This document shows, in pieces, positions 1-46,758 of a DNA stretch of 46,758 bases. The notes beneath the pieces are model-generated. The model searched no databases, was not told the origin of the DNA, and saw nothing but the letters and a program-made list of their open reading frames with translations. The translations under genes and the position numbers were made by a program. Position 1 is the stretch's first letter. Each line of letters starts with the position of its first letter. This DNA comes from Azoarcus taiwanensis (GTDB taxonomy: Bacteria; Pseudomonadota; Gammaproteobacteria; Burkholderiales; Rhodocyclaceae): NCBI RefSeq assembly GCF_012910885.1, contig NZ_WTVM01000012.1, positions 1 to 46,758 on the forward strand. Direction: 5' to 3'.

Positions 1-461
1 GGCTCAGGCTTTGGTTCGGGTTTGGGCGGGGGCGTTTCGATGACGGGCTCTGGCGTCGGCTGCACGACTGGCTCAGGCGCGGGCGGTGGTGGCGTCAAAA
101 CCGGCGTGGGAGGCGAGGCGAGGTCATGGCTTTCTGCGACCGGGAAGCTGTCGCTTACTGGGTCGGATGTCTCACCGGCAGCGTCGGGGCCCGCAATGAG
201 CGCAATCGAAATGGGCGCTGCGATGACGACGGGCTGGCTGACAGCGAGATGTGTGAGTGCGAAAGCCCCGGCGATGTGGAGCGTACAGACGAGCAGGAGC
301 ACGAGCCTGCGCTCGCGCTTGCTGCTGCAGGTCACCGCGACGTGGTCTCGCCCCGTCGACCTCGGGGGGAGGGCGAACTTGACCCCGCGTGGCGTCTCGG
401 CGGCGTTGGTCAGGTCTGCGTAAAGCGTGGGCGAAGGTGAAAGACTCAGGGTCGATTGCAT
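1..461 (-). CDS. tonB: TonB energy transducer, N-terminal part (runs off window)
   Basis: Reading the minus strand from the ATG at 461 gives 153 open codons to the window edge with no stop. The order is a polar stretch of about 50 residues, one membrane segment (about residues 52-75, RRLVLLLVCTLHIAG...), then a proline/glutamate-rich spacer from about residue 117 (PTPVLTPPPPAPEPVV). This is the TonB layout: an inner-membrane anchor plus a rigid periplasmic arm that passes proton-motive force from ExbB/ExbD to outer-membrane receptors. The C-terminal receptor-binding domain lies outside the window. The cytoplasmic N-terminus is longer than in E. coli TonB, and no good ribosome site precedes 461, so a GTG at 335 is another possible start. 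It lies downstream of hemP and bfd on the same strand, which fits iron/heme uptake. The identity rests on architecture, not on the diagnostic C-terminal domain. Confidence 0.75.
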   Translation of the reverse strand, partial: MQSTLSLSPSPTLYADLTNAAETPRGVKFALPPRSTGRDHVAVTCSSKRERRLVLLLVCTLHIAGAFALTHLAVSQPVVIAAPISIALIAGPDAAGETSDPVSDSFPVAESHDLASPPTPVLTPPPPAPEPVVQPTPEPVIETPPPKPEPKPE

Positions 462-491
462 CGTGTTACTGCGTATCCCGACGTGGGCCGG

Positions 492-677
492 TCAGCGGAG
501 GATGAGTTCGGCTACCAAACCCATCACCAGCAGCAGGACCGTGGTACGCACTGGGGCGAAAGCTCGTGGCGAGTGCGCCGGATGGGCACGAACGATCGAC
601 TGTCGAAGCATCGCGAACACCGATGAGGATGTGCAGCCTGATGGAGGGTGTGCGTTTCGGGCCGGGTTCATGGTCAT
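492..677 (-). CDS. small hypothetical protein with C-terminal hydrophobic segment
   Basis: This is a 61-residue open frame between the bfd-like gene and tonB, 10 bases after the first and 30 bases before the second. It starts at ATG 677, with a second ATG two codons in at 671. The first 45 residues are polar with several Arg/His and one Cys. The end (TTVLLLVMGLVAELILR) could be a short membrane anchor. I do not recognise the family. Position and strand fit a member of the hemP-bfd-tonB operon, but the length is small enough to arise by chance in GC-rich DNA. Confidence 0.35.
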   Translation of the reverse strand: MTMNPARNAHPPSGCTSSSVFAMLRQSIVRAHPAHSPRAFAPVRTTVLLLVMGLVAELILR

Positions 678-687
678 GCCAAAAGTT

Positions 688-939
688 TCACGATGCTTGG
701 GGTTCGAACCCGGGGGCGCCGCCGGTCAGGGCCTGTAATGCGCGGACTGCGAGGCTGTCCTGCGCGGCGTCGGATCGCTCCAGCGCGCTGTTCAGACACT
801 GCTTGGCGCAGGTTGCGCAACGATTGCACTCGGTTGTCACGCCCAGGTTCTGCCTGAGGTCTCGCATGCGGCGGGCACCCTGTTTCACGGCGTGCTCGAT
901 GTGGCGCTCGGTGACGGCGTTGCAGACGCAGATGTACAT
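688..939 (-). CDS. bfd: Bfd-like [2Fe-2S] ferredoxin
   Basis: An 83-residue protein beginning MYICVCNAVT with later cysteines in ECNRCATC, the CxC...CxxC pattern of the BFD-like [2Fe-2S] fold. In this family the protein passes electrons to bacterioferritin to release stored iron as Fe2+. E. coli Bfd is 64 residues; the extra length here is a C-terminal tail (after about residue 65) with no recognisable motif. The gene starts 10 bases after hemP on the same strand, so both probably share the iron-regulated promoter upstream of hemP. The fold is clear; the partner (bacterioferritin) is inferred from the family, since no bfr gene is in the window. Confidence 0.85.
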   Translation of the reverse strand: MYICVCNAVTERHIEHAVKQGARRMRDLRQNLGVTTECNRCATCAKQCLNSALERSDAAQDSLAVRALQALTGGAPGFEPQAS

Positions 940-949
940 GGTGGTCGCC

Positions 950-1153
950 CTATTTCGTGAGAATCAGCTTTCCGGCACGCGTGGTTCGCAGGGTGTAGCG
1001 CGTGCCTTCATGATCGATGGTGACGCTGGTACGGCCCTTCAGGATCACCTCGCTGTGAAGCGGGGTCGCCTCGATATGCTCGTCTCCGTCGCGCATCGCG
1101 GTCAGTGGATCCGAGCTTGAGGGGTCAGGCGTTACCGGTTGACTGGAATGCAT
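950..1153 (-). CDS. hemP: hemin uptake protein HemP
   Basis: A 67-residue protein ending TRYTLRTTRAGKLILTK, which matches the conserved HemP C-terminus (strand-rich core, then RLTRxGKLILTK). HemP proteins are small factors encoded with heme/iron uptake genes; in Burkholderia-type bacteria HemP is needed for expression of the heme receptor. The ATG at 1153 is chosen over the TTG at 1171 because the latter would lie within the Fur-box-like site. The N-terminal third is polar and variable, as usual. It is the first gene of a probable hemP-bfd-(small ORF)-tonB operon on the minus strand. Confidence 0.88.
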   Translation of the reverse strand: MHSSQPVTPDPSSSDPLTAMRDGDEHIEATPLHSEVILKGRTSVTIDHEGTRYTLRTTRAGKLILTK

Positions 1154-1170
1154 TCGGTTGTCCAAACACA

Positions 1171-1189
1171 AATAAGAATGATTGGCATT
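1171..1189. promoter_or_regulatory. Fur-box-like site upstream of hemP
   Basis: The AT-rich 19 bases aataagaatgattggcatt, read on the minus strand, match 10 of 19 positions of the classical Fur consensus GATAATGATAATCATTATC. The site is 17 bases upstream of the chosen hemP start and stands out as A/T-rich in GC-rich surroundings. hemP operons are typically Fur-repressed, so context supports the call more than the match score does. Confidence 0.5.
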
Positions 1190-1245
1190 TAAATACAGGA
1201 GCGGGGTCAGGTCAAGCAGAAATTTCGATGCGCTGTGTGACGAAG

Positions 1246-1262
1246 GGCACGGAACTCGTGCC
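1246..1262 (-). terminator. possible weak hairpin downstream of the phosphate-binding-like gene
   Basis: A 6-bp inverted repeat (ggcacg, 5-base loop, cgtgcc) lies just after the stop at 1295 of the minus-strand gene. It has no T-tract on either strand, so termination activity is doubtful. Confidence 0.25.
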
Positions 1263-1294
1263 AGTCGGAGGAACGACCAAGTCTCCCCGCGTGC

Positions 1295-1723
1295 TCAAGG
1301 CAGCAAAAGCAGGATCCGGATGCCTTCCGCAACCTCGTTCGCGGGCAGGTAGCCAATGGCGTTGGGGTCGGCCTTCACGACGGCGCTGACACTGGCGGTG
1401 CCCGTAAGTTGTTGAGGCGGGCGGGCTCGACCGGAAAAGACCATGCGCGACCAATGTGCTCTGGTTTGAAGTGCGTTCTTGCGGATGAGTGCCTCATAGA
1501 AGCTATCGCGAAGCTGCCCGGGGGGTTGGTCCAGGAGGCGCACCGGTGTGCCGTCGCGCAGTGAGCTCGTACGCCCGGAATAGAGTTCCTCAGCCTCTTC
1601 GCGACTGATCATGGCTACCGCGCCATCCATGCCGGATACCAATGCAATCTGTTCGTCCGCGCGGGCATGGACGTTCAGTATCGACACCAGACCGATCAGG
1701 ATCGATAGCAGGAGACACCGCAT
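1295..1723 (-). CDS. short periplasmic phosphate-ABC-type substrate-binding-like protein
   Basis: 142 residues with a signal peptide (MRCLLLSILIGLVSILNVHARA). The body resembles the short PstS-like proteins annotated as phosphate ABC transporter substrate-binding proteins: EELYSGRTSSLRDGTPVRLLDQ, then HWSRMVFSGRARPP and a final ADPNAIGYLPANEV. These are about half the length of a true PstS and usually have no cognate permease; none is present here. It starts 8 bases after the porin gene and is the last of three minus-strand genes (sensor, porin, this protein). The start at 1723 is chosen because the longer frame would overlap the porin gene and lack a signal peptide. The ligand is unknown; a role as periplasmic input to the neighbouring sensor is inference. 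Confidence 0.7.
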   Translation of the reverse strand: MRCLLLSILIGLVSILNVHARADEQIALVSGMDGAVAMISREEAEELYSGRTSSLRDGTPVRLLDQPPGQLRDSFYEALIRKNALQTRAHWSRMVFSGRARPPQQLTGTASVSAVVKADPNAIGYLPANEVAEGIRILLLLP

Positions 1724-1731
1724 GGCTCGGC

Positions 1732-2916
1732 TCAGAATACGATATCCATCGAAAGGCCTAGGGTGTCCAGCCTGCGGCCACTCGGTGTTATCCCGCTGCG
1801 ATCGTTGGCTGGGAAGAAAGCGCCCCATGCTTTTCGCCGAACCTTGGTTCGGGTCCACTGCGCTTTCACGGCGATGTCGGGGCCGACATCCCATCTGGCG
1901 CCGACGCTCAGGCTGCGCTGGGCATTGCTCCGTGATGCGCGGTAGGCCTCGAGTAGCGGGCTGGATGGATAACGGGGCGCTACGGATCGATCCCGTTTGT
2001 TCTCCGCGTAGGTGACGAAGGGCGTGATGTTTCCTGACCGATACCCTGCGGTCACATGCCAGCCGGTGGAGGATGTCACGAATCGGTCGACCTGCCGTCG
2101 CGCAATCTCTCCGCTGAGGTGGAGGCGGTCACCCTCCCATTGTGCGCCGATGGAGGTGAAGCGCGCCGTCGCGTCGCGGCCGCTCAGTTGCGGAGCGACC
2201 GAAGGTGCGGCCAGTTCAACCATGCTATGGAGCGGATCTCCGTAACGAATCGCCAGGCGCCCCTGGGCATGGCCGATCCGGAATTGCAGGCCGCTGCCTT
2301 CCAGGCCGAGCGACAATCCGGCCATCCTGTTGAGTCGGCCGCTGCCTTGCGGAAAGCGTATCGTGCTCTCTGCACCAAGAAAGGGCTGGACTTCGAGGTG
2401 AAGTCCGCCCGGGCCAACGCGCCTCCGGTACAACATGTCGAGTCCGACAACCTCGTTGAAGGGGTTCAGCCCGTAGACCTCAACCGGTGGCCGCATCCAG
2501 ATGTGCGCATAGTTGACGTCCATGCTGTCGGAGAGCATGAAGAATGGTGCCCGCAAGCGTCCGCCGCGCAGCGTGAGTCCCGGTGTGAGATCGTGGCTGA
2601 TGAAGGCCCAGTTGACGCGTGGTCGGTACTCACGTCCGTGGCGATCGGCAATGCTCACCTGCACTGTCGCCGACGTGTTGGTGGTGAAACGCCGAATCAC
2701 CTGGACATTGAGAGACGAATCAGCGCCAACGTCGATGCGAGATGGTCGGGTGCGTGTTCTTGCCGGATGATTGAAATAGACCTTGTCATCGTCTGTCTTC
2801 ACCGCGCCCAGCGTGCCGAAGCCCGAAAAATGCCAGTCGCTGGCCGAGACGCCCGTGATCGGGGTGGCGCCAAGCATCAGGCCAAGCGCCGTGATCTTCA
2901 GCAGTGAGTGTTTCAA
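1732..2916 (-). CDS. outer-membrane porin-like beta-barrel protein
   Basis: 394 residues with a signal peptide (MKHSLLKITALGLMLGATPITGVSA), then SDWHFSGFGTLGAV, alternating amphipathic strands and a terminal phenylalanine (LGLSMDIVF), the usual C-terminal signal for outer-membrane barrel insertion. It looks like the porin partner seen beside short PstS-like proteins and EAL-domain sensors. The start is a TTG at 2916, preceded six bases upstream by GAAGGAGAT. TTG and the TGA of the upstream sensor share bases (TTGA), so translation is probably coupled. Frames extending upstream to 3054 run inside the sensor gene and are rejected. Solute specificity cannot be read from the sequence. Confidence 0.75.
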   Translation of the reverse strand: MKHSLLKITALGLMLGATPITGVSASDWHFSGFGTLGAVKTDDDKVYFNHPARTRTRPSRIDVGADSSLNVQVIRRFTTNTSATVQVSIADRHGREYRPRVNWAFISHDLTPGLTLRGGRLRAPFFMLSDSMDVNYAHIWMRPPVEVYGLNPFNEVVGLDMLYRRRVGPGGLHLEVQPFLGAESTIRFPQGSGRLNRMAGLSLGLEGSGLQFRIGHAQGRLAIRYGDPLHSMVELAAPSVAPQLSGRDATARFTSIGAQWEGDRLHLSGEIARRQVDRFVTSSTGWHVTAGYRSGNITPFVTYAENKRDRSVAPRYPSSPLLEAYRASRSNAQRSLSVGARWDVGPDIAVKAQWTRTKVRRKAWGAFFPANDRSGITPSGRRLDTLGLSMDIVF

Positions 2917-4364
2917 TCTCGATCTCCTTCGCCGCGCGCCAACCACATTTCGTGAGCTTGTCCGGTCTGCATGGGCTTGCCGAACAGGTAGCCCTGTCCA
3001 TAGTCGCAGCCAAGGTCGCGCAGGATGACCAACTGCCGCTCGTCCTCGATCCATTCGGCGATGACTTTCATGCCCAGGTCATGCGCGAGCTCGATGCTGT
3101 GTTGCACGATCGTGCGCAATCGCTCGTCGTCCGCGATGCGTCGGATGAATGCACCGTCGAACTTGATCAGGTCGCAGGGGATCGAGTGCAGGTAGCTCAG
3201 TGCGGAGTATCCGGTGCCGAAGTCGTCGATCATGATCTGGAAGCCCGCGTTGCGGAGCTCGTCGACGGATTGCTGGGCCGACCCCGTCAGGTCCGCAAGC
3301 ACGCTCTCGGTTATCTCGAAACGGAGGCAATCGGGTGGCAAGCCGGTGTCCTGGGCACGTTCGATCAATGCGTGCACCAATGCCGGATTGGCCAGTTGCA
3401 CGGCCGAGAGGTTGATGCTGATCGGCACAAGTGGTCGCTCAGGTTGTGCCTCCCGCCATTTCTTGAGCACCTTGCATGCCTGCTGCACTGTGCGCAGACT
3501 GACTTGCTGAATCAGTCCCCGTGTTTCTGCGATCGGGATGAAATCCTCGGGCAGAAGAATCCCGAGCTCCGGGTGAACCCACCGGGCCAATGCCTCGAAA
3601 CTGCTGAGCCGCTGGTCGGCGAGCGATACGATGGGCTGCAGGTGGATGTCGATGCCTCGCGTGAGCATCGCGTTTCTCAGATCGGCTTCGAGTTTCAGCG
3701 TGCGCAGTGCTTTCGAATGCATTGACGCATGAAACACGGCGACTGCGGAATCGCCGCTGCGCTTTGCCTCATGCAGGGCGTTGTCGGAGTCTCTCAGCAG
3801 GCTTTCCGGTTTTGAGTCGTGATCCTCAACCAGAGCTACACCGATATGCACCTTGGGGAAAAACGCGTGTGCGTCATTGCCGATGCGAGCCGGGGCGGAA
3901 ATGGCCTCGCGCAGTAGTTCCGCAATTCGCAAGCCCTCTTCCTCGGATCCGATATCGTTGGCCAGCACCGCAAACTGGTCTCCACCAATGCGCGCGACGA
4001 TGTCGCCCCGCCGAACCGTGCGTGAGATTCGGTCGCCAACTTCACGCAGCAGTTCGTCACCCGCGGCGTGTCCGAAGCTGTCGTTGACGAGGTGGAATCT
4101 TTCGAGGTTGATCGTAAGCACCGCGAAGACGAATCTGCGATTGGTCGCCCGACGCCCGAGCGCACCGCCAAGGTGCTCCATGAAGAGCGCTCGGTTCGGG
4201 AGTGAGGTGAGCTTGTCGTGGAAGGCATCGTGAACGAGTTGTTCTTCGGCCAGCTTCTGCAGGTGGATGTCGCTTATGGAGCCTGCCATTCGATAGGCAC
4301 GGCCGTTTTCGCCTCTCAGGGCCACGCCACGCACAAGCGCCCAGCGGGTCTGACCGTCCGGCAA
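2913..4364 (-). CDS. GGDEF-EAL C-terminal half of a c-di-GMP sensor, separated from its N-terminal half by an in-frame TAG
   Basis: This frame continues directly from the 4422-5435 frame after the amber codon at 4422-4424. It carries the end of a PAS domain (DGQTRW, RGVALR, RMAGSISDI), a GGDEF domain (about residues 45-205) and an EAL domain (about 220-470). The signature reads GGDQF, lacking the catalytic glutamate, so diguanylate cyclase activity is doubtful. The phosphodiesterase motifs are present (FEALARW, EITES, DDFGTGYSAL). The only nearby start is a TTG at 4364 without a visible ribosome site, and starting there would cut the PAS domain in half. It is therefore most likely a pseudogene fragment, a sequencing error or a readthrough product. 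Its stop overlaps the porin start. Confidence 0.75.
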   Translation of the reverse strand: MPDGQTRWALVRGVALRGENGRAYRMAGSISDIHLQKLAEEQLVHDAFHDKLTSLPNRALFMEHLGGALGRRATNRRFVFAVLTINLERFHLVNDSFGHAAGDELLREVGDRISRTVRRGDIVARIGGDQFAVLANDIGSEEEGLRIAELLREAISAPARIGNDAHAFFPKVHIGVALVEDHDSKPESLLRDSDNALHEAKRSGDSAVAVFHASMHSKALRTLKLEADLRNAMLTRGIDIHLQPIVSLADQRLSSFEALARWVHPELGILLPEDFIPIAETRGLIQQVSLRTVQQACKVLKKWREAQPERPLVPISINLSAVQLANPALVHALIERAQDTGLPPDCLRFEITESVLADLTGSAQQSVDELRNAGFQIMIDDFGTGYSALSYLHSIPCDLIKFDGAFIRRIADDERLRTIVQHSIELAHDLGMKVIAEWIEDERQLVILRDLGCDYGQGYLFGKPMQTGQAHEMWLARGEGDRD

Positions 4365-4421
4365 GGTGACTTGCAGCTCGGTCTTGAACTGATTGGAATA
4401 GCCCTTGAGGTGAGCGATGAG

Positions 4422-4424
4422 CTA
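4422..4424 (-). other. in-frame amber codon inside a PAS-GGDEF-EAL gene
   Basis: The minus strand reads ...GAC TCG CGG CGC GAG TAG CTC ATC GCT CAC... with both flanks in one frame and both belonging to one PAS domain (LDSRRE, then LIAHLKGYSNQF). One base change from GAG, CAG or AAG would make this TAG. Confidence 0.9.
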
Positions 4425-5435
4425 CTCGCGCCGCGAGTCGAGTTCGGCCGGGTTCATCCGCTTCGGGATCTCGTCCTGGGAGATCTTGGAGGCGCCCTGC
4501 GGAAGGCCGAAGATGTCGCTGAAACGTTGCGAAACGTAAAGGGTCTTTGCGGGGATGTCCCAGTCCCACAATCCGTCGTTTGCGCCTTTCATCGCAAGCG
4601 CGTAGCGCTCTTCACTGCCTCGCAGCTTGCTCGCGGTCTGGTCGAGTTCGTCTATCCGTGCCTGCAGGCTGTCGGCCATGAGGTTGAAGCGCTTGGCAAG
4701 GTCCGACAATTCGTCGTTGCCCTTCTCGGGAATCCGGTGCGCCAGTCGGCCCTCGGCCAGTGCAAGGCTGCCATCGAGGAGGCGGCGAAGGTTGCGGGTG
4801 AGGAGGTAGCCGATGCTCGACAACAGTAGAAGGGTGAGAATGATCTCTGCGAGCGCAATCATTGCGCCCTGGCGGAAGATCGCCTGCTGCGCGATCGCCA
4901 GGACCGAAGCCGAAACGCCGAACTGCAGAAAGCCGACCGTGTTGCCTTCAAGGAGCAGGGGGGTGCGGATGTGGATCAGGTGTTGAGACCCGTTGCCGCG
5001 CTGCAGGGTCGGGCTGCGTTGTGCTTCGGGCAGCTCCTGCATCTGCGGCATGCCGGCAGTCACGAGAGCGACACCGTCGGCGTCGACGACCCGAACATAG
5101 ACAAGGCCCTCGTTGGCGTCGAGCAACAGTTCCCCGAGCACATCCTGCATCGCCTCGAAGCGACGTTGCTCACCGTACGCCGTGGCGAGCGCGTGAAGCA
5201 TGGAGGCATTCTGCTCGACCATGACCTCGAGGCTTGCCTCGGTTGCCTCCTGCATCAACCGGACACTATTGAATATCAACAGGGACAATAACGCGACCTG
5301 CACCAGCGTGCTGGCAAGCAGAAGCCGAAATCGTATCGATGATCGAGTGGACGACAAGCGCAAGGCGGGCCCCAGGCAGGCGTACCCTCGCCCTGACACG
5401 AGCGGGTTCGTGAAAACGCCCACAGAAATGAACAC
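4422..5435 (-). CDS. membrane sensor N-terminal half (periplasmic sensor, HAMP, partial PAS), ended by an in-frame TAG
   Basis: The order is a membrane segment (about residues 35-60), a periplasmic region of about 130 residues, a second membrane segment (about 190-212), a HAMP domain (about 213-265) and the first half of a PAS domain (GANDGLWDWD, FSDIFGLP). The frame stops at TAG 4422-4424 in mid-PAS, and the same frame goes on with the rest of the PAS, then GGDEF and EAL. The intact protein would be an inner-membrane sensor controlling c-di-GMP. The start shown is GTG 5435; a TTG near 5365 (LRLSSTRSS) is also possible. It is first in the sensor-porin-binding-protein operon. The N-terminal half alone would have no output domain. 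Confidence 0.75.
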   Translation of the reverse strand: MFISVGVFTNPLVSGRGYACLGPALRLSSTRSSIRFRLLLASTLVQVALLSLLIFNSVRLMQEATEASLEVMVEQNASMLHALATAYGEQRRFEAMQDVLGELLLDANEGLVYVRVVDADGVALVTAGMPQMQELPEAQRSPTLQRGNGSQHLIHIRTPLLLEGNTVGFLQFGVSASVLAIAQQAIFRQGAMIALAEIILTLLLLSSIGYLLTRNLRRLLDGSLALAEGRLAHRIPEKGNDELSDLAKRFNLMADSLQARIDELDQTASKLRGSEERYALAMKGANDGLWDWDIPAKTLYVSQRFSDIFGLPQGASKISQDEIPKRMNPAELDSRRE

Positions 5436-5519
5436 GAGTTTAGCTTATCGCCCACGGCATAAGATATGCATAAAAAATTATGTGCGTCGGCGACCGCAGC
5501 CATGGCCGCGTCGGAAATA

Positions 5520-6899
5520 CTAGTGATCAAGCAGCCTGCGCAGTGAAGCGGTGGCATCGATTCGACCGTCTTCAGCATGTGCCTCGAGGTTTTCCTCTAT
5601 GCGGTCCGGGTCGTAAAGATAGTTCACCATCATGCCCCAGGACTGCGCGATGCCCTTGTCCGAACGGTCAGCCATCCAGTTCAGTCTTTCGACTCGTGCG
5701 CCGTTGCCCAGATGAAAGCGGGCGACCGGGTCGAGCGGGCGAACGCCCTTCTTCTCGCCCAGCAGGTAACGGGCGGCGACCCGGGTCAATGGCGGGCGCA
5801 GCGCACGGGAGAGGGCCGTGTCGTGCTCTGGCAGGTGTTCGCCTGCGAGTACCGACTCAAGCAATGGCGCCTGGGGTCCGTCGATGCCCGCTTCGGCCAG
5901 GCGCTTCCAGTCGCTTGTGCTGAATGCCGCGAGCACCTTGTCGCGGTTGCCACGGGCCCAGCTTGTCAGGCCCGGTATCGGCGACAGCGTGGCGAAGGTC
6001 TTGAGTTTTGGAAAGTCGCGCTTGAGATCGTCCACCACTCGCTTCAGCAGGAAGTTGCCGAACGAGACCCCGCGCAGCCCCGGTTGCGTATTGCTGATCG
6101 AGTAGAAGATCGCAGTGGTCGCGCGGGACGAATCGAATACCGGTGCATGCTCGTCGAGCAGACTCTGAACGTTGTCGGCGAGATCCTCGAGCAGTGCGAC
6201 CTCGACGAAGATCAAAGGCTCCATCGGCATGCGTGGATGGAAGAAGGCGTAACAGCGGCGGTCGGCGTCGAGTCGGTTCTTGAGGTCGCGCCATGACGAG
6301 ATTTCGTGGACCGCTTCATATTCGACGATTTTCTCCAGCAGCGCGGCCGGTGAATGCCAGGTGAGCCGGGTAAGCTCCAGGAAGCCGACGTCGAACCATG
6401 TCGTGAGCGCGGCTTCAAGTTCATGATCGAGCACCGCAAGCTCCGGCGCTTTGCGCAGATGGCGCAACAGGTCGGCGCGCATGTCGACAAGGAACTTCAC
6501 ACCCTGGGCGATGGCATTGAATTGCGTGAGAATCCGCAGGCGCGCCGATGCGGTCGCCTCGCGCAGACGGCCCTCGGCTTCCCATTGAGCGTCGGTGCCG
6601 AGCGCGGCCTGATAATCGGCGTGAGCTTCGGCGATACGTGCAGGGTCGGGGCCGAACTCGAGCGCAATCATGCGCAGAAAGGCAAGGCGACCTGCGTCAT
6701 CCAGCTCAAGGTAAGTCTGGGCCAGGCGTGCGGCGCGTTGCCGCGTCGACACCTCGCCACCGCGATTTTCGGCGCATTCCTGCAATTGCTGCCGGACGCG
6801 CTCGAGCATTCGCTCGGGTGACTCGCCGACCAGACTGGTGGCGCTGGCGACTATTTCCCGGACCTTGGAGAGGCCGCGCGCGACGAGACTGCTTGCCAT
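5520..6899 (-). CDS. malonyl-CoA decarboxylase
   Basis: 459 residues. The start at ATG 6899 follows AGGAG at a good distance; the frame upstream to 7007 lacks family similarity. The protein has the helical N-terminal domain and the acetyltransferase-like catalytic domain of malonyl-CoA decarboxylase: HPRMPMEPLIFVEVAL, FYSISNTQPGLRGVSFGNF, FATLSPIPG, DPVARFHLGNGARVERLNW and a final MMVNYLYD. The reaction is malonyl-CoA to acetyl-CoA plus CO2. The serine and histidine of the SISN and FHLGNG segments are the likely catalytic pair by family analogy. No malonate transporter or malonyl-CoA synthetase gene adjoins it. It diverges from the histidine kinase gene at 7046; the 146 bases between them hold no promoter I can call. 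Confidence 0.93.
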   Translation of the reverse strand: MASSLVARGLSKVREIVASATSLVGESPERMLERVRQQLQECAENRGGEVSTRQRAARLAQTYLELDDAGRLAFLRMIALEFGPDPARIAEAHADYQAALGTDAQWEAEGRLREATASARLRILTQFNAIAQGVKFLVDMRADLLRHLRKAPELAVLDHELEAALTTWFDVGFLELTRLTWHSPAALLEKIVEYEAVHEISSWRDLKNRLDADRRCYAFFHPRMPMEPLIFVEVALLEDLADNVQSLLDEHAPVFDSSRATTAIFYSISNTQPGLRGVSFGNFLLKRVVDDLKRDFPKLKTFATLSPIPGLTSWARGNRDKVLAAFSTSDWKRLAEAGIDGPQAPLLESVLAGEHLPEHDTALSRALRPPLTRVAARYLLGEKKGVRPLDPVARFHLGNGARVERLNWMADRSDKGIAQSWGMMVNYLYDPDRIEENLEAHAEDGRIDATASLRRLLDH

Positions 6900-7045
6900 G
6901 ATGACTCCTGTTCGGTTGGCCGGTCCGATCGGTGCGTCGTCTCGCTTCCGATTGACCAGGCGTTGTACTGTCGACCCTTGAGAGCGATAAGCGCGCAGTC
7001 GGTTCATCGTTCATTCTTGCTCATACTACTTGTGCGTCATTCGGC

Positions 7046-8155
7046 ATGGAAACAAAACCCGCGCGCACGTGCGCAACCGATATGGAAACGACTCAAGAAA
7101 ACCAGGCGCGTAAGGCCCTCGAGGACAGCGAGACGCGCCTGCGCCTCGCCATGAAGGCGACCGGGCTGGGTTTGTGGGACTTCCGTCGAGGCGAGGAAAT
7201 CGTCGGGAGCAATGATGAAGTCGCGCGGCTGCTTGGCTACCGCCCTGAGGAGTTCGCTGAGACCCGCGCCGCCTTCGTCGCGCGTCTTCATCCCGACGAT
7301 CGGGAGCGGGTGCGACGTTGCTTTCGCGACTATCTTGACGGCAGGCGAGATGACTACGCGATCGAGTTCCGCATGCGTACCCGCGACGGCCATTACCGCT
7401 GGTTCCGTTCGGTCGGACAAATCGTCGAGCGTGACCCCGGCGGCAATGCGAGCCGTGTGATCGGCACCTATCTCGACATCGACGAACAGGTCAGGGCAAT
7501 GGCGCGGCTCGAGGAGCTGTCGGCGCGTCTGCTGTCCGTTCAGGAGGATGAGCGTGGCAGGCTGGCGCGCGAACTGCACGACGAGCTCGGACAGCGGCTC
7601 ACCGCAATCAAGTTCAATGTTCATGCGATCGGCCGCGATCCGCAGGCTGCGGACGTCTCGCGAAGGGTAGCGGATTGCCTGACGCTGCTGGATGACACCC
7701 TCGCACGGGTGCGGGAGCGGGCGCTGGATCTGCGCCCGACGCTGCTGGACGACATGGGCCTGGGCGCTGCGCTTGAGTGGTATTGCCGCCGTCAGGAGGA
7801 GCGTGCCGACGTGTGCATTCTGCTCGATGGTGTCGACCGGCTCGGCGCCTTGCCCGACGAGCTTGTGACCAACGCGTACAGATTGGTGCAGGAGTCGGTC
7901 TCGAATGCGTTGCGCCACTCGGGGTGCTCGACGATCTGTGTCAGTCTGGAGTGTCAGCCGGATTGCCTTCAAATCGTCGTGACTGACGACGGTCAGGGTT
8001 TCGATCCGGCTCCTGATGGCAGCGCTGGCTTCGGCCTGATGGCAATGCGCGAACGGGTCGCACTGGTCGGCGGACGTTTTTCCCTGGGCAGTGTCGTCGG
8101 CCAGGGTACGCGGATTACCGCCGCGCTGCCGATCGAGCCGGGTATGCAGCCATGA
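7046..8155 (+). CDS. PAS-domain sensor histidine kinase, NarX/HisKA_3 type
   Basis: 369 residues with no membrane segment, so a cytoplasmic sensor. A PAS domain (about 32-150, with DGHYRWFRSVG and GTYLDIDE) is followed by the HisKA_3 phosphoacceptor helix (RELHDELGQRL, His178) and a short ATPase domain (ESVSNALRHS, TDDGQGFD, GFGLMAMRERV). This is the NarX/DegS/UhpB class that phosphorylates LuxR-type regulators. The partner follows at once with an ATGA overlap at 8152. Two ATGs are possible (7046 and 7082), neither with a strong ribosome site; the PAS domain begins after both. The signal is unknown, as the PAS shows no obvious cofactor motif. Confidence 0.9.
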   Translation: METKPARTCATDMETTQENQARKALEDSETRLRLAMKATGLGLWDFRRGEEIVGSNDEVARLLGYRPEEFAETRAAFVARLHPDDRERVRRCFRDYLDGRRDDYAIEFRMRTRDGHYRWFRSVGQIVERDPGGNASRVIGTYLDIDEQVRAMARLEELSARLLSVQEDERGRLARELHDELGQRLTAIKFNVHAIGRDPQAADVSRRVADCLTLLDDTLARVRERALDLRPTLLDDMGLGAALEWYCRRQEERADVCILLDGVDRLGALPDELVTNAYRLVQESVSNALRHSGCSTICVSLECQPDCLQIVVTDDGQGFDPAPDGSAGFGLMAMRERVALVGGRFSLGSVVGQGTRITAALPIEPGMQP

Positions 8156-8805
8156 GCGGGCTGAGACGAACCGTACTGGTTGTCGACGACCATGCATTGG
8201 TACGAAGCGGAATTCGTTCCCTGGTCAACAGCTTTGCCGGATTCGAGGTCATTGGCGAGGCCGCCGATGGGCGTCAGGCGGTCGCTATGGCCCGGCAGCT
8301 TGCGCCTGACGTCGTGCTTCTCGACATCAGCATGCCCGAACTCGATGGCCTCGAGGCTGCCGAACGTATCACGCGGATGCTCCCGGAGAGCAAGGTGCTG
8401 GTGTTGTCGATGCATGCCACCGAGCACCATGTGCGCCAGGCGCTGGCACGAGGCGTTGCTGGTTACGTGATCAAGGACGTCGCACCCGAGACGCTCGAGC
8501 ACGCCTTGAACAGCGTGGCGGCCGGACAGCGCTACCTGTCACCACCGCTTTCATCGAACCTGCTGGCCGCCGACCTGATGCGACAGGACGAAGGTGATCG
8601 CATCTTGACGGGACGTCAGCGCGAAATTCTTCAGCTCATCGCGGAGGGGCGCAGCAGCCGCGAAATCGCCGAGCGCCTGCACATCAGCGTCAAGACCGTC
8701 GAAACCCATCGTGCGCAGTTGATGCAGCGTCTCGAGATCTACGATGTCGCGGGCTTGACCCGCTACGCGATTCGCACCGGCCTGGTTTCCGCCGATCTCG
8801 AGTGA
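8152..8805 (+). CDS. NarL/FixJ-family response regulator
   Basis: 217 residues. The receiver domain has the acidic pair VVDDH near the start, phosphoacceptor Asp58 in VVLLDISMP, and the lysine in YVIKDV. It is joined to a LuxR-type helix-turn-helix (about 150-210: LTGRQREILQLIAEGRSSREIAERLHIS in part, then KTVETHRAQLM). All activation residues are present. Its ATG overlaps the kinase stop (ATGA), so the two are translationally coupled and almost certainly cognate. Target genes cannot be read from the sequence. Confidence 0.93.
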   Translation: MSGLRRTVLVVDDHALVRSGIRSLVNSFAGFEVIGEAADGRQAVAMARQLAPDVVLLDISMPELDGLEAAERITRMLPESKVLVLSMHATEHHVRQALARGVAGYVIKDVAPETLEHALNSVAAGQRYLSPPLSSNLLAADLMRQDEGDRILTGRQREILQLIAEGRSSREIAERLHISVKTVETHRAQLMQRLEIYDVAGLTRYAIRTGLVSADLE

Positions 8806-8891
8806 CCAAGTTAACACTCTCTGTCAAATCCCTGATGTCATTCTGTTGTGGTTTGTAGCATCATTGCGCATATCGCATCAGGATATCGAGA

Positions 8892-9287
8892 ATGCATCAG
8901 GAGCTTTCCTCTCTGCCCAACGACAACAACCGACGGCCACGTTTGCGGGTTGCGCTTGTGACGTCGGCTGCGGCGCATGGCGAAGTGGTTGCACGCCTTG
9001 CATCGGCTTGCGCAGAGATCGAGCTGGTGGGGCACGCGGACACGGAGACCGAGGCAGTGAGACTCTACTTTCACTCCCGGCCGGAAGTCATGGTGCTCGA
9101 TTCGCGCCTGATTCCCGACGAACCTGCGCGCCTGCTGGGCATGCTCAAGCGCATCGCACCGAATGCGCTCATCGTTTCTCTCGTGCCGTCGCTCGATTCG
9201 ATGCAGGCCTTGGCGGTCAGGGCGGTCGGGGCCGACCGCGTCGCCACGCCTTCGGCGTTGGGCGCAACGCTCGCCGCACTCGCCTGA
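8892..9287 (+). CDS. degenerate stand-alone receiver-like protein
   Basis: 131 residues with the alternating pattern of a CheY-like receiver (RLRVALVTSAA, EIELVGHADTETEAV, VMVLDSRLIP, ALIVSLVPS). Asp70 sits where the phosphoacceptor should be, but the N-terminal acidic pair is replaced by Thr-Ser and the conserved lysine near the C-terminus is missing (GADRVATPSAL). It looks like a pseudo-receiver of the ANTAR/AmiR N-terminal kind but carries no output domain. It lies 86 bases after the NarL-type regulator on the same strand and may belong with that pair. The start ATG 8892 has a purine-rich aggatatcgaga before it. Function unknown. Confidence 0.7.
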   Translation: MHQELSSLPNDNNRRPRLRVALVTSAAAHGEVVARLASACAEIELVGHADTETEAVRLYFHSRPEVMVLDSRLIPDEPARLLGMLKRIAPNALIVSLVPSLDSMQALAVRAVGADRVATPSALGATLAALA

Positions 9288-9306
9288 AGCTACAAAAAGG
9301 CGAGCG

Positions 9307-10110
9307 TCAGACGCGTGAAAATGGCGCCTCTCCGCGAACCCTCAGCCACAGCCAGATCCCGACCACAATCATCGGGACACACAGCCACTGAGCGGTGCTC
9401 AAACCGAGGCTCAGCGTGCCGAAAATGCCAGGATCCGGCGTTCTGAAGAACTCGGCGATGAAGCGCAAGCTACCATAGCCCACCAGAAACACCGCAGACA
9501 CCGCCTTGAGCGGGCGGGGTTTCGCTGCGTAGAGCCACAGGATCACGAATAGCAGCAAACCCTCGCCCAGTGCCTGGTAGAGCTGCGATGGATGCCTTGG
9601 TAGCGCGTCGACCCACGGAAACACCATCGCCCAGGGGAGTTCGCTGGTCACCGGGCGCCCCCACAACTCGCCATTGATGAAGTTGCCGATGCGTCCGGCG
9701 GCGAGGCCGGTCGGAACCAGCGGCGCGATGAAGTCGGTGACCGCCCAGAAGCTCCGGCCGTGTTTGTGGGCGTATAGCGCCATTGCCACCAGCACGCCGA
9801 GAAAACCGCCGTGAAAGCTCATTCCGCCGCGCCAGATGGCGAAGATCTCAAGTGGGTTCGACAGGTAATAACCCGGATTGAAGAACAACACCTCGCCAAG
9901 CCGGCCGCCGATGATCACGCCGAGCACGCCATAGAGCAGCAAGTCGTCGATCGCCCGCGCATCCCAGCCAAGCTCTGGCCTGCGCTTTGCGTGAGTGCGG
10001 CCAAGCACGATGAAAAGCACGAAGGCCAGCAGATACATCAGCCCGTACCAGTGAATGGAGACCGGGCCGATCGCGATGGCGACCGGGTCGAACTGCGGGT
10101 GCATCAGCAT
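9307..10110 (-). CDS. lgt: prolipoprotein diacylglyceryl transferase Lgt
   Basis: 267 residues, polytopic inner-membrane protein with about seven hydrophobic segments. It carries the Lgt landmarks: [13 protein letters not shown] near the N-terminus, MSFHGGFLG, and the signature [15 protein letters not shown] with its essential arginine and asparagine. Lgt moves diacylglyceryl from phosphatidylglycerol to the lipobox cysteine of prolipoproteins, the first step of lipoprotein maturation. Two ATGs (10110 and 10104) are possible. It follows yceH by 17 bases on the same strand, so the two are probably cotranscribed, and it converges on the receiver-like gene with 19 bases between stops. Confidence 0.96.
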
Positions 10111-10127
10111 GCGGTTTTCCGTAGGGA

Positions 10128-10805
10128 TTATTCGAACTGCGCCTTGAACTGGGCGAAGGCTTCGCGCAGCTCGGCGACTTCCTCGCGCAGGCGCGCCACC
10201 TCGGCGGCCAGTTCGGCGCTGCCGGAGAAGGCACGGCTGCGGTCGGTAGCGGCGCGCTGTGCGGCTTCGGCAAGCTCATCCTCGGAAAGTTCGCCGCCGA
10301 GCAGGTGGGCGATACGGGGCTCCTTCGTTCCGGGCGCGCGTGGCAACGTCGTGACCATCGGTGGAAACTTGTCGGCAAGGTGTTCGAGCGCAGCCTCGAC
10401 AGCGGCGATGTCGGCGAAGTTGTGCATGCGCTCCGCGCGCTGGCGCAGCTCGCCTGCGGTTTGCGGGCCGCGCAACATCAGCAGGGCGAGCAAGGCCTGT
10501 TCCGCGGGTGGCAGTGAGAAGCGCAGTCGCACCAGGTGCTCGTACTTCGGTACCCGGGCACTTGCCGAATCGCGCTGTGACACCAGCCGGCGCGCGCTCA
10601 GGCGGTCGATGGCATCCTGCACCTCGGCATCGGCCAGACGCATCACCGGGTCACGGGCCGTCTGCTGATTGCACCCGGTGGTGATCGCATTGATCGACAT
10701 CGGATAGTTGTCTGGAGTCAGAAAAGCCTTCTCTATGAGTACGCCCAATACGCGGATCTCGGTTTCGTCGAGATCGAAGCCTTCGTTCTGTCGGTCGTTG
10801 TCCAT
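10128..10805 (-). CDS. yceH: YceH family protein (UPF0502/DUF480)
   Basis: 225 residues. The core matches Yce[39 protein letters not shown], then [21 protein letters not shown], a tandem winged-helix fold. The end is a coiled coil (about 190-225, [18 protein letters not shown]). The molecular role of the family is not established. The ATG at 10805 is chosen because family similarity begins there; the frame to 10892 extends into the region upstream of ilvD. It diverges from ilvD and is followed by lgt at 17 bases. Confidence 0.9.
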
Positions 10806-10955
10806 GGGGTTCTCAGGGTCCAAGTGAGTCGCTGTCGGAGCAGATGATAGCTGACCCGGAGCGGGATCTGCGCCCGCGCGCTTCCCGGCCATGCCCGACA
10901 GCCTGCTAGAATTGAGCGGTTAAACAAACCACGCTGCGCACAAGTCGAGGACACC

Positions 10956-12806
10956 ATGCCCCAATATCGCTCACGCACATCGACCGCAGGCCGCAACATG
11001 GCCGGCGCCCGCGCCCTGTGGCGTGCCACCGGGATGAAGGACGGCGACTTCGAGAAACCGATCATCGCCATCTCCAACAGCTTCACCCAGTTCGTGCCCG
11101 GCCATGTTCACCTCAAGGACCTGGGTCAGCTGGTCGCTCGAGAGATCGAGGCGGCGGGCGGCGTCGCCAAGGAGTTCAACACCATCGCGGTCGATGACGG
11201 GATCGCGATGGGGCATGGCGGCATGCTGTACTCCCTGCCCTCGCGCGAACTGATCGCGGACAGCGTCGAGTACATGGTCAATGCCCACACCGCTGATGCG
11301 CTGGTGTGCATCTCGAACTGCGACAAGATCACCCCGGGCATGCTGATGGCCGCGATGCGGCTCAACATCCCGACGATTTTCGTCTCGGGCGGCCCGATGG
11401 AGGCTGGAAAGGTCAAGTGGGAGAACAAGGTCTTCGCAATTGACCTGGTGGACGCCATGGTCAAGGCCGCCGATGACAGCTGCTCGGACGAGGAAGTGGC
11501 TGAGATTGAACGCTCGGCCTGCCCCACCTGCGGCTCATGCTCGGGCATGTTCACCGCCAATTCGATGAACTGCCTCACCGAAGCGCTCGGGCTGTCGCTC
11601 CCCGGAAATGGCACGGTGCTGGCAACGCACGCCGATCGCGAGCAGCTGTTCCGCAACGCGGGTCGTCGCATCGTCGGCATGGCCCGCCGCTATTACGAGC
11701 AGGACGACGAGAGTGTACTGCCGCGCTCGATCGGCAGTTTCAAGGCCTTCGAGAACGCGGTCACCCTGGACGTGGCCATGGGCGGCTCGACCAACACCGT
11801 GTTGCATCTGCTCGCGGCGGCGCGTGAAGCCCAGGTCGATTTCACGATGAAGGACATCGATCGCATCTCGCGCACGGTGCCTTGCCTGTGCAAGGTCGCG
11901 CCCGCGGTGCCGGATGTCCATATCGAGGATGTTCACCGGGCTGGCGGCATCATGGGCATTCTCGGCGAACTCGACCGCGCGGGGCTGCTCCACACCGATG
12001 TGCCGACGGTGCACTCGCGCACGCTTGGCGAAGCCCTGCATCAATGGGACGTAATGCATGCGCACGACACCGCCGTGTTCGACTTCTACCGTGCCGCACC
12101 CGGTGGTGTGCCGACGCAGCAGGCGTTCTCCCAGGACAGGCGCTGGAAGGAGCTCGATCTCGATCGCACCGGCGGCGTGATCCGTGACAAGGCCAATGCC
12201 TTCAGCGCCGATGGTGGGCTGGCGGTGCTTTACGGCAACATCGCTGAGAAGGGCTGCATCGTGAAGACCGCCGGGGTCGACGAGTCGATCTGGGTGTTCA
12301 AGGGGCGGGCGCGGGTCTTCGAGAGCCAGGATTCAGCGGTTGAGGCGATTCTCGACGACCAGATCGTAGCGGGCGACGTAGTCGTCATCCGCTACGAAGG
12401 GCCCAAGGGCGGGCCGGGCATGCAGGAGATGCTCTACCCGACCAGCTACCTGAAGTCCAAGGGGTTGGGCAAAGCCTGCGCGTTGCTGACCGACGGTCGT
12501 TTCTCCGGGGGTACATCCGGTTTGTCGATCGGCCATGCCTCTCCCGAAGCCGCCTGTGGCGGTGCCATTGCGCTCGTCGAGGAGGGTGACGTCATCGAGA
12601 TCGACATTCCCGCGCGAAGCATTCGGCTCGCAGTGGCGGACGATGTGCTTGCCGTGCGTCGTGCGGCCATGGAAGCGCGTGGTGCTGCGGCCTGGAAACC
12701 GGCCAATCGAGAGCGTTTCGTCAGTGCCGCCCTGCAGGCCTATGCGGCGCTCACCACCAGCGCTGACACCGGGGCGGTGCGCGACGTGACCCAAGTGCAG
12801 CGGTGA
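10956..12806 (+). CDS. ilvD: dihydroxy-acid dehydratase
   Basis: 616 residues, the usual length. It converts 2,3-dihydroxy-isovalerate and 2,3-dihydroxy-methylvalerate to the 2-oxo acids in valine, isoleucine and leucine synthesis. Family signatures are clear: the cluster cysteine in [34 protein letters not shown], the glycine-rich [15 protein letters not shown], and the C-terminal [20 protein letters not shown]. The length and the CDKITPG/CGSCSGM cysteines fit the E. coli-type enzyme. It stands alone, without other ilv genes. A TAGAAT at 10907-10912 could be its -10 box, but no matching -35 was found. Confidence 0.97.
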
Positions 12807-12814
12807 CTCGGACC

Positions 12815-12842
12815 GGACGATCCGGCCTGGTCCGGGTCGTCC
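12815..12842 (+). terminator. GC-rich hairpin downstream of ilvD
   Basis: An imperfect inverted repeat eight bases after the ilvD stop: ggacga pairs with tcgtcc, and the inner ccgg pairs with ccgg around a 6-base loop. There is no T-tract, so it could be a weak or Rho-assisted terminator. Confidence 0.4.
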
Positions 12843-12856
12843 ATTACCCAGTCATA

Positions 12857-12885
12857 TTGACCGCCCGAAACCAGCCAACTACTAT
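12857..12885 (+). promoter_or_regulatory. sigma70-type promoter for the small coiled-coil gene and zapA
   Basis: TTGACC (12857-12862), a 17-base spacer and TACTAT (12880-12885) match the sigma70 pattern well. The start codon at 12894 is only eight bases past the -10 box, so the transcript would begin at or very near the ATG. Confidence 0.6.
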
Positions 12886-12893
12886 CGGACGCC

Positions 12894-13088
12894 ATGGATA
12901 ACGAACTCAGCAGACTCGAGGCGCAGCTGGAACAGCTCATCGGCCTCTACGAGGCGGGCAAGCGCGAACGGCGCGAACTTGCCGAGCGGGTGGTGGCGCT
13001 CGAGGCGCACAACCGGCGTCTCTCGGAAAAGGTCGCACTCGCGACCGAAAAGCTCGAGACCATCCTCGAACGTCTGCCGGAGGCCTGA
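12894..13088 (+). CDS. small coiled-coil protein upstream of zapA
   Basis: 64 residues, almost entirely one heptad-patterned helix (LSRLEAQLEQLIGLYEAG, RRELAERVVALEAHNRRL, ATEKLETILERLPEA). It resembles the short coiled-coil proteins (TIGR02449-like) encoded just before zapA in many proteobacteria, and is ZapB-like in size and shape. It is separated from zapA by a single base, so the two are probably made together. A cell-division role is inferred from the neighbour and the coiled coil. There is no clear ribosome site, and the promoter lies almost on the start codon. Confidence 0.8.
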   Translation: MDNELSRLEAQLEQLIGLYEAGKRERRELAERVVALEAHNRRLSEKVALATEKLETILERLPEA

Positions 13089-13089
13089 C

Positions 13090-13392
13090 ATGGATAACCA
13101 GACCCTGGACATCAAGCTGTTCGGCAAGGAATATCGGGTGGCGTGCAAGCCCGACGAGCGCGAGAGGCTGCTCGAAGCGGTTTCCTTTCTTGACGGAAAA
13201 CTGCGCGAAGCAGCCTCACGCACCAGCGCTGCTGGCGAGAAGCTCGCGGTCATGACCGCGCTCAATATCGCCCACGAGTTCCTGCAGTTTCAGCGCGCCG
13301 GAGGGTTTGACATGCCGGGGTTGAAGCGTAGAATCGAACTCATGAATACGCGCCTCGACGGTGTTCTGGCTCAGCAGGAAAAACTCTTCTGA
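13090..13392 (+). CDS. zapA: cell division protein ZapA
   Basis: 100 residues. The N-terminal part reads TLDIKLFGKEYRVACKPDE and the C-terminal part is a coiled coil (RRIELMNTRLDGVLAQQEKLF), as in ZapA. ZapA binds FtsZ and bundles its filaments at the division site. The ATG at 13090 follows the coiled-coil gene by one base; a longer frame upstream to 12979 is out of frame with that gene and is rejected. The 6S RNA gene follows immediately, the conserved zapA-ssrS arrangement. Confidence 0.93.
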   Translation: MDNQTLDIKLFGKEYRVACKPDERERLLEAVSFLDGKLREAASRTSAAGEKLAVMTALNIAHEFLQFQRAGGFDMPGLKRRIELMNTRLDGVLAQQEKLF

Positions 13393-13395
13393 GCC

Positions 13396-13607
13396 ATTGT
13401 TCGGGGTGTGTGCAAGGGTCAATCCCCTGCAGTGTTCGTTGAAGCCGTAGATTCCTTGAACCAATGTCGAGAGACATGGTTGCGGACCCTTGAAACCGCT
13501 GGTGTGCACGCCCCAAGCCGGGTGAGCCTGATGCGGAAGGAAAGCGACCACCCTGAACCACCGGTTCAGGATGCCCGGCGGAAACGGCACAGGCGGGGGG
13601 CCAACAG
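13396..13607 (+). ncRNA. ssrS: 6S RNA (ssrS)
   Basis: It begins just after the zapA stop, the usual place for ssrS. The ends pair as a long interrupted stem: TTGTT (13397-13401) with AACAG (13603-13607), GG with CC, and TGTGC (13409-13413) with GCACA (13587-13591). A perfect hairpin CCTGAACC-acc-GGTTCAGG (13552-13570) matches the equivalent hairpin in E. coli 6S RNA (CCUUGAACC...GGUUCAAGG). 6S RNA mimics an open promoter and sequesters the sigma70 holoenzyme in stationary phase. Ends are estimated to within about 10 bases. No 5-formyltetrahydrofolate cyclo-ligase gene follows, although one often does. Confidence 0.85.
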
Positions 13608-13611
13608 AAAG

Positions 13612-13643
13612 TGAGGCGCGTGGATTCGCGCCTCTCTTTTTTT
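13612..13643 (+). terminator. intrinsic terminator of 6S RNA
   Basis: An 8-bp perfect stem (gaggcgcg / cgcgcctc) with a 6-base loop is followed by a run of seven T. It lies five bases after the estimated 3' end of 6S RNA. Confidence 0.9.
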
Positions 13644-13680
13644 CGTCATCCCGTATGACGTCTTTTCTCACGGTCCGCAG

Positions 13681-14487
13681 ATGTTCTTCGATCCCTGGTG
13701 GTTCAGCTACCTGTTTCTGGGTGCTTTCGTCGGATTCTTCGCCGGCCTCCTCGGCGTGGGCGGCGGCGGCATCATGGTGCCGGTGCTCACCACCCTGTTC
13801 GTGATGCAGGGTTTTCCGATGGACAAGGTGGTTCACCTCGCGCTCGGCACCTCCATGGCCGCCATTGTGCTGACCTCCTTCGCCAGCCTGCGTGCCCACC
13901 ATCGTCATGGCGCGGTGCGCTGGGACATAGTGCGTACGATCACCCCCGGCATCCTGGTGGGCACCTTCGGCGCGACCTTCATCGCCTCGCGGGTGCCGTC
14001 CGAGCCGCTGGCGGTGTTTTTCGCGTGCTTCATGGCCTACGTCTCGGTCCAGATGCTGCTCAACGTCAAGCCCAAGCCCAGTCGCGACCTGCCCGGTCCG
14101 GTGGGTATGACTGCGGTCGGCTCCGGTATCGGCGGCGTATCGGCGCTGGTGGCGATTGGCGGCGGTTCGCTGTCGGTGCCTTTCATGACCTGGTGCAACG
14201 TCAAGGTGCACAACGCCATTGGTACCTCGGCGGCGATCGGGCTGCCGATCGCGATTGCTGGAACCGTGGGCTATCTGGTGAACGGCTGGTCGGCCGAAGG
14301 CATGCCGGACTTCAGTTTCGGTTTCGTCAACCTGCCGGCCTTCGTGCTGCTCAGCGTTGCGAGTGTCTACACTGCGCCACTCGGCGCCCGGCTCGCGCAC
14401 AAGCTGCCGGTGACGACCCTGAAAAAAGTGTTCGCAGGCCTGCTTGTCGCACTGTGCCTGAAAATGCTCCACACGGTCTTCTTCTGA
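13681..14487 (+). CDS. sulfite exporter TauE/SafE family permease
   Basis: 268 residues with about eight membrane segments in two repeated halves. Each half has a glycine-rich entry motif: GFFAGLLGVGGGGIMVPVL near the start and SALVAIGGGSLSVPF in the middle, typical of the TauE/SafE (DUF81) family. Family members export sulfite, sulfoacetate or other organosulfur anions; the substrate here is unknown. The start ATG 13681 is the first codon giving the full first repeat, though only a weak ribosome site (ggtccgcag) precedes it. It is followed by the LysE-type exporter at 19 bases on the same strand. Confidence 0.88.
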   Translation: MFFDPWWFSYLFLGAFVGFFAGLLGVGGGGIMVPVLTTLFVMQGFPMDKVVHLALGTSMAAIVLTSFASLRAHHRHGAVRWDIVRTITPGILVGTFGATFIASRVPSEPLAVFFACFMAYVSVQMLLNVKPKPSRDLPGPVGMTAVGSGIGGVSALVAIGGGSLSVPFMTWCNVKVHNAIGTSAAIGLPIAIAGTVGYLVNGWSAEGMPDFSFGFVNLPAFVLLSVASVYTAPLGARLAHKLPVTTLKKVFAGLLVALCLKMLHTVFF

Positions 14488-14506
14488 ACGAACGAGAGCC
14501 TTCCCA

Positions 14507-15124
14507 ATGACCTGGAACATGTGGCTGGCCTTTCTGGTGGCTTCGGTGGTGATTTCGGTAACGCCGGGGCCCGGTGCGGTGCTGAGCATCGCCACCGGAA
14601 TGCGGCACGGCTATTCGAATGCGCTGCGAGCGATCTCGGGCCTGCAGACCGCCCTGCTCATCCATCTGAGCATCGTCGCGCTCGGTCTCGGCGCGGTGCT
14701 CGCCGCCTCCGACATGGCGTTTCTCGCGCTGAAGATTGCCGGCGCGCTCTATCTCGTATGGTTGGGGATTCAGAAATGGCGGGCGCCGGTCGAGGAGATT
14801 GACGAGAATGCCCTGCCGTCGCGAAAGGGCCGAGGCTTTTATCTGCAAGGTGTGCTGGTGAACCTCACCAACCCCAAGGGGCTGGTCTTCATCGTCGCCT
14901 TCGTGCCGCAGTTCGTCATGCCGTCGCAGCCACAGCTGCCTCAGTTCCTGATCATCGGCCTGACTATGGTCGGGGTCGATCTGATCGTGATGTCCGGCTA
15001 TGCGCTGCTGGCCGGGCGCTGCAGCGCGTGGTTTCACAGCCCGAACATGATCGGGATGCAGAACCGCGTGTTCGGCGGTCTGTTCGTTTCGGCCGGGGCG
15101 CTGCTGGCGGCCTCATCGCGCTGA
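14507..15124 (+). CDS. LysE/RhtB family amino-acid exporter
   Basis: 205 residues with about six membrane segments. The N-terminus has the LysE/RhtB signature SVTPGPGAVLSIATGMRHGY, followed by GALYLVWLGIQKWR and NLTNPKGLVFIVAFVPQF. These inner-membrane proteins export amino acids such as threonine, homoserine, lysine or leucine, driven by the proton gradient. Substrate specificity is not visible. The last 12 bases overlap the end of znuA on the other strand, so the two genes converge. Confidence 0.9.
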   Translation: MTWNMWLAFLVASVVISVTPGPGAVLSIATGMRHGYSNALRAISGLQTALLIHLSIVALGLGAVLAASDMAFLALKIAGALYLVWLGIQKWRAPVEEIDENALPSRKGRGFYLQGVLVNLTNPKGLVFIVAFVPQFVMPSQPQLPQFLIIGLTMVGVDLIVMSGYALLAGRCSAWFHSPNMIGMQNRVFGGLFVSAGALLAASSR

Positions 15125-16066
15125 TTCGGCGGCGGGCATGCTGCCGAGTCCGTCCATGATCGCGGCGAGATTGGCGCGCATCATCTCAATGTAGGTCGGC
15201 GCGTCGCCGTCGGGACCTGAAAGCGCGTCGGAGTGGAGGGTGGCGCCGACCCGCGCACCACCTTCGCGGGCGATGCGATCGATCAGGCGCGGATCAGCGA
15301 TGTTCTCGACGAATACCACCGGTACGTTCTCGCGGCGAAGCTGCCGGATGAGCCGAGCGATTCCAGCGGCCGACGGTTCGGATTCGTAACTGATGCCGGC
15401 TGCGGCAATCACCTTCAGGCCGTAGGCCTGGCCGAAGTAGCCAAAGGCGTCGTGAGAGGTGACCAGTTTGCGCCGATTGGCAGGAAGGGTAGACAACGTG
15501 CTGCGGATCTCGGCGTCGAGCGCAGCCAGTGCCACGTCGTAGCGCGCGAGCCGGGCCTGATAATCGGGTGCGCCATCAGGATCCGCCGTCTGAAGGGCTT
15601 CGGCAATGTTGCGCGCGTAGATCCGCACGTTCGAGACGTTCTGCCAGGCGTGAGGGTCGAGTGGGCCGTGGTCGTGCTCATGGCCATGGTGATGTCCGTG
15701 ATGCCCGCTGTCCTCCAGCGCCTCGATGCCATCGCTGGCGATGACGATTTCACCTGCGTGGCCGGCAGAGCGCGCGAGCCGCTCAATCCAGGCGTCGAAG
15801 CCCAGGCCATTGGCGACCACCACATCCGCACGCTGCAACACGCGTGCGTCCGACGGGCGGGGCTGGAAGCCGTGTGCGTCCTGGTCCGCTCCGATGATGC
15901 TGGTGACCTCGACCCGCTCGCCGCCGACCTCGCGCACGATGTCGGCGAGAATGCTGAAACTGGCGACCACTTGCAGTGTCGCGGCGTGGGCCGAGATCGG
16001 CAGGAGTGCTGTGAGAAGGGCGAGCAGCGCGCGCCGGATGCGGGTGAGGTGGGGCGTCATGTTCAT
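15113..16066 (-). CDS. znuA: zinc ABC transporter substrate-binding protein ZnuA
   Basis: 317 residues with a signal peptide (ending PISAHAA). It is a cluster A-I metal-binding protein: VVASFSILADIVREVGG, DQDAHGFQPRPSDA (first metal histidine), a His-rich loop (HHGHHHGHEHDHG, about residues 122-136), DPHAWQN, SHDAFGYFGQAYGL and VFVENIADPRL. The His-rich loop points to zinc over manganese. It captures periplasmic zinc and hands it to ZnuB. It is the last gene of the operon, seven bases after znuB. Its end overlaps the exporter gene by 12 bases tail to tail. Confidence 0.93.
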   Translation of the reverse strand: MNMTPHLTRIRRALLALLTALLPISAHAATLQVVASFSILADIVREVGGERVEVTSIIGADQDAHGFQPRPSDARVLQRADVVVANGLGFDAWIERLARSAGHAGEIVIASDGIEALEDSGHHGHHHGHEHDHGPLDPHAWQNVSNVRIYARNIAEALQTADPDGAPDYQARLARYDVALAALDAEIRSTLSTLPANRRKLVTSHDAFGYFGQAYGLKVIAAAGISYESEPSAAGIARLIRQLRRENVPVVFVENIADPRLIDRIAREGGARVGATLHSDALSGPDGDAPTYIEMMRANLAAIMDGLGSMPAAESAR

Positions 16067-16073
16067 GTTGGGA

Positions 16074-16940
16074 CTAGTACTCGAGGTGCGGACGACGGTA
16101 TAGGCGTGGCCCGATCAAGCCACCGGGCGCGAGGATTAGCGACAACACATAAGCGATGCCTGCGGCCAGCACAATGGCCGGGCCGGCCGGCACGTCGGCG
16201 TGAAACGAGGTCAGCAAACCGGCCGCGCCGCTGGCCAGCGCGATGATTACGGACGAGGCAATCATGGTCGGCAGGCGGGTCGCCCACAATCTCGCGGCGG
16301 CTGCCGGCAGGATCATGATACCCACCGCCATCAGGGTGCCGAGGGTGTGAAATCCGCTGACCAGATTGAGCACCACGAGGATCAGAAACCCATAGTGCGC
16401 GACCGGGCTGAGCCGGCTTACCCCGCGCAGAAAACCGGGGTCGAAGCATTCCAGCACCAACGGGCGGTAGAGCAGGGCGAGTGCGAACAGGGTCAGCGTG
16501 GTGATCGAGGCGATCAGAAGCAGGGAAGCATCGTCGAGCGCGAGTACCGATCCGAACAGCACATGCAGCAGATCCAGGTTGCGTCCGCGCAGCGACACGA
16601 TGAGCACGCCGGCGGCGAGTGACATCAGGTAGAACGCGGCAAGGCTGGCGTCTTCCTTGAGGATCGAGGCGCGTGCGACCAGTCCGGCGGCCATCGCGAC
16701 AATGATGCCGGCGACGATACCGCCGATGGTCATCGCCCCCAGCGATAAACCGAAGGCGAGATAGCCGAGCGCGGCGCCGGGCAGGATCGCGTGCGACATC
16801 GCGTCGCCCATGAGACTCATGCGACGGAGCAGGAGGAAAAGCCCGATCGGGGTCGCACCGAGCGCGAGTGCGAGCGAGCCCGCGAGCGCGCGACGCATGA
16901 ACTCGAATTCCAGAAAGGGCGCGACGAAGAACTCGAACAT
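16074..16940 (-). CDS. znuB: zinc ABC transporter permease ZnuB
   Basis: 288 residues with about eight or nine membrane segments, ABC-3 family. Landmarks are GLFLLLRRMSLMGDAMSHAILPG near the N-terminus, then SLRGRNLDLLHVLFGSVLA and a C-terminal FHTLGTLMAVGIMILPAAAA. It forms the inner-membrane channel of the zinc importer. The ATG at 16940 shares a base with the TGA of znuC (TGATG), so translation is coupled. A longer frame upstream lies inside znuC and is rejected. Confidence 0.94.
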   Translation of the reverse strand: MFEFFVAPFLEFEFMRRALAGSLALALGATPIGLFLLLRRMSLMGDAMSHAILPGAALGYLAFGLSLGAMTIGGIVAGIIVAMAAGLVARASILKEDASLAAFYLMSLAAGVLIVSLRGRNLDLLHVLFGSVLALDDASLLLIASITTLTLFALALLYRPLVLECFDPGFLRGVSRLSPVAHYGFLILVVLNLVSGFHTLGTLMAVGIMILPAAAARLWATRLPTMIASSVIIALASGAAGLLTSFHADVPAGPAIVLAAGIAYVLSLILAPGGLIGPRLYRRPHLEY

Positions 16941-17695
16941 CAGACTGGCGTCTCGTCCGGGTGCCGGTGGCAAACCGGTGCGTCTTCCTCGAACTGCTCT
17001 GCCAGTACCCGGGCGCGTGCGAGATTGGCTGACGTCAACACCTCGGCGGTCGGACCGAAGGCGATCAGCTCCCGCGCGATCAGCAGGCATTCCGGGAAAT
17101 AACGCCCGACTCGCTCCAGATCGTGTAGCACGGCCAGGACCGTACGACCCTCTGCATGCCAGTTGGCGATGAGGGAAAGCAAGTCGTCGGTGGTGCGTGA
17201 ATCGATGGCGTTGAACGGTTCGTCGAGCAGCAGCAGACGGCAGTCCTGAAGCATCATCCGGGCAAACCGGGCCCGCTGCAGTTGCCCGCCGGAGAGCTTG
17301 CCGATCTGTCTCTGTTCGAAACCGGCGAGGCCGACCTTGGCCAGGGTGTGATGCACCCTTTCGATGTCCTGCCGGCGCAGCCCACCAAAGCCGCCCACGC
17401 GCCTCCACAGTCCCATCGCGACCATGTCGAAGACGCTCACCGGGAAGCTGTGGTCGATGTCGCTGATCTGCGGCAGGTAGGCAATCTCGTCGGCGGGTAT
17501 GCCCAGTTCGAACCCGCCCTGCAGAGGGAGGGTCTCGCCCACCAGACCCTTGAGCAGAGTCGATTTGCCGGCGCCATTGGGGCCGACCACCGCGAGCAGG
17601 GCGCCGGGGCGGATTTCACCGCTGAGGTGATGCACCGCAGGATGACGGTCGTAGCCGAGTGTGAGGTTTCGGAAGCGGATCACGGGTTCGGACAT
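16940..17695 (-). CDS. znuC: zinc ABC transporter ATPase ZnuC
   Basis: 251 residues with all ABC motifs: Walker A GPNGAGKST, Q-loop AYLPQISDI, signature LSGGQLQR, Walker B LLLLDEPFNAID and the switch histidine in AVLHD. The C-terminus ends with a histidine-containing tail (CHRHPDE). The ATG at 17695 (MSEPVIRF) is chosen because similarity starts there; a GTG at 17731 would overlap the small gene before it. It powers zinc uptake with ZnuB and ZnuA. It follows the small His-rich membrane gene by 14 bases. Confidence 0.94.
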   Translation of the reverse strand: MSEPVIRFRNLTLGYDRHPAVHHLSGEIRPGALLAVVGPNGAGKSTLLKGLVGETLPLQGGFELGIPADEIAYLPQISDIDHSFPVSVFDMVAMGLWRRVGGFGGLRRQDIERVHHTLAKVGLAGFEQRQIGKLSGGQLQRARFARMMLQDCRLLLLDEPFNAIDSRTTDDLLSLIANWHAEGRTVLAVLHDLERVGRYFPECLLIARELIAFGPTAEVLTSANLARARVLAEQFEEDAPVCHRHPDETPV

Positions 17696-17709
17696 GGCAG
17701 CTTGCGGAG

Positions 17710-17895
17710 TCAGAGCGCCCAGGCGATGCACGCCCAGAGAATGGCCGCGGCGACCGCCGCGACCGCGAGGCGGGGCAGCACTCCGCTGCTCATCAGCGTG
17801 AATCCGATGACACCATGCCGCGGGTGTGTGTGTTCATGCCTGTGCCCGGCTGCCTGTTCATCGGCAGGGTGTTCGTGCGAGACGGAATGATTCAC
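17710..17895 (-). CDS. small His-rich single-span membrane protein, first in the znu operon
   Basis: About 61 residues. The N-terminal half is rich in histidine (SVSHEHPADEQAAGHRHEHTHPRHG) and the C-terminal half is one membrane segment (VLPRLAVAAVAAAILWACIAWAL). I do not recognise a family. The frame is open back to an ATG at 17925, but that codon lies within the Zur-box-like palindrome, so a GTG at 17895 is the likelier start. It is 14 bases ahead of znuC. The histidines suggest metal binding near the membrane, perhaps delivering zinc to or sensing zinc for the transporter; that is inference. Confidence 0.6.
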   Translation of the reverse strand: MNHSVSHEHPADEQAAGHRHEHTHPRHGVIGFTLMSSGVLPRLAVAAVAAAILWACIAWAL

Positions 17896-17913
17896 TTTTC
17901 GTGTTTGTGTTCG

Positions 17914-17936
17914 CCAATGCAACATTGTAGCATTTT
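17914..17936. promoter_or_regulatory. Zur-box-like palindrome between the znu and zrg-like operons
   Basis: A 19-base near-perfect palindrome (AATGC..ACA A TGT..GCATT, eight of nine pairs) lies within 23 bases that match 15 of 23 positions of the E. coli-type Zur operator (GAAATGTTATANTATAACATTTC), read on the minus strand. Position between two divergent zinc operons supports Zur repression of one or both. Confidence 0.7.
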
Positions 17937-18057
17937 GCTTTGCAGCAGATCGGCTTGGCCTGTGCGAAAGATGCGGGCCGTTGTCCGGTCGGTTGTCGAT
18001 CGATCGATTCGAGCGCTCCGACGGGAGCCGACCTCAAAGACGATTCTGGAGAAGCCA

Positions 18058-18692
<635 letters not shown>

Positions 18693-18693
<1 letters not shown>

Positions 18694-19415
18694 TGGATGA
18701 CGATACGAACACCCGTGAGGCTTCGGCGATCGCCATAGCGGACCTGACTTTCGCGTGGCCGGGCGCTGGCGGAGTTTGCCTGGACGTGCCCGATTTCAAG
18801 GTGAGCCGGGGCGAACGGGTGTTCATGCACGGACCGAGCGGCAGCGGCAAGTCCACGCTGCTGTCGCTGGTGGCCGGGGTGCTCGAGCCCGGCGCTGGGC
18901 GCATTGTCGTACTGGGCCAGGATCTTGCGGCTCTTTCCGCGCGGGCACGGGACCGCTACCGCGCGGCCAACATCGGCTTCGTGTTTCAGATGTTCAATCT
19001 TGTGCCGTATCTCACTGCGCTCGACAACATCCTGTTGCCGTGTCGCTTCTCGTGCGAGCGGGTGTCCCGGCTCGAGGTGCCGGCCCCGGCCGAGGCGCGT
19101 CGTCTCGCCGAACGGCTCGACCTGGAAGCTGGCTTGCTCGACCGGCCTGCTTCAGAACTCTCGGTCGGTCAGCAGCAGCGGGTAGCGGCGGCCAGGGCAT
19201 TGATCGGGCGACCTGGTCTGGTCATCGCGGATGAGCCGACCTCGGCGCTGGATGCCGACCGCCAGCAACGCTTTCTCGATCTGTTGCTCGCAGAATGCGA
19301 TGCCGCCGGTACGACGCTGCTGTTCGTCAGTCATGACCATCGCCTGAGCAGGCGCTTCGAACGTCTGGTTGAGTTGCGGGATATCAATCATGTCGGGAGG
19401 AGGGCACCCGGATGA
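18693..19415 (+). CDS. LolD/MacB-type ABC ATPase of a zrg-like zinc system
   Basis: 240 residues. Motifs: Walker A GPSGSGKST, Q-loop FVFQMFNLVPYLTALDN (the LolD/MacB form), signature SVGQQQR, Walker B LVIADEPTSALD and the switch histidine in FVSHD. The ATG at 18693 shares a base with the stop of the DUF2796 gene (TGATG). Its own stop overlaps the permease start (ATGA). Such ATPases drive extraction or conformational work on periplasmic proteins, not channel import, so the system may act by mechanotransmission. Context assigns it to zinc. Confidence 0.88.
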
Positions 19416-20674
19416 GCGTGCTCTTGCATCTCACTCTGCGCAGCATCGCCAATCGGCGCCTGACCGTTTCGCTGACGGCGCTCGCGATTGCGTTGGCAGT
19501 GGCGATGCTGCTGGGCGTCGAGCGTCTGCGCCATGACGCGCGCGAGGGCTTTGCACAAACCATCTCCGGCACCGATCTCATCGTCGGGGCCCGCAGTGGC
19601 GCGGTACAGCTGCTGCTGTATTCGGTGTTCCACATCGGGGATGCGACCAATAACGTGTCCTGGCACAGCATCGAGGCGATTGCCGAGCATCCTCAGGTCG
19701 AATGGCTGGTGCCGATCTCGCTGGGCGACTCCCACCGTGGGTTCCGTGTCGTCGGTACCAGTGCCGAGTTCTTCGAGCGCTATCGCTACGGCCGTGGTCG
19801 CGAGATCGGGTTCGCCGAGGGTCGTCCCTTCTCCGACTTGTTCGATACCGTAGTCGGAGCCGAAGTCGCCGCGCGGTTCGGCTACCGGGTCGGGCAGTCC
19901 ATCGTCGTGAGCCACGGTGCGGGCGAGGTGGCCTTTGCGGACCATGATGACCGACCCTTCACCATTGTCGGCATTCTCGAGCGTACCGGCACCCCGGTGG
20001 ACCGCTCGGTTTTCGTCAGCCTCGAAGCGATCGAGGCGATTCATGTCGACTGGGTGGGCGGTGCGCGTATTCCTGGTGTGAGTATCCCGACCGAGCAGCT
20101 CCACCGTTTCGATTTGCGTCCGAAGGCAGTGACCGCGGCGCTCGTGGGGCTGAATTCGCGGGTTGCGGTGTTTCGTGTGCAGCGCTTCGTCAACACCTAC
20201 CCTGACGAACCCCTCATGGCCATTTTGCCAGGCGCGACGCTACAGCAATTGTGGTCGGTGATCGGTGTGGTGGAGCGCGCACTGCTCGCGGTGTCGGCGA
20301 TCGTCGTGCTCGTCGGCCTGGCCGGACTGGTCGCGGTGGTCATCGCCAGTCTCGGGGAACGCAGACGGGAGTTGGCCATCTTAAGAGCCATGGGGGCGTC
20401 TCCCGCTCATGTGTTCGGTCTCCTCGCACTGGAGAGCGCGTTGATCGGCCTGATCGGTTGTGGCGTTGGCTTCGCGATGGTGCAATCCGGTGCGTTGCTG
20501 GTCGGGCCCTGGCTGGAGGCGCGTCATGGTTTGCTGTTGAGCGCCGGCTGGCCCAGTCACGGTGAATGGATGCTGTTGGGAGCCGTCATGAGTGCGGCCT
20601 TCGTTGCCAGTCTGGTTCCGGGTTTCAGGGCTTACCGGTATTCTCTCGCCGACGGAATGTCGGTCAGGATCTGA
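19412..20674 (+). CDS. FtsX/MacB-like ABC permease of a zrg-like zinc system
   Basis: 420 residues: one N-terminal membrane segment (about 18-38), a large periplasmic domain (about 40-275; SGTDLIVGARSGAVQLLLYSV, PISLGDSHRGFRVVGT) and three C-terminal membrane segments of the FtsX domain (about 280-410, with LGERRRELAILRAMGASP). This is the MacB/LolC/FtsX topology. It overlaps the ATPase by four bases and is followed by the DUF3299 gene after one base. With the ATPase it forms a type VII-like ABC complex that probably acts on the DUF2796 and DUF3299 periplasmic partners. Confidence 0.88.
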   Translation: MSVLLHLTLRSIANRRLTVSLTALAIALAVAMLLGVERLRHDAREGFAQTISGTDLIVGARSGAVQLLLYSVFHIGDATNNVSWHSIEAIAEHPQVEWLVPISLGDSHRGFRVVGTSAEFFERYRYGRGREIGFAEGRPFSDLFDTVVGAEVAARFGYRVGQSIVVSHGAGEVAFADHDDRPFTIVGILERTGTPVDRSVFVSLEAIEAIHVDWVGGARIPGVSIPTEQLHRFDLRPKAVTAALVGLNSRVAVFRVQRFVNTYPDEPLMAILPGATLQQLWSVIGVVERALLAVSAIVVLVGLAGLVAVVIASLGERRRELAILRAMGASPAHVFGLLALESALIGLIGCGVGFAMVQSGALLVGPWLEARHGLLLSAGWPSHGEWMLLGAVMSAAFVASLVPGFRAYRYSLADGMSVRI

Positions 20675-20675
20675 A

Positions 20676-21275
20676 ATGCTTATGCAGAGATGGCGTGCCC
20701 TGGTCTGGGCGTGTGTGTTGGGCTTGTTGTCCGCTGCCGCCTGGGCGCAACAAGGTGGCGACTTCGAGATCGGTGATCGCCTCGAAACCCAGGGGATCGG
20801 CGAGATCGACGGCTTCCGCTCGGTCACCTGGGATGATCTCATTCCTCCGGACTGGTTGCCCGAGGAGTTGTTCTCCGATTTGTTTGACGACGACGAGTTC
20901 GCCGAGCTGGACGATTACGACCCTCGGGCCGTCGAGCTCATGGAGAAGATTCTTGCGCTGTGGAGCGAGGCGCCGGTCGTCGAGCGACTCGACGGCCAGC
21001 GTCTGCGTATTCCCGGTTTTGTCGTGCCGCTCGAGGGCGACGGCGAGTACATCTACGAGTTTCTGCTGGTGCCATACTTCGGGGCCTGTATCCATGTGCC
21101 GCCGCCGCCGGCCAACCAGTTGATCCACGTGATGCCCGACAAGCCCATCCCGGCGCGCTGGAACATGTTGCCGGTGTGGGTCAATGGCGTGATCATGGTG
21201 TCGCGCTTCGATTCCGACATGGGCTCGGCTGGCTACCAGATGCGCGGCATGCAGGTCGAGGAATACGAACAGTGA
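20676..21275 (+). CDS. DUF3299 periplasmic protein of a zrg-like zinc system
   Basis: 199 residues with a signal peptide (ending AAAWA). The mature part has an acidic stretch (FSDLFDDDEFAELDDYD) and the DUF3299 core: RIPGFVVPLEGD, FLLVPYFGACIHVPPPPANQ, then WNMLPVWVNGVI. DUF3299 proteins are encoded with MacB-like ABC genes and DUF2796 proteins, as in the Vibrio zrg locus. The conserved Cys-Ile-His of ACIHVPPPP could bind metal. The ATG at 20676 follows the permease stop by one base. It is the last gene of the operon. Confidence 0.82.
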   Translation: MLMQRWRALVWACVLGLLSAAAWAQQGGDFEIGDRLETQGIGEIDGFRSVTWDDLIPPDWLPEELFSDLFDDDEFAELDDYDPRAVELMEKILALWSEAPVVERLDGQRLRIPGFVVPLEGDGEYIYEFLLVPYFGACIHVPPPPANQLIHVMPDKPIPARWNMLPVWVNGVIMVSRFDSDMGSAGYQMRGMQVEEYEQ

Positions 21276-21307
21276 TCACCGCAGCGCGCTGTCAGGGCGT
21301 GCGCGGT

Positions 21308-21313
21308 TAGAAT
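21308..21313 (+). promoter_or_regulatory. candidate -10 box of queF
   Basis: TAGAAT, seven bases before the queF ATG at 21321. There is no convincing -35 and no ribosome site, so a leaderless or near-leaderless transcript is possible. Confidence 0.35.
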
Positions 21314-21320
21314 GCGCGCC

Positions 21321-22175
21321 ATGAGCCAGACGCAAAACATCGACGCCCTGCATCCGGAAGCTTCGCCGCTGGGCAAGCCGGTCAGTTACCGCAACGAGTA
21401 CGCACCGCAGTTGCTGTTTCCGATTTCCCGCCAGATCAAGCGCGACGAACTCGGCGTGCGCGCCGACACGCTGCCTTTCGTCGGTGTCGATCTCTGGAAC
21501 GCTTACGAGATTTCGTGGCTGAATCCTCGTGGCAAACCGGTGGTCGCCCTCGGTGAGTTTGCGGTACCGGCCGACTCACCGTGCCTGATCGAGTCCAAGT
21601 CGCTCAAGCTCTATCTCAACTCTTTCAACCAGAGCCGCTTCGCGAGTGTCGCGGAGGTTTGCGAACTGATCGCACGGGACCTGTCTGTCGCTGCCGGAAG
21701 CACGGTGGGGGTCGAACTGCGTTCGTTGTCGGATGAGCCGCAGCGTCATTTCGGTGTGCCAGAGGGCGTGCTGCTCGACACGCTGGACATCGATATCGAT
21801 TCGTATCGACCGGAGCCTGGCCTGCTCGTACTCGAGAATGGGGGTGGCGAGGTCACGGAGACCCTCTACTCGCACTTGCTGAAGTCGAACTGCCTCGTTA
21901 CCGGACAACCGGACTGGGGCACGGTTGTCGTGCGCTACCAGGGGGCGCGCATCGACCCGGCCGGTCTATTGAGATACGTGGTCTCGTTTCGCAATCATGA
22001 CGAGTTCCATGAGCAGTGCGTCGAGCGTATCTTCTGCGACATCCGCGAGCGTTGCCGGCCGAGTCACCTTGCCGTTTGGGCGCGCTATACTCGTAGAGGG
22101 GGATTGGACATCAATCCTTTCCGAAGCGATGGGTATTTCGAGGCGCCAGGCAACATTTTCGAGGTTCGACAATGA
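21321..22175 (+). CDS. queF: NADPH-dependent 7-cyano-7-deazaguanine reductase QueF
   Basis: 284 residues, the long E. coli (YqcD) type with two tunnelling-fold halves. Landmarks are SPLGKPVSYRNEYAPQLLFPI, WNAYEISWLNPRGKP, ESKSLKLYLNSFNQ, and in the second half LLKSNCLVTGQPDWG (catalytic cysteine), VVSFRNHDEFHEQCVERI and RYTRRGGLDINPFRS. It reduces preQ0 to preQ1 with NADPH for queuosine synthesis. The ATG at 21321 (MSQTQ) is preferred to 21312. No other que gene is nearby. Confidence 0.96.
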   Translation: MSQTQNIDALHPEASPLGKPVSYRNEYAPQLLFPISRQIKRDELGVRADTLPFVGVDLWNAYEISWLNPRGKPVVALGEFAVPADSPCLIESKSLKLYLNSFNQSRFASVAEVCELIARDLSVAAGSTVGVELRSLSDEPQRHFGVPEGVLLDTLDIDIDSYRPEPGLLVLENGGGEVTETLYSHLLKSNCLVTGQPDWGTVVVRYQGARIDPAGLLRYVVSFRNHDEFHEQCVERIFCDIRERCRPSHLAVWARYTRRGGLDINPFRSDGYFEAPGNIFEVRQ

Positions 22176-22332
22176 CGCGCAGCGTTTCGTGTCAACTCGC
22201 AGGCTGTGGTCTGCGTTTTCCTCGTGTAGCCCTGTGAGGCCGGAGCGACGTTGTACAATACGCTCCGCTTTGTATCAGTGTCTGCGAGAACCCTCGTATT
22301 CCTTTTTCACAACCACCATCGAGAGGAAGAAC

Positions 22333-22641
22333 ATGAAAGTATTCGTCACCGCCGCCGTGGCTCTCGGCGTACTCACCGTCGCTCCCGCATTTGCGTCGCA
22401 GGAACTGGCTGCGGCCAAGAACTGCATGGCCTGTCATGCGGTTGACCGCCAGCTGGTCGGTCCGTCCTACCAGGCAGTCGCCGAAAAGCGCGGCGGTGAG
22501 GAAAACGCGGTCGCCTATCTGGCCGAGAAGATCCAGAAGGGTGGTTCCGGTGTGTATGGCCCGGTTCCGATGCCGCCCAACCCGCAGGTGAGCGACGAAG
22601 AGGCAGTCACGCTCGCTGAATGGGTGCTGAGCTTCAAGTAA
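22333..22641 (+). CDS. small class I c-type cytochrome (c551/c552-like)
   Basis: 102 residues. The signal peptide (MKVFVTAAVALGVLTVAPAFA) is followed by about 81 mature residues with a single heme site CMACH, a VGPSYQAVA segment and the axial methionine in PVPMPPNPQVS, the pattern of short cytochrome c551/c552 electron carriers. It would shuttle electrons in the periplasm, for example to a terminal oxidase or nitrite reductase. The start has a strong ribosome site (GAGAGGAAG). The 157 bases upstream separate it from queF and contain TACAAT at 22254-22259 without a good -35. A clear terminator follows, so it is probably a single-gene unit. Confidence 0.93.
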   Translation: MKVFVTAAVALGVLTVAPAFASQELAAAKNCMACHAVDRQLVGPSYQAVAEKRGGEENAVAYLAEKIQKGGSGVYGPVPMPPNPQVSDEEAVTLAEWVLSFK

Positions 22642-22663
22642 TCGTTGCGGTGTTTCGCACGAT

Positions 22664-22690
22664 AAAGCCGGTGGTGACACCGGCTTTTTC
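22664..22690 (+). terminator. intrinsic terminator of the cytochrome c gene
   Basis: A 10-bp perfect stem (aaagccggtg / caccggcttt) with a 4-base loop, ending in a T-run. It lies 22 bases after the cytochrome stop. Confidence 0.9.
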
Positions 22691-22734
22691 TTTGATTCAA
22701 ACCCGCGACGAGTTGTCGGGGGCAGAGTAGCCAC

Positions 22735-24900
22735 TCAGACTGCTCTTGGCGTCGAGCCGATCAACGACAGCGCTTCGTCCGCTTTGAGTGGGCAGCCGAA
22801 GAAGAAACCCTGCATGACGTCGCATCCCAGGGCGCGCAGTGTTCGAGCTTGTTGGGCATGTTCCACGCCCTCGGCGATGATCTGCATGCCGAAGCCCTTG
22901 GCGATGCCGGTGATTGCGGAAATGATGGGGTTGGTCATCAAGCCGTCAAGATCGCGAACAAAGCTGCGATCGATTTTCAATACGCTGACCGGTAGTTTCT
23001 GCAGATACGCTAGGGCAGAGTAGCCGGTGCCGAAGTCGTCGATTGCCACACCGATTCCGGCCTGACGAAGTTCCCTCACTTTTGCTGCGACGCCGACAGT
23101 GTCCTGCATCATCATGCTTTCGGTGATTTCAAGCTCGAGCTTGCTCGCGGGTATGCGGTAGTGCCCGATGCAGTTCGTGACCATCTCCACGATGTTCTCG
23201 CGATCGAAATCGTGCGGTGCCAGATTCAGGGACATCTTGAGCTCGTCGAAACCGGCTGCTCGCCAGTCGGCGAGTTGCTGACACGCGGTCTCCAGCACCC
23301 AACGGCTGATGTCGCCGATCATGCCGACCTCTTCGGCGACCGGAATGAAGGTGTCCGGCCCCACTACGCCTTTGTCCGGATGGTTCCAGCGCAACAGCGC
23401 CTCGACCCCCACCACGCGCTGGCGCGACAGGCTGATCTGCGGTTGGTAGTAGAGCTCGAACTGATTCCTGTCGAGGGCGCTACGGAGGTCGTTCTCTATC
23501 TCGATTCGTTCCTGGTGATGGGCGTTGAGCTCCGGAGCGAAGAAGCGGAAGTTGTTCTTGCCGCAGCGCTTGACCTGATACATGGCCAGATCGGCGTGCT
23601 GGGTCAAAGCCTCGGCGCTCTCCCCGTCCCGTGGATAGAGCGCGATGCCGACGCTTGCTGTTGCCCGGAACTCGCCATGGTCGAGCTGGAAGGGCTCCTC
23701 CAGCGCCCAGAGAATCTTGCGCGCGATGATCTCGGCGTCTTCCGCGTCTGCAATATCTGGCAGCAATACGGTGAATTCGTCGCCCCCGAGTCGTGCCAGC
23801 GTGTCGCCCCGTCGCAGACTCGACGAAAGGCGCGATGCGATTCCGCGGAGCAGACTGTCTCCGGACGCATGGCCATAGGTGTCGTTGACGAGCTTGAAGC
23901 GGTCCACATCGATGAACATCACTGCGAGCGTGCCGTTCTTGCGTTGGGCCTGGGCAATCGCCAGTTCTAGCCGGTCCCTGAACAGGATCCGGTTCGGCAG
24001 GCGGGTAAGCTGGTCGTGGTACGCCTGAAAGCTGATGATCTCTTCAGCACGTTTGCGTTCGGAGATGTCGCGTGCGACGCCGTAGAGACCTACATACCGT
24101 CCAGCCGGATCATCCCGGTTACGCATCGGGATGCCCTGGAGTGAGACGGTAATATGGCCGGGCATGTTCCCTGACTGCGCGCGGCGCAGCCGCAACTCCT
24201 GGCTGAAGCCTGGCGTACGCCCGCTCTGCTGCGTCTTCAGCAGATTGTGCACCCGCTCGACGTCTTCCGGCATGATGAGCGAGACGAAGGGGCGGCGGAT
24301 GAGCTGCCTGCGCTCATGTCCGAGCAGGTCTTCGATGCGGGGATTGATGTAGCTGAAACGACCTTCGGCATCGAGCGTGAAGATGAGATCGGGCGAGCTC
24401 TCGACGAGATACCGGTGCAGACGTTCCGAGGCTCGCAGCTTCTCGCTCATGACCCGGTTCGCGCGCTCGAGCGCGGTCTTGTGAAGCGCACTCTGGACTG
24501 CGCGCTGGAGCTGCGCGACATGGTAGGGCTTGCGCACGAAGTCATCCGCGCCGCGGCGCAGCGCACCGATTGCAGCGTCGATTGCGTCCTCGCCGCTGAT
24601 CATGATGACCGCTTCTTCCCGGTCTGCGCTGCCCAGCCAGTCAAGCACGGCGAGACCTGTGCCGTCAGGTAGTCTGTAGTCGAGCAGGATGAGGTCGTAG
24701 GGTTTGACGCTCAGAAACTCGATAGCCTCTGCCACACTGCCGCAGAGGTCGAAGCTGCGCCCTTCCTGGACCAGGATGTGCGGGACACTTCTTCGCAGCG
24801 CCACGTCGTCGTCGACGACTAGAATTCGGGAGATGGTCTCCGGATTCGGTTCCGTGTCGGTCTGCGGTTGGTAGAAAGGCTTTTCGCCAGGTATGACCAT
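22735..24900 (-). CDS. response regulator with PAS, GGDEF and EAL domains
   Basis: 721 residues, cytoplasmic. The receiver has the acidic pair VVDDDV, phosphoacceptor Asp74 in LILLDYRLPDGTG and lysine in FVRKPYH. A PAS domain follows (about 160-285; VESSPDLIFTLDAEGRFSYIN), then GGDEF (about 290-455) with intact RLGGDEF, and EAL (about 465-710) with VEALLRWNH, EITESMMM and DDFGTGYSAL. Both c-di-GMP synthesis and breakdown are possible. The start has GAGGGAGC before it. It is last in a four-gene operon behind a soluble histidine kinase gene, which is its likely phosphodonor. Confidence 0.93.
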   Translation of the reverse strand: MVIPGEKPFYQPQTDTEPNPETISRILVVDDDVALRRSVPHILVQEGRSFDLCGSVAEAIEFLSVKPYDLILLDYRLPDGTGLAVLDWLGSADREEAVIMISGEDAIDAAIGALRRGADDFVRKPYHVAQLQRAVQSALHKTALERANRVMSEKLRASERLHRYLVESSPDLIFTLDAEGRFSYINPRIEDLLGHERRQLIRRPFVSLIMPEDVERVHNLLKTQQSGRTPGFSQELRLRRAQSGNMPGHITVSLQGIPMRNRDDPAGRYVGLYGVARDISERKRAEEIISFQAYHDQLTRLPNRILFRDRLELAIAQAQRKNGTLAVMFIDVDRFKLVNDTYGHASGDSLLRGIASRLSSSLRRGDTLARLGGDEFTVLLPDIADAEDAEIIARKILWALEEPFQLDHGEFRATASVGIALYPRDGESAEALTQHADLAMYQVKRCGKNNFRFFAPELNAHHQERIEIENDLRSALDRNQFELYYQPQISLSRQRVVGVEALLRWNHPDKGVVGPDTFIPVAEEVGMIGDISRWVLETACQQLADWRAAGFDELKMSLNLAPHDFDRENIVEMVTNCIGHYRIPASKLELEITESMMMQDTVGVAAKVRELRQAGIGVAIDDFGTGYSALAYLQKLPVSVLKIDRSFVRDLDGLMTNPIISAITGIAKGFGMQIIAEGVEHAQQARTLRALGCDVMQGFFFGCPLKADEALSLIGSTPRAV

Positions 24901-24950
24901 GCTCCCTCGAGACCCAATGCCGATCTGGGGTAATGCAAACCTCGCGTAAT

Positions 24951-27095
24951 TTAACTTGATTCCACCGCAGGTACAAGTAATTGAAAGCTGGTACCCGAAC
25001 CGGGGTGACTACGACAAAGCATGGAGGCGTTCCATTTGCCCAGTAGCTCGCCGACGATGGACAGGCCCAGCCCTTGGTGCGTGCCGCCTTTGCCGCTGGT
25101 GGCCGGAGTGAGCAACTGATCAAACCGTTCGGCCGGAAGCCCTGGGCCATTATCTATGACGCGAATCTCGATGCAGCGAATGCCATTAACCAGAACGAAA
25201 CCGGGCAGAACCACCGAGAACCGTTTGCCTGGTTGAAGCGCCTCGGCGGCATTGCGCCACAGGTTGATCATGACCTGTTTGAGCACCGATTCGGGCATCG
25301 CGGCCAGCGTCACGGCACCGCTGGAGCGGAGCTCGAAGTGGATGCCTCGTCGACCGAAGAGGGATTCGGCGTACAGTGCCTGCATGTCGCGCACGAGTTG
25401 GGTGACGTCGCAACGAGGTGCCTCGTTGACTTCCAGTGCGGGTTGTCCGATCTGCCGCAGCAAGGCGCCCAGACGATCGAGTTCGTCCTGCAGTAGCCTG
25501 ACTTCATCATTGAGCGTACCAGCCTCGGGGTGACGTTCAGGCATGACAGATAGGTAACTTTTCAGCACCGTCAGCGGGTTGTTCGCTTCATGCACGATCT
25601 TGCGTGCATGCTGCTCGAACCGTTGTTGGAGTTCTGCGCGAATGCGGGCCTGAAGCCGAGCTTGATGCTGGAGTTCAAGGCAGGCGTTGGCGGCCTCCGA
25701 AGCAAGCTCGATGCACAGGCGGCAGATGTCGGAGCCGGTGTCGGTCTGGGAGTCGCTGCCGATGACGGCGACCGCCCGGTGGGACTCGAGTCGTAAAGGC
25801 ACACACACGATACCGTCACGCTGCAACCAGCGGGCGACGTGCCAGTCACTGACTGCGCGCCCGGGGCGTCCGCGCAGTTCGAACCGTGAGGTTGGCGTGC
25901 TGTTGCGGAGCGCGAGCGCGATGATGCTTGTTTCGTGATCGACGTGCTGATCGAGTTCGTCGAAGTATTCCCGCAGGGCCGGCCGACCGCCGAGTTCCAG
26001 CATGCGCAGGTGATCGTTCTCGTCGGCGTAGATGATGAGCGGAGTGCCCGCGTGACACAGCAGGCGCAAGGCAATCGTGAATCGTTCATCGAGAGCACCG
26101 TGCGATAAGCCGCGGAATGCGACCCGGATCCAGCCGCGCAGCGCGGAGAATTGCAGGGTGTTGCTGCGGGTGGTTGTCTTCGCGAGCGGTCCGGCTTGCG
26201 GTGCGGACGGGAGGTCGGAGGTGGGTGTGGTTTGCGATGATTCGATGCCGGATTCGGCAGGCATGGCCTCGCTTCCGCCCCCGGGTGTCGCATCGGGACG
26301 ATCTGCCGCCGCATTCGGCACTCCACGGTCGGCCAGGGCCTCCCATAGCAGGCCGACAAGCGGATGCGCGCCCTCGCGCTGCTCGGCCATCGCTTCGCAG
26401 AACAGATAAGCGTCGACCAAAGGGGCGGCGACGCCACAACCCGAAGCCAGCGCGGCCAATGTTTCCGCTCGTTGCGCCGGACTCATTTGCCCCGAGGGAC
26501 GGTCGGGTGGCAGAAGCAGTTCCGGCAATACATGCCAGAGGCCCGAGAGATAGGCTTCATCCGGGTAGTCATACGCTCGCTCGTAGGCAAGCTGACGTGC
26601 CCTTTCGGCAACCTCGAGCGCCCGTGAGTGGCATTCCCGCGCCTGATCGGCATGACTGCAGCAACGGTCAATCTCGGTGAGCAGCCAGACCTGCATGAGT
26701 TCAGGGCCGAGGCGGCGGAGGCGTTCCGATGCCTCGTCGGCCAGGTTGGCAGCGAGTCGCTCGCCCTCGAGGGGGAGGGCGCAGAGAAGCCTGTGAAGCA
26801 AACCGGGTGTGCGCACGATCTCGGCGGCCATGCGGTCCCAGTCGGGCGTCGGCGCGTCGAGAAGCCCGAACAGTGTCTGAAACTGTTCGGGTGGTGTTGC
26901 GAAACGAATCGGCCCCCGGGGGTCGAACAAGGCGCTCTCCAGTATTGCTGCACGGTTCGGAATACGAGGACCGATTTTAGGCAGACTGGATGCGGCGCGA
27001 GCGTGACCGATTGCGCGCACCAAGGGGTTTGCGAAGATCGAGTTGGGTCCGAGTGTGAAATATTCGCGCCCGCGAGGACCGTCGAAGGCGTCCAT
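24951..27095 (-). CDS. soluble histidine kinase with a degenerate HDOD-like N-terminus
   Basis: 714 residues with no membrane segment. Residues 1-290 are helical and of uncertain family (PEQFQTLFGLLDAPTPDWDRMAAEIVRTPGLLHRLL recalls HDOD in part), followed by a GAF-like middle. The kinase core has the H-box KIVHEANNPLTVL (His502), N-box NLWRNAAEAL, VIDNGPGLP and GLGLSIVGELLGKW. The likely partner is the receiver-PAS-GGDEF-EAL protein 50 bases downstream. It starts 10 bases after the HDOD gene. An insert at about 280-310 (Pro/Ser/Thr-rich) is probably a linker. The signal is unknown. Confidence 0.88.
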   Translation of the reverse strand: MDAFDGPRGREYFTLGPNSIFANPLVRAIGHARAASSLPKIGPRIPNRAAILESALFDPRGPIRFATPPEQFQTLFGLLDAPTPDWDRMAAEIVRTPGLLHRLLCALPLEGERLAANLADEASERLRRLGPELMQVWLLTEIDRCCSHADQARECHSRALEVAERARQLAYERAYDYPDEAYLSGLWHVLPELLLPPDRPSGQMSPAQRAETLAALASGCGVAAPLVDAYLFCEAMAEQREGAHPLVGLLWEALADRGVPNAAADRPDATPGGGSEAMPAESGIESSQTTPTSDLPSAPQAGPLAKTTTRSNTLQFSALRGWIRVAFRGLSHGALDERFTIALRLLCHAGTPLIIYADENDHLRMLELGGRPALREYFDELDQHVDHETSIIALALRNSTPTSRFELRGRPGRAVSDWHVARWLQRDGIVCVPLRLESHRAVAVIGSDSQTDTGSDICRLCIELASEAANACLELQHQARLQARIRAELQQRFEQHARKIVHEANNPLTVLKSYLSVMPERHPEAGTLNDEVRLLQDELDRLGALLRQIGQPALEVNEAPRCDVTQLVRDMQALYAESLFGRRGIHFELRSSGAVTLAAMPESVLKQVMINLWRNAAEALQPGKRFSVVLPGFVLVNGIRCIEIRVIDNGPGLPAERFDQLLTPATSGKGGTHQGLGLSIVGELLGKWNASMLCRSHPGSGTSFQLLVPAVESS

Positions 27096-27105
27096 GGGCT
27101 TGACG

Positions 27106-28242
27106 TCAGGCCTGGAGGCTGTCGGCGAATGAAAGCGAAGCGAGCAATGCGTGGTTCACCTTGGCGGCATCGAGCTGCAGTTCTTCGATCTGTTTGAGCA
27201 GAGCCCCGGGATCGAAGCTCTCCGTCGCTTTAGCGAGTCTCAGGAATGGCGAGAACTCGCCTTCTTCGTGGAGCAAGGCGTCGGCGACGCTCTCCGGAAG
27301 GCTCATTTCATCAAGCACCGTCTGCATCGATGTGCCGAGCAGGTTCGGTAGCAGCGAGAAGGCGCCGGTGATGAAAAGATTGTCGATTTCGGACTTGGGA
27401 AAGAAGGCTGCGCCGAGCTGTTCCATGAAGCGACCGCGAGCGATCGAAGTCTGCATCATCGCCTGCGCAGCCGGATCACGGCTTGCGGTGACCAGCAACA
27501 AGGACAGCCATTTGTTGAGGTTGCTGTAGCCCAGTATGGTGACCGCGTGCCGGAATGACTGGATCTCGCACATCAGGCCAAAGCCAGCCGAGTTGATGTA
27601 GCGCAGCAGCTTGTAGGAGATCGCGACATCCTGCTTGAGCAGTGCTTCGATGTCGGAAATGTCTGCATTGTTGCGCACCAGGCTGATCAGTCGCACCAGC
27701 TGTGCGTGCCCAGGCGACAAAGCCTTGGGTTCCGGGTTGCCTTGCAGGAAGAACCAGCCCGAGGCGCCTTCGTAGCCGTTGCCGACTGCACGCTGGAAAG
27801 CATCGACACTGTCGAGGCCCCAGGCGAGCGGGATGCCGGGCGAGCCGGCAGGTATCTGCAGTTTGCGCGCGTCCATCAGCACGAAGCGCCAATCTGCGTC
27901 CAGCGGCAACTCGGTGCCGGGTTTGAACCAGCTGAGGCAGGTGCTGATGCCGTTGTCACGCAGCAGTGGCAGTAAATCAAGCGTTTGAGGCCGGGCCAAC
28001 GCCTGTGCGGGAATCTCGATCATCGCGTTGTCGGCCACTTGCCAATCTAGCAATTCGACCGTGGGCACCAGCCGTGCGAGGGAGATGAAGACCGGATGAT
28101 GAGTGGGCCAGACTTCGTGCAAGCCGTTCAGGGCTTCGACCACCGCGCCGATGTTCGGGCCGTGTGCGATGAGGCGATTGGCGGTGATTGCCCGCTTCTT
28201 GTTGACGACGGGTTCGCGGGTGAAGATGACCGGCTGGCTCAT
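27106..28242 (-). CDS. EAL-like/HDOD signalling protein (YuxH type)
   Basis: 378 residues. The N-terminal 190 have the outline of an EAL fold (NKKRAITANRLIAHGPN, FISLARLVPTVELLDWQV, LLPLLRDNGIST, LSWFKPGTELPLD) but no EAL motif or catalytic acids, so it is probably inactive. The C-terminal half is an HDOD domain (AQLVRLISLVRNNADIS, DVAISYKLLRYINSAGFG, ILGYSNLNKWLSLLLV). Proteins of this build (CdgJ/YuxH type) regulate motility and other outputs without degrading c-di-GMP. The ATG at 28242 is chosen because similarity begins there. It is 13 bases after the flavin reductase gene and 10 bases before the kinase gene. Confidence 0.87.
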   Translation of the reverse strand: MSQPVIFTREPVVNKKRAITANRLIAHGPNIGAVVEALNGLHEVWPTHHPVFISLARLVPTVELLDWQVADNAMIEIPAQALARPQTLDLLPLLRDNGISTCLSWFKPGTELPLDADWRFVLMDARKLQIPAGSPGIPLAWGLDSVDAFQRAVGNGYEGASGWFFLQGNPEPKALSPGHAQLVRLISLVRNNADISDIEALLKQDVAISYKLLRYINSAGFGLMCEIQSFRHAVTILGYSNLNKWLSLLLVTASRDPAAQAMMQTSIARGRFMEQLGAAFFPKSEIDNLFITGAFSLLPNLLGTSMQTVLDEMSLPESVADALLHEEGEFSPFLRLAKATESFDPGALLKQIEELQLDAAKVNHALLASLSFADSLQA

Positions 28243-28255
28243 GGGTGTCGGGCGC

Positions 28256-29269
28256 TCATGTCGAGTAGGTGAAGACGTCGGCGAAGAAGGCGTCATCGGA
28301 CAGGCCGCATTGTGTGACGAAGTCCGATCGCGCCGCATCTATCATGGCCGGTGCGCCGCAGGCATAGACCTCGTGACCGGAAAGATCGGGCAGGTCTTGC
28401 ATCACGGCGTGGTGAACGAGTCCGCAGCGACCGGTCCAGGCATCGTCCTCGGTGGGCTCGGAGAGCACCGGAACATACTTGAAGCCGGCCAGTTTTTCAG
28501 TCCAGCTCTGGGCCAGCGCGTCCATGTACAGTCCTTCGCGGTTGCGCGCCCCCCAGTAAAGCGTCATTGGGCGCGAAAGGCCGGTTGCGATGGCGTGCTC
28601 GATGATGCCTTTCATCGGCGCGAAGCCGGTGCCGCCGGCGACGAGCACGATCGGCCGGCCGCTGTCCTCCCGCAGGAAGAAGGTACCGAGCGGTCCCTCG
28701 ATGCGAAGGATGTCGCGGGGTTTCATCGATTCGAACACATGGTCGGTGAAAAGGCCACCCCCAACCCTGCGGACATGCAACTCCAGTTCTCCCTCTTGAT
28801 GAGGCGCATTCGCGATCGAGAAACTGCGCCGCTTGCCGTCTGCAAGCAGGAAATCGATGTATTGGCCGGCACGGAACCTGAACTGTTCGCTGGCAGGCAG
28901 CTTGAGTCGCAACACCATGACGTCGGAGGCGACCTTCTCGAGCGAGATGAGGCGGCTTGGCATCTTGCGCGCAGCAATGTCGCCGATCCGCCCGAGCGTG
29001 CGCACGTTCAGCACCAGGTCGGATCTTGGGTGCGCCTGACACAATAGCGCGTAACCCTGGGCTCGCTCGTCCTCGCTCAGCGCGCCATCCGAAATCTTGC
29101 CGGGTTCCACCGAGCCGCTGAGAACCTGTGCCTTGCACGCGCCGCAGGCGCCGTCACGACAACCGTAGGGGAAGAGCAGGCCTGCGGCGAGCGCGGCCTC
29201 GAGCACGGTCTGGGTGGCATCGGCTTCGAAGTGCTGCCCGCCGGGTTGGGTGGAAATCTGGAACTGCAT
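28256..29269 (-). CDS. [2Fe-2S] ferredoxin-NAD(P)H/flavin reductase (oxygenase-reductase type)
   Basis: 337 residues. The N-terminal plant-type ferredoxin has cluster cysteines 37, 42, 45 and 77 (CRDGACGACKAQ...LLCQA). The FAD-binding barrel follows (FRAGQYIDFLLADGKRRSFSIAN), then the NAD domain (VLVAGGTGFAPMKGI, YWGARNREGLYM, VYACGAPAMID). This is the architecture of CDP-6-deoxy-delta-3,4-glucoseen reductase and of phenol/benzoate oxygenase reductases. The electron acceptor is unknown; no oxygenase is present. It is first in the operon with the HDOD, kinase and GGDEF-EAL genes. Its start is only 21 bases from the divergent SDR gene. Confidence 0.88.
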   Translation of the reverse strand: MQFQISTQPGGQHFEADATQTVLEAALAAGLLFPYGCRDGACGACKAQVLSGSVEPGKISDGALSEDERAQGYALLCQAHPRSDLVLNVRTLGRIGDIAARKMPSRLISLEKVASDVMVLRLKLPASEQFRFRAGQYIDFLLADGKRRSFSIANAPHQEGELELHVRRVGGGLFTDHVFESMKPRDILRIEGPLGTFFLREDSGRPIVLVAGGTGFAPMKGIIEHAIATGLSRPMTLYWGARNREGLYMDALAQSWTEKLAGFKYVPVLSEPTEDDAWTGRCGLVHHAVMQDLPDLSGHEVYACGAPAMIDAARSDFVTQCGLSDDAFFADVFTYST

Positions 29270-29278
29270 GGGCCGTGA

Positions 29279-29284
29279 GATAAT
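29279..29284 (+). promoter_or_regulatory. candidate -10 box of the SDR gene
   Basis: GATAAT, six bases before the ATG at 29291, in a 21-base divergent gap. No -35 or ribosome site is convincing. Confidence 0.35.
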
Positions 29285-29290
29285 CCGTCG

Positions 29291-30190
29291 ATGAAAAACG
29301 TTCTGATCGTGGGAAGCGGCGATGTGGCTGAGCGCGCGCTGCCCTGGCTGGTTAAACGGTTCAGGGTTGTCGCCCTGGTGCGTGATCCCGAGCGGGCGCA
29401 GGCGCTTCGCGCGCTCGGGGCGCGAGCGATTCGAGGCGATCTCGACGATCGCCGCAGCCTGCGTCGGTTGGCAGGCATCGCGGACCTGGTGCTTCATTTC
29501 GCCCCGCCCCCCGCGCATGGCGCCACAGACCGCCGCACGGCCGCACTCACCGCCGCGCTCGCGACTCGGCGGAGTCTACCACAGCGCATCGTATACATAA
29601 GCACGACAGGGGTTTACGGCGACTGCGGCGGGGCTTGGGTGGACGAAACCTGGCCATGTCGCGCAGGTACCGCGCGGGCGCGTCGTCGGGTGGATGCCGA
29701 GCGTAGGTTGCGTCGCTTGAATCGTACGGGCGGTCCCACGGTCAGCATCCTGCGCGCCCCTGGCATATATGCCGGCAACCGGCTCCCGGTGGCACGGCTT
29801 GAGCGGGGCGATCCGGTCTTGCGTCCGGAGGAGGATGTCCATACCAACCATATCCATGCCGACGACCTCGCCAGGCTCGCCTGCCTCGCGCTGTTCAGGG
29901 GACGGCCGTGCCGGGCCTATAATGCGGTCGATGCGAGCGATATGAAGATGGGCGACTACTTTGATTTCGCTGCGGACTTGTTCGGCATGGAACGGCCGCC
30001 CCGACTGACGCGCGTGGAGCTCAAGAGCGCCTTGTCGCCGATGGCGCTGTCCTTCATGTCCGAATCACGCCGCCTGCGCGGCGAACGTATTCTGCGCGAG
30101 TTCCGCGTGACACTGCGTTACCCCACCGTCAAAGAGGGACTTGCAGCTGCCCTCGAGTCAAGTCAAGAAGGAGATTTCACCCGATGCTGA
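29291..30190 (+). CDS. NAD(P)-binding SDR-family protein (atypical, YeeZ-like)
   Basis: 299 residues with a Rossmann N-terminus (VLIVGSGDVAERALPWL, ALVRDPERAQALRALGARAIRGDLDD), an ISTTGVYGDCGG segment in the place of the SDR active-site tyrosine motif, then SILRAPGIYAG and NHIHADDLARL. It resembles atypical extended SDRs often annotated as NAD-dependent epimerases or YeeZ. The substrate is unknown. Its last seven bases overlap the HemJ gene, so the two may be coupled. It diverges from the flavin reductase. Confidence 0.82.
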   Translation: MKNVLIVGSGDVAERALPWLVKRFRVVALVRDPERAQALRALGARAIRGDLDDRRSLRRLAGIADLVLHFAPPPAHGATDRRTAALTAALATRRSLPQRIVYISTTGVYGDCGGAWVDETWPCRAGTARARRRVDAERRLRRLNRTGGPTVSILRAPGIYAGNRLPVARLERGDPVLRPEEDVHTNHIHADDLARLACLALFRGRPCRAYNAVDASDMKMGDYFDFAADLFGMERPPRLTRVELKSALSPMALSFMSESRRLRGERILREFRVTLRYPTVKEGLAAALESSQEGDFTRC

Positions 30191-30594
30191 CCGTCAAGGC
30201 CCTGCACATCATCCTCGTCGTGAGCTGGTTCGCTGGACTGTTCTACCTGCCCCGCATTTTCGTCAATCATGCGATGGTCGAGGACACCGCAACCAAGGAG
30301 CGGTTGGCGATGATGGAACGAAAGCTCTACGGTTTCGTGACGCCGATCGGCATTCTCGCGGTAAGTCTGGGTCTGTGGCTCTGGCTGGGCTACGGTTTCG
30401 CCGGGGGCTGGCTTCACGTCAAGACCACGCTGGTGATCTTTCTGATCGCCTATCACCTTTACTGTGGCAAGCTGATGCGTGACTTCGCCGCTGGCCGCAA
30501 TACCCGCAGCCATGTGTGGTACCGGGTGTTCAACGAGGTTCCGGTCGTGGTGCTCATTGCGGTGGTATTCCTCACCGTGCTGAAGCCTTTCTGA
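30184..30594 (+). CDS. hemJ: HemJ-type protoporphyrinogen IX oxidase
   Basis: 136 residues with four membrane segments. It matches HemJ (UPF0093): VKALHIILVVSWFAGLFYLPR at the start with the conserved histidine, KLYGFVTPIGILA, WLHVKTTLVIFLIAYH, and a final EVPVVVLIAVVFLTVLKPF. HemJ oxidises protoporphyrinogen IX to protoporphyrin IX in heme synthesis where HemG and HemY are absent. The ATG at 30184 follows AAGGAG and overlaps the SDR gene by seven bases. Confidence 0.92.
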   Translation: MLTVKALHIILVVSWFAGLFYLPRIFVNHAMVEDTATKERLAMMERKLYGFVTPIGILAVSLGLWLWLGYGFAGGWLHVKTTLVIFLIAYHLYCGKLMRDFAAGRNTRSHVWYRVFNEVPVVVLIAVVFLTVLKPF

Positions 30595-30610
30595 ACAAGG
30601 GGCCAGCGTG

Positions 30611-31771
30611 ATGAGCGAGTTTTTTTTCGCCCCCTGTCCGCGGGGGCTCGAGCCCGCGCTGGTCGAGGAGCTCACGGCGCTCGGGGTGCGCGAGCTGGAA
30701 CCGACGCATGGTGGTGTCGGCTTTTCCGGCGACTGGACTGACTGCTATCGCGCCAATCTCGAAAGCCGTATCGCGACGCGGGTGTTGTGGCGGGTTGCGC
30801 AAGGGCGCTACCGGGCCGAAGAAGATATTTATCGGCTTGCCTACGGCGTCACCTGGGCCAAATGGTTCACTGCCGACGACACGATCCGGATTCATGTCAC
30901 TGCGCGTCAGTCTGCGCTGAAGAGTCTCGAGTTCATCACCTTGCGCATCAAGGATGCGGTGTGCGACCACTTCCGGACGGTTATTGGAAAGCGCCCGAGC
31001 GTCGATACCGCGAATCCCGCGGTGCGCATTCATGCCTTTCTGACTCGCGACTCGGTTGCGCTATACATAGACACCTCGGGAGAGCCGCTTTACAAGCGCG
31101 GGTTCAAGCAGGCTGCGGTGGAGGCCCCGCTCAAGGAGAACCTCGCAGCCGGCATTCTGCGTCTGACCGGATGGCAGCCGGACGAAGCCCTGGTTGACCC
31201 GATGTGCGGTAGCGGGACCTTTCTCATCGAGGCGGCGCAAATTGCCCTCGATGTGGCGCCTGGTCTTGGCCGGCGCTTTGCTTTCGAACGCCTTCGCCTG
31301 TTCGACCGTGCCGTCTGGGCGAAGCTGCGAACACAGGCCGAAAAGCGTCGCAAGCCGGTGGTCGAGCTGCCGATTCACGGTGCCGACATTGTCGGCGATC
31401 AGTTGCGACGGGCAAGGGTGAACCTGGAGGCTGCCGGTCTTGCAGAGTGCGTGCAGTTGCAGCGCTCCGATTTTCTCGACCTCACTGCGCCGGCAGGCGA
31501 GGGCGTGCTGGTGACAAACCCGCCATACGGTGTGCGGATCGGCGAGGCGGAAGCGCTGGCCGAGGCCTACCCCGGGTGGGGTGACGCGCTCAAGCGCAAC
31601 TGGGCGGGCTGGCGTTGCTACCTCCTCACAGCGGATACCATGTTGCCCAAGCGCATTGGGCTCAAGGCCAGCAGGCGCACCCCGCTTTTCAATGGCGCGC
31701 TGGAGTGCCGGCTTTACGAGTTCCGGATGTTCGCAGGCAGCATGCGCAAGCCCGCAGGAGAGTCGGACTGA
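30611..31771 (+). CDS. THUMP-domain rRNA methyltransferase, RlmL-like
   Basis: 386 residues. An N-terminal ferredoxin-like/THUMP region (FFFAPCPRGLEPALVEEL, THGGVGFSGD, VRIHAFLTRDSVALYIDTSGEPLYKRG in part) precedes a Rossmann methyltransferase with DPMCGSGTFLIEA and NPPYGVRIG. This corresponds to the RlmL half (23S rRNA G2445 N2-methylation) of the E. coli RlmKL fusion; the RlmK half is absent, as is common outside the enterics. The ATG at 30611 is preferred to the GTG at 30608. Confidence 0.88.
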   Translation: MSEFFFAPCPRGLEPALVEELTALGVRELEPTHGGVGFSGDWTDCYRANLESRIATRVLWRVAQGRYRAEEDIYRLAYGVTWAKWFTADDTIRIHVTARQSALKSLEFITLRIKDAVCDHFRTVIGKRPSVDTANPAVRIHAFLTRDSVALYIDTSGEPLYKRGFKQAAVEAPLKENLAAGILRLTGWQPDEALVDPMCGSGTFLIEAAQIALDVAPGLGRRFAFERLRLFDRAVWAKLRTQAEKRRKPVVELPIHGADIVGDQLRRARVNLEAAGLAECVQLQRSDFLDLTAPAGEGVLVTNPPYGVRIGEAEALAEAYPGWGDALKRNWAGWRCYLLTADTMLPKRIGLKASRRTPLFNGALECRLYEFRMFAGSMRKPAGESD

Positions 31772-31779
31772 GCGATGTG

Positions 31780-31807
31780 ATCCGGGCTGCGCGCGCGCAG
31801 CCCGGAT
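31780..31807. repeat. 28-base perfect palindrome between convergent genes
   Basis: The bases from 31780 to 31807 read identically on both strands, with arms beginning atccgggctgcgcg. It sits between the rlmL-like stop and the pilU stop (31813). There is no T-tract. It may act as a bidirectional terminator hairpin. Confidence 0.8.
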
Positions 31808-31812
31808 GTCGA

Positions 31813-32946
31813 TCAGACGATGTCCAGGTTCTCGGTGCCGGCGGCGAAGTCCTTCTCGCCGTGGCGGCTGTGCAGCTTGATCTGCAGGCGCAGGTCGTTC
31901 ACTGAATCTGCGTTGCGCAGGGCGTCCTCGTAGCTGATGAGCTCGTCTTCGTAGAGCTGGAACAGACTCTGGTCGAAGGTCTGCATGCCGAGCTCGGTCG
32001 AGCGTTTCATGACTTCCTTGATGCCCGGGACCTCGCCCTTGAAGATCAGGTCGGAGATCAATGGCGAGTTGAGCATGACCTCGACCGCCGGTACTCGCCC
32101 CTTGCGGTCCTTGAGCGGCATGAGACGCTGCGAGATCATCGCACGCACGTTCAGCGACAAGTCCATCAGCAGTTGTTGACGTCGCTCTTCGGGGAAGAAG
32201 TTGATGATCCGGTCGAGCGCCTGGTTGGTGCTGTTGGCGTGCAAGGTGGCAAGACAGAGGTGGCCGGTTTCGGCGAAGGCGATTGCATAGTCCATGGTCT
32301 CGCGGTCGCGGATTTCGCCCATCAGGATGACGTCGGGGGCTTGTCGCAGGGTGTTCTTGAGCGCGATCTCCCAGCCGTCGGTGTCGATGCCGATCTCGCG
32401 CTGGGTGACGATGCAGTTCTTGTGTTGATGGACGAACTCGATCGGGTCTTCGACGGTGATGATGTGACCGTGCGAGTGCTCATTGCGGAAGTCGACCATC
32501 GCAGCAAGCGAGGTCGTCTTGCCGGTGCCAGTGCCGCCGACGAAGATCACCAGGCCGCGCTTGGTCATCGCAATGTCCTTGAGCACTGCAGGCAGGCCGA
32601 GTTCGTCGAAGCTGGGGATTCGTTGCGGGATCGTGCGCAGGACGAGACCCACCCGTCCCTGCTGAATGTAGGCATTGGCGCGAAAGCGGCCGATGCCGGC
32701 AGGGGAGATGGCGAAGTTGCACTCCTTGGTCGACTCGAACTCGGCGGCCTGGCGATCGTTCATGACCGCGCGCGCGAGATCGGCAGTATGCGCTGGCGTG
32801 AGCACCTGGTTGGACTGCGGCACGATCTTGCCGTCGATCTTGATTGCGGGCGGGAAGCCCGAACTGATGAAAAGGTCCGAACCGTTCTTCTGCACCATCA
32901 GCCTGAGCAGATCGTGCATGAACTTGAGAGCCTGGTCGCGTTCCAT
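31813..32946 (-). CDS. pilU: type IV pilus retraction ATPase PilU
   Basis: 377 residues. The PilT/GspE ATPase core has Walker A GGTGTGKTT, the Asp box and Walker B VILMGEIRD, and the His box GHLCLATLHAN. PilU-type features are the MHDLLRLMVQKNGSDLFIS N-terminus, the absence of the AIRNLIRE motif, and the extended C-terminal tail. PilU assists PilT in pilus retraction and twitching. It follows pilT on the same strand with an 89-base gap and has its own ribosome site (GGAGATAG). Confidence 0.94.
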   Translation of the reverse strand: MERDQALKFMHDLLRLMVQKNGSDLFISSGFPPAIKIDGKIVPQSNQVLTPAHTADLARAVMNDRQAAEFESTKECNFAISPAGIGRFRANAYIQQGRVGLVLRTIPQRIPSFDELGLPAVLKDIAMTKRGLVIFVGGTGTGKTTSLAAMVDFRNEHSHGHIITVEDPIEFVHQHKNCIVTQREIGIDTDGWEIALKNTLRQAPDVILMGEIRDRETMDYAIAFAETGHLCLATLHANSTNQALDRIINFFPEERRQQLLMDLSLNVRAMISQRLMPLKDRKGRVPAVEVMLNSPLISDLIFKGEVPGIKEVMKRSTELGMQTFDQSLFQLYEDELISYEDALRNADSVNDLRLQIKLHSRHGEKDFAAGTENLDIV

Positions 32947-33035
32947 TTGCTATCTCCAGCGGAGCGGTCGTGTGCCGACGGAACGGGCGGTGGAGTGGCT
33001 CACCACAGAATCCGTCCGAGTCGGTGCCGTCGGTA

Positions 33036-34079
33036 TCAACCGATGAAATTGTCCTTGTTCTGCGCGCGCATGCGCGCCTCGCTCGCCGAGACGACGTTGC
33101 GCCTGACGAGGTCGGCGAGGCACTGGTCGAGAGTCTGCATCCCCAGTTGCTGGCCGGTCTGAATCGCCGAGTACATCTGCGCGACCTTGTTTTCACGGAT
33201 CAGGTTGCGGATTGCCGGGGTGCCGATCATGATCTCGTGCGCTGCCACCCGTCCGGCACCGTCCTTGGTCTTCAGCAGTGTCTGGGCGATGACTGCACGA
33301 AGTGACTCCGACAACATGGCTCGTACCATGTCCTTCTCTTCGGCCGGGAAGACGTCGATGATACGGTCGATCGTCTTGGCCGCTGACGAGGTGTGAAGCG
33401 TGCCGAACACGAGGTGACCGGTTTCCGCACCGGTCAGTGCGAGACGAATGGTCTCGAGGTCGCGCATCTCGCCGACCAGAATCACGTCCGGGTCTTCGCG
33501 CAAGGCGGAGCGAAGTGCATTGTTGAACGACAACGTGTCGCGATGCACCTCTCGCTGGTTGATCAGGCAGCGCTTTGAAGTGTGGACGAATTCGATCGGA
33601 TCCTCGATGGTGAGGATGTGCGAGTACTGGTTCTCGTTGATGTAGTCGACCATCGCCGCAAGCGTGGTGGACTTGCCCGAGCCGGTCGGACCGGTGACCA
33701 GAACGATGCCGCGTGGCTGCTCGGAGATCTCCTTGAAGATCTTCGGTGCGTTGAGCTCTTCGAGCGTCAGCACCTTTGAGGGAATGGTCCGGAACACTGC
33801 CGAGGCGCCACGGTTCTGGTTGAACGCATTGACGCGAAAGCGGGCAAGGTTGGGAATCTCGAACGAGAAATCGCATTCGAGAACCTCCTCGAACTGCTTG
33901 CGCTGCGAGTCGTTCATGATGTCGTACACCATGCCGTGTACGTCCTTGTGCTCCATCGGCGGCAAGTTGATGCGCCTGACATCGCCGTGGACCCGGATCA
34001 TGGGTGGAAGGCCGGAAGAAAGATGAAGATCGGAGGCCTTGTTCTTGACGGAAAACGCGAGTAGTTCGGTAATGTCCAT
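33036..34079 (-). CDS. pilT: type IV pilus retraction ATPase PilT
   Basis: 347 residues. MDITELLAFSVKNKASDLHLS at the N-terminus, Walker A GPTGSGKST, Walker B DVILVGEMRD, His box GHLVFGTLHTSSA, and the PilT retraction motif AIRNLIRE near the C-terminus. PilT is the cytoplasmic hexamer that depolymerises pilin. The ATG at 34079 is chosen for this N-terminus. It diverges from yggS (34182), the conserved pilT/yggS arrangement, and is followed by pilU. Confidence 0.96.
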   Translation of the reverse strand: MDITELLAFSVKNKASDLHLSSGLPPMIRVHGDVRRINLPPMEHKDVHGMVYDIMNDSQRKQFEEVLECDFSFEIPNLARFRVNAFNQNRGASAVFRTIPSKVLTLEELNAPKIFKEISEQPRGIVLVTGPTGSGKSTTLAAMVDYINENQYSHILTIEDPIEFVHTSKRCLINQREVHRDTLSFNNALRSALREDPDVILVGEMRDLETIRLALTGAETGHLVFGTLHTSSAAKTIDRIIDVFPAEEKDMVRAMLSESLRAVIAQTLLKTKDGAGRVAAHEIMIGTPAIRNLIRENKVAQMYSAIQTGQQLGMQTLDQCLADLVRRNVVSASEARMRAQNKDNFIG

Positions 34080-34181
34080 GAGGTCTCGCCAGACTCTGGG
34101 AAAGGGTGGGTGGCTGTCCATGGCGGGTGCCGGCGCGTTACCATACCGGTCCGTCTGGTTCGTCACCCCGTCTGACACTAT

Positions 34182-34886
34182 ATGACATCAATACAGGCCA
34201 ACTTGCAAGCCGTAAAGTCACGCCTGGCACGTGCTCTGCATGATTCCGGACGCGCGCCGGACGATGCCGTGCTCATGGCGGTCAGCAAAACCTGGCCAGC
34301 GCAGTGCGTGAGGGAGGCCGCGGCCGCGGGCCAGCGGGTTTTCGGGGAAAACTATGTTCAGGAAGGCGTGGCCAAGATCGCCGATGTGGCACTGCCGGAA
34401 CTCGAGTGGCATTTCATCGGCCCCTTGCAGAGCAACAAGACACGGCTGGTTGCCGAACACTTCGACTGGGTGCACTCGATCGAGCGGTTGAAGATCGCCC
34501 AGCGCCTGTCCGATCAGCGAGGCGAAGCCCGCCCGCCGTTGCAGGTGTGCGTGCAGGTCAATGTCAGTGGCGAGCAGAGCAAGAGCGGCATCGAGCCGGC
34601 GCATTGCTTGGAGCTGGCGCAGGCGGTGGCACGTCTGCCCGGGCTGCGACTGCGCGGGCTGATGTGCATCCCCGAGCCGGTGGATGACCCGGTGCGCCAG
34701 CGGGCGCGTTTTGCGATGTTGCGTGAGCTGCGCGACGAACTGGTGCGCGGTGGCCTGACACTGGATACCTTGTCGATGGGGATGTCGGATGATCTGGAGC
34801 TAGCGATCGCCGAGGGCAGTACGATGATAAGAGTGGGTAGTGCGATTTTCGGCGCACGCAACAACAGCGGAGCACAGGGCGAATGA
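34182..34886 (+). CDS. yggS: YggS/PLPBP family pyridoxal-phosphate homeostasis protein
   Basis: 234 residues, single alanine-racemase-like barrel. The PLP lysine is in LMAVSKTWPAQCVREA, with FGENYVQEGVAKI, WHFIGPLQSNKTRLV and a C-terminal LSMGMSDDLELAIAEGSTMIRVGSAIFG (in part). The family buffers pyridoxal phosphate and affects amino-acid pools; no catalytic activity is established. It is first in yggS-proC-yggT-yggU and overlaps proC by four bases (ATGA). Confidence 0.95.
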   Translation: MTSIQANLQAVKSRLARALHDSGRAPDDAVLMAVSKTWPAQCVREAAAAGQRVFGENYVQEGVAKIADVALPELEWHFIGPLQSNKTRLVAEHFDWVHSIERLKIAQRLSDQRGEARPPLQVCVQVNVSGEQSKSGIEPAHCLELAQAVARLPGLRLRGLMCIPEPVDDPVRQRARFAMLRELRDELVRGGLTLDTLSMGMSDDLELAIAEGSTMIRVGSAIFGARNNSGAQGE

Positions 34887-35704
34887 ACAAGGTGAGAATC
34901 AGTTTCCTCGGCGGTGGCAACATGGCCAGCGCCCTGATTGGCGGCCTGATCGATCGAGGTGCCGATGCGTCGGCGATACAGGCAGTCGATTTGCTGCCGG
35001 AGAGTTGTGCGCGACTGGCCGAGCGCTTCGGCGTGCGCGCGGTCACCGCGATCGACGAGGCTTTCGTCGACTGCGACCTGCTTGTGCTGTCGGTGAAGCC
35101 GCAGCAGATGAGGGAGGCGATCGCGCCACTGTCGGGAAAGTTGTCAGGCCAGCTGGTGGTGAGCATCGCTGCCGGACTGCGTCTGGATGATCTCGCCCGC
35201 TGGCTGGGTGGTTACCGTCGGTTGGTCCGTTGCATGCCGAACACCCCGGCGCTGATTGGGGCGGGCGTGTCTGGTCTGTATGCCGACCCGTCGGTGGATG
35301 CACGCGGGCGTGACGCTGCGGAGTCGATCATGAAGGCGGTTGGCTCGGTTGTATGGGTCGAGCATGAGCCGTTGATCGATGCGGTGACTGCGGTCTCGGG
35401 CAGTGGTCCGGCGTATGTTTTCCACTTCATCGAGGCGCTCGAAGCGGGTGGTCGCTCGCTTGGCTTTGACGAGGCTACCGCACGCCGACTGGCGATCGAC
35501 ACGATGCTCGGCTCGGCCCGACTCGCCGCTGCTTCCGATGAACCGCCCGGCGTGTTGCGCGAGCGAGTGACGTCGAAGGGGGGAACTACCGAGGCCGCGC
35601 TGGCGAGCATGGCGCAATCCGGGGTCTTCGAAGCCATCGTGCGCGCGATTGCGGCGGCCGAGGCACGTGGCCGCGAACTCGGCGATGCCCTCGGGCGAGA
35701 CTGA
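34883..35704 (+). CDS. proC: pyrroline-5-carboxylate reductase
   Basis: 273 residues. The NADPH-binding start ISFLGGGNMASALIGGL, then LSVKPQQM, RCMPNTPALIGAGVSGL, and the C-terminal signature AVSGSGPAYVFHFIEAL and VTSKGGTTEAAL. It carries out the last step of proline synthesis, reducing pyrroline-5-carboxylate to proline. It is coupled to yggS by an ATGA overlap and followed by yggT after 20 bases. Confidence 0.97.
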   Translation: MNKVRISFLGGGNMASALIGGLIDRGADASAIQAVDLLPESCARLAERFGVRAVTAIDEAFVDCDLLVLSVKPQQMREAIAPLSGKLSGQLVVSIAAGLRLDDLARWLGGYRRLVRCMPNTPALIGAGVSGLYADPSVDARGRDAAESIMKAVGSVVWVEHEPLIDAVTAVSGSGPAYVFHFIEALEAGGRSLGFDEATARRLAIDTMLGSARLAAASDEPPGVLRERVTSKGGTTEAALASMAQSGVFEAIVRAIAAAEARGRELGDALGRD

Positions 35705-35724
35705 CCGACTACGAGGAGTTCGCC

Positions 35725-36309
35725 ATGCTTGGCAATATCGTTCTGCTGCTGCTCAATTTCGCTTTCGGCTTCATCACGCTGTTGCTTCTCGCGCGGTTCT
35801 TCATGCAGTGGCAGCGGGTGTCTTTTCGCAACCAGATCGGGCAGTTCGTCGTCACGACCACCGACTGGATCGTGCGCCCGCTACGTCGTGCGATACCCGG
35901 TCTGTTCGGGCTCGATCTTGCGAGCCTGTTGCCGGCGTGGGCGTTCCAGACGGCGCACGTCTTCATCGAATTGTCGCTGCGCGGCGCGAGTTTCGATACC
36001 GGCCCGGGCAGTCTGCTGCTCGGGTTGTGGGGGCTTGGCCTGATCGAGCTGATGCGAATGGCGATCTATCTGCTGTTTGCGATCATTCTGGTGTCGGCCC
36101 TCCTGTCGTGGGTGAGTCCGCATTCGCCTATGGCGCCCCTGTTCCGTGGGTTGGCCGATCCGTTCCTGCGCCCGATCCGACGGGTCCTGCCGCTGATTGC
36201 GAATATCGACCTTTCCCCGCTGGTCTTTCTGTTGTTTCTGCAGATCCTGCTCATCGTGGTTGGCGGCTTGCGTGGCAGTTTCATGCCCTTGTTGTTCGCC
36301 GGGGCCTGA
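35725..36309 (+). CDS. yggT: YggT family membrane protein
   Basis: 194 residues with two copies of the YggT motif, each two membrane segments: FITLLLLARFFMQWQRV...RPLRRAIPG and LLFAIILVSALLSWVSPHSP...FLRPIRRVLP. The function is not settled; some YggT proteins affect osmotic resistance or photosystem/division assembly. The ATG at 35725 follows ACGAGGAG. The stop overlaps the next start by one base (TGATG). Confidence 0.92.
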   Translation: MLGNIVLLLLNFAFGFITLLLLARFFMQWQRVSFRNQIGQFVVTTTDWIVRPLRRAIPGLFGLDLASLLPAWAFQTAHVFIELSLRGASFDTGPGSLLLGLWGLGLIELMRMAIYLLFAIILVSALLSWVSPHSPMAPLFRGLADPFLRPIRRVLPLIANIDLSPLVFLLFLQILLIVVGGLRGSFMPLLFAGA

Positions 36310-36617
36310 TGAGCGGCAAGCCGCCGCCGTGGCTGGTCGATGACGGGGGCGGTGTTGTCCGACTTGCCGTGCATGTGCAACCTGGCGCCAAACGCACCGA
36401 AGTGGTCGGCGAGTACGACGGCTGCCTGCGCATCCGGCTTGCGGCGCCGCCGGTCGATGGCAAGGCGAATGCAGCGCTGTGCGCATTCGTCGCCAAACGC
36501 CTCGGGGTGTCGCTGCGTGCCGTCGAGATCGTGGCTGGCCATAGTTCACGCCGGAAGCGCCTGAGCCTTGATGGTGCTCCGGAGGACGTTGAGGCCCGTT
36601 TGCTCGCAAAAGGCTGA
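36309..36617 (+). CDS. yggU: YggU family protein (DUF167)
   Basis: 102 residues. VRLAVHVQPGAKRTEVVGEYDG, IRLAAPPVDGKANAALCAFVAKRLGV and the GHSSRRKRLSLDG segment match DUF167/YggU. The role is unknown. The start at 36309 overlaps the yggT stop. It is the last gene of the conserved yggS-proC-yggT-yggU block. About 100 bases separate it from the next gene. Confidence 0.92.
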   Translation: MSGKPPPWLVDDGGGVVRLAVHVQPGAKRTEVVGEYDGCLRIRLAAPPVDGKANAALCAFVAKRLGVSLRAVEIVAGHSSRRKRLSLDGAPEDVEARLLAKG

Positions 36618-36716
36618 GCGCTTACCGCGGTCAGATCCGAGTTTGCCCCGATGTCGCAGCGTGGGTTGGCCATGCTAGCCTCTGCTCCACAAACGCCACG
36701 AGGCGGGGGAGGGGAC

Positions 36717-38384
36717 ATGAACGAGATCGATCGCTACGAGACCTTGCATGCTGCATGGCGCTGGGAAGTGCCGCCGCGCTTCAATATTCACACGGTTTGC
36801 TGCGAGCGTTGGGCCGCGGATCCTTCGCGCCCTGCGCTCGTGATCGAAGACGAAGCCGGGAACGTCGGCCGGCATACCTATGCCGAGCTCGCGGACGCGG
36901 TCGAACGTCTCGCAGCAGGTTTGCGGCAGCTCGGCGTCGAGCGTGGCGATCGCGTCGCAATCGTACTGCCTCAGTGTCTGGAGACCGTCGTCGCACATTT
37001 CGCTGTCTACCGTCTTGGCGCGGTGGCGATGCCTCTTTCGATGCTTTTCGGCCCGGAGGCGCTGGTGTATCGCCTTGTCGACAGTGGCGCCCGTGTCGCC
37101 ATCGTGGATGCCGAGGTGCGCGATGCGCTTGCTGCGGTCAGTAGTCAGTGCCCAGCGCTCGCCGCGACGGTTGTCGTCGGCGGACGAGCGGCTGCGCCTG
37201 CCGAGCACGCATGGCAGGATCTGCTGGCATCGGAGCGCGACGGCAATCCGGTCGCCGACACGCTTCCGACCGATCCAGCGGTGCTGATCTACACCAGCGG
37301 CACCACCGGTCCGCCGAAAGGCGCGCTCATGCCTCAACAAGCCCTGCTCGGCAACATTCCCGGCTTCGTCGCGAGCCAGAACGGATTTCCCCGGCCGGGC
37401 GACGTGTTCTGGTCGCCGGCTGACTGGGCGTGGACCGGCGGCCTGATGGACGCGATGCTCCCGACGCTTTATTTCGGACAGGTGCTGGTGGGCTATCGTG
37501 GCCGGTTCTCGCCGGAAAAGGCGTTCGAACTGATGGCGCGCCACGGTGTGACCAATACTTTCCTGTTCCCAACCGCGCTCAAGGCGATGATGAAGGCGGT
37601 GCCATCGCCGAGAGGACAATACGAGCTCAGGTTGCGGGCGATCATGAGTGCCGGCGAAGCGGTGGGCGATACCGTATTCGCCTGGTGTGACAAGGCACTG
37701 GGGGTGACGGTGAACGAGATGTTCGGCCAGACCGAGATCAACTACATCGTCGGCAACAGTTGCGAGGACTGGCCGGCACGTGCCGGGTCGATGGGGCGAC
37801 CCTACCCGGGGCACCGTGTCGCGGTCATCGACGACTGGGGTGAACCGCTGCCGCCGGGTGAACTCGGTGAGGTGGCGGTGAACAGGCGCGACCGCCACGG
37901 CGATCCCGACCCGGTGTTCTTTCTCGGCTACTGGAACAACCCGGCCGCCACCGAACGCAAGTTCTCGGGTGACTGGTGCCGTACCGGCGATCTCGCGATA
38001 TGCGATGAGGGCGGCTACCTCTGGTACAAGGGGCGTTCGGACGACATGTTCAAGGCCGCGGGATACCGCATCGGCCCTTCAGAGGTCGAGAACTGCCTGG
38101 TGGGGCATCCCGCGGTGGCGAATGCTGCGGTGGTGCCCAAACCCGATCCCGATCGGGGTGCCGTGGTGAAGGCCTACGTAGTGCTCGCCGCGGGCTACGA
38201 GGCGGGCGCAGCGCTGGTAGAGGCCTTGCAGCTGCATGTTCGTGGTCAGCTGGCCCCTTACGAGTATCCCAAGGAGATCGAGTTCATCGACGCCTTGCCA
38301 ATGACTACCACCGGCAAGGTTCAGCGCCGTGTGCTGCGTCTGCAGGAAGAGGAGCGGGCGCGCGCGGGGGGTGTTTCTGGCTGA
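36717..38384 (+). CDS. AMP-forming acyl-CoA synthetase (acetate/medium-chain type)
   Basis: 555 residues, ANL superfamily. The P-loop YTSGTTGPPKGAL, the adenine-binding NEMFGQTEINYIVGNS, WCRTGDLA, the hinge GRSDDMFKAAGYRIGPSEVE and the C-terminal catalytic lysine in MTTTGKVQRRVLR are all present. The W-rich ADWAWTGGLMDAMLP segment is typical of acetyl/propionyl and medium-chain acyl-CoA synthetases. It activates a carboxylic acid via acyl-AMP; the exact chain length is not readable. The ATG at 36717 follows GGGGGAGGGG. It converges on the pyrC-like gene with 14 bases between stops. Confidence 0.9.
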   Translation: MNEIDRYETLHAAWRWEVPPRFNIHTVCCERWAADPSRPALVIEDEAGNVGRHTYAELADAVERLAAGLRQLGVERGDRVAIVLPQCLETVVAHFAVYRLGAVAMPLSMLFGPEALVYRLVDSGARVAIVDAEVRDALAAVSSQCPALAATVVVGGRAAAPAEHAWQDLLASERDGNPVADTLPTDPAVLIYTSGTTGPPKGALMPQQALLGNIPGFVASQNGFPRPGDVFWSPADWAWTGGLMDAMLPTLYFGQVLVGYRGRFSPEKAFELMARHGVTNTFLFPTALKAMMKAVPSPRGQYELRLRAIMSAGEAVGDTVFAWCDKALGVTVNEMFGQTEINYIVGNSCEDWPARAGSMGRPYPGHRVAVIDDWGEPLPPGELGEVAVNRRDRHGDPDPVFFLGYWNNPAATERKFSGDWCRTGDLAICDEGGYLWYKGRSDDMFKAAGYRIGPSEVENCLVGHPAVANAAVVPKPDPDRGAVVKAYVVLAAGYEAGAALVEALQLHVRGQLAPYEYPKEIEFIDALPMTTTGKVQRRVLRLQEEERARAGGVSG

Positions 38385-38398
38385 CGCGCGCCGGTGCT

Positions 38399-39691
38399 TC
38401 AGGGCGCGCTCAGCACCGCCTCGTACATGACCTTGCCCTCCACCAGGGTGTAATTCACCCGACCGGGCAGTTCGATGCCGAGGAACGGGGTGTTCTTTCC
38501 CTGGCTGCGCAGGCTGTCTCGGGTGATTCGCCGTTCGGCTTCCGGGTCGAAAATGCAGATGTCCGCGCGTGCCCCGGGGCTTAGGTGGCCCGCCTTGGTG
38601 ATACCGACGATGCGCCCCGCATCCGAGGTGACCCTGGCAAGGGCTGTGGATAGGCCGACACCCGAGAGTTCGGCCCACTTGAGCGTCAGCGGCAGCAGAA
38701 GCTCGAGCCCGGTGGCGCCGGGTTCCGACTCGCTGAACGGGGTGAGCTTGCCATCGTCGTCGACCGGGGTGTGGTCGGAACACAGTGCGTTGATGCGGCC
38801 GTCGATCAGGCCCTGGCACAGCGCCTCACGGTCGCGCTGGCTGCGCAGGGGCGGCACCAGGTGGCAGTGCGAATTGAAGTAACCGATGTCGAGATCGCAA
38901 AGGTGCAGATGGTTGATCGAGACGTCGCAGGTGACGTCCATGCCTTCGGCGCGGGCCTGGTCGATCAGCTTGAGACCCTCGGCACTGGACAGGCGGGTAA
39001 CGTGCAGGCGGGCACCGGTCTGGCGGGCGAGCTGCAGATAGGTGAACAAGGCCACGGTTTCGGCGGCGACCGGGATGCCGGCCAGGCCGAGACGACTCGC
39101 AACCTCGCCATCGTGAGCGAATCCGCCGCGTGACAGAAACGGTGCGATCGGTTGCAGCCAGACTCTGAAGTCGAAGGTCGCGGCGTATTGCATTGCGCGC
39201 CACAGGACGGCGTTGTCGACGATTGGAACATTGGACTGACTGAAGGCCACGCAGCCGGAGTCGACCAGCTCGGCCATTTCGGACAGGCGCTCGCCCTTTA
39301 GTCCGATGGTCAGTGCGCCAACCGGGTAGACGTGGGCGCGATTGAGCTTCTTGGCGCGGTGGCAGAGCATCTCGACGAGACCGGGTTCGTCGAGCACCGG
39401 ATCGGTGTCGGGGGGGATTGCCAGGCTGGTGACGCCGCCGGCCATCGCTGCGTCCATTTCGGACTCGAGCGTCGCGCGGTATTCGAAGCCGGGCTCGCGC
39501 AGGCGCGCTGCCAGGTCGATGAGACCGGGGCTGACCACCAGGCCGCTCGCGTCGATGATGCGGTCGGCGTCGAAGCCTTCGGGCGGTGTGCCGAGGGCGA
39601 CGATCTTGCCGCCGCTGACGAAGAGGTCCTGTACCGCGTCGATGCCGTTGGCCGGGTCGATGACGCGCCCGTTGCTGATCGTGATGTTCAT
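38399..39691 (-). CDS. pyrX: inactive dihydroorotase homologue (PyrC'/PyrX)
   Basis: 430 residues with the dihydroorotase fold, but the zinc site is lost. The active form DLHVHLREPG reads DLAARLREPG (His61 to Ala, His63 to Arg), and the later barrel histidine is Arg in LHVTRLSSAEG. The aspartate in CSDHTPVD is kept. In Pseudomonas a similar PyrC' is a non-catalytic partner required to assemble aspartate transcarbamoylase, and the gene follows pyrB here too, after 23 bases. The true dihydroorotase must be elsewhere. It is the last gene of algH-ruvX-pyrR-pyrB-pyrX. Confidence 0.9.
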   Translation of the reverse strand: MNITISNGRVIDPANGIDAVQDLFVSGGKIVALGTPPEGFDADRIIDASGLVVSPGLIDLAARLREPGFEYRATLESEMDAAMAGGVTSLAIPPDTDPVLDEPGLVEMLCHRAKKLNRAHVYPVGALTIGLKGERLSEMAELVDSGCVAFSQSNVPIVDNAVLWRAMQYAATFDFRVWLQPIAPFLSRGGFAHDGEVASRLGLAGIPVAAETVALFTYLQLARQTGARLHVTRLSSAEGLKLIDQARAEGMDVTCDVSINHLHLCDLDIGYFNSHCHLVPPLRSQRDREALCQGLIDGRINALCSDHTPVDDDGKLTPFSESEPGATGLELLLPLTLKWAELSGVGLSTALARVTSDAGRIVGITKAGHLSPGARADICIFDPEAERRITRDSLRSQGKNTPFLGIELPGRVNYTLVEGKVMYEAVLSAP

Positions 39692-39714
39692 GTGTTCGAT
39701 CCGTTCGATTCTGG

Positions 39715-40671
39715 TCAGGCCGCGAGCATGCTCATGACTGCCATGCGCACTGCAATGCCGAAAGTGACCTGCGGCAGGATGACTGCCTGAGCGCCGTCGG
39801 CGACTGCGGAGTCGATCTCCACGCCCCGGTTCATCGGCCCCGGGTGCATGACGATGGCGTCGGACTTGGCCAGCGCGAGCTTCTCGGCGGTCAGGCCCCA
39901 GACCTTGTAGAACTCCTGAGGCGTTGGCAGCAGCGCACCGCTCATGCGCTCATTCTGCAGGCGGAGCATCATGACCACGTCGACGTCGCGCAATCCCTCG
40001 CGCATGTCGTGGAACACCCGCACGCCGAGCTTCTCCACCTCCGCCGGCAGAAGCGTCTTGGGTGCGATCACGCGCACCTCGGGTACGCCGAGTGTGGTCA
40101 GGGCGCTGATCTGCGAGCGCGCCACTCGGGAGTGCAGCACGTCGCCGACTACCGCCACCGTGAGCTGTGTGAAGTCCTGCTTGTAGTGACGGATGGTGTA
40201 CATGTCGAGCAGGCCCTGCGTGGGGTGCGCATGGCGGCCGTCGCCGGCGTTGATCACGTGAATGTCGTTGCGACCGTTGGCCGCAAGATGTTGAGTGATC
40301 AGGAAAGGCGCGCCGCTGGCTGCATGGCGGACGACAAACATGTCGGCCTGCATCGCGCAGAGGTTGTCGACCGTGTCGAGCAGGCTCTCACCCTTGGAGG
40401 TGGAACTGGTCGACACGTTGAGGTTCACGACATCCGCCGAGAGACGCTTGGCTGCGATCTCGAAGGTGGTGCGTGTGCGCGTCGAGTTTTCGAAGAACAG
40501 GTTGAAGATGCTCTTGCCGCGCAGGATCGGAAGCTTCTTGACCTCCCGCTCGGCGACCTCGGTGAATGGCTCGGCGGTATCGAGGATGGCGGTGAGGATT
40601 TCACGCGGCAAGCCGTCGAGTGTGAGCAGGTGCTGGAGTTCGCCGTTCTTGGTGAGCTGTGGGTTACGCAT
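39715..40671 (-). CDS. pyrB: aspartate carbamoyltransferase catalytic subunit
   Basis: 318 residues. The carbamoyl-phosphate motif [16 protein letters not shown], then [50 protein letters not shown] and the C-terminal [12 protein letters not shown]. It makes carbamoyl-aspartate from carbamoyl phosphate and aspartate in pyrimidine synthesis. No pyrI regulatory subunit is present; the neighbouring PyrC' probably takes the structural role. Its start overlaps the pyrR end by eight bases. Confidence 0.97.
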
Positions 40672-41164
40672 CGATCAGTCTCAGCGTGAGTTGGCCGTTG
40701 TCGTCGGTTTCGAGTTCGAGAATCTGGCTTGCGGGCATCGGTGCGGGCAGCGAGTGCGCGCAGTATTGCGGTGCAATTGGCAGCTCGCGGCTGCCCCGAT
40801 CCACCAGCACCGCGAGTTCGACTTTCGCCGGTCGGCCGTAATCGAACAGCTCGTTCAACGCAGCCCTTGTGGTTCGGCCCGTATAGAGGACATCGTCGAT
40901 GATGATTACGTGAGCACCGTCGACGTTGAAGGGAATGTCACTGCGCCGCGCTTTGCCGAGTTTCGCGCGAGTGCCGAAATCGTCTCGGTAATAGGAGACA
41001 TCGATGCTGCCCAGCGGCTGGGTCAGCGCGAGCGCCTTGTGCAGGCGCTCGGCCAACCAGACGCCACCAGTGTGTATGCCGACCAGTGCAGTGTCGGGCC
41101 CGACATGGCCGCGCATTTGCTCGACCAGATTCAGGAACAGGGCTTCGGCGTCAAGATCTTTCAT
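40664..41164 (-). CDS. pyrR: PyrR regulator / uracil phosphoribosyltransferase
   Basis: 166 residues. The PRPP-binding loop [18 protein letters not shown] and [13 protein letters not shown] match PyrR. In Bacillus PyrR binds pyr mRNA and attenuates it; in proteobacteria its main role may be uracil phosphoribosyltransferase. No attenuator hairpin is visible in the overlapping genes upstream of pyrB, so RNA-based control here is doubtful. It overlaps ruvX by four bases (ATGA) and pyrB by eight. Confidence 0.94.
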
Positions 41165-41631
41165 GGCCTCGAGTCCAGGAAGTGTTGGAGTATGAGTTGT
41201 GCCGCAACCGCATCGACCGACTGTTTGCGCTTGCGCCAGTCCCGCTGGCCGGCGTTTTGCAGCTCGACATCGGCAGCCGCCGAGCTGAGTCGTTCATCGC
41301 ATTCGAATACCGGCAGCCGGTGGCGTCCGCGCAATTGATTGGCGAAGCGGCGGCAGCGGGCGGTCATCGCCTGCTCGACGCCGTCGAGCGACTGTGGCAC
41401 CCCAACCACCAGCGCGACGGGGTGCCACTCGTCGATCAGTTTCTGGATGGCAGCGAACCGGGCGTCGTTGGCATCGGCATGGATGGTGGTCAGCGAGCTC
41501 GCATGTCCCGTTTCGAGCTCGCCGACCGCCACGCCGGTGCGGGCGAGACCGAAATCGAACCCGAGCAGCGAACCGCGTGGCGGAAGCGTCAGGACGTCGG
41601 TCGGCATGGCGATTGCCGCCGCGTCAGGCAT
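41161..41631 (-). CDS. ruvX: Holliday-junction-resolvase-like protein RuvX/YqgF
   Basis: 156 residues from ATG 41631, or 148 from ATG 41607. [46 protein letters not shown] and a final [14 protein letters not shown] match the RNase H-like YqgF family. YqgF acts in 16S rRNA 5' end maturation and was first proposed as a resolvase. It overlaps algH by eight bases if the first start is used. Upstream frame to 41862 lies inside algH and is rejected. Confidence 0.92.
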
Positions 41632-42190
41632 GACCGGCGACTTCACTGAGGTTGGTCGGATCGACGCCGAGCTTCTGCATGGCCGCTGCGAGGCGCGCCT
41701 CGGGCGGGAGGTCGAACAGTATGCCGAGGTCGGCCGGCACGGTGAGCCAGGCGTTGTCCAGCAACTCCTGCTCGAGCTGTCCGGCTGACCAGCCGGCATA
41801 ACCCAGTGTGACGATGACTTGCGCCGGCGTACCCGCGCTACCCATGGACTGAAGCACGTCACGCGAACTGGTCAGCCCGATGTCCTCGTTCACCTTGAGC
41901 GTGGAGTGCCAGTCGCCGACCGGGTGATGCAGCACGAAGCCACGGTCGGTCTGCACGGGGCCACCGAAATAGACCGGCTGCGCTTCGAAGTGCTCGACCT
42001 CGAGCGGTAGTTCCACACGCTCGTAGAGTTTGGCGAGAGTCATGTCGATCGGCCGGTTCACGATGACGCCGAGCGCGCCCTGATCATTGTGTTCAGCGAT
42101 ATAGGTCAGTGTGCGTGCGAAATTGGGATCTGCCATGGCAGGCATGGCGATCAGGAAGTGATGCGTGAGATTGGCCGTGATTTCGCTCAT
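41624..42190 (-). CDS. algH: YqgE/AlgH family protein
   Basis: 188 residues. [48 protein letters not shown], and [22 protein letters not shown] match YqgE/AlgH. AlgH was linked to alginate control in Pseudomonas, but its biochemical role is unknown. It heads the algH-ruvX-pyrR-pyrB-pyrX operon. TAAAAT lies six bases before the ATG with no ribosome site. Confidence 0.95.
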
Positions 42191-42196
42191 GCGGGT

Positions 42197-42202
42197 ATTT
42201 TA
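42197..42202 (-). promoter_or_regulatory. candidate -10 box of algH
   Basis: TAAAAT on the minus strand, six bases before the algH ATG at 42190. No -35 match and no ribosome site are seen. Confidence 0.35.
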
Positions 42203-42341
42203 CGCTTTCGCAGGACGGGTTGAGCAGGAACCTGTGCTCCAGTCTTGCATCTATCCCGGGCGCAATCACCCTCGCGTCGGCGCCGCAGCCATTGCGATAG
42301 TGATTTCACCCCAAGCTCTGCGTTACTCGAGGAAGTCCTTC

Positions 42342-43781
42342 ATGTCAGCTGCCCTGGTCTGGTTCCGGCGCGACCTGCGCTGTTTCGATCACGCCGCCCT
42401 GCATCATGCACTGCGTCGTTTCGATCGCGTCTTCTGTGCCTTCGTCTTCGATACGGAGATTCTCGATGCGCTTCCACGGCGTGACGACCGGCGGGTCGAC
42501 TTCATCCGCCACGCCTTGGTCGAGCTGGATGCCGGGCTGGACGCGTTGGCGCGCGGCGCGGGCGGGGAGGGTAGTGGGGTGATCGTTCGCCACGGACGGG
42601 CGGACGAGGAAGTGCCACGGCTGGCCTCGTCGCTCGGCGTCGATGCGGTGCTGACCAACCGCGACTACGAACCCTATGCAATCGCGCGTGATCGGCTGGT
42701 CAGCGAGCGTCTGCAGGCGAAGGGGGTTATGTTCGAGGATTTCAAGGATGTCGTGATCTTCGAGCGTGACGAGGTGCTGACGCAGGCAGGTAGACCGTTC
42801 AGCGTGTTCACGCCCTACCGCAATGCCTGGATGAAGCGCCTCGATCCGGGCGAGCTGCAGTCGTACAACGTGGCGCCGCATGCGGGATCGCTCGCGCCAA
42901 AACCTGCAGGTGAGCGCATTCCCGATCTCGCGGAGCTCGGCTTCGAGCCCACCGATCTTGAACGGATCGGGTTGGCAGTGGGCATGCGCGGCGGGCGGGT
43001 GCTCTTCGAAGACTTCCAGATGCGAATCGACGCCTATAAGGAGGCGCGCGACTATCCGGCGCGGCGTGGCGTATCCTATCTATCGGCCCACCTTCGTTTC
43101 GGGACGGTTTCGCTGCGCGAACTGGCCGCCTGGGCCTGGACCCGGGGTAGCGCCGGCGCGCAGTGCTGGCTGAACGAATTGGTCTGGCGCGACTTCTATC
43201 ACATGATTCTGTGGCACCAGCCGAAGGTCGTGAGCGAGAACTTCCGCAGCGAGTTCGATGCGGTGTGCTGGGACGATGCGCCCGAACTGTTCGCCGCGTG
43301 GACTGAGGCGCGCACCGGCTACCCGCTGGTCGATGCCGCGATGCGGCAGCTGCACACGGCGGGCTACATGCACAACCGCCTGCGCATGGTTACCGCGTCG
43401 TTCCTGACCAAGGACCTCGGCATCGACTGGCGCCTGGGGGAACGGCATTTCGCGCAGTGGCTGATCGATTATGATCTGGCCGCCAACAACGGCGGATGGC
43501 AATGGGCTGCCTCCACCGGTTGTGACGCCCAGCCCTGGTTCCGCATCTTCAATCCGGTGACACAATCCGAACGCTTCGATCCGGCAGGACGCTTCATTCG
43601 TCGCTACCTGCCGGAGCTGGCGCGTGTGCCGGATCGTTTCATTCACGCGCCATGGAAGATGAGTCCGGCGGACCAGAGGGCGTGTCGCGTTGAGATCGGC
43701 AAGGATTACCCCGCCCCGGTTGTCGATCACGCGCGGGCGCGCGAACGCACGCTCGCGCGCTTCGAGATCACGAAGGCCTGA
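42342..43781 (+). CDS. phrB: deoxyribodipyrimidine photolyase (class I CPD)
   Basis: 479 residues. The N-terminal antenna-binding domain (ALVWFRRDLRCFDHAAL, NRDYEPYAIARD) is followed by the FAD domain with RRGVSYLSAHLRFGTVS, WLNELVWRDFYHMIL, GYPLVDAAMRQLHTAGYMHNR in part, and NNGGWQWAASTGCDAQPWFR. It repairs cyclobutane pyrimidine dimers with blue light. The ATG at 42342 follows CGAGGAAG. It is divergent from algH across 151 bases and converges on the ChpA gene with 33 bases between stops. Confidence 0.96.
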   Translation: MSAALVWFRRDLRCFDHAALHHALRRFDRVFCAFVFDTEILDALPRRDDRRVDFIRHALVELDAGLDALARGAGGEGSGVIVRHGRADEEVPRLASSLGVDAVLTNRDYEPYAIARDRLVSERLQAKGVMFEDFKDVVIFERDEVLTQAGRPFSVFTPYRNAWMKRLDPGELQSYNVAPHAGSLAPKPAGERIPDLAELGFEPTDLERIGLAVGMRGGRVLFEDFQMRIDAYKEARDYPARRGVSYLSAHLRFGTVSLRELAAWAWTRGSAGAQCWLNELVWRDFYHMILWHQPKVVSENFRSEFDAVCWDDAPELFAAWTEARTGYPLVDAAMRQLHTAGYMHNRLRMVTASFLTKDLGIDWRLGERHFAQWLIDYDLAANNGGWQWAASTGCDAQPWFRIFNPVTQSERFDPAGRFIRRYLPELARVPDRFIHAPWKMSPADQRACRVEIGKDYPAPVVDHARARERTLARFEITKA

Positions 43782-43814
43782 AGACTGGAGTCCGGCAGCC
43801 TGCTGGCGTGCGCG

Positions 43815-46758
43815 CTAGTGCGCGGTTCCGGTCAGGCTGGCGATGATGCCTAGCAACTCGTCTTCGTCGTAGGGCTTGCCGAGGTAGTGGCTGGCGCCGA
43901 GGCTCATCGCGTATTCGCGGTGCTTGTCCGCGAGGCGTGAGGTGATCATGATCACCGGCACTTCGCGCGTATGGTCGTCGGCACGCAGATTCCGCAGCAG
44001 GTCGAAGCCGTCCATGCGCGGCATCTCGATATCCGACAGGATGACGTCGGGTACCGTCTCGACGAGCTGTTCGAGGGCGTCCGTGCCGTCCTTCGCCGTA
44101 AGGACCCGATAGCCCTCGCGCTCCAGTAGTCGGCCGGTGATCTTCCGCACGGTCAGCGAATCGTCGACGATCATCACCGTCGTCTGGTGCGCAACCGGTT
44201 CAGGGGCCGGAAGCCCTTCGGCGACAGCTGTCGTCTCGGTGCGACCGGTCTGCTGGCTGGCCAGTGCCACCGGGTTGATGATGAATACGATTTCCCCATC
44301 GCCGAGCACGGTGACCCCGGTAATGCCAACGATTCGCACAACCTGCGGGCCTGCGTTCTTGACGACGACTTCCTGGTTTCCCCGCAGACTGTCTACCTGC
44401 ACCGCTAGCGTCTCGCCCCCGGTGCGCAGCAACAGAACCCATGCGAACCGCTGTGGCTCGGGTCGGGCAGCGTGGTCGCCGAGCAACCACGGCAGGTAGG
44501 TGTGCGGGTAGAAAGCATCTTGCCAGTGCACGCCACCGTCCGAGATGACCTGATCGAGCGGGTCGGGTTTGAGCTCCATGACCTGCGCAATCATGCCCGA
44601 CGGTATCGCGTAAGTGGCGGTGCCGACCCTGACGAGCAGGGCTTGCGTCGCAGCGAGCGTCAGTGGCAGGAAGATGCGGAACTCGGTTCCTTCACCAGCC
44701 GTGCTGCTGACGTCTATTCGCCCCCCGACCGAGGCGGTTTCCGCCTTGACAACATCCATGCCGACACCGCGGCCTGCTACGGTTGAGACACTTGCCGAAG
44801 TCGTAAAGCCCGGCATGAAGATCAGGTTGGTCAGTCGGCGGACGTCTGCCTCTTCGTCGTCGCCGAGCAAACCTTGCGCCCTGCCTCTCTCGGCGATTCG
44901 CTGGAGGTCGAGGCCTGCGCCATCGTCCGACAGCGAGATCGCGATCTCGTTGCCTTCCTGGCGAACCGTGAGCGTGATCTGGCCGATGGGCGCCTTGCCC
45001 GCAGCAACGCGTTGCTCAGGAAGTTCGATTCCGTGTGCCACCGCGTTCCGCAAAAGATGCTCGAGCGGCGCGGTAATGGTTTCCAGTACGCCGCGGTCGA
45101 GCTCGATGCGACCGCCTCGCAAGTCGAGGTTGACCCGCTTGCCCAGCTCCTTGGCGCTCTGCCGTACGATCCGGTAAAGCCGGTCGGCCAGGCTATCGAA
45201 CGGCACCATGCGCACCTGCATCAGCGCCTGCTGCAGTTCCCGCGACATTCGCGCCTGGCCGTTGAGTGCCAGCTCGGCACCGTCGAGGTTGCGCAACAGG
45301 TTTTGCTGCACCGTCGTAACGTCGCCGACGCTCTCGGCCATCATCCGGGTGAGTTCCTGCAGGCGGGTGTAACGGTCCATCTCGAGCGGATCGAACTCTG
45401 CATGAGTCGACTCGGCCTGCGCAATACGCGTCTGCATCTGCATCTCGGCCTGAATCTCGACTTCGCGCAACTGGTTTCGCAGACGAATGACGTTTTCGGT
45501 CAGATCCAGCAGCGACATGCGCAGCGTGCGCAGCTCACCGTCGATCCGGGTACGTGCAATACCGATTTCGCCCGCCTGGTTCACGAAGTTGTCGATGGTG
45601 TCTGCGCGTACGCGGAGCGTTGAGGAGAGGGCGCCACCCGGCTCCGCACCCTCCATCTCGGCTGCGATAGCTGCCGTGGCGGGCTGGGCGGTTTCAGGTT
45701 TCTGCTCCTCGGGCTCGGGACGGCCCAGTCGTTCGATGGACTGGGTGGCCAGATCAAGGCCGGATTCAAGTTCTTCGAGGAGACTCTCGGTGTCGCGTCC
45801 TGCGTTGAGCGCGCTCTCAAGGCGCGACTCCAGTTGGTGCACGTGCTCGCCGAGGCGCATCGCGCCCGCCATCCTTGCGCTGCCCTTCAGCGTATGAAGC
45901 AGTCGCGCCGTCGCGGTGGCAGGTTCCGGTCGAGCCGGATCGCTGCGCCATTCGCGCAGCGTCGTGTTCAGCTGCGCAAGCAGATCGTTGCCTTCCTCGA
46001 TGAATATTGGCAGCAGCTGAGCATCGAGATCGTCGTGAACCGGCGCCGCAGGTTCCAGCGCGGCTTCCGGTGCTGGAGCCGCCTCGATGACGGCTGGCGG
46101 TTCGGGTTTCGCAAGCTCCTGTGCTGCTGCCGCTGTCGTTGCTCCTATGGCGTCCGCTGCCGGCTCGGCGTCGATTTCGTATGCTGCCTCTTCCTCGGCA
46201 ACGGGTTCGAGCTCCTCCGGTGCAACATCGCGGCCGACACTGTCGAGTTGTTCCTCGAGTTCAGTGACCCGAAGCGGCATCGAAAGGCGTTCGGCCTCTC
46301 CGAGCATGGTGTCCAGCGTGACCACGCTCTGCTCGAGCAGATGAGCTTCGGGTATGGTCGGTACCGTCTGCCGTTCGATCAGACGCTCGAGCGCGTGTTC
46401 GAGCGCTCGTGCCAGGGTATGCATCGCACCGATGCGAGCGGTTCCCGAGATGCCGGCGAGCGTGTGTGCGGAGCGCTGCGCATGCTCACCCGGAAGGTGG
46501 GACGGATTGCGGAGCAGTATGTCGCATTCTTCGGCAAGCGAGGCGAGGTGGACCTTCGCTTCCGAGCGGAACAGATCGTAGAGCCCGCTGGACAGTTCGA
46601 TATCGCCAATGCGCAAGGACTGGGTGGTCGTGGCGGGCAGCGGCGCTGCCGATCCTGGTGCGGGCGAGGGCTCCTCGGGCGCGACGGCCTCGGCTGCGAG
46701 ACCTTCTTCGGATGTTGGCGCTGGTGTGGGTACGTTGTCCTCGCGGAGCCCGTCGAGC
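43815..46758 (-). CDS. chpA: ChpA/PilL-type CheA hybrid histidine kinase, C-terminal part (runs off window)
   Basis: The minus-strand frame is open from the window edge to the stop at 43815, more than 980 residues. It has two Hpt domains in view (HTLAGISGTARIG and HTLKGSARMAGA), Pro/Glu/Ala-rich linkers, a CheA dimerisation and ATPase core (HLLRNAVAHGIE, LSDDGAGLD, GRGVGMDVVK), a CheW-like domain (TYAIPSGMIAQV, PHTYLPWLLG) and a C-terminal receiver (DDSLTVRKI, LSDIEMPRMDGF, LGKPYDEDEL). This is the ChpA/PilL layout that controls type IV pilus twitching. The start lies outside the window. pilT and pilU are about 10 kb away in the same window. Confidence 0.92.
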   Translation of the reverse strand, partial: LDGLREDNVPTPAPTSEEGLAAEAVAPEEPSPAPGSAAPLPATTTQSLRIGDIELSSGLYDLFRSEAKVHLASLAEECDILLRNPSHLPGEHAQRSAHTLAGISGTARIGAMHTLARALEHALERLIERQTVPTIPEAHLLEQSVVTLDTMLGEAERLSMPLRVTELEEQLDSVGRDVAPEELEPVAEEEAAYEIDAEPAADAIGATTAAAAQELAKPEPPAVIEAAPAPEAALEPAAPVHDDLDAQLLPIFIEEGNDLLAQLNTTLREWRSDPARPEPATATARLLHTLKGSARMAGAMRLGEHVHQLESRLESALNAGRDTESLLEELESGLDLATQSIERLGRPEPEEQKPETAQPATAAIAAEMEGAEPGGALSSTLRVRADTIDNFVNQAGEIGIARTRIDGELRTLRMSLLDLTENVIRLRNQLREVEIQAEMQMQTRIAQAESTHAEFDPLEMDRYTRLQELTRMMAESVGDVTTVQQNLLRNLDGAELALNGQARMSRELQQALMQVRMVPFDSLADRLYRIVRQSAKELGKRVNLDLRGGRIELDRGVLETITAPLEHLLRNAVAHGIELPEQRVAAGKAPIGQITLTVRQEGNEIAISLSDDGAGLDLQRIAERGRAQGLLGDDEEADVRRLTNLIFMPGFTTSASVSTVAGRGVGMDVVKAETASVGGRIDVSSTAGEGTEFRIFLPLTLAATQALLVRVGTATYAIPSGMIAQVMELKPDPLDQVISDGGVHWQDAFYPHTYLPWLLGDHAARPEPQRFAWVLLLRTGGETLAVQVDSLRGNQEVVVKNAGPQVVRIVGITGVTVLGDGEIVFIINPVALASQQTGRTETTAVAEGLPAPEPVAHQTTVMIVDDSLTVRKITGRLLEREGYRVLTAKDGTDALEQLVETVPDVILSDIEMPRMDGFDLLRNLRADDHTREVPVIMITSRLADKHREYAMSLGASHYLGKPYDEDELLGIIASLTGTAH

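Follow-up and report, generated by a model that had tools for sequence, protein, structure and literature searches.

How to read a TAG codon that stands in frame within a conserved signalling gene is the question raised by a 46,758-nucleotide stretch of Azoarcus taiwanensis DNA (the window, that is, the whole stretch analysed here), where it interrupts a membrane-bound GGDEF-EAL protein ahead of its output domains. The initial annotation left three options, a recent nonsense mutation, a sequencing error or a suppressed stop. Because homologues are one-piece proteins, the site is variable and no further stop follows, we favour the first of these and take the TAG as probably marking a recent nonsense allele, in which a conserved c-di-GMP turnover protein bound to the membrane has lost its function (probability about 0.68), while a suppressed stop is disfavoured.

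Architecture of the interrupted frame

The TAG lies on the minus strand at 4424-4422 (CTA on the plus strand, 4422-4424) and is in frame with the sequence on both sides. The read-through frame, 5435-2913 on the minus strand, is otherwise open over 840 codons and is terminated by TGA at 2915-2913. The locus comprises the following features.

5520..7007, minus strand: malonyl-CoA decarboxylase, the upstream neighbour, ending in TAG
4425..5435, minus strand: N-terminal half, with membrane sensor, HAMP and first half of PAS
4422..4424, minus strand: the interrupting TAG, in frame at codon 338 of the read-through, within the PAS domain
4287..4289, minus strand: earliest ATG in frame past the TAG, still ahead of GGDEF, ribosome-binding site not above background
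2913..4421, minus strand: C-terminal half, with the rest of PAS, degenerate GGDEF (GGDQF) and EAL, then TGA
1732..2916, minus strand: porin-like protein, whose TTG start and the sensor TGA share bases (TTGA), strong Shine-Dalgarno match
1295..1894, minus strand: third cluster gene, no Pfam match

The N-terminal half is given here as the longest frame, from GTG 5435, and its true start is possibly TTG 5363 or 5357. The read-through protein matches the Pfam families HAMP (residues 211-259), PAS_3 (299-386), GGDEF (404-562, E = 3.3e-39) and EAL (584-821, E = 2.6e-71), so that it carries both GGDEF and EAL domains, and since codon 338 falls within the PAS_3 match the TAG lies inside PAS. At a cut-off of 0.001 the N-terminal half alone matches HAMP only, and the C-terminal half, taken from TTG 4364, matches GGDEF and EAL only. 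Frame and domain matches thus agree with the initial description of one conserved membrane GGDEF-EAL sensor split within a single frame, whose N-terminal half is left without an output domain, and one amendment concerns the GGDEF motif, which is degenerate.

This motif reads GGDQF (window 3972-3986) in place of the catalytic GG(D/E)EF and does so in 45/45 orthologues from a named genome collection as well, and because of this cyclase activity of the sensor protein is unlikely. Residues E614, N675, E707, D737, D738, K758, E794 and Q814 of the EAL domain, which we take to be its active-site residues with a catalytic role, are invariant in a six-sequence alignment. Since GGDQF is found throughout while these EAL residues are kept, the orthologues are probably phosphodiesterases whose GGDEF domain does not act as a cyclase. 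In the relatives, the protein would probably sense something outside the inner membrane and the signal would pass through HAMP and PAS to a GGDQF domain, probably non-catalytic, and an EAL phosphodiesterase domain. The genome holds no second copy of the gene, its next match having 36% identity; another GGDEF-EAL gene lies on the same contig (window 22735-24900), with an open frame and 34% identity.

The gene in related genomes

Homologues were sought in 395 genomes of the family with the sensor domain at E <= 1e-50, and 92 of them bear it. The frame is open over at least 818 codons in 89 of these 92; the three shorter ones are Azoarcus taiwanensis itself (340 codons), a genome with 479 codons whose coordinates run off the contig and which is thus apparently cut at the contig end (G403), and a congener with 710 codons (G001). 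Such a stop therefore occurs in 1 of the 92 sensor-bearing genomes (395 searched), and for this reason we regard the TAG as more than a chance occurrence. The named genome collection possibly omits the window's own genome; all 45 loci found in it encode a one-piece protein with no internal stop, 44 ending in TGA and one being open at a contig end; the 45 loci and the 92 genomes share species and are not independent sets. The column that corresponds to the TAG is variable in these 45 loci, mostly arginine or lysine (R 24, K 15, T 2, Q 2, A 1, gap 1). The full frame expected in homologues of a nonsense pseudogene is accordingly present in both sets (89/92 and 45/45). Homologues that are normally two separate proteins, which the initial annotation had named as the finding that would overturn its view, were looked for and rejected, with none among the genomes and loci examined. 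Because the homologues are one-piece and free of internal stops, the locus is best read as a single interrupted gene rather than as a pair.

Two genomes of the genus were examined, and a single one of the species. The congener resembles Azoarcus taiwanensis in sensor, HAMP, GGDQF and EAL, at about 60% protein identity (locus L010), and in its neighbours, with malonyl-CoA decarboxylase upstream and porin and binding protein downstream, but it has no stop and lacks the PAS region (residues about 266-398 of the protein described here). This region is missing in frame, so that neither of the two examined genomes of the genus has an uninterrupted PAS. Orthologues in Thauera, Aromatoleum, Azoarcus and relatives (L080-L124) have the same architecture in one continuous protein, and for the most part share the gene order and the overlap at the porin start, but they have no TAG, its column being mostly R or K; L083, the Azoarcus sp. 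MAG CSMAG_1158, is not counted in this full-length group.

If the base itself is wrong, or belongs to a minority strain, the real gene would be intact. Such a base-call or consensus error, or minority-strain allele, would suit an assembly that is a draft, in 330 contigs and with contamination estimated at 2.24%, and a frame that is undamaged in its remainder. Against an error stands the rest of the genome, in which 66 stretches match the sensor protein and three have a stop inside the matched stretch. Two of these, a TAG on contig C119 and a TGA on contig C315, were rejected as mid-gene stops and are ordinary gene ends, and none of the 65 other matched GGDEF/EAL or PAS stretches carries a mid-gene stop, so the assembly is not visibly error-rich. 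Substitution errors in assemblies are rare. We consider this explanation quite unlikely and treat the base as presumably real in what follows.

Mid-gene stops in GGDEF-EAL genes do occur in the family, since a different PAS-GGDEF-EAL gene, in another genus, has an in-frame TAG in the middle of EAL (G033:C54, L161). A TGA in a further genome (G021) was also considered as a mid-gene stop and rejected as an ordinary gene end.

Decoding of TAG and possible products of the two halves

A stop that is read by some ribosomes, through a programmed signal or a suppressor, would still yield the full-length sensor. The unchanged frame on both sides of the TAG would suit such readthrough, as would the several residues tolerated at the site in homologues. 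The search for an amber-suppressor tRNA gene suggested by the initial annotation gave 46 hits to the Rfam tRNA model in the genome, all 46 typed by ARAGORN, with no CUA anticodon (CTA in DNA) among them, a count that covers the assembled sequence and not its gaps. In this tRNA search we also saw a set for Asp, Glu and Ala that occurs twice in tandem (G000:C280:2847-3513, L073). Release factor 1 is intact, prfA scoring 536.2 bits against a cut-off of 423.25 with an open frame of 361 and no stop inside. TAG serves as a normal terminator: the adjacent malonyl-CoA decarboxylase ends with TAG at 5520-5522, within 1-2 residues of the ends in L080, L098 and L117 (the comparison covers these three, the motif not being found in L163 and L087), the GGDEF gene on contig C119 likewise ends naturally in TAG, and 4 of 31 long open reading frames of the window end in it, a mechanically chosen set rather than curated genes that includes the N-terminal half itself. 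The RNA fold of a 115-base stretch beginning at the TAG is unremarkable (z -1.52; 16/200 shuffles as stable), and a readthrough-promoting structure after the TAG is unsupported. UAG reassignment was rejected, in that a CUA tRNA, an altered release factor 1 and disuse of TAG as a terminator were each looked for and none was found, and given these results and the fold a changed code or a suppressor is unlikely. As a stop at that site was also seen in no examined relative, programmed or suppressed readthrough appears most improbable.

Shigella flexneri is known to carry nonsense mutations in front of GGDEF domains, so that the nonsense interruption of a c-di-GMP gene is an already known kind of case. 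In that species overexpression of dgcE, dgcQ and dgcN raised c-di-GMP, whereas dgcM and pdeR had no such effect; two products, fitting the stop and a nearby methionine, were obtained from each of dgcM and dgcQ; and for dgcN a band of the full-length size was seen, with the discussion of the study saying likewise for dgcQ (PMC11327459). Full-length-sized bands from nonsense-bearing cyclase genes, obtained under overexpression, speak for readthrough, and the nonsense mutations before the GGDEF domain, for which internal initiation or reinitiation has been proposed, offer a precedent for a gene whose two parts are both made (PMC11327459). Of the literature searched for bacterial readthrough of pseudogenes, one part brought up nothing that looked on point. 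The diguanylate cyclase genes dgcE, dgcQ, dgcN and dgcM are like the present one, with nonsense before GGDEF, the catalytic part open and possible internal starts. Products and activity were measured in Shigella flexneri, whereas the Azoarcus taiwanensis case is known from sequence alone, and unlike the Shigella genes it has a degenerate GGDEF domain (GGDQF), its expected output being EAL.

Internal initiation or reinitiation would turn the locus into a split gene, making a membrane stub and a soluble GGDQF-EAL protein. The C-terminal half retains full GGDEF and EAL matches, with the columns taken to be the EAL active site, and no further stop, and four in-frame starts lie past the TAG and ahead of GGDEF, namely TTG 4364, GTG 4334, GTG 4325 and ATG 4289, the nearest being 57 bases beyond the TAG. 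Their pairing with the 16S tail (-1.7 to -2.4 kcal/mol) is no better than random sequence gives (mean -2.2, 5th percentile -6.4 kcal/mol), which argues against a split gene, but only weakly. Among six control starts of open reading frames in the window, chosen mechanically after a seventh coordinate that was not a start codon had been dropped, four score +0.9 to -2.5 and the other two -4.4 and -5.9, and because four of six are thus equally weak, a weak pairing score is compatible with initiation. We consider the split gene unlikely.

A maintained leaky stop or gene fission, giving mainly the stub, accompanied by full-length sensor in small amount or by a soluble GGDQF-EAL phosphodiesterase made separately, seems improbable. 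Were it true, phosphodiesterase output would be uncoupled from the outside signal and the C-terminal half would be under selection; and if the C-terminal half is made at all, the c-di-GMP genes of Shigella that can remain active despite an interruption would be joined by an EAL case.

With a recent nonsense allele, the reading we prefer, translation in Azoarcus taiwanensis would be expected to stop at codon 338 and to leave a membrane stub with no output domain, with internal starts giving at most weak translation of the C-terminal half. The signalling output would presumably be lost. A single nonsense allele carries little weight beyond annotation, where both halves should be entered together as a single interrupted gene.

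Age of the stop and possible decay of the C-terminal half

The 502 codons downstream of the TAG contain no second stop, and this places a 95% upper bound of 0.063-0.067 substitutions per site on neutral divergence since the TAG, a bound that assumes an unconstrained C-terminal half, where about 3% of random substitutions create a stop. Third-position GC is 0.73 in the C-terminal half and 0.782 in the N-terminal half, nine other genes of the window having 0.69-0.82. Against the congener, the ratio of second- to third-position divergence (p2/p3) comes to 0.32 in the sensor, 0.46 in GGDEF and 0.46 in EAL, while five distant pairs without Azoarcus taiwanensis give 0.26-0.40, 0.38-0.66 and 0.41-0.49, respectively (the much closer pair L082-L109, with ratios of 0.02-0.07, is left out of this range). 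GGDEF and EAL thus lie within the range of the distant pairs in the congener comparison, and in one of the four comparisons with Azoarcus taiwanensis, that with L117, the EAL ratio of 0.51 slightly exceeds it; the test is weak, as third positions are near saturation. Taken together, the C-terminal half fits best with a recent event or with its continued expression, and not with a long decay.

Two points tell against a recent nonsense allele. A base-call error, or a product that is still made, would account for the absence of further stops just as well. In addition, of 103 conserved columns in the EAL domain 18 carry private changes, against at most 5 in any of 45 relatives (29 against at most 18 for the whole protein), and on a fixed tree its tip branch of 0.754 is the longest among the tips listed, the next being 0.465, which could mean a longer relaxation. 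This tree holds 43 of the 46 sequences (L091, L094 and L109, in which the porin was not found by motif, are left out), and the tips listed are those with a sensor branch above 0.05, plus Azoarcus taiwanensis. The ratio of EAL to sensor tip length is however 1.33 in Azoarcus taiwanensis vs 1.91 in the intact congener, and because the intact gene has the higher ratio, the fast change of EAL does not appear to be tied to the stop or to date the TAG. The excess of private changes was therefore dropped as a sign of decay for dating, and a recent nonsense allele remains the reading that we prefer.

The overlapping porin start

Downstream, the porin-like gene was said to begin with a TTG fused to the sensor stop, and TTG 2916 does overlap the TGA. 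The protein has no Pfam match and owes its name to the initial annotation and to a signal-peptide-like start. Its Shine-Dalgarno pairing reaches -8.8 kcal/mol, beyond the 5th percentile of random sequence given above. The suggestion that lost translation of the C-terminal half could also lower porin expression is weakened by this strong ribosome-binding site of its own, and gains from the conservation of the sensor-porin overlap. A polar effect on the porin is thus possible, and since the porin has its own strong Shine-Dalgarno sequence, its dependence on sensor translation is not established. A literature search on the sensor-porin pair, as far as it extended, brought up nothing that looked on point.

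The neighbourhood itself is widely kept. In the named loci a porin is found in 43/45, a binding protein in 44/45 and malonyl-CoA decarboxylase in 41/45, counts that exclude L163 (the same place as L083) and include some loci too short for all neighbours; the porin of L091 was found by tblastn though missed by motif. The c-di-GMP sensor, the porin and the binding protein thus appear as a conserved cluster. The product of 1295..1894 looks to us like a small PstS-like periplasmic binding protein; the frame as listed overlaps the 3' end of the porin gene, and its real start is probably further in. A conserved overlap of a c-di-GMP sensor with a porin start is perhaps more useful than the nonsense allele. 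Of the 44 orthologous loci in which the sensor end is present, 38 have a porin start that shares bases with the sensor stop, 36 of them by script and two (L082 and L097) from translations, and the six loci that differ are L081, L094, L099, L102, L112 and L123.
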